In this document: positions 1 through 64,000 of the stretch, piece after piece
How the letters are laid out: each line of letters starts with the position of its first letter
Position numbering within the stretch: position 1 is the first letter of the stretch
Source: an uncultured Roseiflexus sp.
GTDB lineage: Bacteria > Chloroflexota > Chloroflexia > Chloroflexales > Roseiflexaceae
DNA length: 64,000 nt
NCBI GenBank assembly: GCA_937935075.1
Contig: CALGYB010000030.1
Span: 1 to 64,000, forward strand
Direction: 5' to 3'
The notes under the pieces: generated by a model
What the model was told of the DNA's origin: nothing
The model's input: only the letters and a program-made list of their open reading frames with translations
Database searches by the model: none
Translations under genes and position numbers: made by a program

Positions 1-13
1 CAACGTTCCTGTG

Positions 14-856
14 TTACGATCCTTCCGGCATCACATCCCCGTCCTCGTCGGCGGGTCTGCTCAGGTCGATGGTGGCGGGTCCATAACGCATGCGGCGCGC
101 AAGCGCGACGATTGATTGGCCATACGTTGAGCCTGGTACTGCCCACCTGCCGTTGAGTCCCAGGATGGTCGGTGCAACGCCGCGCAGTGCGGGCGACAGT
201 GGTCGCACGGCGAGCGCTGTAGCGATCAGGGCGCGTTGCGCCTCATTCGCCTGGTCGTCGGTGAGGGCGTATGCCAGCAGACGCCCCAGGTGTGCCGGAA
301 CAGCGTGTTCTGCCCAGGTCGAGAAGCTGATGCCGCGCTCCCAGCGTTGCCGTTGCGTGTTGTACGCCCATCCGGTCGGGTCGGGCGGCGGGTCTGCGCG
401 CCACTCGCCGGTGACGCCAATGCCGGCCGGGTTACGCTGCGGGCGCAGGCTCCAGAAACTGGTCAGATGGCCGGTTTCGTGCGCCATCTGCGCCAGCGCC
501 AGGAACCAGTCCATGCCGGCCATGTCGCCGATGGAGCGGTAGGCGCCGACGATAATGCCGATGTCGAAGGCGGTGTAACTGCGGTCGGCGCGCGGGATGA
601 ACCAGTTGATCGCCATGGTCTCTGTTCCGGTAGCCGGACCAACGAGTGGCGCATCATCCAGAATCGGTGGAAGATCGCCATCACGGGGTGGCGGTAGGGG
701 AACCGGCGTGTCGGACGGCGGAGGGGACGCGGCTGGCGCCTGCACCAGTGGAAGGTAGACCTGGTATGATGAGCGTTCGTCGGCGTGACTGACGGTAATG
801 GCGGAAGCGGCGCAGGCCAGGACGGATGCTTTGAGGAACTGACGACGCGTGATCAT
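14..856 (-). CDS. Secreted (Tat-like signal) hypothetical protein, possibly lysozyme/glucosaminidase-like
   Basis: ORF with N-terminal MITRRQFLKASVLACAASA signal; central region FLALAQMAHETGHLTSFWSLRPQRNPAGIG resembles lysozyme-like/glucosaminidase folds. Confidence 0.7.
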   Translation of the reverse strand: MITRRQFLKASVLACAASAITVSHADERSSYQVYLPLVQAPAASPPPSDTPVPLPPPRDGDLPPILDDAPLVGPATGTETMAINWFIPRADRSYTAFDIGIIVGAYRSIGDMAGMDWFLALAQMAHETGHLTSFWSLRPQRNPAGIGVTGEWRADPPPDPTGWAYNTQRQRWERGISFSTWAEHAVPAHLGRLLAYALTDDQANEAQRALIATALAVRPLSPALRGVAPTILGLNGRWAVPGSTYGQSIVALARRMRYGPATIDLSRPADEDGDVMPEGS

Positions 857-1003
857 GGTAATATCCTATTGTGTGTCGTTTCCGCCATGATCGTACTCCC
901 GACGCCGGTGTGTTTCCAGTGCTGGAGATTACAGCGTTGTTGCTGCCATCTGAGCGGTGTATGATACGCATTCGATGGCTCAATATCCACTGAGGAGCGA
1001 GAG

Positions 1004-1387
1004 GTGACGACTCGGCAACCAACGCTGGCGCTGATTGCGCATGATCGCAAGAAGGATGATATGGTGTTGTTCACGCTACGGCGCCGCGATATGCTTGCCA
1101 GGTATCGCCTGGTTGCTACCGGCACAACCGGTGAACGTATCGCGCGAGCGACACGTCTAGAGGTTGAACGGATGCTGTCCGGTCCGATGGGGGGTGACGC
1201 ACAGATCGCAGCGCGGGTCGCACAGGGCGAGATTGACGGTGTCATCTTCCTGGTTGACCCGCTCTACGCTCATCCGCACGAGCCGGACATTCAGGGATTG
1301 TTGCGCGTGTGCAATCTGTACAATATTCCGCTGGCAACGAATCTGGCGACCGCCGAACTTGTCGTTGCCGGTCTCGGTGCTGTGTGA
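1004..1387 (+). CDS. mgsA: Methylglyoxal synthase
   Basis: Full-length MgsA motifs: IAHDRKKDDM, ATGTTGERI, LSGPMGGDAQIAARVA, IFLVDPLYAHPHEPDIQGLLRVCNLYNIPLATN; GTG start. Confidence 0.95.
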   Translation: MTTRQPTLALIAHDRKKDDMVLFTLRRRDMLARYRLVATGTTGERIARATRLEVERMLSGPMGGDAQIAARVAQGEIDGVIFLVDPLYAHPHEPDIQGLLRVCNLYNIPLATNLATAELVVAGLGAV

Positions 1388-1393
1388 AGTCCT

Positions 1394-1561
<168 letters not shown>

Positions 1562-1564
1562 TTC

Positions 1565-2722
1565 TTACGCGCCGGGATCGTTGACCGGCGGCGGGCATCC
1601 TTCTGCTGCCGCAGCGATGATGTGCGGATCGGCGGGTTTCGCCTCCGATGCGAAATAGCGACGCTGGAAAAAGAACGCGACATTGACCAGCCCGATCATC
1701 ACCGGCACTTCGACGAGCGGACCAATGACGGCGGCAAAAGCAGCGCCGGAGCTGATGCCGAAGACGGCCACCGCGACGGCGATGGCGAGCTCGAAGTTGT
1801 TGCTGGCAGCGGTAAAGGCGATAGTAGTGGTCTTTCGATAATCGGCGCCGATGCGATATCCCATCCAGAAACTGATCAGGAACATCAGCACAAAGTAGAG
1901 CAGCAGCGGAATGGCGATGCGCACGACATCGAACGGTATCTGGACAATGAGTTCTCCCTTGAGACTAAACATCACGACAATCGTGAAGAGCAGTGCGATC
2001 AGGGTCAGCGGGCTGATGCGTGGTACGAAGTGTCGTTCGTACCATTCCGCTCCCTTGATGCGCCGGAGGACGAAGCGGGTCAGAAAACCGGCAATCATCG
2101 GGATGCCCAGGTAGATAAACACACTTTCCGCAATCTGTCCGATGCTGATCTGGACGATACTGCCCTGCAACCCGAAGAGCGGCGGCAGGACGGTAATGAA
2201 CACCCAGGCATAGACGCTGTAGAACAGCACCTGAAAGACGCTGTTGAATGCGACGATTCCCGCAGCGTACTCGGTGTCGCCCTTTGCCAGTTCGTTCCAG
2301 ACGATGACCATCGCAATGCAGCGTGCCAGCCCGATCATGATCAGCCCGATCATGTACTCCGGGTAGTTGTGCAGGAACACGATCGCCAGCACGAACATCA
2401 GGACGGGTCCAATGATCCAGTTTTGCACCAGTGATAATCCCAGAATGCGGACATTGCGGAACACTTCCGGGAGTTCTTCATAGTGCACCTTGGCGAAGGG
2501 CGGGTACATCATGAGGATCAATCCGATTGCAATGGGAATGTTGGTCGTCCCCACATTAAACCGGTCGAGGAACGTTTCGATGCCGGGAATAAAATAACCG
2601 AGTGCAACCCCGACCCCCATTGCCAGAAAGATCCAGACCGTCAGAAACCGATCAAGCAGCGATAGGCGCTTTACAACCCCGCCGTGTGACGGCGCCTGCG
2701 TTGCGGTAATCGTCTGAGCCAT
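1565..2722 (-). CDS. arsB: ACR3-family arsenite efflux transporter
   Basis: [64 protein letters not shown] are ACR3 signatures. Confidence 0.93.
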
Positions 2723-2734
2723 TCCTGCCTCCTT

Positions 2735-3793
2735 TCAGATCACCAGATTGAACACATACCCGATTGCGACAATCCCCAGCGCCACGATGCCGATAAACGT
2801 CGCAATCAGACGCGGCTTCAGCACCCGGCGCAGAATAATCATTTCGGGCAAACTCAGCGCCACCACAGCCATCATGAACGCCAGCGCTGTGCCAAGCGCC
2901 GCCCCCTTGACCATCAGCGCCTGAATAACCGGCATGATCCCGGCGGCATTGGCGTAGAGCGGCACGCCGAGCAGCACGGCTGCGGGAACCGACCACCACG
3001 CATCGCGCCCCATAATGTCCGCCATTGCCTGCTCGGGCACATAGCCGTGAATACCCGCACCAACCGCGATGCCGACGACGACATACAGCCAGACCTTTCC
3101 GACAATTTCGCGGGTGCTCTGCCACGCCGCAGCGAAGCGCTGATGCCACGTCAGTTGCTGGTGTGCGACTGCCCCGCCGCCAGATCGGATCTGCCAGACG
3201 AAATCCTCGACATAGCGCTCCATGCGCATCCGACCGATGATTACCCCCGACACAATGGCGATTGCCATCCCCGATGCCAGGTAGAGTGCGGCGATCTGCC
3301 AGCCGAATATGCCGAAGAGCATCACCAGCGCTACTTCGTTCACCATCGGTGCGGCAATCAGAAAGGAGAAGGTGACGCCAAGCGGAATGCCCGCCTCGAC
3401 AAATCCGATAAAGAGTGGTACGGCGGAACACGAGCAGAATGGCGTCAACACGCCAAGGCCGGCTGCCAGCATATTCCCGACCCCCTCGCGTTTCCCTGAC
3501 AGCATTGCGCGGGTGCGTTCCGGGCTGAAGAATGAGCGGATGGTGGAAATGATAAAGATCATGCCGCTGAGCAGCAGCAGGATCTTCGGCACATCATAGA
3601 GGAAGAAGGCAACAGCTTCTCCCAGATGTGATCCGGCTTGCAGCCCAATGACCTCATATGTCAACCAGTCTGCCAGTCGCTGAATGCTGGTATATGCGAC
3701 GCTCCACAGCGCGGCTGCGCCGGCCACAAGCAGCCATGCGCGGCGGTTGGCGTTGTTCGCCTGTTCTGCCGAAGAAGAGATTGCCTGTGCCAT
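2735..3793 (-). CDS. Permease, COG0701/DUF318 (ArsP-like)
   Basis: GVLTPFCSCSAVPLFIGFVEAGIPLGVTFSFLIAAPMVNEVAL signature; likely start at MAQAISSS (3793), ORF open to 3826. Confidence 0.88.
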   Translation of the reverse strand: MAQAISSSAEQANNANRRAWLLVAGAAALWSVAYTSIQRLADWLTYEVIGLQAGSHLGEAVAFFLYDVPKILLLLSGMIFIISTIRSFFSPERTRAMLSGKREGVGNMLAAGLGVLTPFCSCSAVPLFIGFVEAGIPLGVTFSFLIAAPMVNEVALVMLFGIFGWQIAALYLASGMAIAIVSGVIIGRMRMERYVEDFVWQIRSGGGAVAHQQLTWHQRFAAAWQSTREIVGKVWLYVVVGIAVGAGIHGYVPEQAMADIMGRDAWWSVPAAVLLGVPLYANAAGIMPVIQALMVKGAALGTALAFMMAVVALSLPEMIILRRVLKPRLIATFIGIVALGIVAIGYVFNLVI

Positions 3794-3933
3794 AAATGAC
3801 GACCCTTCGTTATGAGTCCGCTGCACAAAGGCTTAACCACAAAGGACGCGAAGCGCACGAAGGTGAATAAAATGAAGCGCATTTCCTTTGTGTCCCTTTG
3901 TGACCTTCGTGGTTGCTTTTTGCAGTGAAGTCT

Positions 3934-3955
3934 TATATGCAAGAATCTGCATACA
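3934..3955. promoter_or_regulatory. Putative ArsR-family operator (copy 1)
   Basis: TATATGCAAGAATCTGCATACA, inverted repeat ATGCA-N6-TGCAT, upstream of permease gene; near-identical to the site upstream of arsR. Confidence 0.65.
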
Positions 3956-4135
3956 CTGGAGCAAAAAATACGCTCTGCCATGCGCGACCTTATGCCAGGA
4001 CGACCCTGTACCAGGCACAACCTTGTGCGGGGAGGCGCGTATGCGTTATGTCTGTGCTTCAATCAGCGGAGAATCGGCGCAGTACGCCAATCCTTTGGCA
4101 GCGCCATGACGCTGCCCCCGATACACCCGTCATGT

Positions 4136-4375
4136 TCATCCCTGCGCCAACCACCCGGCGATCTCAGACTCGCTGGGAATTCGACCGGCGGAGACCAGCG
4201 TGTCGTTGATCACCAGCCCCGGGGTTTGCATGATGTTCCAGCGCATCATCTGCGCGTAGTCGGTGACCTTTTCGATAGCGGCGTCGATGTTGCGTTCTGC
4301 GATGACCCTGGCAACAACTGATTCCAGCCGTTTGCAGTTTGCACAACCCGATCCGAGAATCTTGACAGAAACCAT
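4136..4375 (-). CDS. Small thioredoxin-family protein (redox-active disulfide type)
   Basis: MVSVKILGSGCANCKRLE (CxxC) followed by thioredoxin-like tail TPGLVINDTLVSAGRIPS. Confidence 0.88.
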   Translation of the reverse strand: MVSVKILGSGCANCKRLESVVARVIAERNIDAAIEKVTDYAQMMRWNIMQTPGLVINDTLVSAGRIPSESEIAGWLAQG

Positions 4376-4405
4376 TCGTGTTCCTCCTGAGGATAGTTCA
4401 GCGTG

Positions 4406-4828
4406 TCAGCGCCTGAATCGGTGCACTTTCGAGCGCGAGCAAGCGGACGCTGCGTCCTCCTCCGCAGAAGTGCGGGCGCCTGAGTCGGTATCCCTCTCTG
4501 TGACCCCTTGCGCGCATGCTTCTCCCAACGCAGGAAAGGGGGCGCTGCCGGTCATGGCGTGCGCCAGATCGATCAAATCCAGCACTTCGGGCTTGGCGAT
4601 ACGGTAAAAGATGTTCAACCCGCAGCGCCGATCGGCAATGATGCCTGCTTTGCGCAGTACTGCCAGTTGCTGCGAGATGTACGCCTGCCGCATATTCAAC
4701 CGCTCTTCGATCTGACAGACGCACTGCTCTCCCTCGCGCAGCGCCTCCAGTAGCGCAATCCGCAATGGATGCATCAATGCTTTGAAGATCCGGGCCTCGC
4801 TCATGAACGTTGTCTCATAAATCCGCAT
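4406..4828 (-). CDS. ArsR-family transcriptional regulator
   Basis: FKALMHPLRIALLEALREGEQCVCQIEERLNMRQAYISQQLAVLRKAGIIADRRCGLNIFYRI winged helix; start at 4828 or 4804 more likely than 4855, which lies inside the operator. Confidence 0.9.
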   Translation of the reverse strand: MRIYETTFMSEARIFKALMHPLRIALLEALREGEQCVCQIEERLNMRQAYISQQLAVLRKAGIIADRRCGLNIFYRIAKPEVLDLIDLAHAMTGSAPFPALGEACAQGVTERDTDSGARTSAEEDAASACSRSKVHRFRR

Positions 4829-4836
4829 AGGCACAG

Positions 4837-4856
4837 TATATGCAAGATTTTGCATA
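4837..4856. promoter_or_regulatory. Putative ArsR-family operator (copy 2)
   Basis: TATATGCAAGATTTTGCATA immediately upstream of arsR. Confidence 0.65.
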
Positions 4857-5026
4857 GAAACAAGTAACAGGTGTTAACGTTCTATTGCGGTTTGGCTATT
4901 TTCTTGAGTGGACGACGGTATGCCATCTTCCCGCGTAGCCCCTGATCCTGTGCATGTGGCAGCCCCACCGGGGCTTGACTGACCTGAGCAAGGGCTTACG
5001 AACATTGGCAAAAAATCCGGCATTCG

Positions 5027-5094
5027 CGCTGCGCCCGGCGGCTGAAGCCGCAGGCTATGGTTGCGAAGCCTGCCTTCACAGGCTCTGCCGGATT
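5027..5094. repeat. REP-like palindromic intergenic repeat
   Basis: ggcattcgcgctgcgcccggcggctgaagccgcaggctatggttgcgaagcctgccttcacaggctctgcc; similar blocks at ~13.5, ~46.2 and ~46.4 kb. Confidence 0.6.
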
Positions 5095-5271
5095 CTTGAT
5101 GTAGCCCGCAGCGGCAGGATGCCGTCTGACCATATCATGACCGGACCCCATGTTCAGGCGACAGCCTCGTCGTCCCTCATCGAGGCGACATAGTTGCAGA
5201 TCGCTATAGGCGGATATACAATAGCCCAGGAAGAATAGTTGTCCGTATAAGGTTCCTCAACGTACCGTAGC

Positions 5272-8187
5272 ATGATCGAACTGGCACACATCCTTGCTGT
5301 TGATGACGATGCCAGCGTGCGACGCATGCTGCAGATTCTGTTGACGAACGCCGGTTATCGCGTGTCTCTTGCGAGTACCGGCGAGGAAGCTCTGGCATAT
5401 CTGGAACTGGTCACACCCGATCTGGTGCTGATGGATGTGTCCCTGCCGGGACTGAGCGGCCGACAGGTCATGGAGCGGATCAAATCCGATCCGGAGCGCC
5501 CCTTCATTCCTGTCATCCTGATTACCGGTCATGGTGACCAGGAGTCGAAAGTGGCGGCGCTCGACGCCGGCGCCGACGACTTCCTGGTCAAGCCTGTCGA
5601 TCTGACCGAACTGCTGGCGCGGGTGCGCGCAATGCTACGGTTGCAACGCAGTCAGCGTTCGTTGCGCGCTGAGCAGCGGAAAACCGAGTTATTGCTTCAT
5701 CTGACGCGTGAACTTGGGACGACGCTCGATCTTGATCGGTTGCTGACTCAGTTCCTCAACCGGCTTGCCGATGCCGTCGGTGCGGTGCGTGCCAGCATTC
5801 TCGTGCTTACCGGCGATCAGCCGCGCTTCTTTTCCAATACGCGCAATCGACCAACCATTCCCCTGACCGACATTTTGGGGCAGGGTGTGGCCGGATGGGT
5901 GCTGCACGAACGCAAGCCGTTAATTATCCATGATACGCGCGAGGACTCGCGCTGGATTGCGGTGAATGCCCAGCAACGCGCGGTGCGGAGCGTCGCCGCT
6001 GTGCCGCTGGTGCGCGAAGGACGCGCCCTCGCTGCGATTACGCTGGTGCATCACACACCCGGCTACTTCACCCATGACCATCTGGAGTTGCTCAATGCCG
6101 TGGCAGCACAGAGCGCGATTGCGCTCGAAAACGCGGAATTGTTCCATCTGACGCGCACACAGCGTGACCTGCTCGAACGTCGCGCCGAGGAGCTGCAACG
6201 TATCAATCAGATCAGCCGTCACCTGACGGAATTGATGAGTCCCGATCAACTCCTTCGTCTGGTGGTGCATCTGATTCATCATACCTTCGGCTATCCGCTG
6301 GTCGTCGTCGCCTTGCGCGACGATGAACGCCTGGTATTGAGCGCCGCTGCGGGCAGTACGATTATTGAACAGGCCGTTGGGTATGCGATCCTGCCCGATG
6401 CCAGCGCTACCGGACGGGCGATTACTCAGCGTGAGCCGTATCACGTCGCTGATTTTCTTCAGGCCGACTGCTACCCGCTGGCGGGGGTGGAGCGCAGTGT
6501 GCGTTCGGAACTGGCAGTTCCCATCCAGACGGCGCGCCAGGTGTTTGGTGCGCTCTCGGTGATGGCGTACATTCCCAATGCGTTTGGCGATGCCGATGTG
6601 CGTCTGCTTTCGACGCTGGCAAGTCAACTGGGCATTGCGCTCGATAACGCGCGCCTGTTCAATATGGAACAGCGCCGCGTGCGTCAACTCGGCATGGTGA
6701 ATACTCTGTCGATTGCGATGACGGCGCGCCTGGATGCAGCCGAAAATCTGACCATTGCCACGCATACGATCGCGTCGATTTTTGAAGTTACGGCGTGCGG
6801 CATTGTATTGACCAATCCTCGCGTCCAGCACATGCGGCACGCTGTGTTTGCAACGGATGCTGCGCGTGACCGTCTGCCCTGGCGATTCCTTGCTGAAACG
6901 GTCGTCCTCTCCGGTCCGCAGGTGGTGTCGGCAGACGATGGGTTACTGGCGCCGCACGCTGCTGATCTTGCTGCGACGGGAGTGATGGCGTTGGCGCTGG
7001 CGCCGTTGCTGACGGGCGGTAAGCAGATTGGTCTGATCGTCCTTGATATCAGTGGTCACGAACGACAGTTTCAGTCAACCGATCTGACGCTGCTCGAAAC
7101 CGTCGCCAGTTTGCTGGCGCAGGTCATCGAAAACGCCTGCCTGTACCGCGAGGTGGAAGACGAACGTTCGACCCTGGGCGCAGTGCTGCGCAGCGCTGCC
7201 GATCCGATCCTGCTCATCGATCCGCAGAGTCGTCTGGTGCTGGCGAACCCTGCCGCCGAACAGCGTCTGCACCTCACCGGGGCGATTGGCCGGTTGGTTG
7301 ACGATGCGGTTGGTAACCGCGACTTGCTGTGCGCCTTGAAGTCTCCCTCCTCGAATGGTCAACCGGTGATGGAAGTCACCCTCGCCGACGGCGCGACGTT
7401 CAATGTCAGCGTTGCACCGGTGCGTGGCGCCGACGATGCTTCCATCGGGCGGGTGGCGGTGATGCAGGATATTACTGCGATCAAAGAACTTGAGCGTGCG
7501 GAGCAGGAACGCCTGCGCGCCACGTTCCGGCGCTATGTGTCGCCACAGGTGGTCGAAGAGGTCATGGCGGGCGGCGGCGAGTTCGGCGCGCCGCAGGAGT
7601 GCGACATCGTCGTGCTGTTTGCCGATATTCGCGGTTATACGTCGCTTGCCGAAGGTCTGGCGCCACAGGTGCTCGTGGATCAGATCCTCAATCGGTATTT
7701 CACGGCTATGACCGAGGCGCTCTACCGACATGGCGGAACAGTCGATAAGTTTCTGGGAGATGGGTTGATCGGCGTGTTCGGCGTGCCGATTGCGCGCGAC
7801 GACGACGTGCCTCGCTCGCTGCACGCGGCGGTCGATCTGCAACTGGCGTTCGCCGATCTCCGCACTATCTGGCGTCGCGATCTCGGTCTCGACCTTGGCA
7901 TGGGAGTGGGAGTCGCCTATGGACCGGCGCTTGTCGGCAATATCGGGTCGCCACAACGCCTTGATTACACCGTGATCGGCGATGTCGTCAATACGGCCAA
8001 CCGTCTGAGCGGGCTGGCGCGCGCCGATCAGATTATTGTGTCGCATCGCCTGGTCGATGCGCTGCCGCCAGGGTATGACCTTCCCTGGCAGGTGCGCCTG
8101 ATCGGTCCGGTCATGCTCAAGGGCAAGCACGAACCGCATATGGCGTATGAGATTGTGTACCAGGTCGCGGTATCCAGCGATGCCTGA
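5272..8187 (+). CDS. Receiver-GAF-PAS-class III adenylate/guanylate cyclase
   Basis: ILAVDDDASVRRMLQ receiver, repeated GAF segments, PAS (LGAVLRSAADPILLIDPQSRLV), C-terminal cyclase DIVVLFADIRGYTSLAEGL and DYTVIGDVVNTANRLSG. Confidence 0.93.
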   Translation: MIELAHILAVDDDASVRRMLQILLTNAGYRVSLASTGEEALAYLELVTPDLVLMDVSLPGLSGRQVMERIKSDPERPFIPVILITGHGDQESKVAALDAGADDFLVKPVDLTELLARVRAMLRLQRSQRSLRAEQRKTELLLHLTRELGTTLDLDRLLTQFLNRLADAVGAVRASILVLTGDQPRFFSNTRNRPTIPLTDILGQGVAGWVLHERKPLIIHDTREDSRWIAVNAQQRAVRSVAAVPLVREGRALAAITLVHHTPGYFTHDHLELLNAVAAQSAIALENAELFHLTRTQRDLLERRAEELQRINQISRHLTELMSPDQLLRLVVHLIHHTFGYPLVVVALRDDERLVLSAAAGSTIIEQAVGYAILPDASATGRAITQREPYHVADFLQADCYPLAGVERSVRSELAVPIQTARQVFGALSVMAYIPNAFGDADVRLLSTLASQLGIALDNARLFNMEQRRVRQLGMVNTLSIAMTARLDAAENLTIATHTIASIFEVTACGIVLTNPRVQHMRHAVFATDAARDRLPWRFLAETVVLSGPQVVSADDGLLAPHAADLAATGVMALALAPLLTGGKQIGLIVLDISGHERQFQSTDLTLLETVASLLAQVIENACLYREVEDERSTLGAVLRSAADPILLIDPQSRLVLANPAAEQRLHLTGAIGRLVDDAVGNRDLLCALKSPSSNGQPVMEVTLADGATFNVSVAPVRGADDASIGRVAVMQDITAIKELERAEQERLRATFRRYVSPQVVEEVMAGGGEFGAPQECDIVVLFADIRGYTSLAEGLAPQVLVDQILNRYFTAMTEALYRHGGTVDKFLGDGLIGVFGVPIARDDDVPRSLHAAVDLQLAFADLRTIWRRDLGLDLGMGVGVAYGPALVGNIGSPQRLDYTVIGDVVNTANRLSGLARADQIIVSHRLVDALPPGYDLPWQVRLIGPVMLKGKHEPHMAYEIVYQVAVSSDA

Positions 8188-8435
8188 GCCGTCTTGAATT
8201 GCACGCTGACGCATGTCATCTGCGGATGGCCGGGTTTTTGCTCCTCATCGCCACAATCACTGCTCTCGCACAGATCGACCGTCTCCGCAGTCGTCTGTGT
8301 GTTTGCCTGTTTGGATGAAAGTCACGTTTTGCCTCCTTGCTGGGGCAAGTCTGGCGCAATGCGACGCTTTTGGCGTCGTGCATTGCATAGTGTGGCGTCT
8401 TCAGCAGGACCATCGACAGAGAAAGGAGCCTCCGT

Positions 8436-9518
8436 ATGACCCCTCGACCATCGTTCGCTTCGATTGCGGCTGCGCTGGCGCTGATCATCAGCGTGGCGAA
8501 TGCGTTCCACCAGACGAGCCAGGCGCAGCCTGCGCCGCAGGCAGTCGTCGGCGGCGCCTTCACCTACCAGGGACGCCTCGATGATAATGGCGCGCCAGCC
8601 AACGGTGTGTATGACTTCGAGTTCGCGCTATTCGACGCCGTGACGGCAGGGAGCCAGGTTGGCGCTACGGTTGCGCTCAACAATGTAGCGGTGGCGAACG
8701 GCGTCTTTACTGTGCGGCTCGACTTTGGCAATCCGTTCTGGCAACAGCAGACCTTTCTGGAAGTGCGGGTGCGCAAGAGCGGCGCTGGAATCTTTACCAC
8801 GCTGACGCCGCGCCAGCCGCTGAGCGCCGCGCCGGTCGCCAGCGCCCTGCCTGGTGTGTATACCGATCAGGCTGACCAGTTCGTTGGCATTGGTCGCACG
8901 ACTCGAATCACCAACAGAGAGGTCTTTGGCATCAACGCCGATTTCGGCGCGGACGACTTAATCCGCTATGGCGGGATGTATATCAATACCGTTGCGCCAG
9001 CAGGTCTGCCGTTCTACGGCTACGCAACCGCGGGAGCATTTCGTGCGTGGACGACGTACAACCCGAACCCGGACAATGTGGCCAGCCCTAACCTCAATAA
9101 TGGCGCATGGGAGGTGTACAACGCAGTCGCAACGCGACCGCTGGTGCAAGTGCGGACGACTAGCATCGCCCAATCGGCCAGCGCGAACGGGTTGGTCAAG
9201 GCCGGCGTGGTTGCAAGTTGCAGCTCGCCAACCTCTTCCCTTTCACGCAGTTTCGTTTCCATTGCCCCTGTATCGCCTGCCCCGCCGCCTTCGGTGACGA
9301 TTGCGTGGAGCGACACCCTCAACGCCTGCGTGATCGATTTCGGTTTTATCGTCAACAATCGCTACTATGTGGCGATGGCGAATACATCCGATCCGCGGTT
9401 TGCTACATGCGTGCCCGCGCCCATTAGTGAGCCTGATTTCTCGAGAAAACTGGTGTGCAATCGGTTTCTCACGAACGGCGCACGCGAAAACGGCAGCATC
9501 GTCGTGCTGGTCTATTGA
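8436..9518 (+). CDS. Secreted hypothetical protein
   Basis: Signal peptide then FTYQGRLDDNGAPANGVYDFEFALFDA module common in surface/secreted proteins. Confidence 0.7.
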   Translation: MTPRPSFASIAAALALIISVANAFHQTSQAQPAPQAVVGGAFTYQGRLDDNGAPANGVYDFEFALFDAVTAGSQVGATVALNNVAVANGVFTVRLDFGNPFWQQQTFLEVRVRKSGAGIFTTLTPRQPLSAAPVASALPGVYTDQADQFVGIGRTTRITNREVFGINADFGADDLIRYGGMYINTVAPAGLPFYGYATAGAFRAWTTYNPNPDNVASPNLNNGAWEVYNAVATRPLVQVRTTSIAQSASANGLVKAGVVASCSSPTSSLSRSFVSIAPVSPAPPPSVTIAWSDTLNACVIDFGFIVNNRYYVAMANTSDPRFATCVPAPISEPDFSRKLVCNRFLTNGARENGSIVVLVY

Positions 9519-9531
9519 CGAAAGGAGGACG

Positions 9532-9834
9532 ATGATGCACACCAGCATTCTTCGCAGGCTTGCAATCGTGCTCGTGGCGCTCGCGGCGCTCGGCGCGCTG
9601 CGGGCGGAACCGGCGGGCGGGCAGCGCTTTACGGTGACGCCAGCGGCGATCAGCGGCATCAACTCGGTGGTCGCCAGCGGCGGCGGTTTGAGCAGCGGCG
9701 GCGTGTATACGCTGCACGGCACGTGGGGCCAGGCGGCGACCGGCATCTCAACCGGCGGCGCCTATACACTGGCGGCAGGATTCTGGCACGGCGGCGCGCC
9801 GCGGTCGGTGCATCTGCCGCTGGTCATCCGTTGA
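9532..9834 (+). CDS. Small secreted hypothetical protein
   Basis: RBS aaaggagg just upstream; signal peptide; SGGVYTLHGTWGQAATGISTGGAYTLAAGFW motif. Confidence 0.7.
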   Translation: MMHTSILRRLAIVLVALAALGALRAEPAGGQRFTVTPAAISGINSVVASGGGLSSGGVYTLHGTWGQAATGISTGGAYTLAAGFWHGGAPRSVHLPLVIR

Positions 9835-10474
9835 GGCGTGCCAGGCGCGCGACGACCTTGACGATCAGGCGGTGCTCGACCTGCTTGATGCGCTCGTGGA
9901 GCGTTGCTTCAGTGTCGCCGGGCAGGATCGGCACTTCGACGCGCGCCAGCACCGGTCCGTCGTCCACGGCTGGCGTCACGCGGTGAATGGTGCATCCGGT
10001 GATTGGCAGGCCAAGGCGCAGCGCATCGGCGACGACGTGCGCGCCGCGCAATGCGGGGATGACGATGCCGCGCGAGGTGGTGAACGTGTCGCCGCCGTCA
10101 TCGGGCAGGAGCGCCGGGTGCTGGTTGATGACCTGGTTGGGAAAGCGGTCCAGGAAGACTGGCGATAGCACGCGCATAAAACCGGCCAGAACGATTAGAT
10201 CAGGGGTAAATGCTGCCGTCACGTCCGCCAGGCGGCATTCCCATTCTTTGCGCGCGGCGGGATCGCGCGGTTGGCGCAACGGAACGAATGCCGCCGCAAC
10301 GCGATGCTTCAGTGCGCGCTGCAACCCATAGGCGTCGGCGCGGTCGCTGATCACCAGAACAATCTCGGTATTGCCGAGGTCGCCGGTTTGCTGAGCATCG
10401 AGCAGCGCCTGAAGGTTCGAGCCGCTGCCGGAGACGAATACCGCGACGCGATATGGGGTTGTCGGGATATTCAT
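9824..10474 (-). CDS. purN: Phosphoribosylglycinamide formyltransferase
   Basis: VAVFVSGSGSNLQALLDA, VLAGFMRVLSPVFLDRFPNQVINQHPALLP, GCTIHRVTPAVDDGPVLA. Confidence 0.95.
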   Translation of the reverse strand: MNIPTTPYRVAVFVSGSGSNLQALLDAQQTGDLGNTEIVLVISDRADAYGLQRALKHRVAAAFVPLRQPRDPAARKEWECRLADVTAAFTPDLIVLAGFMRVLSPVFLDRFPNQVINQHPALLPDDGGDTFTTSRGIVIPALRGAHVVADALRLGLPITGCTIHRVTPAVDDGPVLARVEVPILPGDTEATLHERIKQVEHRLIVKVVARLARLNG

Positions 10475-11727
10475 TGGATTGCCCTGGCGCCAATGTCACG
10501 GCGGTACTGCATACCCGGAAAGGAAATCCGGTCCACTGCTGCATATGCGCGTGTCAGCGCCCCGCGCAGTGTGGCATCAATGCCGGTGACACCGAGCACA
10601 CGCCCGCCTGCTGTTGTCAACTGACCATTTTTCCACGCAGTGCCGGCGTGGAAGATCAGCACATTCGGATCATTGATGGTCTCGATGCCGACGATTACAT
10701 CGCCGCGGCGCGGCGTGTCGGGGTATCCTGCTGCTGCCAGCACAACGCACGCTGCCGCCTCACCCGTCCAGCGCAGCAAATCGTCGGACAGCGTTCCATT
10801 CCCGGCGCTGGCCGCAAGCGCCGCGAGCAGGTCGCCCTCCAGCAGCGGCAGGATCGCCTGTGTCTCCGGGTCGCCGAAGCGCGCGTTGAACTCCAGCACC
10901 CGCGGTCCGTGTTCGGTCAGGATCAAGCCGGCGTAGAGTGCGCCGCAGAATGGCGTTCCCGCTCGTTTCAGCGCGCGCAGCGCCGGCAGGATGACCTGCG
11001 CTGTCAGATCGGTAACATCGGCGGGTGTGAGGTGCGGCGCGGGAGCGTAGGCGCCCATGCCGCCGGTGTTCGGTCCGGCGTCGCCGTCACGCAGGCGCTT
11101 GTGATCCTGCGCCGGCGGCAGCGGCAGCGCACGCTCGCCAGCGCACAGCGCAATCAGCGACACTTCCGGTCCACTGAGGCGTTCTTCGAGCACCAGGCGC
11201 GCGCCGGCGCCGGTGACGCTCAATGTCCGAATCGCATCCAGCGCGTCGCCGACCGACTCGGGGACAATCACCCCCTTGCCGGCGGCAAGCCCGTCGGCTT
11301 TCACGACCCACGCTCGTCCGGTGGCGCGCACAAAATCGGCTGCTTCGTTGGGATTGTCGAAGATGCACGCTTCGGCGGTTGGAATGCCCGCCTCGATCAT
11401 CAGCCGCTTGGCGAAGGCTTTACTGCTCTCGATCTGCGCCGCTGCCGCAGTGGGACCAAAGACCGGAATGCCTGCCCTGAGGCAGGCGTCCGCCAGACCA
11501 GCCGCGAGCGGCGCTTCGGGACCGACGACGACCAGATCGATCCGCTCGCGTTGCGCAATCTCAACGAGGCGCGGGATGTCCAAAACCTCGACCGGCAGAT
11601 TGCGCCCGACACGTGCCGTGCCCGGATTGCCAGGCGCAACGAAGAGCGCGTCGATCAGCGGCGACTGCGCCAGTTTCCATGCCAGCGCGTGCTCACGCCC
11701 GCCGGCGCCAATGAGGAGAACGTTCAT
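10471..11727 (-). CDS. purD: Phosphoribosylamine-glycine ligase
   Basis: MNVLLIGAGGREHALAWKLAQSP, GPEAPLAAGLADA, NTGGMGAYAPAP, EFNARFGDPETQAILPLL. Confidence 0.96.
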   Translation of the reverse strand: MNVLLIGAGGREHALAWKLAQSPLIDALFVAPGNPGTARVGRNLPVEVLDIPRLVEIAQRERIDLVVVGPEAPLAAGLADACLRAGIPVFGPTAAAAQIESSKAFAKRLMIEAGIPTAEACIFDNPNEAADFVRATGRAWVVKADGLAAGKGVIVPESVGDALDAIRTLSVTGAGARLVLEERLSGPEVSLIALCAGERALPLPPAQDHKRLRDGDAGPNTGGMGAYAPAPHLTPADVTDLTAQVILPALRALKRAGTPFCGALYAGLILTEHGPRVLEFNARFGDPETQAILPLLEGDLLAALAASAGNGTLSDDLLRWTGEAAACVVLAAAGYPDTPRRGDVIVGIETINDPNVLIFHAGTAWKNGQLTTAGGRVLGVTGIDATLRGALTRAYAAVDRISFPGMQYRRDIGARAIQ

Positions 11728-12122
11728 TGTACCGACCTCTCGAACCTGTTCCGGTACGATTATAGCACCATAGGTGGCGGCGTGATGTGCGGGCGCGCCG
11801 GTTGGGGAAGGGCAAAACGCGCCGTGTGAGGGATGGTCTCAGACGCGTCCCTACCTCGCTCGCCTCCAATCACGCCGGGCGTGCTTCCGTCGGGCGTCCG
11901 CCTGTGTGGACGCCTTCGCCTCCGTCTGCGCAGGCGAAGGCGTCGGAAAAATCCTTCAGAGGCGATTTCAACCGCCGGCTGCCTGTATCGGGCGCAGATC
12001 CGGTTCGACAGCGCCGGTATAGTCGTGTACACTGCTCGCGTATGACAGGTTCGAACAATATGGGATAACAGGGTTCGGATCTCGGTCGCCTTGTTTTGTC
12101 GCAGCGTACCTGATGGACTACT

Positions 12123-13171
12123 ATGATCCTGCAAGAACTGTTCGGCATCGAGCTGCCGATCATCCAGGCGCCCATGGCAGGTGTGCGGGGCGCCGCACTC
12201 GCCGTCGCCGTGTCGAATGCGGGCGGGCTTGGATCGTTGCCCTGCGCCACGCTCAGTCTCGACGCTCTGCGGAATGAACTGGCGGCGATCCGAACCGAAC
12301 ACAGACCAGTAAGCCATTCAACGTCAACTTCTTCTGTCACACGCCGCCGGCGGCGGACGCTCAACGCGAGGCGGCATGGCGGGCGAAGCTTGCGCCGTAT
12401 TACCGGGAGTTCGGCATTGATGCGGAGAGCATTCCCGTTGGGGCAGGACGTTCGCCCTTCAGCGCCGAAGCCGCCGATCTGCTCAGCGAATTCGAATCGC
12501 CCGTCGTGAGTTTTCATTTTGGCCTGCCGTCAGCCGAATTGCTGGCGCGCGTGAAGGCGTGGGGTGCGAAAATCATCGCCTCAGCGACCACCATTGACGA
12601 GGCGCTCCGGCTCGAAGCACACGGGGTCGATGCCATCATTGCGCAAGGTCTCGAGGCAGGCGGGCATCGCGGCATGTCCCTGGTAGACGATCTCAGTACG
12701 CAAGTCGGCACATTCGCGCTGGTTCCCCAGATTGTTCAGCGGGTCAGGGTTCCGGTCATGGCATCTGGCGGCATCGCAGGTGCGAGGGGTGTTGCGGCGG
12801 CGCTGGCGCTCGGCGCAGTGGGCGTGCAGGTCGGCACGGCGTATCTCCTCTGTCCAGAGGCGACGACCGGCGCCGTGCATCGCGCTGCACTGAAGAGCGA
12901 GGTTGCCCGCCATACCGCAATCACGAACCTTTTCACCGGACGACCGGCACGTGGCATTGTGAGTCGCCTCATGAGAGAACCTGGACCGATCAGCGACGCT
13001 CCACCGGCTTTTCCCTTCGCTGCTGCCGCCATCGCACCCTTGTGCGCCAGGGCTGAAAGTCAGGGTTCCGGTGATTTCTCGCCGCTCTGGTGCGGCCAGA
13101 ATGCCAGCGGGTGCAGAGCGATCCCGGCTGCCCAACTCACGCGGGAACTGGCTGCTGGAATTGCAGGGTAG
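12123..13171 (+). pseudogene. Nitronate monooxygenase / 2-nitropropane dioxygenase family, frameshifted
   Basis: N-terminus MILQELFGIELPIIQAPMAGVRGAA in one frame and SKPFNVNFFCHTPP...GLEAGGHRG...VPVMASGGIAGARGV in another; shift around 12295-12310. Confidence 0.8.
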
Positions 13172-13361
13172 CTCCACTGCGAGGTCTGAATGTCCAGGGT
13201 GAGGTTGATGGCTTGATATGCGTGCCTTGTCAGACGGGAGCGAACAAGGCAGGCGACGCCGCTCACAGTGGTCTTTGAGTCGTTAATCCGGTATCGCCCG
13301 GCGCCCGGTTTAGCCCGCACGGGCACGCTTCGCTTCCTGTAGCCTGTGACTTATGATACTA

Positions 13362-13453
<92 letters not shown>

Positions 13454-13492
13454 AATGCGCGGTCATTCGTACAATACTGCCGGTGCGCTACG

Positions 13493-13605
13493 GGCGAAAG
13501 CCCTCGCTGAGGACATGAAAGCCCCGCTGGGGCTACTGAGAAGGCGGGCTTCGCAACCGGAGCCTGCGGCTTCAGCCGCCAGGCGCAGAGCGAATGCCGA
13601 ATTAT
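13493..13605. repeat. REP-like repeat
   Basis: cgaaagccctcgctgagg...gaaagccccgctggggct...gcttcgcaaccggagcctgcggcttcagccgccaggcgcagagcgaatgcc. Confidence 0.6.
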
Positions 13606-13748
13606 TTTGTGCATGTTCATCACGTCCGCGCGTATGCGCCTGTCAGGGACGATGCAGCCACTGCTGCTCGGCGCTGTGCTGTGGTTCCTGACGAATCCCG
13701 AAGGCAACTGGTATAATTGGGGATGATGCCAGCTCGAAAGGACGACCT

Positions 13749-14531
13749 GTGCCCCACCCGTTTCCTGGAATGAATCCTTACCTCGAAGCGCCGGGCCTCT
13801 GGCCCGATGTGCACAACCGTCTGATCGTCAGCATCGCCGACGATCTGGCGCCAGTGCTGCGTCCACAGTACTATGTTGCAATCGAGGAACGCACCTATCT
13901 GGCCGAACCCGAAGACGCGGCATTTGTCGGTCGGGCGGATGCCGCCGTTGTGACGCGCTCTGCTCAGCCGGTAAGCGTATCCGTTCCTTTTCAAGAGTCG
14001 GGAGGGGTGGCGGTTGAGGTGGCGTTGCCCGACCTGGTGCGCGAGTCGTATCTGGAGGTGCGCGCCGCAACTGATGGGCGGGTCGTGACCGTTATCGAAG
14101 CGCTGTCGCCTGCCAACAAGCGTTCTGGCGAAGGGCGCGCGCTCTATCTGCGCAAACGTCTTGCCGTGCTGGGCAGTCTCAGTCATTTGGTCGAAATCGA
14201 CCTGCTGCGCGCGGGTGAACCGATGCCGGTGCGTGGATGGACAGGCGTGAGCGACTATCGCATACTCATCAGCCGCAGCAACCAGCGTCCGCGCGCGCTG
14301 CTCATTCCCTTCAGCGTTCGCCAGCCAATTCCGCGCTTTGCCGTACCGCTCGATGCGGATGCGACCGAACCTGAGATCGACCTGGGGGCGCTACTGCACG
14401 TCATCTACGAACGCGCCTCCTTCGACCTGAGCATCGATTACCGCCGAGACCCCGAGCCGCCGCTGACCGGAGACGATGCAGCCTGGGCAGACCAGCTTCT
14501 GCGTCAGAGTGGACTGCGCCAGGATCACTGA
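13749..14531 (+). CDS. DUF4058-family protein
   Basis: MPHPFPGMNPYLEAPGLWPDVHNRLI, LSPANKRSGEGRALYLRKR characteristic of DUF4058. Confidence 0.88.
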   Translation: MPHPFPGMNPYLEAPGLWPDVHNRLIVSIADDLAPVLRPQYYVAIEERTYLAEPEDAAFVGRADAAVVTRSAQPVSVSVPFQESGGVAVEVALPDLVRESYLEVRAATDGRVVTVIEALSPANKRSGEGRALYLRKRLAVLGSLSHLVEIDLLRAGEPMPVRGWTGVSDYRILISRSNQRPRALLIPFSVRQPIPRFAVPLDADATEPEIDLGALLHVIYERASFDLSIDYRRDPEPPLTGDDAAWADQLLRQSGLRQDH

Positions 14532-14547
14532 TGCACCCTGCTGATAT

Positions 14548-16221
14548 TCAACTGTGGGAAAGCACTTTCTCCATCCCCGCCTGATGGCGCATGACGACCA
14601 GCAGGGTGATGACCGTAACGATGATCAACGCAAACGCCGGCGGCGCCGCCTGGGTATGCACCGATTCGCTGGCAGCCACCCAGATGCGCACCGGCAGGGT
14701 ATCGAAACCCGGTGGACGCAGAAGGATGACCGTTGGCAATTCCTTCATGGCGGTCACGAAGCAAAGCACCCAGCCCGCCAGCAACCCTGGCGCTGCGACC
14801 GGCACGGTCACATGCCGGAACGTTTGCAAGCCGTTATTCCCCAGTGTGCGCGCTGCCTGCTCCAGCGACGGCGACACGACGCGCAACGCCGATTCGTTGG
14901 CAGTCACCGCCTGCGGCAGCAAGCGGAAGACAAAGCCGGTAACCAGCACGATGAGCGTGCCGTAGAGCATCGGCATCCAGCGGTTGAACAGCAACACGAA
15001 ACTCAGCCCGATGATAATCCCCGGCAGTGCAAACGGACTCTGGCAGGCGGCAAGCAACAGATTGCCCCAGCGCCCCGGTCGGCGGACGGCGACGAGCGCC
15101 GGGAAGATGGCCAGCGCGATGGCGCCGGTAGCGGCGGCGGCGGCAAGCCCGACGCTGTTCACTGCATAGCGCAGCACGCCGGCATTGTTGACGCCCCAGA
15201 TCCGATCAACCTCGGTTGGGAAAAGCCATCCCTGCAATGTCAGTCCGCTGAGCGTCAGCAGCGGCAGTCCAAGAGAAAAGAAGGTCAACAGACCGACCGC
15301 CAGCAGTGCCAGCGGACGCCAGCGCCCCAGGCGGGTCAGCCGCCGGGGTTGCCAGCGGGTGCGCGTCATCCGGCGTTCGCGGCGCGCCAGCCAGGCGGCG
15401 CCGTAGAGCGCCGGCACAGCCATTCCGATCAGAACGAAACTCAGGATCGCCGCTGCGGATCGATCAACCTGACCGGCGAATTGCTGGAAGATTGCCAGGG
15501 TGAAGGTGCGGTAGCGAAGCATCGCCACCGTGCCGAAATCCGAAAGCACGTAGAGCGCCACCAGCAGCGCACCGCCAGCCGCTGCCGGCAGCGCCAGCGG
15601 CAACACTACGCGCCAGAGGGTCTTCCAGGCCGAAAGACCGGTGATGCGCGCCGCTTCTTCCAGCGATCGGTCGAGGGAACGGAGCGCCGCACCGACCGGA
15701 AGAAACACATATGGGAACACACACAGACTGATAACCATCGTGGCGCCCCACAGATTCGTGATCGGCGGCAGCGGGAATGTCCCGCGAGCGAATCCCAGCC
15801 ATTCTACGGCAACCTGATCAATCACCCCGCCGCGTCGGAAGAGGATCAGCCAGCAGATCGCCGCTACATACGCCGGAATCGCCAGCGGCAGCGCCAGCAC
15901 CACCCGCCACACTCGCGCTCCCGGCAGATCGGTGCGCTCGACCAGCCATGCTGCGCCGCAGCCGAACAGAATGCTGAGCGCCACTGTCGTCGCGGTCAGC
16001 GCCAGCGTGTTGCCGGCCAGAACTGGAATCTGCCGGGACCAGAGGCGTGTCCAGATGGCGGCATCCGCTTCGAGCGCCCGGATCAGAATGTAGGCAAGCG
16101 GGATGATCGCCAGAACGCCGACCAGCGTCGCCACGATATGCAGCGCAGCCGATGACGAACGCCATACGACCATCGATGCGCGCAGCGTGTGCGCAGCGGG
16201 GAGAGGAATCGTTTGTTTCAT
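14548..16221 (-). CDS. Iron(III)-type ABC transporter permease (two fused permease domains)
   Basis: Duplicated BPD_transp domains, e.g. [34 protein letters not shown] and [32 protein letters not shown]. Confidence 0.9.
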
Positions 16222-16293
16222 GTGATGATTGGCGACGGCTGGAAGGGCGAAGGCACTGCCTTCGCCCTTCCAGGCGACTTTTCAGACACGCGC

Positions 16294-17427
16294 TTACGGC
16301 ATACCCACCTTCTGAACCAGCGCCCGCGTCGGCTCCAGTTCATCCCGCAGAGTCTTGAGCGGGAATGGGTTCAACTTGAATGAACGAAGCGGCGCAACTC
16401 CTTCCGCCAGCGGAACGTCAGGGACGATGGGATATTCATAGTTTCGCTCGGCATAGATCTTCTGTCCATCTGGCGAAAGCATGAAATCGACGAACATCTT
16501 CGCCATCTCCGGGTTGGGTCCGCCCTTGACGATCCCGGCATTGGTCGAGTTGACCATCAACCCCAATCCGCCATCTTCCTGATCGGGATAGACCACGCCA
16601 ACCGGTGCGCCTTCCGCTTTGGAGAGATGGTAGTAGTAGTGATTAACCAACCCCAATTTCAGTTCACCCGCGCCGACTGCCTTGCGCACATCGGTGTGAC
16701 CGCCAAAGAACTGAGTATTGTTCTCCAGCAATCCTTGCATGAAGGCTTCAGTTGCCGCTTCGCCCAGTTGATTGCGCATCATGACCAGTTGCGCCATCAT
16801 GGCGCCGTTGGTGCTGTTGGCGGAGCCGAGAGCATCCTTCCATTTGGGATCCGCCAGGTCAACCATCTTCTGCGGCAACTCTTCAGGCTTGACCAGATCG
16901 GTATTGTACATGATAACGCGAGCGCGGAGCGTCAGTGCGACCCAGCTCCCATCGTCGGCGCGGTAATCCGCCGGAATCGCCATCACCGCAGGCGAATCGT
17001 TCGGCGCAAAGACCCCTTCAGCCGCCAGGTTCTCCATCGTCAGAATGTCGGAATTGATCAGGACATCCGCCTGCGGATTGGCGCGCTCTTCGAGGATGCG
17101 CGCCGCCAGTTCGCTGTTGCTGCCGTTGAGCACTGTGACCCTGATGTCGGGGTAGACGGCGTTGAAGGCTTCGATAACCGGTTTGAACAATGCTTCGGCG
17201 CGCGTCGTGTACACGACGACTTCGCCCTTCGGGGCAGCGATTGGCGCCGCAGTGGGTTGTTCGGGTGCAGTCGTTGGCTCAGCAGGCGCCGTCGTTGGCG
17301 CCGCAGCGGGTTGTTCGGGCGCCGTCGTCGGGGCGGCGGCAGGTTGCCCGCCACAGGCTGCGATCAGCGCGACGCTCATCGTGAGGAGCAACAGACGAAA
17401 CCTTAAAAGCCCTGGCATCCGGTTCAT
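16294..17427 (-). CDS. Iron ABC transporter substrate-binding lipoprotein
   Basis: Lipobox-like [16 protein letters not shown] linker repeats, [21 protein letters not shown] and iron-SBP-like C-terminus. Confidence 0.88.
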
Positions 17428-17567
17428 GGTGCATGTGTTCCTTTCCAGACAGTGGCTACGACTGTCTCACATCTGACAGACCAGTGGCGTCGTCAATCAA
17501 CCGCGAGGTTGTCGGCGACAGGGACGCGCAGCGCGCCGGCGAGTGATGAGCAAAGGTTAACCTGTGG

Positions 17568-17585
17568 TGTTAGATTACCCTAACA
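17568..17585. promoter_or_regulatory. Putative DtxR/IdeR-like iron-box
   Basis: TGTTAGATTACCCTAACA inverted repeat upstream of the iron SBP gene; perfect palindrome AGGTTAACCT adjacent at 17554-17563. Confidence 0.5.
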
Positions 17586-17794
17586 TCAAAACTTTGTCAA
17601 GTTTCATCTGGCAGAATAGTGAAAACCCGGCGTCGATGCACGTTGCTGGGAGAAAGGGCGACCCGCAGATGGATGGCGCGGCTTCACAGCGATCAGACCA
17701 CGTCTGAAGCAGCAGGCGGGGATGATCGTCGTCAGTGGCTCACCGATGCGCGTTCTTCGGAGAACTCCTTGCGTCGCATTGCCGATTTCGGGGA

Positions 17795-20533
17795 TCAGGA
17801 CGCCACCGGCAGCACGAAATGAAAGACGCTGCCTTCGTTGATCCGGCTCTCGACCCAAATACGTCCGCCGAGGAGCTTGATGAGGGGTTTGACCAGCGAC
17901 AGACCGAGACCGGTGCCGCCGGCTTCGACCTTGAGCGGATTCTCGGTGCGGTAGAAACGCTCCCAGATGCGCGGCAGGTCTTCTGGCGCGATTCCAACGC
18001 CGGTATCGCGCACATCGATCTGCACATAGCGACCAGGGCGCAACCCATCGCGTTCCTCCTCAGGGATCGCATCGGCGGTGATTTCACGCGCCTCGATAGT
18101 GATCGACCCGCCGCGTGGCGTGTACTTAACCGCATTCGATACGATGTTGAAGAGAATCTGATTGAAGCGGCGAGCGTCGGCGCGCACGAGCGGCAACCCG
18201 GCAGGAATGCTCAATAACAGGTGTTGCTGCCGATCCAGGATTTTCGGTTGAAGATCGAGCATCACGGCGCTGAGGGTTTCCGCGACGTGGATCGGACGGA
18301 TCTCAAGTTCGACGCTTCCCGTCTCGATCTTGGTGATGTCGAGCAGATCGTTGATAATCGCAATCATGCGTTCGGCATTCGACTGAATAATGCCGAGGAA
18401 CTCTCTTTGCGTTTCGTTGATCGGTCCCAGGCTGCCCATCGCCAGGAGTTGGGTAAACCCTTTGATCGACGTCATCGGCGTGCGCAACTCGTGCGAGACG
18501 GTGCCGATGAACTCGGTCTTGAGCCGGTCAGACTCGACCTCGCGCGTGCGATCGCGGAACACGGCAACCGCGCCCATCAGCGTGTCCTTGCTCGAAATCA
18601 CCGGATCGAGCGTAATGCTAATAGTGCGCGGACCGATCTGGAACGTTGTCGAGAGGGTACGCGGTTGATGCTGTTCATCCCACGGATTGTTCAACAGGTC
18701 ATCGAGCGACAATTCCTCGACGCGTCGCCCCAGCAAACGTCGCAGCAGGTCCCCCAGATCCCAGGTCACCAACTCGTCGATAGGACGATCAAGGATTTTC
18801 TCGGCTGCCAGGTTCGCCGTCAGCACCGAACCACTCCGGTCGCAGACGATGACGCCATCCGAAAGGCTTTGCAGAATAGCGGTGCTCTGGCTGACCGCCT
18901 GTTCCTGACGTTGTTGCATTTCATGGCGGTGAAGGTACTGCTGTTCCATCTGCTGGTACAACTGGGCGTTATAAATGCCGATCGCAATCTGGTTGGCGGA
19001 TGACGTCAGCAGGCGTAAGTGTTCCTCGCGGAAATAACCGGTCTGTTCGTGAGAGAGCACCAGCACGCCAAGGACTTCGTGGTGCGCAATGAGCGGCACA
19101 GCGATCATCGAGCCGCTCCGTTTTGCCGACGGGTCGTCGAGTGGCGGCGGCACCCAGCGCGGGTCGGACGCAACGTCTGCCACAATCAGCGGCTTCCGAT
19201 GTTGCGCCACCCAGCCGACGATGCCCTGTCCGAGCATGAAACGTGTATGACCGATGTCGCTGTTTTTCCCCAGCACTGAGCGATCAACCAGTTGTTCGAT
19301 TTCCCGGTCGAGCAGCATGATCGATCCGTGGTCAACGCCGATCAGTTTCGCCAGGGTCTTGAGCGAGTTGTGCATAATGTCATCGCCGTCGAGCGAGCTG
19401 CTGACCTCGATCGCGATAGTGTTGAGCGTCTCGAGGGTATCGCGCTCGATCTGCAATTCACGAGTACGTTCGGCGATCCGTTCCTCCAGCACCGCATTGA
19501 ACGCGCGCACTTCCGCATACAGGCGCGCATTTTCCAGCGCAATCGCCGCCTGACCGGCGACTGAGCGGACAAAATCCTGTTGGGAACGATCGCCGAGCGT
19601 ATGCTCTTCACCCTGACAGACGATAATCCCCACAATGCCGCGCTGTGTGACGAGCGGCACGCCAAGCACCGCATGGCCTGGAAGATGCCAGCCATGCTGG
19701 TCGTGTGATGCCGGTTCAGCCACAAAAAGGGGTTCTTGCTGCTGAAGCATCTGAATGACCAGGTCATGGGCGGCATCGAGCGGCACAGAGCGGATCTCCG
19801 GCGTCGGAGCGCCGTGGCGCCAGACCATGTCAAGTCGGGTGGCATCCTCGGAGATGAGCCAGATATCAACGACAACCGGCGCCAGCACCTCTGAAAGTGC
19901 AGCGCTTATCTGCCTCAGGTGCGTTTCGCGGTCGAACGTGGACGACAGATCGTGCGCCAGTTGATTGAGCCGGGAGACTTGCAGCGTTGTCCGATCCGTG
20001 ACTTCCGCATCGCGGTAGAGGCTTTCGACCAGCATGCGGGTTTCGTTCAGTTCGCTCAACACCGTATGCGCTGCGTTGACCCATCGCTCAACGAGCAGGG
20101 TAATGGCGTGATCGATGAGATCATCGAGCGCATCGAGAAGTCGGTAGAAGCTATCGTCCTGCGACTGCTGTGCATCCGCTTCTATCGACTCGCAAAACAG
20201 CGCACGGCGGCACATGCTGCGCAGCCGCTGGAACAGCATAATCTGGCGGGGCAGGTCGTCCTCGCCGATCGTGCTCCGCAAGGCGCGCAGCGTCGTCAGG
20301 CACTCGTCGAGCGGACGTTTATCGCCGTCTGCAGCAGCGATCAACCCATCGTACAGCGCCGCCAACACGACCTTGCGCTCATCGGGATGCACGGTGATTG
20401 CTTCGCCGTTTCCTGTAGAAGCTTGAGAGTCTGGCGCGAACAGATCATCACCCGCAGCAATCCAGAGCGGCAGAAGGGTCGCGCGATTGGCGCTCAACCA
20501 GTGGGTCAGATGGGTTGATGTCGTGTGCTGCAT
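17795..20533 (-). CDS. GAF/PAS sensor histidine kinase
   Basis: GAF regions, PAS, HisKA FIGTVSHELRTPMTSIKGFTQLL, HATPase VRDTGVGIAPEDLPRIWERFYRTE and GGTGLGLSLVK. Confidence 0.93.
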   Translation of the reverse strand: MQHTTSTHLTHWLSANRATLLPLWIAAGDDLFAPDSQASTGNGEAITVHPDERKVVLAALYDGLIAAADGDKRPLDECLTTLRALRSTIGEDDLPRQIMLFQRLRSMCRRALFCESIEADAQQSQDDSFYRLLDALDDLIDHAITLLVERWVNAAHTVLSELNETRMLVESLYRDAEVTDRTTLQVSRLNQLAHDLSSTFDRETHLRQISAALSEVLAPVVVDIWLISEDATRLDMVWRHGAPTPEIRSVPLDAAHDLVIQMLQQQEPLFVAEPASHDQHGWHLPGHAVLGVPLVTQRGIVGIIVCQGEEHTLGDRSQQDFVRSVAGQAAIALENARLYAEVRAFNAVLEERIAERTRELQIERDTLETLNTIAIEVSSSLDGDDIMHNSLKTLAKLIGVDHGSIMLLDREIEQLVDRSVLGKNSDIGHTRFMLGQGIVGWVAQHRKPLIVADVASDPRWVPPPLDDPSAKRSGSMIAVPLIAHHEVLGVLVLSHEQTGYFREEHLRLLTSSANQIAIGIYNAQLYQQMEQQYLHRHEMQQRQEQAVSQSTAILQSLSDGVIVCDRSGSVLTANLAAEKILDRPIDELVTWDLGDLLRRLLGRRVEELSLDDLLNNPWDEQHQPRTLSTTFQIGPRTISITLDPVISSKDTLMGAVAVFRDRTREVESDRLKTEFIGTVSHELRTPMTSIKGFTQLLAMGSLGPINETQREFLGIIQSNAERMIAIINDLLDITKIETGSVELEIRPIHVAETLSAVMLDLQPKILDRQQHLLLSIPAGLPLVRADARRFNQILFNIVSNAVKYTPRGGSITIEAREITADAIPEEERDGLRPGRYVQIDVRDTGVGIAPEDLPRIWERFYRTENPLKVEAGGTGLGLSLVKPLIKLLGGRIWVESRINEGSVFHFVLPVAS

Positions 20534-20553
20534 AGCGGTGCAAAGACGCAGGT

Positions 20554-21129
20554 TCAGGTTTGAATAACGACTACTGTGGCATCGTCGGACTGTTTGCCGT
20601 AGATTTGGACGATCTGCTCTGCCAGCGCCTGCGGCGACTGACGAATATCGAGATGCAAATCCTGAGCGAATTGTGACGACACGCCATCACTGTACAATAC
20701 GAACAGATCGCCTGGGTCATACGTATACGTCAGTTCGAGCAAGGTCGGCAGGCGATATCCGAGAATGCCGTTCTTCGAGATCGGCTTGATCGGTTTGCGG
20801 CTGTAGACATAGATACCGATGTTGCCGACGCCGATGTACGATGCGTTGCTCTGGATCGGGTCGAGCCGCAGCAACCCGACGACGGCGCCGCGTGTGGTGT
20901 GCAGTGCTTCGTGCGAGATGCGGATGAGCTCCTGAAGTGGGCGTTCGGCACGCTCGCGGAAGATGGTTTCCGCCAGACGCGCCGCGCGCGCCGCTTCTTC
21001 GCCGCCGCCCAACCCATCGACGACGGCTGCAAGGATGCCGCTGCCGTTCAGGGGTGTCACCATCCAGATGTCGCCGGAGATCGATTGACCCCGCTTGGCG
21101 CGATTGTATGCTCCCCACGCGATGTTCAT
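20554..21129 (-). CDS. PP2C-type (SpoIIE-like) serine phosphatase, RsbX-like
   Basis: MNIAWGAYNRAKRGQSISGDIWMVTPLNGSGILAAVVDGLGGGEEAA and FVLYSDGVSSQF; start chosen at 21129, overlapping upstream gene by 4 bp. Confidence 0.85.
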   Translation of the reverse strand: MNIAWGAYNRAKRGQSISGDIWMVTPLNGSGILAAVVDGLGGGEEAARAARLAETIFRERAERPLQELIRISHEALHTTRGAVVGLLRLDPIQSNASYIGVGNIGIYVYSRKPIKPISKNGILGYRLPTLLELTYTYDPGDLFVLYSDGVSSQFAQDLHLDIRQSPQALAEQIVQIYGKQSDDATVVVIQT

Positions 21130-21557
21130 CGGCGAACCTTTCCAGGCCCGCCGGTGCGTTTGCCGGGCCACTTCACTGCGCGCACGCGCGTCCCCACGCC
21201 AACCGTCGACTCGATGGAGAAGTCGTCCATCAAGCGTTGAACGCCGGGAAGACCTGCGCCAAGCGTCTGTGCGGTGCTGTAGCCGTCGCGCAGCGCCAGC
21301 GCAATGTCGGCGATGCCGGGTCCCTGATCGCGCGCCTCGATTGCGATGCCCTGACGACCGTTGTCTTCGACGCATTCGATCATCAGTTCACCGCTGCCGG
21401 CATGTGCCAGAATGTTGCGCGTGAGTTCCAGAACCGCAATTTCAATGCGCGTGCGGTCGATGTCGTCGAACCCCAGGGCCGTCGCCATATCGCGTGCGCG
21501 CCCCATTGCGACATACACATCGACCTCTCGCCTGACAGGGCAGACTATCGCCTCCAT
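21126..21557 (-). CDS. RsbT-like serine kinase / anti-sigma regulatory HATPase
   Basis: MGRARDMATALGFDDIDRTRIEIAVLELTRNILAHAGSGEL ... ARDQGPGIADIALALRDGYSTAQTLGAGLPGVQRLMDDF. Confidence 0.9.
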   Translation of the reverse strand: MEAIVCPVRREVDVYVAMGRARDMATALGFDDIDRTRIEIAVLELTRNILAHAGSGELMIECVEDNGRQGIAIEARDQGPGIADIALALRDGYSTAQTLGAGLPGVQRLMDDFSIESTVGVGTRVRAVKWPGKRTGGPGKVRR

Positions 21558-22108
21558 CTGAGTGTACTCCTGCGTTTGTGTGAGCGCCAGTGCACAGCGT
21601 TACAGTTTGCTGACACACAGCGCAGCCGCGCCTTTTGTCCCATGCCGTGCGGCATTCCCGGCTTGCGATTTGCCGCTCCTTACCGGCGCGGTCTGCTCCT
21701 AAGTATATCAGTATAGCCGAGGAGCGCGGCCAGAGTCGGATCGAAATGCGTTCGATATTGACGCGAAATGGGAAATGGGGGTGCGGGGCGGGAGGCGAAC
21801 CGCGAATGGCGCAGAGTTCCTGGCAAGCCTTTCGGATGCATCGCTCGCCTGGGCAGTGAGTTTTGGTACGAGCGCGGTTCGGCAGGCTCACTGCAAGGGG
21901 CGTCATCTCGCCTATATGCGCTCTTCTTCCCGATTCGGCGCGTTCAGCGCATTGCTCGTGGGAGAAGGAGTCTGGGGGATGAGGGGATAACAGGCATCAG
22001 GCGCGCCCTCTCTTTTGTCGTATCGAGGAAGTGTTGCGACCCGGGCACAATCTGTTTTATAATCAAAACTCAGATAATCGCATCGAAAGAGGAAAACGGC
22101 CTGCACTT

Positions 22109-22201
22109 AGAGCCTATCCGAAAAATCGCTGACTGAAGTGCGACCGGGTAGGCGAAGGCATTTGCCTTCGCCTACCCAACGAGCTTTTCCGGATAGGCTC
22201 T
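22109..22201. repeat. GAGCCTATCCG inverted-repeat element
   Basis: Almost identical to 13362-13453; TTA flanks on both sides of GAGCC...GGCTC. Confidence 0.85.
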
Positions 22202-22425
22202 TACGACGTACCTGTGGACCCGCTAATGGTCTGGGCGGTCGACGCGCAAATGATCATATCATTCTCTCACTTTTCAGAGCAAGCCGGTGACGGGAGAGAA
22301 CTCCAATTAGTGCCTCTAGATGGTCATTAGAGCCGATGAAAGCGGGCTGCAAAAAGCCGTTCGCGCCGCTGCCAGGGGAGCCAATATTCCCAAGCGGGTC
22401 AGCCCGCATACCTTTCGCCACTCGA

Positions 22426-22523
22426 GATGACCGTCACCGGAGGGCGTTTGGGGCACGACCGAGCAATGACCAGCGTCACGGGCGTCGGCGATCCATCGGT
22501 AGCGGGTCCTGGTGACGGTCATC
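22426..22523. repeat. Short element with 13-bp inverted repeats GATGACCGTCACC/GGTGACGGTCATC
   Basis: gatgaccgtcaccgg at 22426 and ggtgacggtcatc at 22511-22523; same arms at 58.1-58.4 kb. Confidence 0.7.
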
Positions 22524-22545
22524 AGCCAGGCGATGCCTCTAACCC

Positions 22546-23532
22546 CTACTTCCCCGTCCGCTTCTTGATCTCCTCCGTCAGCAGCGGCACGATTTCATTC
22601 GCATCGCCGACGACGCCATACGTGGCGACGCGGAAGATCGGCGCGTCCGGGTCTTTGTTGATCGCCACGATGGTGCGTGAGGAGCGCATGCCTGCCAGGT
22701 GCTGGATGGCGCCGGAGATGCCAACCGCCATATACAGTTTCGGGCTGACCGTCTTACCGGTCTGGCCGACCTGATGCTCATAGGGCACCCAACCCGCATC
22801 GACGATCGCGCGCGATGCGCCGTAGGCGCCGCCGACCGCTTCCGCAAGCGGGGGGATCAGTTTGTAATAGTTCTCCGGCGACCCCAGGCCGCGCCCGCCC
22901 GACACGATGATCGCTGCGTCCGACAGATTGACGGCCCCCTGCTTCGGCGCCACGCTCACAACCTTTGCACGCATCGGAACGCTGGGCATGGCTTCGGTCA
23001 CCACTGCGCCGGAGCGGCCAGGACTTGCCTGCGGTTCCGGGAAACTCTGCTTGCGCACCGAGACGACCGCCGTTCTGCCGGGGGCGAAGGTCAGCGTGTT
23101 GATAACGTTGCCGCCGTGTGAACTGCGAACGGCGCTCACCACGCCATTCTCGATTGCGACATTCGTCGAGTCGGCGGCGACGCCGGTATCGAGTTCCGCC
23201 GCCAGCGCCGCGCTGAAGTCGCGCATCTGGAAACTGGCGCCGGTCAGGATCAGGGCAGGCTGATACTTCTTCGCCAGCGCTGCGGCTGCGCCAACATAGC
23301 CATCGGTGGTGTACTGCGCCAGCGTGCCGTCATCGACCACATACGCCGTATCGGCGCCGTAACTGAAGGCGGTGTTCGCAAGATCGCCGACGCCGGCGCC
23401 CAGGATCAGCGCGCCGACCTTCATCCCGTTGGCGTCAGCCAGTTCGCGCGCCTTGCCGAGCAATTCCTTCGACACCCCGGCCATATCGCCATGGGCGGTT
23501 CGCTCAATGAAAACCCAGATCTCGTTCGCCAT
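22546..23532 (-). CDS. etfA: Electron transfer flavoprotein alpha subunit
   Basis: [75 protein letters not shown]. Confidence 0.96.
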
Positions 23533-23545
23533 AGACGTTCTCCTG

Positions 23546-24340
23546 TCAGATAACCTGCGCTTCCATCAACTTATCGACCAGTCGGGCAACCTTCTCGGCA
23601 GCATCTTTTCCTTCGATGACCTCGCCCTTCGGACGCGGCGGCGGCGGGACGCGATTGACCAGGTTCAATGCCGGGGTCAGGTCCGCAGCGCTGAGACCGA
23701 GATCCGCCGCCGACCAGGTCGGAATCTCGACCTTGGCGACTTTGCGGATGCGCAGCAACGATGGGTAGCGTGGTTCATTGATGCCTTTGACGACCGTCGC
23801 AACCGCCGGCAGGCTGGCTTCGACCGTTTCGACGACCTCTTCGAGGTGGCGTTCGGCGACGATCTTGCCGCTTTCCAGCGAGACAACCTTGCCCACATAG
23901 GTCAATTGCGCCCAACCGAGCAACCGCGCCAGCGCCGGTGCGAACGCTCCAGTCTCGTCGTCGGTCGAGTTGCGACCACACAGCACCAGATCGACATCGC
24001 CCAGCTTCTTGATGGCGGCGGCGGCGACCCGCGCAGCGCCGAAGGTGTCAAGTTTGGTGAACGCCGGGTCGCTCAACAGGAGCGAGTCGGTGGCGCCCAT
24101 TGCGAGTGCGCGACGAATCTGTTCCTTCCAGTCTTCTGGACCAATCGAGAGAATGGTGACTTTGCCGCCCAGTTTCTCGTTCCACTGCAACGCCTCTTCG
24201 ACGGCATACTCATCGAAGAGGTTCATGATCTGCTCGATCCCATCGGCGTTGATTGTCAGATCCGCGTTGATTTTGACCGAGTTGTCGCGCGGAACCTGTT
24301 TCATGCAGACGACGATGTGCATAGCGCCTCCCTCTTGCAC
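23546..24340 (-). CDS. etfB: Electron transfer flavoprotein beta subunit
   Basis: MHIVVCMKQVPRDNSVKI, RRALAMGATDSLLLSD, LVLCGRNSTDDETGAFAPALARLLGW; start probably 24322. Confidence 0.95.
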   Translation of the reverse strand: MQEGGAMHIVVCMKQVPRDNSVKINADLTINADGIEQIMNLFDEYAVEEALQWNEKLGGKVTILSIGPEDWKEQIRRALAMGATDSLLLSDPAFTKLDTFGAARVAAAAIKKLGDVDLVLCGRNSTDDETGAFAPALARLLGWAQLTYVGKVVSLESGKIVAERHLEEVVETVEASLPAVATVVKGINEPRYPSLLRIRKVAKVEIPTWSAADLGLSAADLTPALNLVNRVPPPPRPKGEVIEGKDAAEKVARLVDKLMEAQVI

Positions 24341-24443
24341 CGCTGCTCGTCAGCGGCTTCGCATCAATGCTGCTTCCCCTGGTAATCCCCTTGTGCGCTT
24401 ATTAGCGTACGTGGTAACACGTTGCATTATAACATGATGTTCA

Positions 24444-25688
24444 TCATGCCCATTCATCCGGGTCATACGCGGGCAACTCGCGGCGGAGCGGCTTATTCTC
24501 GCGGTAGCCAAGCGCGAAATCCGCCTGGAGCAGTTCCTGCAATTCACGGGTGCCTTCGTAGATGATGGCGCCGCGCGCATTGCGCAGGTAGCGTTCGACG
24601 GGATATTCGTCGCTGTAGCCATAGGCGCCGTGGATCTGAATCGCGTCGTCGGCGGCCTCGAAACTGCTGACGGTCGCATGCCACTTGGCGAGGGTCGTTT
24701 CGCGGGTGTTGCGGCGTCCCTGGTTCTTCATCCAGCCGGCGCGGTACACCAGCAGGCGGCTGGTGTCGAGTTTGCGCACCATGTGGCTGATCATGCGCTT
24801 GACCAGTTGATGTTCGGCGATGGGAACACCGAACGTCTGGCGCTCTTTCGCGTAGCGGATGCTGGCTTCCAGGCTCGCCTGGATGAGACCGGTCGCACCG
24901 GCGGCGACGGTGTAGCGCCCGTTGTCGAGCGCGGTCATGGCAATCTTGAACCCCTCGCCCTCTTCGCCGAGCCGGTTGGCGACCGGCACGCGCACCTCTT
25001 CGAGAATGACCGAACCGGTATTGCCGGCGCGCACGCCGAGTTTCCCGTGGATTGGGAGACTGCTGACGCCGGGCATGGTGCGTTCGACGATGAAACACGA
25101 GATGCCCCGGTTCCCCTTCGAGGGGTCAGTCTTGGCGAAGACCAGGAAATGGTCGGCGATGTCCGCCAGGCTGATCCAGGTCTTCTCGCCATTCAGGATG
25201 TAGGAGTCGCCGTCGCGTCGTGCAGTGGTGAGCATGGCGCCGGCATCGGTGCCGCTGTTCGGTTCGGTCAGGCAGTAGCCGGCGATTTTCTCGCCTTTCG
25301 CTTGCGGGACCAGGTATTTCCGCTGCTGTTCTTCCGTTCCCCACTGAAACAGCGTCAGCGAGTTCAAGCCGGTATGGACGCTCATGACCACGCGCAGGAA
25401 ACTGTCGACTCGCTCCAGTTCCTCGCACACGACCGCCAGCGCCAGGTAGTCCATTCCTGCGCCGCCGAGCCGCGCCGGCAGGCAGATGCCGAGCAGCCCC
25501 AGTTCGCCCATGCGCTTCAGGATGGGACGAATGTGCGGGCGGGTCTCTGGTCCCTCCATTGCCGCGCCGCTGCGGTCCCACTCGCGAATGAACGGCGCGA
25601 CTTCCTTTTCGGCGAATTCGCGCACCGTGCGGCGCAGAATCTGGTGTTCCTCGGTCAGGAACATGTCGTAGTTGGCGGTGAAATCCAT
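24444..25688 (-). CDS. Acyl-CoA dehydrogenase
   Basis: YCLTEPNSGTDAGAMLTTARRDGDSYILNGEKTWIS, RYAKERQTFGVPIAEHQLV, IQIHGAYGYSDEYPVERYLRNARGAIIYEGTRELQ. Confidence 0.95.
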   Translation of the reverse strand: MDFTANYDMFLTEEHQILRRTVREFAEKEVAPFIREWDRSGAAMEGPETRPHIRPILKRMGELGLLGICLPARLGGAGMDYLALAVVCEELERVDSFLRVVMSVHTGLNSLTLFQWGTEEQQRKYLVPQAKGEKIAGYCLTEPNSGTDAGAMLTTARRDGDSYILNGEKTWISLADIADHFLVFAKTDPSKGNRGISCFIVERTMPGVSSLPIHGKLGVRAGNTGSVILEEVRVPVANRLGEEGEGFKIAMTALDNGRYTVAAGATGLIQASLEASIRYAKERQTFGVPIAEHQLVKRMISHMVRKLDTSRLLVYRAGWMKNQGRRNTRETTLAKWHATVSSFEAADDAIQIHGAYGYSDEYPVERYLRNARGAIIYEGTRELQELLQADFALGYRENKPLRRELPAYDPDEWA

Positions 25689-25740
25689 TGTCGTTTCCTC
25701 TCAAGAACCCAGAACTGAGAACCAAGAATCGGCGTCTCCC

Positions 25741-27102
25741 TCACACCTTTGCCGGCGGCGTATTCCCCGCCTCAAGGATGGCGCGGCGCGCGTCGACGCG
25801 CAGCAGCAGCGCAATGCCGGCGATGAAGAAGATGAGCAGCAGCAGAATCGCCACCCGGTAGCTGCCGGTAAACTGGAGCGCCAGACCAAAGACGAGCGGT
25901 CCGAGCCAGCTGGTGCCACGTTCGCTGACTTCGTACAGGCTGAAATACTCCGACTCCTGCCCCGGCGGGATCATCTGCGAGAAGAGCGACCGGCTGATCG
26001 CCTGGCTCCCGCCCATGACGACAGCAATCGCCGCCGCCAGGATGTAGAACTGCGTCGGATTGCCGGGCTGCACCCAGCCATACGCCGCAAAGATCACGCT
26101 CGTCCAGATCACCAGGCTCACCAGGATGGCGCGGGTAGCGCCGATCCATCCCGCGACACGCCCGAACATCAGGGCGCCGGCAAAGGCGACGAACTGTACC
26201 ATCAGAATAGCAGAAATGAGTGTGGATTGCTCCAGTTTCAGTTCTTCGGCGCCAAACTGCGACGCCAGGGCGATCACGGTTTGAATGCCATCATTGTAGA
26301 GCAGATAAGCGCCGAGGAACAACAGTGTCTGCGGGTAGTTGCGCGCCTTGCGCAACGTTTCCCACAACTGTTTGAAACCGATGGTCACATAGTGTTCGCC
26401 TGGCGGTATACGCTTGATCGGATCGCGCCGGCGCAGCGCCAGCAGCGGAATAATGGTGAAGATCGCCCACCACATGCCAGCTGAGACGATGCTGATCCGC
26501 ACGGCGTGATTGGGAGAGACGCCAAACGACCCGGCGTTCTGGAAGAGCAGCAGATTGGCGACGAGCAACAACCCGCCGCCGAGGTAGCCGAGCGCCCATC
26601 CCTGCGACGACACGGCATCGCGTCGGTCGGGACTGGCAATCTCCGGCAGGAACGCATTGTAGAAAACGATTGATGCGCCAAAACTCAGGTTGGCAATCAG
26701 AAACAGCACCCCGCCGAAGAGGTAGTTGCCGCCATCGAGAAAATAGAGCAGCATCGTGGCGATGGCGCCCACATAGGCGAAGACGCCCAGGAGATGCTTC
26801 TTCAGATGGGTATAGTCGGCAATTGCGCCAAGGATCGGCAAAAAGAGCACCTGGAGCAGTACCGACAGGGAAACCATGTATGGAAAGAATGCCCCCGCCG
26901 CCACCTGAATGCCTAGCGGGTAGACAAACCCATCGGCGTCGGCGGCATTCCGGGTCACCGAGGTCAAATATGGTCCGAGAAAAACCGTTACAACTGTGGT
27001 GGAAAAAGCGGAATTCGCCCAGTCGTAGAAATACCAGCCAACCTGTTCGCGGCGATCATCAATGGCAGCAACGCTGGCGCTGCGCGCGATCTCAGCACTC
27101 AT
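25741..27102 (-). CDS. MFS transporter, UMF1/Atg22-like
   Basis: VGWYFYDWANSAFSTTVVTVFLGPYL and 12-TM pattern; start set at MSAEIARS. Confidence 0.85.
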   Translation of the reverse strand: MSAEIARSASVAAIDDRREQVGWYFYDWANSAFSTTVVTVFLGPYLTSVTRNAADADGFVYPLGIQVAAGAFFPYMVSLSVLLQVLFLPILGAIADYTHLKKHLLGVFAYVGAIATMLLYFLDGGNYLFGGVLFLIANLSFGASIVFYNAFLPEIASPDRRDAVSSQGWALGYLGGGLLLVANLLLFQNAGSFGVSPNHAVRISIVSAGMWWAIFTIIPLLALRRRDPIKRIPPGEHYVTIGFKQLWETLRKARNYPQTLLFLGAYLLYNDGIQTVIALASQFGAEELKLEQSTLISAILMVQFVAFAGALMFGRVAGWIGATRAILVSLVIWTSVIFAAYGWVQPGNPTQFYILAAAIAVVMGGSQAISRSLFSQMIPPGQESEYFSLYEVSERGTSWLGPLVFGLALQFTGSYRVAILLLLIFFIAGIALLLRVDARRAILEAGNTPPAKV

Positions 27103-27205
27103 GCACTCCTCTCTTCTCTTGACTCTTCGTCCCCGCCTGCACCGCAGTGGAGACATTGCATTGAAGACGCTGCGATGCAACGTCTTCGGGCGATGCGCCT
27201 CGCGT

Positions 27206-27991
27206 CTATTGCCCCTTCCACGTTGGCTGGCGCTTCTCGAGAAACGCCGTGGTTCCTTCTTTTGCGTCGTCGGTCGCTGCAATTGCGCCGAAGAGGGCGG
27301 CTTCGTACATGCACCCCTCTGCCAGCGGCATATCCAATCCGCGATTGATTGCCTGCTTGATGGCGGCAATCGCCAGCGGCGCTTTTGCGGCGATCTTCAT
27401 TGCCAGCGCACGCGTCTCTTCCATGAGCGATGCCGCCGGCACGACACGCTCGACGAGACCGAGGCGCAGCGCCTCTTCCGCCGGGATCATGTCGCCGGTC
27501 ATGCAGAGCAGGCGCGCCGCCGACGGTCCGATCAGGCGCGGCAGGCGCTGTGTGCCGCCCCAGCCGGGGATGATGCCCAGATTGATCTCCGGTTGACCGA
27601 ACATGGCGGTTTCGGCGGCGATGCGTATATCGCAACTCAGCGCTAGTTCCAGCCCGCCGCCGAGCGCGTATCCGTTGATTGCCGCGATGATCGGCTTTGT
27701 CATCTGACGCATGAACAGCCCAAGGTCGTGAGCGGCTTCGCTGAAGCGTCGTGCAGCGTCGGCGCCCGGCAGTATCTGGAGTTCGGTGATGTCGGCGCCG
27801 GCGGCGAATGCGCGGTCGCCGGCGCCGGTTACGATGGCAACGCGCTGTGATGCGTCGATTTCAAAGGCGCGCAACGCGGCGTGGATCTCGGCGATGGTTG
27901 CCTGATTGAGTGCATTGCGCACGCGTTCACGGTTGATCGTGATGATCGTCAGCAAGCCTTCGACAGCCACGAGGATGTTGTCGTAAGCCAT
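27206..27991 (-). CDS. Enoyl-CoA hydratase/isomerase family protein
   Basis: GAGDRAFAAGADITEL, IAAINGYALGGGLELALSCDIRIAAETAMFGQPEINLGIIPGWGGTQRLPRLIG; RBS AGGAGG upstream. Confidence 0.93.
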   Translation of the reverse strand: MAYDNILVAVEGLLTIITINRERVRNALNQATIAEIHAALRAFEIDASQRVAIVTGAGDRAFAAGADITELQILPGADAARRFSEAAHDLGLFMRQMTKPIIAAINGYALGGGLELALSCDIRIAAETAMFGQPEINLGIIPGWGGTQRLPRLIGPSAARLLCMTGDMIPAEEALRLGLVERVVPAASLMEETRALAMKIAAKAPLAIAAIKQAINRGLDMPLAEGCMYEAALFGAIAATDDAKEGTTAFLEKRQPTWKGQ

Positions 27992-28279
27992 CTGCATCCT
28001 CCTCTCTGTATGCGGGGCGAGAGTATTATACCAGGATTGGGGAGTGGGCAGCGAGGCGAGATGGGCGCTATGAACGATCACGCAAACAAGGGTGTACAAT
28101 CTACCATCGGTAGCTGCGTGCTGAGAGATCTTTGCGCCTCTGCGCCTTTGTGTGATTCGACAGGAAAGATGCCTGATCGAACGGAGTGCGCAGGGGGTAA
28201 TCTACCATCGATAGCTTCATACTGAAGCGCCTTTGCGTCTTTGCGCCTCTATGAGGGCTTATTTTGAAAGGAGCACTCC

Positions 28280-29044
28280 ATGCATATCGCAGGAAACAGC
28301 GCCCTGATCACCGGCGGCGCGTCGGGGTTGGGCGCAGGTGTGGCGCGCCATCTGGCGGCGCTCGGCGCAACCGTGACCATTGTGGATGTCAACCGTGAGG
28401 CGGGTGCGGCGCTGGCGACGGAACTCGGTGAACGGGCGCGCTTCGTCGCCGCCGATGTCGCCGACGCGGAACAGATGCAGGCAGCGGTCGAGGCAGCCGC
28501 GCGCGATGGCGCCTTGCGCGTGCTGGTCTGCTGCGCGGGCATCGCCACGGCGGAACGCACGCTGGGCAAAGAAGGACCACTGCCGCTCGAACGGTTCACG
28601 CGCGTAATCGCGGTGAACCTGATCGGCACGTTCAACGCTATCCGGCTGGCTGCCGCAGTGATGGCGGGCAACACCCCCAACGACGACGGCGAGCGCGGCG
28701 TGATCGTCTGCACCGCTTCGATTGCGGCATTCGAGGGGCAAATCGGGCAGGCGGCGTACAGCGCCTCGAAGGCTGGCGTGGCCGGCATGATGTTGCCGCT
28801 GGCGCGTGAACTGGCGCGACACGGGATTCGAGTTGTCGGCATTGCTCCGGGAACCTTTGACACGCCGATGCTGGCGGGGTTGCCAGAGGCGGCGATCACG
28901 GCGCTGGCGCAGCAGGTTCCCTTCCCGTCGCGCCTGGGTCGGCCAGCGGAGTTTGCCGCATTGGTGCAGCACATCGTCGAGAACCCGATGCTGAACGGCA
29001 CAACCATCCGTCTGGATGGCGCGCTCCGCATGGGTCCGCGGTAG
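28280..29044 (+). CDS. SDR oxidoreductase (3-hydroxyacyl-CoA dehydrogenase type-2-like)
   Basis: [62 protein letters not shown]. Confidence 0.92.
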
Positions 29045-29121
29045 CCATCATTGACGGTCGGACAGCGGCGCAATACAATTGAGTCGAAGCCACACAGCGA
29101 TAAACGATTGGAGCGATGCAC

Positions 29122-29337
29122 ATGACAAGGGCCTTCACTGTTATTATCGAACGTGACGCTGAAGGCTACTATGTAGCCACTGTTCCTGAATTGCGCGGTT
29201 GTCATACACAAGCCAGATCGCTCGATACCTTGATGAAACGAATCCGAGAAGCAATCGAAGTGTGTCTGGAAGTTGAAGGCGAACCGCTCCCGCCACAGGA
29301 ATTCATCGGGGTCCAGCGCGTTTGGGTTGATGTATGA
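29122..29337 (+). CDS. hicB: HicB-family antitoxin
   Basis: FTVIIERDAEGYYVATVPELRGCHTQARSLDTLMKRIREAIEVCLE. Confidence 0.85.
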   Translation: MTRAFTVIIERDAEGYYVATVPELRGCHTQARSLDTLMKRIREAIEVCLEVEGEPLPPQEFIGVQRVWVDV

Positions 29338-29559
29338 CAAAACTACCGCGCGTCAAAGGACAGGAACTCATCGCCGCATTGCGCAAAGTTGGCTTTGAAG
29401 TGGTGCGTATCAAAGGAAGCCATTATGCGCCACGCTGACGGACGGTGTACTGTTGTCCCTGTGCATCGCGGCGAAACTATCGGTCCGGGTTTGATGTCAA
29501 AGATTCTGCATGATTGTGAGATGAGCCGAGACGAGTTAGTGCAACTCCTGTCGCACTGA
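29334..29559 (+). pseudogene. hicA: HicA-family toxin, frameshifted
   Basis: MTKLPRVKGQELIAALRKVGFEVVRIKGSH then stop at 29436; RHADGRCTVVPVHRGETIGPGLMSKILHDCEMSRDELVQLLSH continues in another frame. Confidence 0.8.
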
Positions 29560-29574
29560 CCGGACAATCTCGAC

Positions 29575-29931
29575 GTGAGGCGTGCGATGCCCCCATCTCC
29601 CGCAGACCTCATCGCGCCAATCGAACAGGCGCTGGCGACGCTTCCCGCTGACAGCAACGAATACACCGCGCTCGCTGCGCTGCTCGACCAGATCCGCCAG
29701 GGGCGCGTCCGCACGGTCGCAGGTCCGCAGATCAATGCGGTTCACGCCGCGCGCGACGCCAACATCGCCACAACGCAGGTCATTGTCTATCCATTGTCGG
29801 GTGATGCCGATGGTGCGCGCACCTGCCTGACGCACCTCGCGGCACACTACGGTACGACTCCCGATGCCGGTGCGGACGCGCGCACCCCCTCCAACACCAA
29901 AAGGCGCTCGATTATTTTTTGCTGCCCTTGA
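29575..29931 (+). CDS. Hypothetical protein, probably 3'-truncated
   Basis: ORF overlaps an out-of-frame VapC remnant at its 3' end. Confidence 0.4.
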   Translation: MRRAMPPSPADLIAPIEQALATLPADSNEYTALAALLDQIRQGRVRTVAGPQINAVHAARDANIATTQVIVYPLSGDADGARTCLTHLAAHYGTTPDAGADARTPSNTKRRSIIFCCP

Positions 29932-30134
29932 CGATCTTGCCCTTTGATGACCGGGCAGCGACCGCATACGGTGCGCTGCGTGTCTCCCTCGAATCTCAGG
30001 GAACGCCAATTGGGGCGCTTGATACCTTGCTTGCCGCTCAGGCGGTTAGTTACCGACTCATTTTCGTGACCAGCAATGTCCGGGAGTTTGCGCGCGTGCC
30101 GGGATTAACCGTCGAGGACTGGACAACGCCGTGA
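29895..30134 (+). pseudogene. VapC/PIN-domain toxin, C-terminal remnant
   Basis: QKALDYFLLPLTILPFDDRAATAYGALRVSLESQGTPIGALDTLLAAQAVSYRLIFVTSNVREFARVPGLTVEDW without the N-terminal PIN half. Confidence 0.75.
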
Positions 30135-30158
30135 ATGCAAACCCTCAACCCTCCACCC

Positions 30159-30266
30159 CCAAGACCCTTGAGGTCGGGTGACGTGTGCACCGCAGGCGGG
30201 GATCGCGCCGTTAGCGACGTTCCAGCGCAAAGACCGGTCTACGGCGGAGACCTCAAGGGTCGGGGA
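30159..30266. repeat. Inverted-repeat element, CCAAGACCCTTGAGGTC...GACCTCAAGGGTC
   Basis: Terminal inverted repeats; second, inverted copy at 57523-57630. Confidence 0.65.
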
Positions 30267-30347
30267 CGTTTCCGCCGTCTGTAACTTTCAGCCTGAAACG
30301 CTCCCATCTGTGCACACACGCCCAAAATGGTGTATCATGGCGCTGCT

Positions 30348-32399
30348 ATGACACACGTGCTCCATCAGGTCTCCGCGTCCGAAGGCTGTCGCGTGCCGGA
30401 TCAACTGTATACCCACCTCCACCTGATCGAGGCGATCGGTCAACCGCTCGTGGTCACCGATTGTTCTGGCATCATTGTGTACTGGAACGCAGCGGCAGAA
30501 ACCGCCTTTGGCTGGCGTCGGGAAGAGATGCTTGGCAGGGTCGTCACATCCCTGTCGGATCACACCGGCTGGCGGCGCAGAGTGTCGCGCGCGCTCGATG
30601 TGGTTGTGCGGGAAGGGCAGTGGCGCGGCGAACTGCTCGTCGAGCGCAGCGATGGCGCCGAAGCGACAGTGCTGGTCGATGCGAGGCGCTGGCGCATCGA
30701 ACAGGAAGACGCTGAATTCATCATTGGCGTTGCCGTTGACATCAGTGCTCAAAAGCGTGTTGAGGCGCGATTGCGGCATCGCGTGGCGGTCCAACGCCAG
30801 CGTACCATCAACCTTCAGCAGCGTCTGAAGCAGCAACTGACCGATGTGCGCCTGGCGAATCACATGCTGAGTCGCGAGATTGCCGAGCGTATCAGCGCCG
30901 AGCAGAAACTGCGTTTCCACGCAACCCTGCTCGCTGCCGTCAGCCAGGCCGTGATTGCCACCAACCTTTCGAGCGAAATCATCTACTGGAGCCGGTCGGC
31001 CGAACGCATCCTCGGGTGGAGCGAAACAGACATGATCGGTCGTTGTGTCTTCGATCTGGTGGCTGAGCCACACGATCATGCACTGATCGCAGAGATGCGC
31101 GCGACTGTTGCTGCCGGTCGAACATGGGAGGGTGAGTTTACCCTGCTGCGGCGCGATGGAACGACCTTTCCTGCGTCTGTGACCGTGGCGACGATCTACG
31201 ATGAGCAACAGCAACGAAGCGGTTCAATCGGCGTTATCAGTGATATAACCGAGCGCAAACGCGACCGGAAGGCGCTGGCGGACGCCAATGTGCGCCTTCA
31301 GCAGATGAATGCCGATCTGCAGTTGAGTCGTGATCTGCTGTACACCATCGTGAACAACCTCGATGATGCACTGGCATTGATCGATGGTCATGGCGTCATT
31401 CAGGCGACCAATCGTCAGTTTGCCCGCTTTTTTGAGATGCTGCCGGACGCGCTTCCTGGCAAGCCGTGTCATGAGGTATGTCCGGCAATTGCGCCGATTG
31501 TCTCACGCACTCTTGTCAGCGGACTCAAAGCGTCGGGACGGGTGCAGGTGCAGCTTTCATCAGGCGCGGCGGTCATTCTGGACATTCACAGCATTCCCCT
31601 GAGCGATGCCGATGAGTCGCGGCGGGTTGTGCTGCGTCTGGTGGATATCACCGAACATTTGCAACTGGAGGCGATCATGCGCCAGAATGAGCGTCTGGCG
31701 ACAACCAGTCGTCTGGCAGCAATCGTGGCGCATGAGATCAACACGCCGTTGCAATCGATTCAGAATTGTCTGTACCTGTTGCGCTCGAAGGGCGCGGCAC
31801 AATCGGCGGAGTTTCTCGATCTGCTCAGCGACGAGATCTGTCGGGTATCAGGGCTGCTGCGGCGTCTGCTCGATCTCCATCGCCCCGGTGATGGCTCGAT
31901 TGAACTGATCGACTGCAATGCCGTGATCGAGCGGGTGCTCCTGTTGCTCGGCAGCACCCTGGCAGGCAACGGTATCCGTGTCGAGCGATCACTGGCGCAG
32001 TCGCTGCCGCAGGTGTCGGGGCAGCGTGATGCACTGATACAGGTGGTGCTCAACCTGGTGCTGAACGCTGTCGATGCGATGCCGTATGGCGGCGTCTTGC
32101 ACGTTATGACTCGCGTGGCGGAGACTTCTGAACGATCATCGATGCCATGGGTGCAGATCATAATCGCAGATACCGGTCCAGGGATCGCATCCGATCTGCA
32201 AGAACGGATTTTTGACCCGTTCTTTACCACGAAGCCGCATGGATCAGGATTGGGTCTGACGGTCAGCCGACAACTCGTCGAGCAGCACGGCGGATCGCTG
32301 TGGGTCGAAAGCGTTTCCGGCGGCGGCGCCACCTTCATCGTGAGGCTTCCGGCGACAGATGCAGCGGAACGACTCAGACTCATCGCTGATAGCGAATGA
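30348..32399 (+). CDS. PAS-domain sensor histidine kinase
   Basis: Multiple PAS modules (SGIIVYWNAAAETAFGWRREEMLGR), HisKA AAIVAHEINTPLQSIQNCLYLL, HATPase DTGPGIASDLQERIFDPFFTTK. Confidence 0.93.
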   Translation: MTHVLHQVSASEGCRVPDQLYTHLHLIEAIGQPLVVTDCSGIIVYWNAAAETAFGWRREEMLGRVVTSLSDHTGWRRRVSRALDVVVREGQWRGELLVERSDGAEATVLVDARRWRIEQEDAEFIIGVAVDISAQKRVEARLRHRVAVQRQRTINLQQRLKQQLTDVRLANHMLSREIAERISAEQKLRFHATLLAAVSQAVIATNLSSEIIYWSRSAERILGWSETDMIGRCVFDLVAEPHDHALIAEMRATVAAGRTWEGEFTLLRRDGTTFPASVTVATIYDEQQQRSGSIGVISDITERKRDRKALADANVRLQQMNADLQLSRDLLYTIVNNLDDALALIDGHGVIQATNRQFARFFEMLPDALPGKPCHEVCPAIAPIVSRTLVSGLKASGRVQVQLSSGAAVILDIHSIPLSDADESRRVVLRLVDITEHLQLEAIMRQNERLATTSRLAAIVAHEINTPLQSIQNCLYLLRSKGAAQSAEFLDLLSDEICRVSGLLRRLLDLHRPGDGSIELIDCNAVIERVLLLLGSTLAGNGIRVERSLAQSLPQVSGQRDALIQVVLNLVLNAVDAMPYGGVLHVMTRVAETSERSSMPWVQIIIADTGPGIASDLQERIFDPFFTTKPHGSGLGLTVSRQLVEQHGGSLWVESVSGGGATFIVRLPATDAAERLRLIADSE

Positions 32400-32437
32400 G
32401 ACAGGCATAATGCACACGTATCTGAAAGAGCAAGGTC

Positions 32438-33229
32438 ATGGTGCGGGGGTACGGTCGGGTTCTCCTCGTTGAGGACGATCATGCAGCATTGATGTCACTG
32501 CGTCGCATTCTGGAAAGCGCTGGCTACCATGTCGTGGCCGTCGCCGATGGTGAAACTGCGTGTCAACACCTGGAGGATATCGGCGGTGACTACGATGTCG
32601 TGCTGACCGATCTGCGCATGAACGATGTCAATGGTCTGGAAGTGTTGCGTGCCGCACGGCGGCTGCCGGATCCGCCGGAGGTTGTGTTGTTGACCGGTTA
32701 CGGGACGCTCGGCACCGCGATCGAAGCGTTGCGCGCCGGCGTATACGATTATCTGCTCAAACCGTGCAAGCCGGATGAACTCCTGTGCGCCATCGAGGGG
32801 GCCATGCGGCGCCGCTATGACTCTGCGCTGCACCGCGCGGTTTTGCATGAGCGGACGCATGGGGTCGAGTCCCAAGATGAACGTGTCATTCTTGAGCAGG
32901 TGCGCTACCTGCGGGTGGGTGAACTGCTGATTGATCGTCTCAATCGGCGCGTTCTGTTTAGAAGCAGGGTGATCCAGGTCACGCCGACCGAGTATGAATT
33001 GTTGTGTTGCCTGGCAGAAGCGCGTGGTCAGGTTCTGACGTTTCGCGAAATCGTGCAGCGCGCCTACATCGATTCGTATGCTATTTCCGACGACGAAGCC
33101 CAACAATTGCTCAAAACCCATATTCACAATCTGCGGCATAAGATCGATCCGGCGTACATTATCAATGTGCGGGGCGTCGGGTATCGCCTGACCGATCCCC
33201 GGACGTTGCACCGTCGCTTTGAACGGTGA
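32438..33229 (+). CDS. OmpR-type response regulator
   Basis: RVLLVEDDHAALMSLRRILESAGYHV receiver; winged helix VTPTEYELLCCLAEARGQVLTFREIVQRAY...LRHKIDPAYIINVRGVGYRL. Confidence 0.92.
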   Translation: MVRGYGRVLLVEDDHAALMSLRRILESAGYHVVAVADGETACQHLEDIGGDYDVVLTDLRMNDVNGLEVLRAARRLPDPPEVVLLTGYGTLGTAIEALRAGVYDYLLKPCKPDELLCAIEGAMRRRYDSALHRAVLHERTHGVESQDERVILEQVRYLRVGELLIDRLNRRVLFRSRVIQVTPTEYELLCCLAEARGQVLTFREIVQRAYIDSYAISDDEAQQLLKTHIHNLRHKIDPAYIINVRGVGYRLTDPRTLHRRFER

Positions 33230-33360
33230 GTGAATGCTGCCCTTGCGGTATCGTGTTATACTGTTCAGGAAATAAGATGCCTGACTATTCGCTATTGGCA
33301 CAGGCTCTCGACACACACTGCTTGTCACTCATTGCGTATCGCTCATTACCGGTATAAGAG

Positions 33361-33948
33361 GTGTCTGTGCCGCGCACAATGCGCTCCGATGACTGGGACC
33401 GTCTGTTTGCGCCAAATGCTCCGAAGCGCGGCGGTCCGTTGCGTGCGTTTATCAATCTGATGCTGTTTGCTTTTCTGCTCGGAGCGCTGGCTCTCGGCGG
33501 AGTCTGGGTTGTTCGCGAGCGTCAGCAGCAGGCGGAACGCCTCGCCGCAACCGCAACCGCGTATGTTGGAACGGTCGTGCCGCAACTGACCAGCGTCGCC
33601 GGCGCGACGCAAACGGTCGAGGCGCAGGGCACGGCAACCCGTATCGCGTTGCGCACGGCAACGGCTCAGGTAGTCGCCAACCCGAGCGGCACGCCCGAGC
33701 CGGGCATTGGAAGCGGCGAAGTCGTTCGGGGCGGTAATTTGCGTCGGGAGCCGCGCGTTGCACCCGAAACGGTCGTCGGTCTGATCTATCCAGGGGACAG
33801 GATCACCTTCCTGGAGCGACGTGTGGTCGGCGATCAGGTATGGTTTCGGATACGGGTCGATCAAGCAGCAGCCGATCGGTCGGGAGAAGGGGTTCCCGCC
33901 GGAACGGAAGGATGGGCATCGGCGCTGCTGCTCTCAACACCTCCCTGA
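33361..33948 (+). CDS. Membrane-anchored SH3-like domain protein
   Basis: One TM helix then VRGGNLRREPRVAPETVVGLIYPGDRITFLERRVVGDQVWFRIRV. Confidence 0.75.
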   Translation: MSVPRTMRSDDWDRLFAPNAPKRGGPLRAFINLMLFAFLLGALALGGVWVVRERQQQAERLAATATAYVGTVVPQLTSVAGATQTVEAQGTATRIALRTATAQVVANPSGTPEPGIGSGEVVRGGNLRREPRVAPETVVGLIYPGDRITFLERRVVGDQVWFRIRVDQAAADRSGEGVPAGTEGWASALLLSTPP

Positions 33949-34002
33949 GACATCTCCTGTCGATCATTCATCGCACTACAACATCTGCCAGGAGACCTGC
34001 CA

Positions 34003-35307
34003 GTGACATCTGCTCTTACACTTGGTTGCATTCTGAACGACGCGCGTTTCACCTTCTGGTCGATTATGCGCCATGGTGTGCGGGCGCGTGCGGCAGAGCA
34101 CGGCGTAGCGGTCATTGATCAGGATGCCCCGACTGTCGAAGCGCAGATCGACATAGTTGCCGATCTGCTGCGGCGACGGGTGCATGCACTGATCCTGGGA
34201 CCGGCGCACGAGACTCGCGCTTTCGCGCAGCACCTCGAACTGGCACGCCTGGCGCGCATTCCGGTTATCGAGGTTGATGGCGGCATTCTCGAGGGGTATG
34301 TCAGCGCGACCGTTCGTTCCGATGAACGTCAGGGATTGATACGGATGGCAGAATTGCTCACGGCGCATCTGGGCGATCAGTTTCGTATCGCCCTGATCGC
34401 CGGTCCCCACAACCATCGCGCCGACATGCTTGCCGAGACGCTGAGTCGATGGCCCCGTGTGCAGGTTGTTGCGCAGGCGGTCGGCGATTGGACGCGCGAC
34501 AGCGGCAGGCGTCTGACGGAGGAATGGCTGCGCTCTGGCCAGCCGATAGACGCCATCTTTGCCGCCAATGATCCCATGGCGCTCGGCGCAATCGATGCGC
34601 TCAAGGCGCTGCATCTGACCGGAAATGTCGTGGTTGCCGGTTTTGATGGGCTGCCCGAGGCGTTGCGCGCGATTCACAACAACCATATGCTGGCGACCGT
34701 CAACCAGGACCCGTTGTGCATCGGTCGTCAGGCGGTCGATGTGGCGCTCCAGGCGGTGCACGGCGCTCCAATCGAGCGGCAGATTCTCACGCCTGGCGAA
34801 TTGATTACCCGCGACACTGTGACCGAGTCGGCGCTGCGCGCGCTCGATCTGCTCCCCGGCATGATGCGCGATTTTATCGAGAGCAATGCCGAACGACAGA
34901 AATTGCAGGAAGAAATCATCGCGGCACAGCGCTCGACCATTCGAGAATTGTCGACGCCGATCATCCCTGTTGACGAACGCACGCTCATCGTTCCGTTGAT
35001 CGGTGCGATCGACAGCACCCGTGCGATGCAGATGACTCAGTCGATCCTCGAAGCCATTGGCGAGCGGCGCGCCGACGATGTCATTATCGACATCACTGGC
35101 ATTGCCGTCATCGATACCGGCGTCGCCAATCATCTGGTGCAGACGGCGCAGGCTGCCGGTCTGCTCGGCGCACATGTGACCCTGGCGGGGATGTCGCCGG
35201 AGGTTGCACAGACCATTGTGCAACTGGGGGTCAAGCTTGGTCAGTTGACAACATGCAGCAACTTACAGGCAGCGTTGGAATTGGCGCGTCGCCGTCGCCG
35301 TCGGTAA
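34003..35307 (+). CDS. RsbR-like protein: LacI/periplasmic-binding-like sensor domain fused to STAS domain
   Basis: N-term LGCILNDARFTFWSIMRHGVRARAAEHGV ... IFAANDPMALGAIDALKALHLTGNVVVAGFDGLPEALRAI; C-term LSTPIIPVDERTLIVPLIGAIDSTRAMQMTQSILEAI...DITGIAVIDTGVANHLVQTAQAAGLLGAHVTLAGMSPEVAQTIVQLG. Confidence 0.88.
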   Translation: MTSALTLGCILNDARFTFWSIMRHGVRARAAEHGVAVIDQDAPTVEAQIDIVADLLRRRVHALILGPAHETRAFAQHLELARLARIPVIEVDGGILEGYVSATVRSDERQGLIRMAELLTAHLGDQFRIALIAGPHNHRADMLAETLSRWPRVQVVAQAVGDWTRDSGRRLTEEWLRSGQPIDAIFAANDPMALGAIDALKALHLTGNVVVAGFDGLPEALRAIHNNHMLATVNQDPLCIGRQAVDVALQAVHGAPIERQILTPGELITRDTVTESALRALDLLPGMMRDFIESNAERQKLQEEIIAAQRSTIRELSTPIIPVDERTLIVPLIGAIDSTRAMQMTQSILEAIGERRADDVIIDITGIAVIDTGVANHLVQTAQAAGLLGAHVTLAGMSPEVAQTIVQLGVKLGQLTTCSNLQAALELARRRRRR

Positions 35308-35361
35308 AAGCGGAGGCGTTGCATTGCAACGCCTCCCTATGATGGATATGTATATGCCATC

Positions 35362-36519
35362 CTACGCACCGCCGCTCACATCACGCGCCATCTGTGCGCG
35401 GCGCGCTTCCTGCTGGCGCTCAAGGTACGACAGCACCGCGTAGGCTTCGGAAATATCCTCGATGCTGACCAACCCCAGGTAGATTTCTCCTTCGTACACG
35501 GCGACGACGCGCGTCCCCTGGGCGCTCATCACCTGGCGCACCTCATCGAGGGTTGCGCTCGACGGGACGCGCACAAACTCGCGTTGCATGATGCCGGTGA
35601 CATACAGATCGCGTGTGTCGCTCGCCAGCGCCCGCAGCACATCTTCGCGCGTCACAATGCCAACCAGACGATGGTTCTGCATGACCGCGAAATCGGGTTG
35701 GTAGCTGGTCAGAATGTAATCGACGACTTTGCTTACACGGTCGCCAATGTCGAGGGTGAGAGCGTGACGGTTGTACGCATCGCCGACGCGCATGGTGTCG
35801 AGCATGGTGCGCGCCTGTCCCTCGGCATTCTCCTGACCTGCGCCGAGAAAGATAAACACAGCAACCAGCGCCAGCAGGAAGTTGCCGCTGATGATGCCCA
35901 GAATGCCCATCACGATGGCTATCCCCTGACCAAGGAACGTCGCAATGCGCGTGGCGCGGCGAAAGCCGATGATCATCGCCAGCACCGAACGCAGAATGCG
36001 CCCCCCGTCGAGCGGAAACGCCGGGATCATGTTGAAGATCACCAGCAGGATATTGGCCTGCAACAGCCAGAGCGTCAATCCCTGGATCGACGGCGCCGGA
36101 AACGCTCCCCGCCCGATCTCCAGGTTGTTAAGGTCAAAGATGCCAAACGCAACCGCCGTTCCGGTTGCCAGCAGCAGCACGGCGGCGATGATCACATTGA
36201 CCAGCGGCCCGGCGGCGGCGATGACCAGTTCGTGCCATGCTTTCGACGGGTTGCGCCCAAGCAACGCCAGACCGCCAAGCGGCAGCAGAATGATCTCGCG
36301 CACCGGTATGCCGAAAGCGCGTGCTGCAACGCCATGCCCTAATTCGTGCAGCGTCACGCAGAGAAACAGCAGCAGGATCAACAACGCGCCAAATGCTGCG
36401 CCAACCGCGCTATACGATACTCCGCCGGCAATTGCACCGAGAATGACGATCAGGAAGAACGTCAGGTGGATCTTAATATCGATGCCGGCGACCTGTGCAA
36501 TCCGAAATGACCATCTCAT
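35362..36519 (-). CDS. Site-2-protease-type M50 metalloprotease with CBS domains
   Basis: CVTLHELGHGVAARAFGI, FNMIPAFPLDGGRILRS, C-terminal paired CBS motifs. Confidence 0.93.
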   Translation of the reverse strand: MRWSFRIAQVAGIDIKIHLTFFLIVILGAIAGGVSYSAVGAAFGALLILLLFLCVTLHELGHGVAARAFGIPVREIILLPLGGLALLGRNPSKAWHELVIAAAGPLVNVIIAAVLLLATGTAVAFGIFDLNNLEIGRGAFPAPSIQGLTLWLLQANILLVIFNMIPAFPLDGGRILRSVLAMIIGFRRATRIATFLGQGIAIVMGILGIISGNFLLALVAVFIFLGAGQENAEGQARTMLDTMRVGDAYNRHALTLDIGDRVSKVVDYILTSYQPDFAVMQNHRLVGIVTREDVLRALASDTRDLYVTGIMQREFVRVPSSATLDEVRQVMSAQGTRVVAVYEGEIYLGLVSIEDISEAYAVLSYLERQQEARRAQMARDVSGGA

Positions 36520-36600
36520 AGTCCTTCTCCCACTGGATCAATTCCCGATAATCCCCAAGGCTATCCCACCCGCTCCAAAAACCTCTCATAATCCGGTACG

Positions 36601-37593
36601 TCATGCTACCCGATTTGGATCGATTACATACGACCACCAGTTATTGCTGACACCGAACGTCTCGCCGCCGACCCGCGGCAGATGACTGAGCCACCAGAGA
36701 TGATGGAGGCGCATATCGCCGCTGCCCCATTCCCGGCAATCGACCCAACGGGGGCGTCCTGGCATGTCGGGGAACGTCAGCCAATCATCGCAATAACTGA
36801 TGACCGGACGCGGGTTGCCCCAATCATAATCGCGCTCGGAGTTGGGGGCGAAATGCACATTGCCGCAGTGCGCCTGTCCGGGATGGGTTTTGTCGTAGCG
36901 CGTGAACACGTTCCACAGGTTCTGCTCCGGCGGATGCCCGGCAAACACGCGGCTCATGATCGACTCGACGCGGTGGCCGAAATTCTCCAGCATGCAATCA
37001 ACATCGCGCTCATAGTTGAATGCCATAATGACAAATCGTCTAGAGCAGTGGTCGGTGTTCGGCACCGGCGGCGAGTTGCACCAGAATGCGTCGCGCCCGA
37101 CCATCGTCGATTCATAATCGCCAGCATACGGAAAGGCGAAGAACCAGACCTCATCCATCTCGCCGCGTTCGTACCGCCCGATCAGGTCGAACGCCGCAAC
37201 CTGCGCCTCATAGTCGATCCGGTCGGGTTCGTGCATCCGGCGTGATCGCCAGGCTGCGACATAACTCTCGCCAGTGTAGCGAAACCCGTCGATCTTGCGC
37301 GGGAACCAGTCGGCGTCGATGCGTTCGACAATGCGATAACGCACATATCCGCCGCTCGCCTGTTCCAGATCGGCGATGTACTGACGCGCCAGGCGGTCCG
37401 GGTCGTTCCAGCCGAAAATCTCGGTCAGGCGGCGCCCGCCTTCAGACGCAACCGGCGGGTTGTGCACAATCATCAGCACGCGAGGAGAAACAGGTTCGAC
37501 CGGCAACGCCGGCGTCTGCGCCGGAAGCAAAGACGGTGAGGCGGAGCGAGGCGGACGTATGCTATTCAGAAAACGGCGCAGAACATCAAACAT
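36601..37593 (-). CDS. Conserved hypothetical protein
   Basis: Long uninterrupted ORF with protein-like composition; no family recognised. Confidence 0.7.
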   Translation of the reverse strand: MFDVLRRFLNSIRPPRSASPSLLPAQTPALPVEPVSPRVLMIVHNPPVASEGGRRLTEIFGWNDPDRLARQYIADLEQASGGYVRYRIVERIDADWFPRKIDGFRYTGESYVAAWRSRRMHEPDRIDYEAQVAAFDLIGRYERGEMDEVWFFAFPYAGDYESTMVGRDAFWCNSPPVPNTDHCSRRFVIMAFNYERDVDCMLENFGHRVESIMSRVFAGHPPEQNLWNVFTRYDKTHPGQAHCGNVHFAPNSERDYDWGNPRPVISYCDDWLTFPDMPGRPRWVDCREWGSGDMRLHHLWWLSHLPRVGGETFGVSNNWWSYVIDPNRVA

Positions 37594-37599
37594 TCAGGG

Positions 37600-37878
37600 T
37601 CAATCATCATTACCGGAGATGACGATCTGCGAACGAACCCCCAGCGCAGCAAGTTGCTGGAGACAGATAACGATATACTTGGCGGCGATGCGGCGCTCTT
37701 CTTCGGTGGTATCGAGCATGGGATCGTAGCCGGCCATCTGCGACTTCACGAAGAGGCCGTCAAGGATTTCCTGCTCGTCGGGAGTCAATGCATCCATGAT
37801 GGTTTCGCTCGCCTCCTGCTCAGTCGCAAACGCATCCCGCCAGCGTCGCGGCAGTTGCCAGAATCGGGCGCTTCTCAC
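37600..37878 (-). CDS. Hypothetical protein
   Basis: ORF directly upstream of and adjacent to 36601-37593 on the same strand; start may be internal (MDALTPDEQ). Confidence 0.5.
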   Translation of the reverse strand: MRSARFWQLPRRWRDAFATEQEASETIMDALTPDEQEILDGLFVKSQMAGYDPMLDTTEEERRIAAKYIVICLQQLAALGVRSQIVISGNDD

Positions 37879-38065
37879 CAGATACTATGAACTGTCGGCA
37901 TGCGTGTATAGTACCACAGTTTTGTGGCATATGCCGGTAGGCGATTGCATCAGATTGAGATGAGGACAGGAAACCGCATGCGCCAGAGATCGAATCCCGG
38001 CATGGCAGCGCACGCGCCGCGCACGTTGCGCGACGCATACCTGCAGAGACGCGCACCGACCACCA

Positions 38066-39118
38066 TTATGCGACTGACAGGCGAAACACGGTCGTATGCT
38101 GGTAGGCCTCGTCGGGATTGAGAACTATCGAAGGGAACTGCGGATGGTTCGGCGAATCGGGGAAGTGCTGGGTTTCCAGGCAGAGGGCGGCGTGTTTGGT
38201 CAGAACGTGACCGTTGCGCGCAGTGATGGCGCCGTCGAGGGAATTGCCGGTATACAGGTGAATGCCGGGATGGGTGGTCAGCACATCGAGCGCGCGCCCA
38301 CTCGCCGGATCGACCAGCCGCGCGGCATGGCACAATGCGCCGTCGGCGCCATCGATCACCCAGGTGTGATCATACCCCCCAAGCCCGTTGCGAAGTTGCT
38401 CATCATCGGCGTGGATGCGCGCGCCGATCAGGGTCGGCGTGGTGAAGTCCATGACCGTGCCACGCACGGCGCGAATCTCGCCGGTTGGGATGAGTGAGGC
38501 ATCGACCGGCAAAAAATGACCGGCGAACAACTGCATCTCGTGGTGCAGAATGTTCGCGGCGCCGCTCAGGTTGAAATAGGCGTGGTTCGTCAGATTGACT
38601 ACCGTTGCGCGGTCGGTCGTCGCGTGATAGTCGATGCGCAGCGCCCCCTCAGCAGTCAACGTATAGGTCACGGTCACGCTCAGATTCCCCGGATACCCCT
38701 CTTCGCCATCGCGGCTGAAGTACGTCAGTTCCAGCGCCGGTTCAGCCGCATCGGCGATAGGGCGCGCCTGCCAGATAACCTTATCGAAGCCGATGACTCC
38801 GCCGTGGAGATGGTGTGCGCCGTGGTTGCGCGCCAGGCGGTATGTTGTTCCGCCAAGCGAGAAGACGCCATTGGCGATCCGGTTGGCGACACGCCCGATC
38901 AGGCTGCCGATGTATGCCGGGTTGTTCAGGTAAGGCGCCAGGGTGTCAAAACCGACGACGACATCCCCCGGCCGTCCCTGCCGGTCTGGGGCGCGCAGTG
39001 AGACAAGTGCGCCGCCATAGGTGATGACCTGCGCTTCGATGCCTTGTGCGCCGCGCAACGTGAAGCGCTCGACGGTCTGACCATCAATCGATCCGAAGGG
39101 TTCGCGCGTGATGCTCAT
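38066..39118 (-). CDS. galM: Aldose 1-epimerase
   Basis: YIGSLIGRVANRIANGVFSLGGTTYRLARNHGAHHLHGG, NLTNHAYFNLSG, FPDSPNHPQFPSIVLNPDEAYQHTTVFRL. Confidence 0.95.
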   Translation of the reverse strand: MSITREPFGSIDGQTVERFTLRGAQGIEAQVITYGGALVSLRAPDRQGRPGDVVVGFDTLAPYLNNPAYIGSLIGRVANRIANGVFSLGGTTYRLARNHGAHHLHGGVIGFDKVIWQARPIADAAEPALELTYFSRDGEEGYPGNLSVTVTYTLTAEGALRIDYHATTDRATVVNLTNHAYFNLSGAANILHHEMQLFAGHFLPVDASLIPTGEIRAVRGTVMDFTTPTLIGARIHADDEQLRNGLGGYDHTWVIDGADGALCHAARLVDPASGRALDVLTTHPGIHLYTGNSLDGAITARNGHVLTKHAALCLETQHFPDSPNHPQFPSIVLNPDEAYQHTTVFRLSVA

Positions 39119-39410
39119 GAGTGCTCTCTGTGCAGTTGCTCAAAAAGGTTCCCTTATGAGGATCAACCGGATATGAGACAATCTCGTGATCGGCGTTGGC
39201 TGAGCCTGTCGAAGCCAACGCCGCATGCGCAAGCGTGTTCGTCTTGGTTGAGATTGATCTTCCTCATTAGAATCCAGACATTCGAGTCGGCGGTTCGCTG
39301 TCATCGTCAGGCGCGTCGGCGTGTTTACCGCAGCATCAGCCTGCCACGGGTTCAGCGAGGAGCAGCGGCGGCTGAAGCAACCTCCGGCATGTGGGGAGAT
39401 GGCTGCACCG

Positions 39411-42400
39411 TCAACGCTCCGCGTCGAGGTCTGCGAGCAGCGCGCGCACCGCCGCCTCGAGTTGTGCATCACGCCCATAGCGCCACTCTCCCAATCTCAG
39501 GGGCGCATCAATGTCCACCGGCCGACCGCGACCCTCCAGGTCTTCACCTTCAGGTGTCGTGACGCGCAGTTGAGGGAGCCGGAGCGATCCCCCGTCAATC
39601 AGGCGCCGGGTGAATGTGCCAATGACAGCGCCGGCTGTTGGTCTTCCGACAACCTTTCCGAGACCCTGGCGCCGGTACGACTCGCTGAACGTTTCTGCAT
39701 TGGAACTCGACGACTCGTTCGTCACGAGAACCGTTGGCTTGTTTAACACACGGTTGCCAAGGATGTGCGACGAGTCGGCGACGGAACGATTGCGGAATGC
39801 GCTGAGCAAGATGCTGCGACGCATCAGGACATCAAGGATAAAGGTTGCGGTATGCCCGCCCGAATTGAAGCGGATATCGACAACCAGCCCGTCTTTATGG
39901 TGCATTTCGACGTCGAGATCGGTAAGGAACTGCTGGTAGGCATCGTAGCTCATCTTGCGAATGTGCACGTATCCAATGCGTCCATCGCTCGCTTGATGGA
40001 CGATCTGTTTATTCTCCAGAACCCATGCTCGATAGCGCAACCAGTCATATTGCTCAGCCGAAATCGGGCGCACCTCGACCTCGCGCTGCTCGCCGGAGGG
40101 AGCAGCCACCCGCAAGGTAACCCGCCGTCCGGCGGTGCGTTGCAACAACGCATCAAGTGATATGCCCGGCTTCAGTGGAACACCGTTGACCGCCAGCACC
40201 ACATCGCCGGGTTGGATCGCGCCGTTGTGGGCGATTGCCGCCGGACCGTCGGGAATGACTCGATCAACGCGGAATTGACCACTGTGCAGATATTCGACCG
40301 CATCGAATATGAGACCGAGATAGCCGTCCTGACCGCCATTCCCGTCGCTTCTGAACAATCCAACGTGCGAAGAACGCAGCTCGCCGACCATCAGGTTAAT
40401 CAGGATGTATATTTCGTAGGACGTTTGCGCCCCTTGAATCAGCGGCGCATATCGCTCGTGCGTCGCTTCCCAATCGATGCCGTGAAAACGCTCGTCGTAG
40501 AAGCAATCGCGCAGCAAGCGCCAGCATTCCTCGAAAATCTGCCGCTTTTCCTGAGCGAAATCGATGATCACCTCTGCCGATACCGCCAGCGTTGTCTGTT
40601 CCCCCTTCGGGAACTTCCGCACCGCAATCGTGCCGCCATCGAGGAAGTAGAGATGCTTACCGTCCGGCGTAAACCAGGCATGCGATTTTGCTCCCGGCGT
40701 GCTGGTCAACTGGCGTGGTCCCTGATCGGCGCGCGGCTCGTCGAGCGGCAGCGTCCAGAGATTCTGACGACCCGCAACCGTTGCACTGCACACCAGATCG
40801 CGCCCATCCGGGCTGATACACAGCGCGATCGCATCCATCTGCGGCGGCGTCAACAGACGTAACCGGCGCTCGATGCCATTGAAAACGATGGAGACCTCCG
40901 TCGCTGCCGGCTTTCTGGCAGCCCTGGGAGGCGCCAGGCGCTCCACCGACGTATGCTCCGATGGATCATCAGGTTCGACAACAGGAATGTCCGTCGGCTG
41001 CGGCTCACGATCAGCATCGGCGTGATGGTTTGGGGGGGCGGGAGTACGGGCAGGTCTCAGACCCGCCCGTACAGAAGGGTCAGGTCTCAGACCCGTCTCC
41101 ACCTCGAACAGCCGCTCGAACTCCACCTCACGAAACAACGGCGGCAGCGGTTGCAGATCGATGCGCGCAATCTGTGACTCTGCGCGGTACTGACCGGTCG
41201 TAAAGATAATAAAACGTCCATCGGGCGACCAGAGTGGTCCTGCCGCCTGCAAATTGCTCAGGAACGAAATCTGATGCGCCTGTGCTTCTTCGATGTGTTG
41301 CACATACAGATTGCTGAAGAAGCGTTCGTCCTGGGCGCAGAACGCCAGCCAGCGACTGTCGGGCGACCAGGCGAACGATGCGCCAAACACGAAGTGCGCC
41401 CGAATAAATGGGCGATCCTCGCCGCTGGCGACATTGATCAGCCGGATCTCGTCATTGCCGCTTGCATATGCGATCCAGCGACCGTCAGGCGAGAAACATG
41501 GCGCGCTCTTGCGTTTGGGTTCACACGTCAGGCGCGTTTCGCAGCGCGTGGGGAAATCGTAGCGATACACCTCTTCGTCGCCGTGGCGGTCTGAGACATA
41601 CACCAGGCAACGACTGTCGGGCGACCAGGCGATGTCGCTGTCGCGGAACGCCGTCTGCGACACGCGATACGCCGGTCCCTGGCGCTGATCGCGCTCGGTT
41701 TCTTTATCGGCGAAGTCGGCGAAAATCTTGCCGCGCACGGTAAATGCAACCTTCTTCCCATCCGGCGAGAGCGCCAGTTCGCCGACATCGCGCGTATAGG
41801 TCTGCACCCGAACCGGGGTTATCTTCGTATCCTGGCGCACCTGGATCGGGACGCGCGTGATGGCGCCGGATTCACGATCAAGCGTCCAGATGCCAAAATC
41901 GCGCTCGAACGCGATGATTCTGCCATCGGCGCTGATCGAGGGCCAGAGCAGGCGTCCGTCGTTGAAGGCAGTGATGCGCTCTGCGGCGCCGCCCTCGCGT
42001 GGCGCAACCCACAGATTTTCGCTTCCGTCGCGATCAGAAACGAAGAAGATCGCCTGGCTGTCGGGCGACCACATCGGGCAGTAATTCATGCCAGGCGCAT
42101 CGCTCAACTGATAGAAATCATCAGCATCGGGCGCATTCGACACCAGCCAGAGTTCTGCGCCGCCATACGGATTCGGTCCCCGTCGCCACCAGGGGTCACG
42201 CATCAGACTGAATGCCAGCCAGCGGCCACAGGGAGAAACGGCGACCGTGCCGAGACGCTCATAGGGTTGCGCAATCCAGAGGATTGGTGTGCCGCCTGTT
42301 GCGGCAACGCGATAGATCGCCGCGCCCTGGCGTTCGCGCTGCGAGGTGAAATAGATGGCGGCGCCGTCAGGCGACCAGCATTCAACGGCGCTCTGCACCT

Positions 42401-42719
42401 CATGGTACGTCAGTCGCCGCACCTCGCCGCCATCGAGCGGCAGCACATACACGTCACCCTGTCCGGTGCGTGATGAGGTGTAGGCGATGGCTGAACCATC
42501 CGGCGACCAGCGCGGCAGCATATGGTTGGCAGGATGGGCAGTCAGTCGTTCGGCGTGCCCGCCGCCAGCATCAACGAGCCAGATGTCGCCTGCATAGACG
42601 AACGCAATACGACTGCCGGCAGGATTGATCGCAGGCGCGCGGAAATAGGGACGGCTAGTATGCTGATCGTCGGTCACGGGCGATCTCTTTTCTGTTACAG
42701 CGTATCGTACACACGCCAT
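39411..42719 (-). CDS. Tricorn-like S41 peptidase (beta-propeller, PDZ, S41)
   Basis: Repeated WSPDG propeller motifs, PDZ-like LAVNGVPLKPG, S41 VDIRFNSGGHTATFILDVL and VTNESSSSNAETFSESYRRQGLGKVVG; start possibly internal. Confidence 0.92.
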   Translation of the reverse strand: MACVRYAVTEKRSPVTDDQHTSRPYFRAPAINPAGSRIAFVYAGDIWLVDAGGGHAERLTAHPANHMLPRWSPDGSAIAYTSSRTGQGDVYVLPLDGGEVRRLTYHEVQSAVECWSPDGAAIYFTSQRERQGAAIYRVAATGGTPILWIAQPYERLGTVAVSPCGRWLAFSLMRDPWWRRGPNPYGGAELWLVSNAPDADDFYQLSDAPGMNYCPMWSPDSQAIFFVSDRDGSENLWVAPREGGAAERITAFNDGRLLWPSISADGRIIAFERDFGIWTLDRESGAITRVPIQVRQDTKITPVRVQTYTRDVGELALSPDGKKVAFTVRGKIFADFADKETERDQRQGPAYRVSQTAFRDSDIAWSPDSRCLVYVSDRHGDEEVYRYDFPTRCETRLTCEPKRKSAPCFSPDGRWIAYASGNDEIRLINVASGEDRPFIRAHFVFGASFAWSPDSRWLAFCAQDERFFSNLYVQHIEEAQAHQISFLSNLQAAGPLWSPDGRFIIFTTGQYRAESQIARIDLQPLPPLFREVEFERLFEVETGLRPDPSVRAGLRPARTPAPPNHHADADREPQPTDIPVVEPDDPSEHTSVERLAPPRAARKPAATEVSIVFNGIERRLRLLTPPQMDAIALCISPDGRDLVCSATVAGRQNLWTLPLDEPRADQGPRQLTSTPGAKSHAWFTPDGKHLYFLDGGTIAVRKFPKGEQTTLAVSAEVIIDFAQEKRQIFEECWRLLRDCFYDERFHGIDWEATHERYAPLIQGAQTSYEIYILINLMVGELRSSHVGLFRSDGNGGQDGYLGLIFDAVEYLHSGQFRVDRVIPDGPAAIAHNGAIQPGDVVLAVNGVPLKPGISLDALLQRTAGRRVTLRVAAPSGEQREVEVRPISAEQYDWLRYRAWVLENKQIVHQASDGRIGYVHIRKMSYDAYQQFLTDLDVEMHHKDGLVVDIRFNSGGHTATFILDVLMRRSILLSAFRNRSVADSSHILGNRVLNKPTVLVTNESSSSNAETFSESYRRQGLGKVVGRPTAGAVIGTFTRRLIDGGSLRLPQLRVTTPEGEDLEGRGRPVDIDAPLRLGEWRYGRDAQLEAAVRALLADLDAER
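41044..41094. repeat. Palindromic GGTCTCAGACC repeat inside a coding region
   Basis: GTACGGGCAGGTCTCAGACCCGCCCGTAC followed by GGGTCAGGTCTCAGACCC. Confidence 0.65.
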
Positions 42720-42784
42720 TATAGATGCGACTCACGACGCGGACAAGTAGGAGTTGATGCATAACATAGCCATATGTGCATCTC

Positions 42785-42925
42785 TCGAGACGCTGACAGA
42801 GACGTTACGCTGTTCTTGACAGGGACTTTACGCTGTTCCTGCTACACTCCTGTCGTTGATGGGAGTTGACAACGCGACATGATGTGTCCAGTGCGTCAGT
42901 ATCATTCAATCAATGTGGTGCGCTG
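42785..42925. mobile_element. Possible insertion-sequence end relic
   Basis: Tandem 23-bp repeats TGACAGAGACGTTACGCTGTTCT / TGACAGGGACTTTACGCTGTTCCT followed by a truncated ORF MMCPVRQYHSINVVR*. Confidence 0.35.
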
Positions 42926-43009
42926 ATGGTCGGCGAGGGCAAAGACCTGCGCCCGAACTCTACCGATCCGCCGACGATTGCCGCCTTCCGCCAGCGCCGC
43001 GATCTGACA
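42916..43009 (+). pseudogene. Relic of an extracellular solute-binding protein gene
   Basis: LMVGEGKDLRPNSTDPPTIAAF matches LMIGEGKDLRPNYTDPKTIAAI of the gene at 43345-46137. Confidence 0.7.
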
Positions 43010-43098
43010 GGGAGATCAATCTAAACCCGGACAAACACGCTTGCACCTGTGGCTTTGGCTGAGCCTGTCGAAGCCAACGCCGATCACGAGATTGTCTA

Positions 43099-43170
<72 letters not shown>

Positions 43171-43344
43171 CGATCTTCCTATGAGAAGACCCCGAAGGGC
43201 CTGGAACTTTTCCAACAGCATCGTCGTCCTAGCTCAGGATCACGGTACTGCCACGATGTCTCATACCTGTATCATTGCGAAGTGATGGCATTTGGCTATA
43301 CTACATAATGTCTGCACACGGCGGATTCTGAAAGGAAAAGGCAC

Positions 43345-46137
43345 ATGCGACGTCTATGGATAATGTTGACCCTCTGGACGGTGCTGCTCGCATCGTGTGG
43401 CGCGCCGCAGCCATCGGGCGGTGCGACTCCGGCGGTCCCTGGAGCGATGCCGACGAGGGGAAGCGAGTCGGTCACCATTTCATTTGCGGTATGGGAGTAC
43501 GAACGTGCTGCCTACGAACCGCTGGCGGATCGGTTTACCGCCGAAAATCCCACTATCAAGGTGGTCCTGGTATCGCTCGATGACGTAATGATGTTCGAGC
43601 CAGGCAGCGAGGGACCGACCAGTCCGCTCGATATGCTGCGGCGGATCGTGTCCGCCGCCGATACTGCTCCCGCATTCGCGCTGACGCCGGAAGCGTTTGG
43701 CACGCCGCTGCTGCTCGACCTCAAGCCGCTAATGGACGCTGACGCTACGTTTCAACGCGACGACTTCCTCCCTGGCGCCATCGAGCGCTACACGGCGAAG
43801 GGCGGGGTCTGGGCGCTGCCGCGCTACCACAGCGTCCCGTTGATTGTCTACAACCGCGCCTTGTTCCAGAACGCCAATCTGCCCGAACCGCGTCCCGGCT
43901 GGACGTGGGATGACCTGATGGCGGCCGCCGAGCGCCTGACCGAGCGCAGCGGCGTGACGACCCTCACCTATGGGTTCATGGAACCAAGCAGCGGTCTGTT
44001 ACCGCTCCTGGGGCTGCTCGATCAACAGGGGATCAATCCACTGACGGCAGCGGCAGAAGAGACGGATCTCACCGCGCCGGCGTATGTCGCGGCAGTCGAG
44101 CGCGTGCAGGAGTGGTATCGCACCGGCGTGCTGGTTGAACCGTATTTTCGCAGCGCCTCTGCTGAAGACCCCACGCGCCTGGTGCGCGAAGGGCGAGTCG
44201 CTATCTGGAGCGACTTGTCCTACATCAGCAATGACGACGGCTCGCTATGGACGCCGGACTTTCCGGTCGGTCGCGTGCCATTCCCGAAGGATGCCGTCTT
44301 CGGTCCCTTTTTCAGTTCAACCGAAGGATTCATCATCAGCGGCGGCACAGCCCACCCCGACGCCGCCTGGCGCTGGATCGAGTGGCTGACGCGCCAACCG
44401 GTTGCCGAGGATCAGCAGAGTTTCGGTCCTTTTTCTTCACGTTTGCCTGCCCGGCAGTCGGTGGCGCAGCAAACGGAGTTCTGGAGCAAACTCGATCCGC
44501 AGACCGCCGAGGCGTACCGGTGGGCGATAGAGAACAGCGGGACGCTGCCAGACACGCAGATCGATTATATGGTGATGGGCGCCCTGAGCCAGGCGGTTAG
44601 CGCATCTATCAGTGACCCGAAGGCGAATGTGCGCCAGGCGCTGGCGGAGGCGCAACGCCAGATGCAGGAGTCGCTTGCGCAGCGCGACCTGACGCCGACA
44701 CCGAAGCCGAATCTCAATCCGGTGGTGGTCGCCACGCCAGAGCCGCAGGAAGCGCCGGTCGGCGCCACGACCGTGTCGTTTGGTCTCTACGGGTATAATC
44801 CCGCTGAAGTGCGCCGCCTTGTGCGCGCCTTCCGCGATCAGCGCCCCGATATTTTTGTGCAGGTGAAACAGTTCGAATGGACGCCCGAAGTGCAGGAGGT
44901 GACTGCTGCCACGCTTGCGCAGACCAACGACTGTTTCTTCTGGTCGGGTTCGATCTCCGGCAATGATGAATCAGCCCTGCTCGATCTGCGTCCGCTGATC
45001 GAAGCAGACCCCAACTTCCCGCGTGATGATGTCTTTCCGGCGGCGCTGGCGCAGTACAGTCGCGAGGGGCGCATCTACGGGTTGCCCTATGCCGTCAATA
45101 TGCGCAGCCTGATCTACAACCATGCCGCATTTGAAGCGGCAGGCGTGCAACCGCCGCGCGCCGACTGGAAGCCGGACGATTTCCTGGCGGCGGCGCAGGC
45201 GCTGACCAGGGGAGAAGGAAGCGACCGGCGGTGGGGATATGTGCCAGTGGGATCTCCACAGTCCGATATGCTGTTCTTCATCAGTCAATTTGGCGCGCGT
45301 CTGATGATCGGTGAAGGCAAAGATCTGCGCCCGAACTACACCGATCCAAAGACCATCGCTGCCATCCGCTGGTACCTCGATCTGAGCATGGTGCACAAGG
45401 TGGCGCCGCCGGTCAAGTTCTTCTACCGGCGCGATGACTTTGGCGGCGCGGATCGTTCCTACGAGTTGGTCCAGTCCGGTCGGGTCGGGATGTGGTTTGG
45501 GTATGCCGAGTCATTCCAGGAAAGGGTCGTGATTCAACCGATCGAGCCGGGAGGCGGACCCGGACCGGCGCCGACTGCCGTTCTGCTGACGCCGGTCGAG
45601 CGCGACATTCGAGCGGCGCCGCTGCCGGTCGGTGGCGCCGGCCTGCCGTCGAGCGAAGTGTTCCTGCGTGGACTCTTCATTTCGGCGCGGGCGCAGCAAC
45701 CGCAGGCGTGCTGGGAATGGATCAAGTTTCTGTCCGGCGACTCATCCCTGATGTACGGCGACATGCCTGCCCGTCGCTCAGTCGCGCAGTCTGAGGCGTT
45801 CCTCAGCCAGGTCCCGCCGGAGCGTAGCGCGCAGTTCGAGGCGATGCGGGCAACTCTGGCGATCCCGTCGCAGAATGTCGGTGATGCTAACACTATCTAC
45901 AGCCAGTACTCCGACCCCTACTGGTTTTTCAAGGCGCTCAGCGCTGTTGTGGAGCAGGGCGCCGATCTCGAGAAGGAACTCGCCGAAGCGCAACGTTTTG
46001 CAACCGCCTTTGCCGAATGCATGAACCGCGAGAATGCTCGTGCGCCAGCATGCGCGAAAGAGGTCGATCCAGACTACAAGGGGTATAACGTCGATGAGGA
46101 AGAGCGAGGTCTTCCCCCCGCCGGTTATGCGCCATAA
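43345..46137 (+). CDS. Extracellular solute-binding lipoprotein with two tandem family-1 SBP domains
   Basis: Lipobox LLASCGAP; TVSFGLYGYNPAEVRRLVRAFRDQRPDIFV starts a second SBP domain after a Pro-rich linker. Confidence 0.9.
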   Translation: MRRLWIMLTLWTVLLASCGAPQPSGGATPAVPGAMPTRGSESVTISFAVWEYERAAYEPLADRFTAENPTIKVVLVSLDDVMMFEPGSEGPTSPLDMLRRIVSAADTAPAFALTPEAFGTPLLLDLKPLMDADATFQRDDFLPGAIERYTAKGGVWALPRYHSVPLIVYNRALFQNANLPEPRPGWTWDDLMAAAERLTERSGVTTLTYGFMEPSSGLLPLLGLLDQQGINPLTAAAEETDLTAPAYVAAVERVQEWYRTGVLVEPYFRSASAEDPTRLVREGRVAIWSDLSYISNDDGSLWTPDFPVGRVPFPKDAVFGPFFSSTEGFIISGGTAHPDAAWRWIEWLTRQPVAEDQQSFGPFSSRLPARQSVAQQTEFWSKLDPQTAEAYRWAIENSGTLPDTQIDYMVMGALSQAVSASISDPKANVRQALAEAQRQMQESLAQRDLTPTPKPNLNPVVVATPEPQEAPVGATTVSFGLYGYNPAEVRRLVRAFRDQRPDIFVQVKQFEWTPEVQEVTAATLAQTNDCFFWSGSISGNDESALLDLRPLIEADPNFPRDDVFPAALAQYSREGRIYGLPYAVNMRSLIYNHAAFEAAGVQPPRADWKPDDFLAAAQALTRGEGSDRRWGYVPVGSPQSDMLFFISQFGARLMIGEGKDLRPNYTDPKTIAAIRWYLDLSMVHKVAPPVKFFYRRDDFGGADRSYELVQSGRVGMWFGYAESFQERVVIQPIEPGGGPGPAPTAVLLTPVERDIRAAPLPVGGAGLPSSEVFLRGLFISARAQQPQACWEWIKFLSGDSSLMYGDMPARRSVAQSEAFLSQVPPERSAQFEAMRATLAIPSQNVGDANTIYSQYSDPYWFFKALSAVVEQGADLEKELAEAQRFATAFAECMNRENARAPACAKEVDPDYKGYNVDEEERGLPPAGYAP

Positions 46138-46192
46138 ACAAGGGTCCTGTCAGGGGAGCAGGCATAATGTGACATGTCGTTCGGACGGACGT

Positions 46193-46425
46193 GCGGGCTG
46201 AAACCCTCACTGAGGACGCGGTTCGATCGTGCTCACCGCACGTGCAAGCCCCTGCGGGGTTTGGGGAGGGCGTCAGCCCGCCCCGCGTGCGTCTGCGGTG
46301 TTGCAGCGGGGACAAGCCCGTCGGAGACGTGCGGGCTAATGAATGAAATCCGTAGAGCCTGCGCAGGCAGGCTTCGCAGCCGTAGCCCGCAGCTTCAGCC
46401 GCCGGGCGCAAAGCGAATGCTTGGG
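46193..46425. repeat. REP-like repeat cluster
   Basis: gggctgaaaccctcactgagg, gcaagcccctgcggggtt, gcaggcttcgcagccgtagcccgcagcttcagccgccgggcgcaaagcgaatgc. Confidence 0.55.
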
Positions 46426-46439
46426 GAGCGCCTTACACA

Positions 46440-46569
46440 GTGATCAACCACAACCTGGACAATCAAGGACATGGAGTGGCTGATGTTGGCTGAGCCTGTC
46501 GAAGCCAACGTCGGCCGCAAGACGGTCAACACAGTCCATTATTGGGCAACATCTGGTTTGGATCGCTCT
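46440..46569. repeat. GAGCGATCAACCA inverted-repeat element
   Basis: gtgatcaaccacaacctggacaatcaaggac ... catctggtttggatcgctct; internal hairpin TTGGCTgagcctgtcgAAGCCAA. Confidence 0.7.
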
Positions 46570-46716
46570 AGCAGCAAGGCTTCCGCCCGCTGCCACGTTA
46601 TGCCTTAACACGCGCACCGGCGCTGAAGCAGCCTCCTGCTCCCCGAGGAGATGACGTCGCTTCGCTCGCAACGACGCCAAACGTTTGATATGGCGTTCTA
46701 TAAGGATTAATATGCT

Positions 46717-48318
46717 ATGCGATGGGTCATTCGCTGGATGAGTCTATGCTGCGTGGCGCTGCTCGCCGCCTGTGGCACGACGCAGGCGGCGCAGGAGCCG
46801 CCAACTCCCACCCCCTTGCCGCCCGACCCGGCGCTCGAACGTCCGACGTATACGGTTCAGCGCGGCGCTATCGAGCAGGTGGTTACGGTGACTGCTCGCG
46901 CGACGCCGGTTGATATGGTGCGCCTGGCATTCCGACGTGATGGGCGCGTCAACGTCGTGAATGTCAGGCGTGGCGATGTCGTCGAGGAAGGAGATGTTCT
47001 GGCGGAACTGCAACAGGATGAGGCGCTCGACGAGTTGCGTCGCGCCGAGGACGATCTGGCGCAGGCGCGGCGCGACCTCGAGAGCGCGCGGCTGGCGAAG
47101 GAGAAACGGATCAAGGAACGGGAACTCGATGTTGATCGCGCCAGGCGCGAACTCGAACGATTGCTGCCCGGCGGTGAGGCTGACCTGTTCAAGGAACTGC
47201 AAGATCGCCTGGAAACGGCGCAACGCGAATTGCGCAACACCCGCGATGACGCTTCGTGGTCGAAAACCTCGGCGGAGAAAGCGCTGATCGACAGCGCCGA
47301 GGCGCTGTCCGATACGCAGAAAGCGTACAGCACCGCCTACTGGAACTGGGATTGGGTGCAGCGCTATGGCACCGACCCGGAGAATCCGTTCATCAAAGAC
47401 GAAAATGGCGTGCTGGTCCCCAACCGGCTGACCGATAAGCAAAAGGAAGAGTATCGCGTGAAACTGACGCAGGCCGAGCGCGCCTTGCGCGATGCCGAGC
47501 GTAACCTGGAGCAGGCGCAGCGTGCCCGCGAGCGCGCATCTGAAGACGAGGTTGTCCGCATTCGCGAAGCCGAGAAAAAAGTCGCAGAAGCGCAGCGTGC
47601 GCTCGATACGTTGCTTCAGGGAAAGAACCAGGCAATCGAGGACGCCCGGCTTGCGCTTGGACGGGCGCAGGTTGCCCTGGAAGAGGCGCGTAACGAGACC
47701 CTCAATAGTGCGATCCGCGCTGTGGAGAACGCTGAACGCGCACTGGAAAAAGCGCGTCGTCGCGTTGATGATGGGCGGGTCATCGCACCGCAGGCAGGAA
47801 CCGTTCTGGCGATTGCCATCGAACCAGGGGCAAGTGTGACTGCATTCGAACCGGTTATCGAGATCGCCGATCCGTCGAACCTGGAATTTGCGGCAACGCT
47901 CAGCGCCCAGCAGATGCGGTTGCTCTCCGAAGGGCAGAGTGTCGAGATTCGCCTGCTCTCGCGCCCGGACCTGGCGATCCCTGGCGTCATTCGCCGCATG
48001 CCGGCGCCGTATGGCTCAGGCGGAAGCGGTGCGGTGCAGGATCGTGATGTCACGACGCGCTTTCAGGTTATTGATGCGCGCGGACAACAGTTCGAAGCGG
48101 GTGTAACCGTGGCGCGGGTCAGCATCGTGCTGGAACGCAAGGAAAATGTGCTCTGGCTGCCGCCCGAAGCCATCCGTTCCTTCGAGGGTCGCCGTTTCGT
48201 CATTGTGCGCGAGGGAGAGCGCGAACGCCGCGTGATGGTGCGGGTCGGCATTGAAACCGAAGAGCGGGTCGAAATTCTCGAGGGCCTGAACGAGGGCGAT
48301 ATTGTGATTGGTCCGTAG
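46717..48318 (+). CDS. HlyD/MacA-like efflux periplasmic adaptor
   Basis: Lipoprotein signal LLAACGTT, RRGDVVEEGDVLAELQ, long coiled coil, C-terminal VRVGIETEERVEILEGLNEGDIVI. Confidence 0.9.
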   Translation: MRWVIRWMSLCCVALLAACGTTQAAQEPPTPTPLPPDPALERPTYTVQRGAIEQVVTVTARATPVDMVRLAFRRDGRVNVVNVRRGDVVEEGDVLAELQQDEALDELRRAEDDLAQARRDLESARLAKEKRIKERELDVDRARRELERLLPGGEADLFKELQDRLETAQRELRNTRDDASWSKTSAEKALIDSAEALSDTQKAYSTAYWNWDWVQRYGTDPENPFIKDENGVLVPNRLTDKQKEEYRVKLTQAERALRDAERNLEQAQRARERASEDEVVRIREAEKKVAEAQRALDTLLQGKNQAIEDARLALGRAQVALEEARNETLNSAIRAVENAERALEKARRRVDDGRVIAPQAGTVLAIAIEPGASVTAFEPVIEIADPSNLEFAATLSAQQMRLLSEGQSVEIRLLSRPDLAIPGVIRRMPAPYGSGGSGAVQDRDVTTRFQVIDARGQQFEAGVTVARVSIVLERKENVLWLPPEAIRSFEGRRFVIVREGERERRVMVRVGIETEERVEILEGLNEGDIVIGP

Positions 48319-48320
48319 CC

Positions 48321-51167
48321 ATGCGCCTGATACTGACTTTTCTTTCTGTCCTGACGGCTGCCCTTAAGCGTCTGCGCGCCAATGTCGGTCTGGCGTTCTG
48401 TGCCTGGCTGGCGGCAGTCACTGCGGTCGCGCTCGCGGCGGCTATCCCGGCGTATGCCGAAGCAGCCAGCCTGCGCCTGTTGCAGGACGAAATCCGGCAG
48501 CAGGAGGAGCGCCTGGGACGGTCGCCGTTTGCGCTGTTGCTGCGCTATATCGGCGCATGGAACACGCCGCTGGAGTGGGAGCGCGTCGCGCCGGCGGATG
48601 ACTATCTGCAGCGCGAAGGCATACCTGGACTTGATCTGCCGACCAGCAGTTTTGCGCGCCATGCCCGCACGGCGCCGCTCCGGGTGTTCCTCGCCGCAAA
48701 TGGTGACACGATCTTCCTGAAAAATGCGCCGCTCGGCTTTATCAGCGGTCTTGACGACCGCATGCGGATCGTCGATGGGCGGATGCCGCAGGCGTCGGTG
48801 GATGGCGCCGCGCTCGACGTTGTGGTTGCCCGCGCGTTTGCCGACGAGACTGGTGTGAATGTTGGCGATACGCTCACAATCATTGCTTCCGGAACGCGCC
48901 CGGCGACGCTTCAGGCGCGTGTGGCGGCGCTCTGGGAACCGGTCAACCGCAACGATCCGGCGTGGTTCTTCCCGCCCGACACCCTTAGCGATCTCATTCT
49001 CGTGCCGGAAGCGAGTTTTACCGGTCCTGTCGCTGCGGCGCTGCGCAATGAAGTCGATCAGGCGCTCTGGTTTGTGCGGTTGAGCGGCGAAGGCGTCACC
49101 GGCGCGCAGGTGTCGCCGCTCCTGGGGCGTGTGGAAAGTGTGCGCGCGCGCGTCAATGGCATCATTCCGGGGCTGCGTCTCGAGCAGGGACCGACGGAGG
49201 CGCTGCAACGCTACCAGGAACGTGTTGCGACGCTGACCACGCAACTGTTCGTGTTCAGCGCACCGATTCTCGGATTGACGCTGTACTTTGCGGCGTTGAT
49301 CGCCGCCCTGCTCGTGCGGCGGCAGAGCAGCGAGATCGCGCTTCTGAAGTCGCGCGGCGTTCGGAGCGCCCAGATTCTCGGGATGTACCTGGTTGAGTGG
49401 TCGATCATCGGCGCCCTGGCGCTTATCGCAGGGTTGCCGCTCGGACTTGCCTTTGCATCGGTGATGAGCCGGGTGCGCTCGTTTCTCGATGTCGATCTGG
49501 CAGGCGTTGATGCGCCGCTATCGCTCGGCGCGCAGAGTCTGACGTTCGCCCTGGTCGTTCTGGCGATCACGGTGGCTGCTGCCCTGATCCCGGCGCTTGT
49601 AGCGACGCGCCGCACCCTGGTGGATGAACAGCAGCAGGCGGCGCGCGCGGTGCGCCCTCCCTTCTGGCAGCGCGCCTATCTCGATCTGCTGCTCCTGATC
49701 CCGGCAGGATACGGCGTCTACCAGTTACAGACCGGCGGCAGCCTGTTTCAAGGGAATGCAGATCCGTTCAGTAATCCGCTGCTGGTGCTGACTCCGGTGC
49801 TCCTCTGTTTTGCGCTTGGTCTGCTGGCGCTGCGGCTCATCCCGCTGATGCTGGAAGGGCTGGCGCGGCTGGCGACGATCCCGGCGTGGGTTGCGCCGCT
49901 GGTCACGTTGCGCGCGCTGGCGCGACAGACCGACAATTACCGTGGCGCGTTGCTCCTGCTGATCCTGACGCTGAGCCTGGCAACGTACAGTTCCACAATG
50001 GCGGATACGCTCGATGGAGCGATGCGCACAGAACTGACGTATCAGGCTGGCGCAATGACCCAACTCTTCGAGACGGGCGAGAGCGCCGAGCGCGCGCGCC
50101 CTGGTCAGCCCGGCAGACCGCCGCAGCAACAGCGCCGCGATATTCGGGAAGAAGCGCGCTTTCTGTTCGTGCCGGTCAGTGAGCATCTTCAGGCGCCCGG
50201 TGTGCGGGCCGCTGCACGGGTTGGGCGCTACGACGCTTTCGTCAGCGCTGGTGCGAGCAACAGACAGGCGCAGGTGATCGGGATTGATCGAACCGATTTT
50301 CCGAAGGTGATCACCCGGTTTGACCGCGCCTGGGGCGGCGGCGAGTCGCTCGGCGGATTGATGAACCTGCTGGCGCGTTACCCGAACGGCGCGCTCGTCA
50401 GCCGTGAACTGCTTGGCGATAGTCTGCGTGTCGGCGATACGCTGCCCGCTACGCTGCGGCTCTATGGCGATCAGCGTGACGTGCGTTTTCGCATTGTCGC
50501 CGCTATCGACCTCTGGCCCGGCGTCTATCCGCAGGACGGACCGATCATCGTCGCTAACCTGAATTACATCTTCGATGAAATGGGTGGACAGTACCCGTAT
50601 GATGTCTGGATCAGTCGCGATCCGATGATCCCTATCGAGGAGGTGGTTGCCGGTGTACGCAGGTTGGGTATCCCGGTCATCGATGTTCTTGATGGGGCGA
50701 CGCTCATCGCGCGCGAGCAGTCGCGTCCACAACGCCAGGGGTTGTTTGGCGTGTTGACCATCGGCTTTCTGACGGCTGGCGCGTTGACGCTGCTCGGCTT
50801 TCTGGTTGCCGGGTTCATTACCGCGCGTCGCCGGGCGATTGAATTGGGCATGCTGCGGGCGTTGGGATTGAGCGGCTTTGGAGTGGCGGCGGCGCTTTTG
50901 CTGGAACAACTGCTGCTGATTGGCGCTGGCCTGGCTGCTGGCAGCGGCATTGGCGCGCTGGCGGCAGTGCTGATCGTGCCCTTCATGCAGGTCGGTGTGG
51001 GTCCGTACCCTGGTGTTCCCGCCTACCCGCCGCGCCTGGCATGGGAAAGTATGGCGGGCATCTATGCGGCATTCGGCGTGACGCTGATGCTCTCGTTGTT
51101 GGCGCTTGGCGCCTCGCTGGCGCGCATCCGGTTGTTCCAGGCGGTGAAATTGGGGGATGTGAACTGA
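48321..51167 (+). CDS. ABC transporter permease (FtsX/MacB type)
   Basis: ALLVRRQSSEIALLKSRGVRSAQILGMYLVEW and FITARRRAIELGMLRALGLSGFGVAAALLLEQ. Confidence 0.9.
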   Translation: MRLILTFLSVLTAALKRLRANVGLAFCAWLAAVTAVALAAAIPAYAEAASLRLLQDEIRQQEERLGRSPFALLLRYIGAWNTPLEWERVAPADDYLQREGIPGLDLPTSSFARHARTAPLRVFLAANGDTIFLKNAPLGFISGLDDRMRIVDGRMPQASVDGAALDVVVARAFADETGVNVGDTLTIIASGTRPATLQARVAALWEPVNRNDPAWFFPPDTLSDLILVPEASFTGPVAAALRNEVDQALWFVRLSGEGVTGAQVSPLLGRVESVRARVNGIIPGLRLEQGPTEALQRYQERVATLTTQLFVFSAPILGLTLYFAALIAALLVRRQSSEIALLKSRGVRSAQILGMYLVEWSIIGALALIAGLPLGLAFASVMSRVRSFLDVDLAGVDAPLSLGAQSLTFALVVLAITVAAALIPALVATRRTLVDEQQQAARAVRPPFWQRAYLDLLLLIPAGYGVYQLQTGGSLFQGNADPFSNPLLVLTPVLLCFALGLLALRLIPLMLEGLARLATIPAWVAPLVTLRALARQTDNYRGALLLLILTLSLATYSSTMADTLDGAMRTELTYQAGAMTQLFETGESAERARPGQPGRPPQQQRRDIREEARFLFVPVSEHLQAPGVRAAARVGRYDAFVSAGASNRQAQVIGIDRTDFPKVITRFDRAWGGGESLGGLMNLLARYPNGALVSRELLGDSLRVGDTLPATLRLYGDQRDVRFRIVAAIDLWPGVYPQDGPIIVANLNYIFDEMGGQYPYDVWISRDPMIPIEEVVAGVRRLGIPVIDVLDGATLIAREQSRPQRQGLFGVLTIGFLTAGALTLLGFLVAGFITARRRAIELGMLRALGLSGFGVAAALLLEQLLLIGAGLAAGSGIGALAAVLIVPFMQVGVGPYPGVPAYPPRLAWESMAGIYAAFGVTLMLSLLALGASLARIRLFQAVKLGDVN

Positions 51168-51230
51168 GAACTGAGAACCAAGAACCAAGAACCAAGAACT
51201 GAGAACTGAGAACCAAGAACTGAGAACTGA
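51161..51230. repeat. Heptamer tandem array, (GAACTGA/GAACCAA)x10
   Basis: Ten exact-register 7-mers; first unit contains the permease stop codon. Confidence 0.85.
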
Positions 51231-51232
51231 TA

Positions 51233-51361
51233 GAGCGATCAACCAAATGATGTACAACACTTGCTTGTCTTGGCCGTCGTGCGGCTGACGTTGGCTGAGC
51301 CTGTCGAAGCCAACGTCGGTCGCTCCACGTCCTTGATTGTCCAGGTTTTAGTTGATCGCTC
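51233..51361. repeat. GAGCGATCAAC inverted-repeat element inserted in heptamer repeats
   Basis: TA-GAGCGATCAAC ... GTTGATCGCTC-TA; flanked by gagaactga on the left and gagaactgagaactga on the right. Confidence 0.8.
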
Positions 51362-51649
51362 TATGAGAACTGAGAACTGATACGAATGCGCGGTTGTTTG
51401 GACAATACTGCCGGGGCGCTACGGGCTAAAGCTCTCGCTGGGCGCGTGCAAGCCCCGTTGGGGCTGCTGATGCCAAGACGTTGTAGATTATTACGCCTTG
51501 CGAACCGAGCACTCGAACATCTTGTCTGACTGACCGCAAGTTCGCATGAGAACCAAGGACCGAGAACCGGGAATATTCTCAGGGGTGCGCGAGCGGCGCG
51601 TCTGCAAGGGAAGCGGGCGAGACGCATAGGGTATGAACGTAGCGACGAT

Positions 51650-53335
51650 ATGAACACGACCGATCACATTATTCACGCCAGCGGTCTGGTGAAAATCTAC
51701 AAGGTCGCCGAACTCGAGGTGGTGGCGCTCCAGGGATTGGACCTCGAAGTGGCGCGGGGCGAGTTTCTGGCGCTGGTTGGTCCTTCCGGCTCAGGCAAAT
51801 CCACGCTCCTCAGCGCCATTGGCGGCCTGGATCGCCCCTCAGCCGGGCAACTGGTCGTTGATGGTCTCGATCTGACTGCGCTGACGCCTGCTCAGGTGAG
51901 CGCCTATCGTCGTGAGCGGATCGGCTTCATCTGGCAGCAGACGACCCGCAACCTGCTACCCTATCTCAGCGCGCGCGAGAATATCGAATTGCTGATGACC
52001 TTTGCCGGGCGCAGCGGGCGTGAACGGCGCGCCTGGGCGGACGAGTTGCTGGAAGCGGTTGGCATGGCAGACAAAGCCTCGACCCCCATCACACAGTTGT
52101 CTGGCGGTCAACAGCAACGCGTTGCTATCGCCTGTGCGCTGGCGAACCGGCCACGCATCCTGCTCGGCGACGAGCCGACCGGCGAGGTGGACTGGGACAC
52201 GGCGCAGCGGGTGCTGACGCTGCTCCGCGACCTGCGGACGCGCTATGGACTGACGATCGTGCTGGTCACGCACGATCCGCGTGTGGCAGAGCAGGCAGAC
52301 CGGGTGATCGCCATTCGTGACGGTCGCACCAGCACTGAAACGCGCCGCGACGACGGCAGCGGCAACGGGGCATCGGCAGATGTTGGACGGCGCGCGCGCG
52401 CCGCCGAAGAACTCGTCGTTGTTGATCGCGCCGGGCGCTTGCAGATACCCGGTGATCAACGGGCGCTCGCGGGGATCGGGCGGCGCGCGCGCGTCGAACT
52501 CGTCGATGGCGGCGTGCTCATTCGTCCGGTAGAAGATGACCGGATCGCTATTCCAATCGAGGAGACAACCGGCGAACACCACCACCATTACCTCTACGAT
52601 GATGATACGTCCCTCGATGTCGCCGCACCGGCGTCATCCGAACCGCTCATCGACGTGCGAGGCGTCACCCGCACATTCGGCATCGGCATTCACGCGGTCC
52701 ACGCATTGCGCGGCGTCGATCTCACCGTCGAGCGGGGTGCGTTTATCGCCCTTATGGGACCAAGCGGCAGCGGTAAGACGACGCTGTTGAACATTATCGG
52801 CGGGTTGGATCGCCCGACAAGCGGCAGTGTCGTCATCGAAGGGCGCCGCGTCGATCAGATGCGTCCCGATGAACTGACCGATGTGCGGCGCCGGATCGGG
52901 TTTGTGTTTCAAAGTTTTGCGTTGCTGCCCACATCGTCGGCGTTCGAGAACGTGGAACTGGCACTGCGCCTGACCGGGCGAACGCCTCGCCGCCGGTGGG
53001 ATGCACGGGTGCGTCGCGTGCTGGCAGCGGTCGGGTTGAGTGATTGGACCGATCATCGCCCCTATGAATTGAGCGGTGGCCAGCAGCAGCGCGTTGCACT
53101 GGCGCGGGCGCTGGTCACCTACCCACGTATCATCCTGGCAGACGAACCAACCGGCGACCTCGACAGCCGCACCGGCAGGCGGGTGCTGACCATGCTGCGC
53201 ACCCTGTGCGATCAGGAAGGGGTCACGCTGATCATGGCATCGCACGATCCGGCGGTGACGGAATTCGCAACCACCATTTACCACCTGCGTGATGGCGTCA
53301 TCGTCGGGTGCGAGCAGGGGGTTACTACTCGTTAA
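51650..53335 (+). CDS. ABC transporter with two ATP-binding domains and an internal AbrB-like segment
   Basis: Two Walker A (GPSGSGKST, GPSGSGKTT) and two LSGGQQQRVA signatures; middle ELVVVDRAGRLQIPGDQRALAGIGRRARVELVDGGVLIRP. Confidence 0.92.
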   Translation: MNTTDHIIHASGLVKIYKVAELEVVALQGLDLEVARGEFLALVGPSGSGKSTLLSAIGGLDRPSAGQLVVDGLDLTALTPAQVSAYRRERIGFIWQQTTRNLLPYLSARENIELLMTFAGRSGRERRAWADELLEAVGMADKASTPITQLSGGQQQRVAIACALANRPRILLGDEPTGEVDWDTAQRVLTLLRDLRTRYGLTIVLVTHDPRVAEQADRVIAIRDGRTSTETRRDDGSGNGASADVGRRARAAEELVVVDRAGRLQIPGDQRALAGIGRRARVELVDGGVLIRPVEDDRIAIPIEETTGEHHHHYLYDDDTSLDVAAPASSEPLIDVRGVTRTFGIGIHAVHALRGVDLTVERGAFIALMGPSGSGKTTLLNIIGGLDRPTSGSVVIEGRRVDQMRPDELTDVRRRIGFVFQSFALLPTSSAFENVELALRLTGRTPRRRWDARVRRVLAAVGLSDWTDHRPYELSGGQQQRVALARALVTYPRIILADEPTGDLDSRTGRRVLTMLRTLCDQEGVTLIMASHDPAVTEFATTIYHLRDGVIVGCEQGVTTR

Positions 53336-53486
53336 CCTTTTGTAGCCGAAACATTACACACTCCGTCCACATCACTGCTATACTCGTGCCCACGATGTAC
53401 TTTTCTCCGTCCCGTTCTTAGTCGATTCTTCCGAACAGAATCTCGTCGTCTGGCGCAACCGGCTCTCCGATCTGAGGAGGTTGTCT

Positions 53487-54746
53487 ATGCCTGCTCGTCC
53501 TTCGTCGCTGGAGGAACGTCTTGCAGCGCGCGGCGTTTCGCGCCGTCAATTCCTCAAGTTCTGCGCTGCCATGACCGCAACGCTCGCCCTGCCCGCTACG
53601 TTTACGCCGCGTATCGCCAGGGCGCTGAACACCGCCGAACGTCTTCCGGTTGTCTGGTTGGAGTTTCAAGATTGCGCCGGCAACACCGAATCGTTCCTGC
53701 GCGCCGATTCGCCTGGCGTTGCCGACATCGTGCTGGAGCAGATCAGCCTGGAGTACCACGAAACGATCATGGCGCCGGCCGGTCATCGCGCCGAACACTC
53801 GCTCGATGCTATCGTGGAACACTATCCCGGTCAGTACATCGCTATCGTCGAAGGGTCGATCCCGACTGCCAATGGCGGAGTGTACTGCACCATCGGCGGT
53901 CGGACGGCGCTGAGCATCGCGGAGCGTGTGTGCTCGAACGCCCTGGCGACGATCGCAGTCGGCGCCTGCGCCTGGGACGGCGGCTGGCCCGCTGCCAGTC
54001 CGAACCCGACCGGCGCCGTCGGGGTGCGTCAGGCGGTGCCTGGTCTCAAGAATCTGATCAACCTGCCAGGCTGCCCGATGAATGTCATCAACCTGACAGG
54101 GGTCATTGTTCATTACCTGACGTTCAAACAACTGCCAGCAACCGACGAGCAGGGACGCCCCTTCTTCGCCTATGGGCAACTCATCCACAACAACTGCGAG
54201 CGTCGTGGTCACTTCGACTCGGGACGTTTCGTCGAGCGCTGGGGTGACGAGGGGCATCGCCTGGGATGGTGTCTGTACAAAATGGGGTGCAAAGGACCAC
54301 AGACCCTCTCGAACTGTCCGGCTGTCGGGTGGAATGGCACATCCTACTGGCCCATCGGCGCGGGGCACGGGTGCGTCGGCTGTATGTCGCCGCGCTTTTG
54401 GGATACGATGTCGCCCTTCTACGAGCGCCTGCCAAACATTGAGGGATTCGGCGTCGAAGTAACCGCTGACACCCTGGGCGCCGTTGCAGTTGGCGCAGTG
54501 GCGGCGGCTGGTGTGGTGCATGGAGTGGCAAGCGCCATTCGCGCGCGGATGCAGCCGATTGCAGCGCACGACGGCGGCGAGACGCTGGTGGAAGCGGCAG
54601 AACGCGCCGTGCAGGTGGTGGAACAGATTGCAGCACCGGTCAAAGCGGCAGAGGCGCCGGTCGAAGAGCCTGGAAAAGCGATTACGTCAGGTGGAGACGA
54701 CGCGGGTGTACGTCCCGATCGGGATGGCCCGTCTGCTCAAGGGTAG
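53487..54746 (+). CDS. hyaA: [NiFe] hydrogenase small subunit
   Basis: Tat motif SRRQFLKF; CAGNTES, EGSIPTANGGVYC, NLPGCPMN, NNCERRGHFDSG, KMGCKGPQTLSNCP, GAGHGCVGC. Confidence 0.93.
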   Translation: MPARPSSLEERLAARGVSRRQFLKFCAAMTATLALPATFTPRIARALNTAERLPVVWLEFQDCAGNTESFLRADSPGVADIVLEQISLEYHETIMAPAGHRAEHSLDAIVEHYPGQYIAIVEGSIPTANGGVYCTIGGRTALSIAERVCSNALATIAVGACAWDGGWPAASPNPTGAVGVRQAVPGLKNLINLPGCPMNVINLTGVIVHYLTFKQLPATDEQGRPFFAYGQLIHNNCERRGHFDSGRFVERWGDEGHRLGWCLYKMGCKGPQTLSNCPAVGWNGTSYWPIGAGHGCVGCMSPRFWDTMSPFYERLPNIEGFGVEVTADTLGAVAVGAVAAAGVVHGVASAIRARMQPIAAHDGGETLVEAAERAVQVVEQIAAPVKAAEAPVEEPGKAITSGGDDAGVRPDRDGPSAQG

Positions 54747-54882
54747 AGGTGTGGCGCGACGGCCCTTCTGCAGACTGGTTGCGCACAACGCCGGTTTTCA
54801 AGCCCGCGGGATGGTCTCGTGCGAGCGACACTCCACACCGTCTGCGTCCTGACAGGTTGAGCAAAGCAGCGGAGGAAGCGTT

Positions 54883-56595
54883 ATGGCAAAGATCGCCATC
54901 GATCCAATTACGCGCATTGAAGGACACCTGCGTATCGAAGCGCAGATCGAGCAGGGACGGGTGGTTGATGCATGGAGCAGTTCGACAATGTTCCGCGGCA
55001 TGGAGATCGTCCTGCGCGGACGCGATCCGCGCGACGCCTGGGTGTTCGCACAGCGCATCTGCGGCGTTTGCACAACTGTCCATGCCCTCGCTTCGGTGCG
55101 CGCCGTCGAGAATGCGCTTGAGATTCAGATTCCCGATAATGCTCGCCTTATTCGCAACATCATCGCTGGCGCGCAGTACGTGCAGGACCATGTCATCCAC
55201 TTCTATCACCTGCACGCGCTGGATTGGGTAGATATCGTGAGCGCGCTCAGCGCCGATCCGGTCAAAACATCGGAACTGGCGCAGAGCATTTCCGACTGGC
55301 CTAAATCATCACCAGCCTACTTCAAAGGCGTGCAGGGGCGGTTGCAAAAGTTCGTGGACAGCGGACAACTGGGGATTTTCGGCAACGCCTACTGGGGGCA
55401 TCCGGCATATGCTCTGCCGCCTGAAGCCAACCTGATGGCGGTGGCGCACTATCTCGAGGCGCTGGAGTGGCAAAAGGACGTTATCAAGATTCACGCGATT
55501 CTCGGCGGCAAGAATCCCCATCCGCAGACATACCTCGTTGGCGGTATGGCGACGCCGCTCGATCCGAATGCGCAGCAGGCGATCAACACCATTCGCATCG
55601 CACAGTTGAAGGCGCTGGCGGAGCAGGCACGCACGTTTGTGAATCAGGTCTACATCCCTGACATCCTGGCCATCGCATCATTCTACAAAGACTGGGCGGG
55701 ACTTGGCGCGGGGGTGGGCAACTATCTGTCGTATGGCGACTTCCCCGCCGCAAAGGATGGCAATGTCGCCAGTTACTGGCTGCCGCGCGGCGTGATTGTG
55801 AACAAGAATATCGATCAGAAGCCGCTGCCCATGAACCACGAGCGTGTGACCGAGTATGTCGCGCATTCCTGGTTCCGCTACAGCGAAGGCGATCAACAGG
55901 CGCTTCACCCGTGGAAAGGCGAGACCATTCCGAACTACACCGGTCCGCAGCCGCCCTATGACTGGCTCAACACCGACAGCAAATATTCCTGGCTCAAAAC
56001 GCCGCGCTATAACGACATGCCGATGGAGGTCGGTCCGCTGGCGCGCATGCTGGTGGGATATGCTTCCGGTCAGCAGCGAATTCAGGAACTGGTGAACGCA
56101 ACGCTCGCGCAGTTGGGGGTGGGTCCAGCGGCGCTCTTCTCGACGTTGGGGCGCACGGCGGCGCGCGCCATTGAAACGGCGCTGCTCGCCGAACTGTTGC
56201 CGGAGTGGATCGATGAACTGGCGGCAAATATGGCGTCGGGCAACCTGGCGGTTCACAACAGTACGAAGTGGAGTCCGGCGAACTGGCCCAAAGAAGCCGT
56301 CGGCTGGGGATCGATGGAAGCGCCGCGCGGCTCGCTCGGGCACTGGGTGCGGATCAGGGACGGCAAGATCGTCAACTATCAGGCAGTCGTTCCGACGACG
56401 TGGAATGGTTCGCCACGCGATGCGCGTGATGTGCGTGGACCCTACGAATCTGCCCTGATTGACACGCCCATCGCCGACCCGGAGCAACCGATCGAAATCC
56501 TGCGCACCATCCATTCATTCGACCCGTGCATGGCATGCGCAGTTCACCTGGTGGATGCTCGTGGCGTTGAGATTACCCGCGTCAAGGTGCAGTGA
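54883..56595 (+). CDS. hyaB: [NiFe] hydrogenase large subunit
   Basis: DPITRIEGHLRIE, RICGVCTTVHA, C-terminal DPCMACAVH followed by a 15-residue extension. Confidence 0.96.
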   Translation: MAKIAIDPITRIEGHLRIEAQIEQGRVVDAWSSSTMFRGMEIVLRGRDPRDAWVFAQRICGVCTTVHALASVRAVENALEIQIPDNARLIRNIIAGAQYVQDHVIHFYHLHALDWVDIVSALSADPVKTSELAQSISDWPKSSPAYFKGVQGRLQKFVDSGQLGIFGNAYWGHPAYALPPEANLMAVAHYLEALEWQKDVIKIHAILGGKNPHPQTYLVGGMATPLDPNAQQAINTIRIAQLKALAEQARTFVNQVYIPDILAIASFYKDWAGLGAGVGNYLSYGDFPAAKDGNVASYWLPRGVIVNKNIDQKPLPMNHERVTEYVAHSWFRYSEGDQQALHPWKGETIPNYTGPQPPYDWLNTDSKYSWLKTPRYNDMPMEVGPLARMLVGYASGQQRIQELVNATLAQLGVGPAALFSTLGRTAARAIETALLAELLPEWIDELAANMASGNLAVHNSTKWSPANWPKEAVGWGSMEAPRGSLGHWVRIRDGKIVNYQAVVPTTWNGSPRDARDVRGPYESALIDTPIADPEQPIEILRTIHSFDPCMACAVHLVDARGVEITRVKVQ

Positions 56596-56603
56596 GGTGT
56601 GCG

Positions 56604-57386
56604 ATGCGACGGCGAGTCTATGTGTGGGAAATCCCGGTGCGCCTGACGCATTGGGTCAATGTGGTGAGCATCGTGATGCTCTCGTTCACTGGCTACTATA
56701 TTGCCAACCCGTACATCTTCGTGAGTACGCGCGAACCATGGGGTATTTACTTCATGGGAACGATGCGGTTTCTCCACTTTGCGTTCGCCTATATCTTCGT
56801 GGCGAGCCTGCTTCTGCGCACCTACTGGGCGTTCGTCGGTAATCAATGGGCAAGCTGGCGCGGGTTGTTTCCCTTCCTGACGGCGGAAGGGCGCAAAAAC
56901 ATGTGGCATGCTATCCAGTACTACTTCTTCCTGCGCCGCAATCCGCCGGAGGTTGCCGGGCACAATGCGCTGGCAGGCACGTCGTACATGATTATCGTCT
57001 TCCTGTACGGCTTGAGTGTCTTTACCGGCTTTGCCATCTACGGTCAGTTACATCCCGCGAGCATCTGGCACACCCTCACCAACTGGGTGATGTCGCTGGT
57101 ATCGCTCCAGACATTGCGGCTCGGACATCATATCATCATGTACCTCATCCTGGCGTTTGTCGTGCACCATGTATACGCCGCATGGCTAATCGACATGGAA
57201 GAGGGCAACGGTCTGATGTCGAGCATCTTCAGCGGCTATAAGTTCCTGCCAAAGAATCAGCAGCCAGATTGGATCGAGCAGGTGATCGCCCAGAACGGCA
57301 AGCAGAACGGCAAACAGGATGGTAAAGCGCCACACGTGGCGAAGCCGGAGACGCGCGGGGTTGAGCGTGGGAAGGTTGCAGGATGA
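56604..57386 (+). CDS. hyaC: Ni/Fe-hydrogenase b-type cytochrome subunit
   Basis: VYVWEIPVRLTHWVNVVSIVMLSFTGYYI, RFLHFAFAYIFV, HHIIMYLILAFVVHHVYAAWL. Confidence 0.93.
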   Translation: MRRRVYVWEIPVRLTHWVNVVSIVMLSFTGYYIANPYIFVSTREPWGIYFMGTMRFLHFAFAYIFVASLLLRTYWAFVGNQWASWRGLFPFLTAEGRKNMWHAIQYYFFLRRNPPEVAGHNALAGTSYMIIVFLYGLSVFTGFAIYGQLHPASIWHTLTNWVMSLVSLQTLRLGHHIIMYLILAFVVHHVYAAWLIDMEEGNGLMSSIFSGYKFLPKNQQPDWIEQVIAQNGKQNGKQDGKAPHVAKPETRGVERGKVAG

Positions 57387-57522
57387 ACATTGAATGTGGG
57401 AAGATGGTAGGGGCGTGCCATCGGCGCGCAGGGGCGACGATGGCCGGTGAAGGGTGAACGCTTAACGTGGGAAGGTGGTAGGGGCGCGTCCGTGCGCCCG
57501 TTGTACGTTGGGGGCGAGATCT

Positions 57523-57630
57523 GCCCGACCCTAGAGGTCTTCACCAGAGCTCGTCGTATACATTCGGCCCTGGTAGTTGAACGATTGTCGCCCGCTGTAC
57601 AGACGTCGCGCGACCTCAAGGGTCTTGGTG
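57523..57630. repeat. Inverted copy of the 30159-30266 element
   Basis: GACCCTAGAGGTCT ... GACCTCAAGGGTCTTGG; reverse complement aligns with 30159 onward. Confidence 0.65.
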
Positions 57631-57639
57631 GAAAGAACG

Positions 57640-58119
57640 ATGATTATGCCAGCAATCCTGGTCCTTGGTTTGGGCAACATTATTATGTGCGACGAGGGGT
57701 TGGGCGTGCGCGCCTGTGAGCGCCTGACCCAACGCTATCGCCTGCCCGACGGTGTGATCGTGCTCGATGGCGGAACGCTAGGGCTTGATCTGTTGCCGTA
57801 CCTTGAAGGGATCACCGACCTGCTCATCATCGATGCCATCAATGCCGGCTATTCACCCGGTACGATTGTGCGGCTGGAGAATGAGCAGATACCGCAGACT
57901 CTGGCGCTCAAAATGTCGATGCATCAGGTGGGCTTGCAGGAACTCCTGGCAGTGATGGCACTGCGCGGGCATACACCGCCGCGCATCGTGTTGCTGGGTA
58001 TGGAACCGTTGCGGATCGAACCAGGGCTGGACCTTTCGGCGCCGGTGCAGGCAAACCTCGATGCGCTGGTGGAGGCGGCGGTTGCTGAACTGCGATCCTG
58101 GGGGGCTGGGTGCAGGTGA
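57640..58119 (+). CDS. hyaD: Hydrogenase maturation protease
   Basis: AILVLGLGNIIMCDEGLGVRACERL, DGGTLGLDLLPYLEGITDLLIIDAI. Confidence 0.92.
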   Translation: MIMPAILVLGLGNIIMCDEGLGVRACERLTQRYRLPDGVIVLDGGTLGLDLLPYLEGITDLLIIDAINAGYSPGTIVRLENEQIPQTLALKMSMHQVGLQELLAVMALRGHTPPRIVLLGMEPLRIEPGLDLSAPVQANLDALVEAAVAELRSWGAGCR

Positions 58120-58361
58120 CGGTCATCGGCGGGGCGGTTGGAGCGCCTGGGGGAGTGGGCGGCGCTGGGGTGCGTGCAGGTGCGGGGTAAGGTGGCGGCG
58201 ATGACCGTCACCGATGGGCAGCGCCGGAGGGCATGGGTGTGCGGGGTGGGGTGGCGCAGGTGACGGTCATCGGCGGGGCGGTTGGAGCGCCTGGGGGAGT
58301 GGGCGGCGCTGGGGTGCGTGCAGGTGCGGGGTAAGGTGGCGGAGATGACCGTCACCGATGG
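58112..58361. repeat. 144-bp-period G-rich direct repeat with GGTGACGGTCAT/ATGACCGTCACC arms
   Basis: Units begin ggtgacggtcatcggcggggcggttggagcg at 58115 and 58259; arms atgaccgtcacc at 58201 and ~58345. Confidence 0.85.
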
Positions 58362-58434
58362 CGGGCTGCCGCTTGCCCCATACCACGGGGCATGCTACAA
58401 TAAAGTCACGGATTGCAATTTACCTGTAAGGAGC

Positions 58435-59799
58435 ATGACGATCAGAGACGATCAGACGACTCCCAATGGCGGGCGCCGCCTCTACGAAACCCGCCCGCCC
58501 CGTGAACGCGCTTTTCTCGTCGGTGTGGAACTGACCGGTGGCCGCAGTGCATGGAAAGCCGAAGACTCGCTCCAGGAACTCGCCCTGCTGGCTGACACCG
58601 CCGGTCTTGATGTAGTTGGCAGCACGTATCAGCGCCTCAAGCAGCCCTTCCCGCGTTATTTCGTTGGTCCCGGTAAGATCGAAGAAATCGCCGCACTCCG
58701 CGACACGTTGCGCTATGATCTCGTCGTGTTCGACGATGAATTGACGCCAGCACAGGCGCGCAACATCGAAGATGCCTTGCAGACGCGCGTGCTGGACCGC
58801 ACCGTCCTGATCCTCGACATCTTCGCGCGCCATGCGCAGACCCACGAAGGGCGCGTGCAGGTCGAACTGGCGCAGTACCGCTACCTGCTCCCCCGTCTGC
58901 GACGACAATGGACGCACCTGGAGCGTCAGGCTGGCGGCGGCGGCGCTTCCGCAGGCGGCGTCGTCGGGTTGCGCGGTCCAGGCGAGACGCAGCTCGAAGT
59001 CGACCGGCGCCTGATTGCGCGCCGCATCCAGTGGCTCGAACAGCAGATCGAGGACGTGCATCGCCATCGCGAAGTCTACCGTGAACGGCGGCGTCAGAGC
59101 GGCATCCCGGTGGCGGCAATCGTCGGATACACGAACGCCGGAAAATCGACGCTGCTCAACGCCCTTTCTGGCGCTAACGTGCGCGCCGAAGACCGGTTGT
59201 TCGCTACGCTCGACCCGACAACGCGCCAGGTGGCGCTTCCCGGCGGGCAGCAGATCCTTCTTACCGACACCGTCGGGTTTATTCAGAAACTGCCAACGCA
59301 CCTGGTAGCGGCGTTCCGCGCAACCCTCGAAGAGATCCGTGAGGCGGATGTGTTGCTGCACGTGCTCGACATTACCCATCCGAACGCAGCGCAACAGACG
59401 CAGACGGTCCTCGATACACTGCACGATCTTCAGGTGGAGGATCGTCCGATCCTCACGGTGCTCAACAAGGTCGATCTCATGGTCGGCGTCGATGAATCTG
59501 AAGTGGGCAGAATTGCAGAAACGTTGGGGATGCCGGACGATTATGTGGCTGTCTCGGCGCGCAAAGGTTGGGGTCTCGATACGCTTTTGCACCGCATCGA
59601 GCGGACGCTTAGTGAGCGCATGATGCCGCTGACGGCGCTGATCCCTTACCGCCGCAACGATCTGGTGTCGCTCTGGCATACGCGCGGCGTGATTGACGAA
59701 GAACGGTACGAAGCGGAAGGGACGCTGATCGCCGGCCGTCTTCCGGTCGATCTGGTGCGCTGGTTCGAGCCGTTCTCGCACCCTGTGTTCGCTGCATAA
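58435..59799 (+). CDS. hflX: GTPase HflX
   Basis: GLRGPGETQLEVDRRLI, VGYTNAGKSTLLNALSG, DTVGFIQKLPTHLVAAFRATLEE; RBS taaggag upstream. Confidence 0.96.
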   Translation: MTIRDDQTTPNGGRRLYETRPPRERAFLVGVELTGGRSAWKAEDSLQELALLADTAGLDVVGSTYQRLKQPFPRYFVGPGKIEEIAALRDTLRYDLVVFDDELTPAQARNIEDALQTRVLDRTVLILDIFARHAQTHEGRVQVELAQYRYLLPRLRRQWTHLERQAGGGGASAGGVVGLRGPGETQLEVDRRLIARRIQWLEQQIEDVHRHREVYRERRRQSGIPVAAIVGYTNAGKSTLLNALSGANVRAEDRLFATLDPTTRQVALPGGQQILLTDTVGFIQKLPTHLVAAFRATLEEIREADVLLHVLDITHPNAAQQTQTVLDTLHDLQVEDRPILTVLNKVDLMVGVDESEVGRIAETLGMPDDYVAVSARKGWGLDTLLHRIERTLSERMMPLTALIPYRRNDLVSLWHTRGVIDEERYEAEGTLIAGRLPVDLVRWFEPFSHPVFAA

Positions 59800-60737
59800 T
59801 GAATCCACTGCCGCCATTCGCCGCCGTGAGCATGGCAGCGTTGCTTGCCCCGCTTGCGCTGACGCCGCTGCGTGAGCGACTCAATCCGGCTGACCTGCCG
59901 GGTGTTCAGCGTTTTGTGCGCGTCGGTGCGTATGACCTGCACTACACCGATGAGGGACCGCGCGACGCGCCGGTGGTGTTGCTCGTCCACGGCTTTGCCG
60001 CGTGGGCGTTCGCCTGGCGTTCGCAACGCGCCGCGCTCGCCGCCGCCGGACGGCGGGTGGTGACGATTGATCTCATCGGCTACGGTGCATCCCCTCGTCC
60101 TGCGGCGCCGGTCTACTCGACGCACGATCAGGCGCAGGTGTTGTTGCAGGCGCTCGATGCACTTGAGATCAGGACGTTCGATGTGGTCGGGCACTCGTTC
60201 GGCGGGCGGGTGGCGTTTCAGATGGCGCTGCTTGCTCCGCAGCGGGTGCAGCGCATCGTTGCGATCTGCCCTGAGGCGTTCACCGTCGGGCGTCCGCCGA
60301 TTGCTGCGCTTGCCCGTCTGCCGCTGATCGGTCAGGCGCTCTCGTACTATGTCCTGGCGCCGTCGCTGGTCGGCGTCGGGCTGCGTTCCCTCTCGAAGCG
60401 CCACGACTGGTTGACCGACGAGGTGATCGCGGGGTACGCCGCGCCGCTGTATGTGCGCGGCACGGCGGCGGCGCAGGTCTGGCAGGCGCGCTCGCCAAAG
60501 GACGGACCGCTGCCGGCGCCGGAGAACCTGGCGTCGATCCGCCCGCCGACGCTGCTGCTGTGGGGCGATGGCGACACGGTGTTTCCGGTGGACGAGGGGC
60601 GCCGCCTGGAACGCATCCTCCCCGACGCTCGTCTGATCGTCTACGACCGCACTGGCCACCTGCCCTACGAAGAACGCGCGGCGGAGGTGAATGAGGCGAT
60701 GGTTGGGTTCCTCCGGGGAGATGAGATAGGAACATGA
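59799..60737 (+). CDS. Alpha/beta hydrolase
   Basis: VLLVHGFAAWAFAWRSQ, VVGHSFGGRVAFQMAL, C-terminal GHLPYEE. Confidence 0.92.
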   Translation: MNPLPPFAAVSMAALLAPLALTPLRERLNPADLPGVQRFVRVGAYDLHYTDEGPRDAPVVLLVHGFAAWAFAWRSQRAALAAAGRRVVTIDLIGYGASPRPAAPVYSTHDQAQVLLQALDALEIRTFDVVGHSFGGRVAFQMALLAPQRVQRIVAICPEAFTVGRPPIAALARLPLIGQALSYYVLAPSLVGVGLRSLSKRHDWLTDEVIAGYAAPLYVRGTAAAQVWQARSPKDGPLPAPENLASIRPPTLLLWGDGDTVFPVDEGRRLERILPDARLIVYDRTGHLPYEERAAEVNEAMVGFLRGDEIGT

Positions 60738-61115
60738 AAGTTCCAGGAGTCTACCTTGATACCTCCGTGCTGGGGGGTGCTTCGATGCCGAGTTCGCTCC
60801 CTGCTCGAACGGACTTATCAGGGATATTCGCCGCAGTTTATTTGTGCCCGTTTTGTCTGAGATTGTGACTGTCAAGGTTGCCAATGCTCCCGTAGATGTA
60901 CAAACACTGTACACGGAACTCGTGTCCGGCGCTGCTGAAGTTCTGACTGTGAACAGGAGCGCCCTTGAACTCGCAGAGGCTTATCAACAACGTGGCATCC
61001 TGACGCCGAAATTCTACAATGATGGTGTGCATAGTGCACTTGCGACGGTGGCTGACGTCGATGTGCTGGTTAGCTGGAACTTCAAGCACGTCGTTCATTA
61101 TGATAAGATACGCGG
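60734..61115 (+). pseudogene. PIN-domain protein, frameshifted at a G tract
   Basis: MKVPGVYLDTSVLGG then frame change into CFDAEFAPCSNGLIRDIRRSLFVPVLSEIVTVKVANAPV...GILTPKFYNDGVHSALATVADVDVLVSWNFKHVVHYDKIR. Confidence 0.8.
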
Positions 61116-61134
61116 GTCGGGTATGTTCCCGCCT

Positions 61135-62430
61135 TCAACCTGCAACCTTCAACCTTTGCCTCACAATTTCATACAGTATCACCCCCGCTGCCACACCGAC
61201 GTTCAACGAATCCTGCCCGGAGGCCATGGGGATGCGCACCAGCGACGAACAGGCCGCCAGCGTCGCACTGGTCAATCCCTCGGTTTCATTACCGACGATG
61301 ATCGCCAGCGGGATGGGCAGGTCGGCGTCGTACAGGGTCTGCTCGACATTGCCGGTTGCGCCGGCGACGTGGATGTCCTGTGCGCGCAGTCGCCCGATCC
61401 AGGCGGGCAGATCGGCGCAGGCGTAGATCGGGATGCGCCCTACGGCGCCGCGCGCGGCGCGCACACATTCGCGGTGGAGCGGATCGGCGCCGCCGCCTGC
61501 CACGACGACCGCTTCGGCTCCGGCGGCATCGGCAGTGCGCAACGTCATGCCCAGGTTTTCGGGATTGTTGATCTGCTCCGTGACCAGAATGACGGCGCGC
61601 CTGCCGGGGCGGTAGTCGGCGACGTCGCGCACCCGCCCCCAAATTGCAGTGATGACGGCGGGGATCGGGCGGGTGGGAGTGATCAAGCCCATCAGACCTT
61701 CGGAAATGCGGTAGGCGGGCACATCCAGGTCTGCCGCGCGCCGGAGCAGCGCTGCGCCTGTCGGATCGCGCAGCAGATCGCCGGTGTAGAACAGGTCCTC
61801 GACCGGCAGATCATCAAGGGCGCGGGAGGCGAGGAGGGGACCTTCGGCAAGGAATTGACCGCGCGCGCGCCGACCTGCCGCATTGCCGAGGTCGCGCAGG
61901 CGGGCGACAATCGGGTCTCTGGCGCTGCTGAGGGTTTGCCCCTGCGCCGGGGGCGGCAGGTCGGCGCGCGCTAGTGGGGGACCACGGAATAGTGTGTCGT
62001 CGTCGATGACGGGGAGCGTTCCGCTGCCGCGCCGAACGCCAATGAACAGATGAATGCCGGGGCGCCTTAGCGGTGGACGCGGTGCGACTTCATGCCCGTC
62101 GAACAGTTCAGCGAGCGTCGGCAACGTCCACGCGCCGGCTACCAGAAACAGTAGCGCGTCGCCGCGTGGCGCAGCCAGGAGTAGATCGCGCAGTGCGCGT
62201 TCGTGGGCAGCCACAACCATTGCGCGTGTTGTAGCAGCAAAGCGCGTTTCTGAGCGGTATACCAGCATGCCGTCGATGGTTCCCCATCCCGACGCCAGGA
62301 CGCGCACTGCCGCGCGGTCGGCGTCGAAGAAGTCAGCAACCAGGTCGTCATGTTCAGCGTCGTATTCCCGGCGCAGCAGGTCGATCAGCGCTGATCGTGC
62401 GGCATCCAGGTTCTCGATAATGATAGCCAC
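61135..62430 (-). CDS. SpoU/TrmH-family RNA methyltransferase with extra N-terminal domain
   Basis: C-term VILVTEQINNPENLGMTLRTADAAGAEAVVV, PLAIIVGNETEGLTSATLAACSSLVRIPMASGQDSLNVGVAAGVILYEIVRQR; N-term ~150 aa of different type. Confidence 0.88.
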   Translation of the reverse strand: MAIIIENLDAARSALIDLLRREYDAEHDDLVADFFDADRAAVRVLASGWGTIDGMLVYRSETRFAATTRAMVVAAHERALRDLLLAAPRGDALLFLVAGAWTLPTLAELFDGHEVAPRPPLRRPGIHLFIGVRRGSGTLPVIDDDTLFRGPPLARADLPPPAQGQTLSSARDPIVARLRDLGNAAGRRARGQFLAEGPLLASRALDDLPVEDLFYTGDLLRDPTGAALLRRAADLDVPAYRISEGLMGLITPTRPIPAVITAIWGRVRDVADYRPGRRAVILVTEQINNPENLGMTLRTADAAGAEAVVVAGGGADPLHRECVRAARGAVGRIPIYACADLPAWIGRLRAQDIHVAGATGNVEQTLYDADLPIPLAIIVGNETEGLTSATLAACSSLVRIPMASGQDSLNVGVAAGVILYEIVRQRLKVAG

Positions 62431-62481
62431 ACGCTTTACCCTTCCCTCACAAGACGTGGATCGTGCCGTCGCTCTCTTATC

Positions 62482-62609
62482 GAGCGATCAACCAACACCT
62501 GGACAATCAAGGACGTGGAGCGGCAGATGTGGGCTGAGCCTGTCGCAGCCAACGTCTGCCGCAGGACGGTCAACACGGGCCATTATTGTGCAACACTGGT
62601 TGATCGCTC
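62482..62609. repeat. GAGCGATCAACCA inverted-repeat element (128 bp)
   Basis: Perfect 13-bp inverted repeats GAGCGATCAACCA / TGGTTGATCGCTC. Confidence 0.85.
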
Positions 62610-63077
62610 TTTTATGCCGAGTCGTCCGTTCGAGGCATCAGGACGCTTCAATTCCCCCTTCTCCCGCGTGCAGGAGAAGGAAGCAGAGAGATGAGGGTAA
62701 AGACGGCGCCAGGACACGTCATATAGCCATTGCCCCCAAAGCCTCTCCACCCGTGAGGACGCCAAACCTCCGTTTCGGGCGACCGGTGGCATCGTTTGCC
62801 ATCACCGTGAACAGTTGCGTCCTGCTGCACAGGGATGGGCTATTCCGAGCGTACTCGCTGTCGAGTATAGCACAAGCGGGTGGAGACATACGGCATGGGC
62901 GGCATCTCCACCAGAATGCCATCCCCTGATACAACCGTCTCTGAGCATTTGCGCTTTTGTGGTCGCTCTATCGCAAGCAGCGCCTCCGTGATCGCACCGC
63001 TTGCACGAAGGCCCGCTTCCACAGCCTGCAACCGACGTTATCCGGTAGACCCGCGCCGCCAGGTCGCACGCCCTCTC

Positions 63078-63229
<152 letters not shown>

Positions 63230-63399
63230 ACCTGCACTCGAGACATGGAAGCCCCGTAGGGGCCTGGTGTGATCTCAGCGAGGGCTTTAGCCCGCAGCGT
63301 CCGGCGCAACCCAGCCTCTGGAGTAGGTACGCGCATATAGGGATGTATATTCAGACTCCATAACCGTCGGACGAGGATGAGGCGGAGCGGTTGTGTTTC

Positions 63400-64000
63400 T
63401 CAGCGGCCTGTGGCGCGCACCGGGCGCGTAACGGCGCGCGCAGCGCGGGCGAGTCCCCGGCGGGCGCGAAGGCTCGCAACGGCGGCGTAGTGCCCGGCAG
63501 CCCATGAGCGTCCACCAGCCTGCACGTCGCCGTGGATGATCGCCTGTCGGAGGTCGTCGGCGGTTGTGCCGGGGAAGAGGGTGTAGCCAAGCCCTACTGT
63601 CGAGAAGTGGTGCGCATCGCTTCCGCCGCAGGCAGGCAGACCGAGCATCGCTGCCACGGACGCGGCGCGCGCATTCATGCCCGGCAGCGGCAGGCTGGCG
63701 TTGAACACCTCGACGCCATCGACGGGCCAGGCCGGGTTGTCGCCGCCGCAGTAGCGGAGCAGATGTGCGCCAAATGAAGAGACCAGCCAATCGAAGGGGT
63801 GCGCAACGATGCAAATCGCCCCCTGCTCATGAGCAGCAGCAATCGTTTTGGGTGCGGGTTGTCCTGGAGGGAGGGCGCGTTCGAGAAACAACACCAGCAG
63901 GTGACCATCGGCAGTGGACACCTCCTCGCCGACGATCACCTCGACATCGAAGCCGCGCGCCATGCGCCGCGCCTCGAGCGCGCCGGCGATGGTATCGTGA
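63400..64000 (-). CDS. PHP-domain metal-dependent phosphoesterase, N-terminus outside window
   Basis: In-frame HDTIAGALEARRMARGFDVEVIVGEEVSTADGHLLVLFL ... CIVAHPFDW, GSDAHH; ORF open at window end. Confidence 0.85.
   Translation of the reverse strand, partial: HDTIAGALEARRMARGFDVEVIVGEEVSTADGHLLVLFLERALPPGQPAPKTIAAAHEQGAICIVAHPFDWLVSSFGAHLLRYCGGDNPAWPVDGVEVFNASLPLPGMNARAASVAAMLGLPACGGSDAHHFSTVGLGYTLFPGTTADDLRQAIIHGDVQAGGRSWAAGHYAAVASLRARRGLARAARAVTRPVRATGR

Follow-up and report, generated by a model that had tools for sequence, protein, structure and literature searches.

A protein of 434 residues, encoded from a GTG start codon at 34003–35307 (+) of the window (the whole 64,000-nucleotide stretch of DNA from an uncultured Roseiflexus sp. 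analysed here), joins a type-1 periplasmic-binding protein (PBP) domain to a C-terminal STAS domain of the RsbR class. This PBP–STAS protein is probably a cytosolic RsbR paralogue with a sugar-binding Venus-flytrap input domain, related to the secreted ribose-binding-type components of ABC transporters and sensing a predicted small ligand within a mixed stressosome. We infer ligand binding, stressosome assembly and phosphorylation of the protein. The features of the locus are collected in Table 1.

Table 1 Features of the PBP–STAS gene and of candidate partner genes in the window.
Feature	Position	Strand	Basis
PBP–STAS fusion gene	34003..35307	+	ORF, domains, orthologues in five further genomes
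Ribosome-binding motif AGGAG	33990..33994	+	Sequence; GTG 8 nt downstream
RbsB-type periplasmic-binding domain (Peripla_BP_4), residues 5–274, without signal peptide	34015..34824	+	Pfam, PDB sequence match, AlphaFold, Foldseek, hydropathy
Connecting helix, residues 275–317	34825..34953	+	Low-confidence full-length model (helix 275–313); identity within the genus
RsbR-class STAS domain, residues 318–430	34954..35292	+	Pfam; PDB matches only RsbR, RsbS, YtvA
S338 codon	35014..35016	+	Alignment to 7b0u/9o4r; equivalent to RsbR T171 (B. subtilis) / T175 (Listeria)
T372 codon	35116..35118	+	Alignment; equivalent to RsbR T205 (B. subtilis) / T209 (Listeria)
T404 codon	35212..35214	+	Alignment; equivalent to Listeria RsbR T241
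11-bp perfect hairpin, possible shared terminator	35312..35336		Sequence; fold z = -3.7
RsbT-like kinase, candidate partner	21126..21557	-	HATPase_c_2; 52% identity to the RsbT whose gene overlaps that of RsbS
SpoIIE/PP2C phosphatase, RsbX-like by position after RsbT	20554..21375	-	Pfam SpoIIE

Pfam analysis of the 434-residue protein returned both domains, Peripla_BP_4 at residues 12–254 (E = 3.9e-41) and STAS at residues 320–411 (E = 3.9e-15). When compared with the sequences in the PDB, residues 6–274 matched the ribose-binding protein 2ioy (1.2e-31) and residues 303–428 matched Listeria RsbR (1e-28). An initial annotation of the window, made from the sequence alone, had given the same reading frame, an RsbR-type STAS domain and no signal peptide, and all three were confirmed. 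Hydropathy analysis found neither a signal peptide nor a transmembrane segment, there being no hydrophobic N-terminal stretch; the maximum 19-residue hydropathy was 1.40, whereas two homologues that are secreted reach 2.35–2.38. The LacI/type-1 PBP character proposed for the N-terminus stood as far as the type-1 fold is concerned, but the closer relationship is to RbsB-type proteins (Peripla_BP_4) rather than to LacI, and the helix that had been described as short spans about 40 residues. A LacI-family repressor was ruled out, as Pfam detected no helix-turn-helix (HTH) and the PBP fold starts at residue ~6. A link to a defence system was also sought using PADLOC, which gave no match.

Full-length orthologues, free of stop codons and frameshifts, were found in four Roseiflexus-type congeners (81–88% identity) and in one sister genus (68%). 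The PBP, helix and STAS modules are all under purifying selection, with dN/dS values of 0.11–0.17, 0.02–0.16 and 0.05–0.13, respectively, mostly ~0.1. The presence of full-length orthologues in five genomes, together with a dN/dS of 0.02–0.17 in every module, excludes a chance fusion. Similarly, the idea that an ABC substrate-binding gene was joined to a STAS gene by an annotation or assembly artefact is vanishingly improbable and was rejected on the basis of these orthologues, since the same fusion recurs at 68–88% identity, in one case in a single-contig assembly (G003).

The PBP–STAS protein has a narrow distribution, limited to a single small lineage. Its family was present in 5 of 400 sampled Chloroflexota genomes, and a scan of the genomes of 84,980 species using family-specific patterns returned only records of the Roseiflexus type and of the sister genus. 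No single match in plasmid records spanned at least 80% of the protein, the best among the matches listed being substrate-binding proteins. Equally, among PBP homologues other than the orthologues, drawn from 301 Chloroflexota genomes, the 28 best had no STAS domain within their loci.

The gene order (histidine kinase, response regulator, SH3, PBP–STAS, M50 protease and further genes) was kept in the compared records from the genus and the sister genus, and the synteny with the upstream PAS histidine kinase and response regulator is conserved. Neither ABC-transporter genes in this conserved neighbourhood nor a ligand-uptake or catabolic gene set flanking the PBP–STAS gene was found. The hairpin downstream of the gene lies between the convergent PBP–STAS and M50 genes and has no T-run. 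One congener (G004) carries the syntenic locus without the PBP–STAS gene (L094:6291-6540, G004:C97), and the 249-bp gap there consists of unrelated intergenic DNA with no gene remnants. In a tree of the flanking proteins, with G009 as the outgroup, G004 falls inside the genus, so the absence represents a loss. Such a clean loss means that the gene is not essential.

When residues 1–281 were folded alone by AlphaFold from a 29-sequence alignment, they adopted a PBP fold with a mean pLDDT of 92.8, in agreement with the fold read earlier from the sequence. The best PDB matches of this model in Foldseek were RbsB-type sugar-binding proteins, for example 4yo7, 2ioy and 2dri (TM 0.88–0.92). We then compared the cleft with the ribose-contact residues of E. 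coli RBP (PMC2630998, PMC3676853). Six of the ten contacts are identical, F15, D89, R141, N190, D215 and Q235 of RBP corresponding to F18, D92, R139, N189, D215 and Q235. Two further contacts are conservatively aromatic (F16 to W19, F164 to W163) and two are changed (N13 to F16, R90 to G93). R139, N189 and D190 are invariant in all 29 aligned PBP proteins, and R139, N189, D215 and Q235 are invariant across all orthologues, down to 68% identity; D92 is replaced by N in one orthologue. From this pattern of kept and changed contacts, the cleft looks like a working sugar-type cleft of altered specificity. Its ligand would be a small cytosolic molecule, probably a monosaccharide, a sugar alcohol or a nucleoside-like compound, and not simply ribose.

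The two changed contacts and the D92 to N replacement also mean that ligand binding could be lost, which would leave the PBP domain as a mere dimerisation or protein-contact module on an ordinary RsbR-like protein. The faster evolution of the PBP part relative to the helix and STAS is in line with this explanation. We nevertheless regard it as unlikely, because eight of the ten contacts are identical or conservatively aromatic, four of them do not vary among the orthologues and the dN/dS of the PBP part is still low.

The full-length protein, modelled by AlphaFold with six close orthologues, gave a poor pLDDT of 55.6, and this model was used solely for the predicted helix at residues 275–313. 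The connecting helix is the most conserved part of the protein within the genus (88–95% identity). At E ≤ 1e-3, the structural matches of the STAS domain were to RsbR, RsbS and YtvA only, the best being RsbR chains at 1e-29, and no SpoIIAA or RsbV structure was among the significant PDB matches. S338, T372 and T404 are invariant in six orthologues. The equivalents of the first two, T175 and T209 in Listeria RsbR and T171 and T205 in B. subtilis, are sites of RsbT (PMC6614362), and T241 of Listeria RsbR is a further phosphorylated site (PMC9237128). The threonine that had been pointed out near position 35116 is exactly T372, the counterpart of Listeria T209, and the first site is a serine (S338) where RsbR has a threonine.

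Candidate partners are encoded elsewhere in the same genome. The sole RsbS recognised there (L050:2553–2936, contig C33; 1e-38 to Listeria RsbS) is encoded by a gene that overlaps that of an RsbT (L050:2923–3324), and 28 RsbR-like STAS proteins, including the PBP–STAS protein, accompany this one RsbS. The PBP–STAS gene itself sits outside any rsbRST(X) cluster, with RsbS on another contig and the nearest RsbT 12 kb away. B. subtilis likewise has RsbR paralogues encoded outside the operon. The RsbT gene at 21126–21557, put forward earlier as the kinase, is real (HATPase_c_2), but its nearness is weak evidence: the two genes are 12 kb apart in the window and 11 kb apart in G003, whereas in G009 and G004 the RsbT gene and the PBP–STAS locus lie on separate contigs. 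As the linkage is not conserved, it is no evidence of shared function, and we dropped it as such. This RsbT-like kinase, the RsbX-like SpoIIE phosphatase and a GAF-GAF-PAS histidine kinase are encoded in a row at 17795-21557 (-) of the window. The order is similar to that of the rsbRSTX-plus-histidine-kinase modules (PMC9237108), but R and S are missing from it. Eight SpoIIE/PP2C matches were found in the genome; an output target with an RsbU_N domain was not.

About 18 of the 28 RsbR-like proteins have N-terminal hydrophobic segments of the multi-TM or HAMP type and are apparently membrane-bound, which makes it hard to fit them all into a closed cytosolic stressosome shell. This misfit, the eight phosphatase matches and the conserved synteny with the histidine kinase and response regulator would all suit a STAS domain that works outside a stressosome, either in a simple partner switch of the RsbV/SpoIIAA type with an anti-sigma kinase or on the neighbouring histidine kinase and response regulator. 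This explanation appears rather unlikely, as all significant structure matches were to RsbR, RsbS or YtvA, the protein retains both the second phosphosite, which is specific to RsbR, and the helix that runs into STAS, and the block of histidine kinase, response regulator and SH3 genes remains in G004 where the PBP–STAS gene is missing.

Taking the PBP–STAS protein as a ligand-sensing stressosome subunit, we propose the following sequence of events. Binding of the ligand would close the PBP cleft, and the connecting helix would carry this movement on to the STAS dimer within a mixed stressosome that also contains RsbS. The altered STAS dimer would change the phosphorylation of S338/T372 and of RsbS by RsbT, such that RsbT is either released or held, and RsbX-like phosphatases would reset the system. 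The analysis supports the structural steps of this scheme; the ligand, the assembly, the kinase and the output are proposed.

RsbR proteins are otherwise known with input domains of four types, namely non-heme globin-like, heme-globin, LOV/PAS and GAF. The PBP–STAS protein resembles the RsbR proteins of known stressosomes (B. subtilis RsbRA–RD, Listeria RsbR1) in the class of its C-terminal STAS, the helix into STAS and the sites of the T171/T205/T237 type, present as S338/T372/T404. It differs from them in the serine at the first site, in the lack of an rsbRST operon and in its input domain, a type-1 PBP fold of ~275 residues as opposed to the much shorter non-heme globin-like N-RsbR. YtvA (LOV–STAS) and the globin-coupled RsbR of Vibrio likewise carry a cytosolic small-molecule or cofactor sensor on an RsbR-type STAS, but their sensors bind flavin or heme and respond to light or O2, whereas the PBP–STAS protein has a carbohydrate-binding fold. 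The RbsB-type substrate-binding proteins of ribose/CUT2 ABC transporters have the same fold, ~30% identity over the whole domain and most ligand contacts in common with it; in contrast to the PBP–STAS protein, which lacks a signal peptide and ends in STAS, they are secreted and feed a permease. The PBP fold also serves as a signalling sugar sensor in LacI-family repressors and in PBP-sensor histidine kinases (for example BT1754), which in place of STAS use a DNA-binding HTH and a transmembrane kinase, respectively, as output.

The PBP–STAS architecture is not unique, as this genome and other families of the Chloroflexales also have a second fusion, with a LacI-type PBP. The copy in this genome, 718 residues long (L021:1634–3787; G000:C184:3133-5286, -), consists of a LacI-type PBP (Peripla_BP_3), ~300 residues without domain assignment and a STAS domain. 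Its relatives from the other families (L053–L056) are 32–34% identical. Like the protein described here, the L021-type proteins have an N-terminal PBP, a C-terminal RsbR-like STAS and no apparent signal peptide; they differ in the type of PBP and in the long intervening region. Because the PBP types of the two fusions differ, the combination of PBP and STAS probably arose at least twice, with a separate origin for the L021 type. One orthologue of the L021-type protein (L052, G005:C61:21999-23954) contains a single in-frame TAG, which may reflect decay of this copy or a mistake in the assembly. Elsewhere in the genome (L022, G000:C175), a dCache–HAMP–STAS gene (2359-3888) overlaps the gene of an RbsB-like protein that is secreted and bears an apparent lipobox (1391-2380); in this pair, a PBP outside the cell may feed into a STAS receptor that spans the membrane.

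A broader reading, which we put forward tentatively and hold to be possible rather than probable, is that an ABC-transporter sugar-binding protein was recruited to the cytosol as an input turret of a stressosome, where RsbT release would be under the direct control of a defined, small metabolite of carbohydrate-like nature. A single STAS hub with ~28 interchangeable R subunits would then let the lineage monitor intracellular as well as extracellular sugars; the monitoring on both sides is suggested by the second, LacI-type fusion and by the overlap of the dCache–HAMP–STAS gene with that of the secreted PBP, all within one genome.

A literature search, with subscription reviews outside its reach, found nothing relevant on PBP–STAS proteins or on stressosomes of Chloroflexi; the fusion did not prove to be a common family already described, a possibility that the initial annotation had left to be checked. 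YtvA is the only RsbR paralogue of B. subtilis with a known signal (PMC9237108). The PBP–STAS protein suggests a likely chemical input for the stressosome, few of whose signals are known. The route by which changes in the N-terminal domain of RsbR are passed to the STAS core is debated. The binding of a ligand to a PBP drives a large and well-known hinge motion. If the PBP–STAS protein binds its ligand and assembles with RsbS, a soluble molecule could be used to switch the stressosome on demand, and the question of signal transmission would thereby become directly testable.
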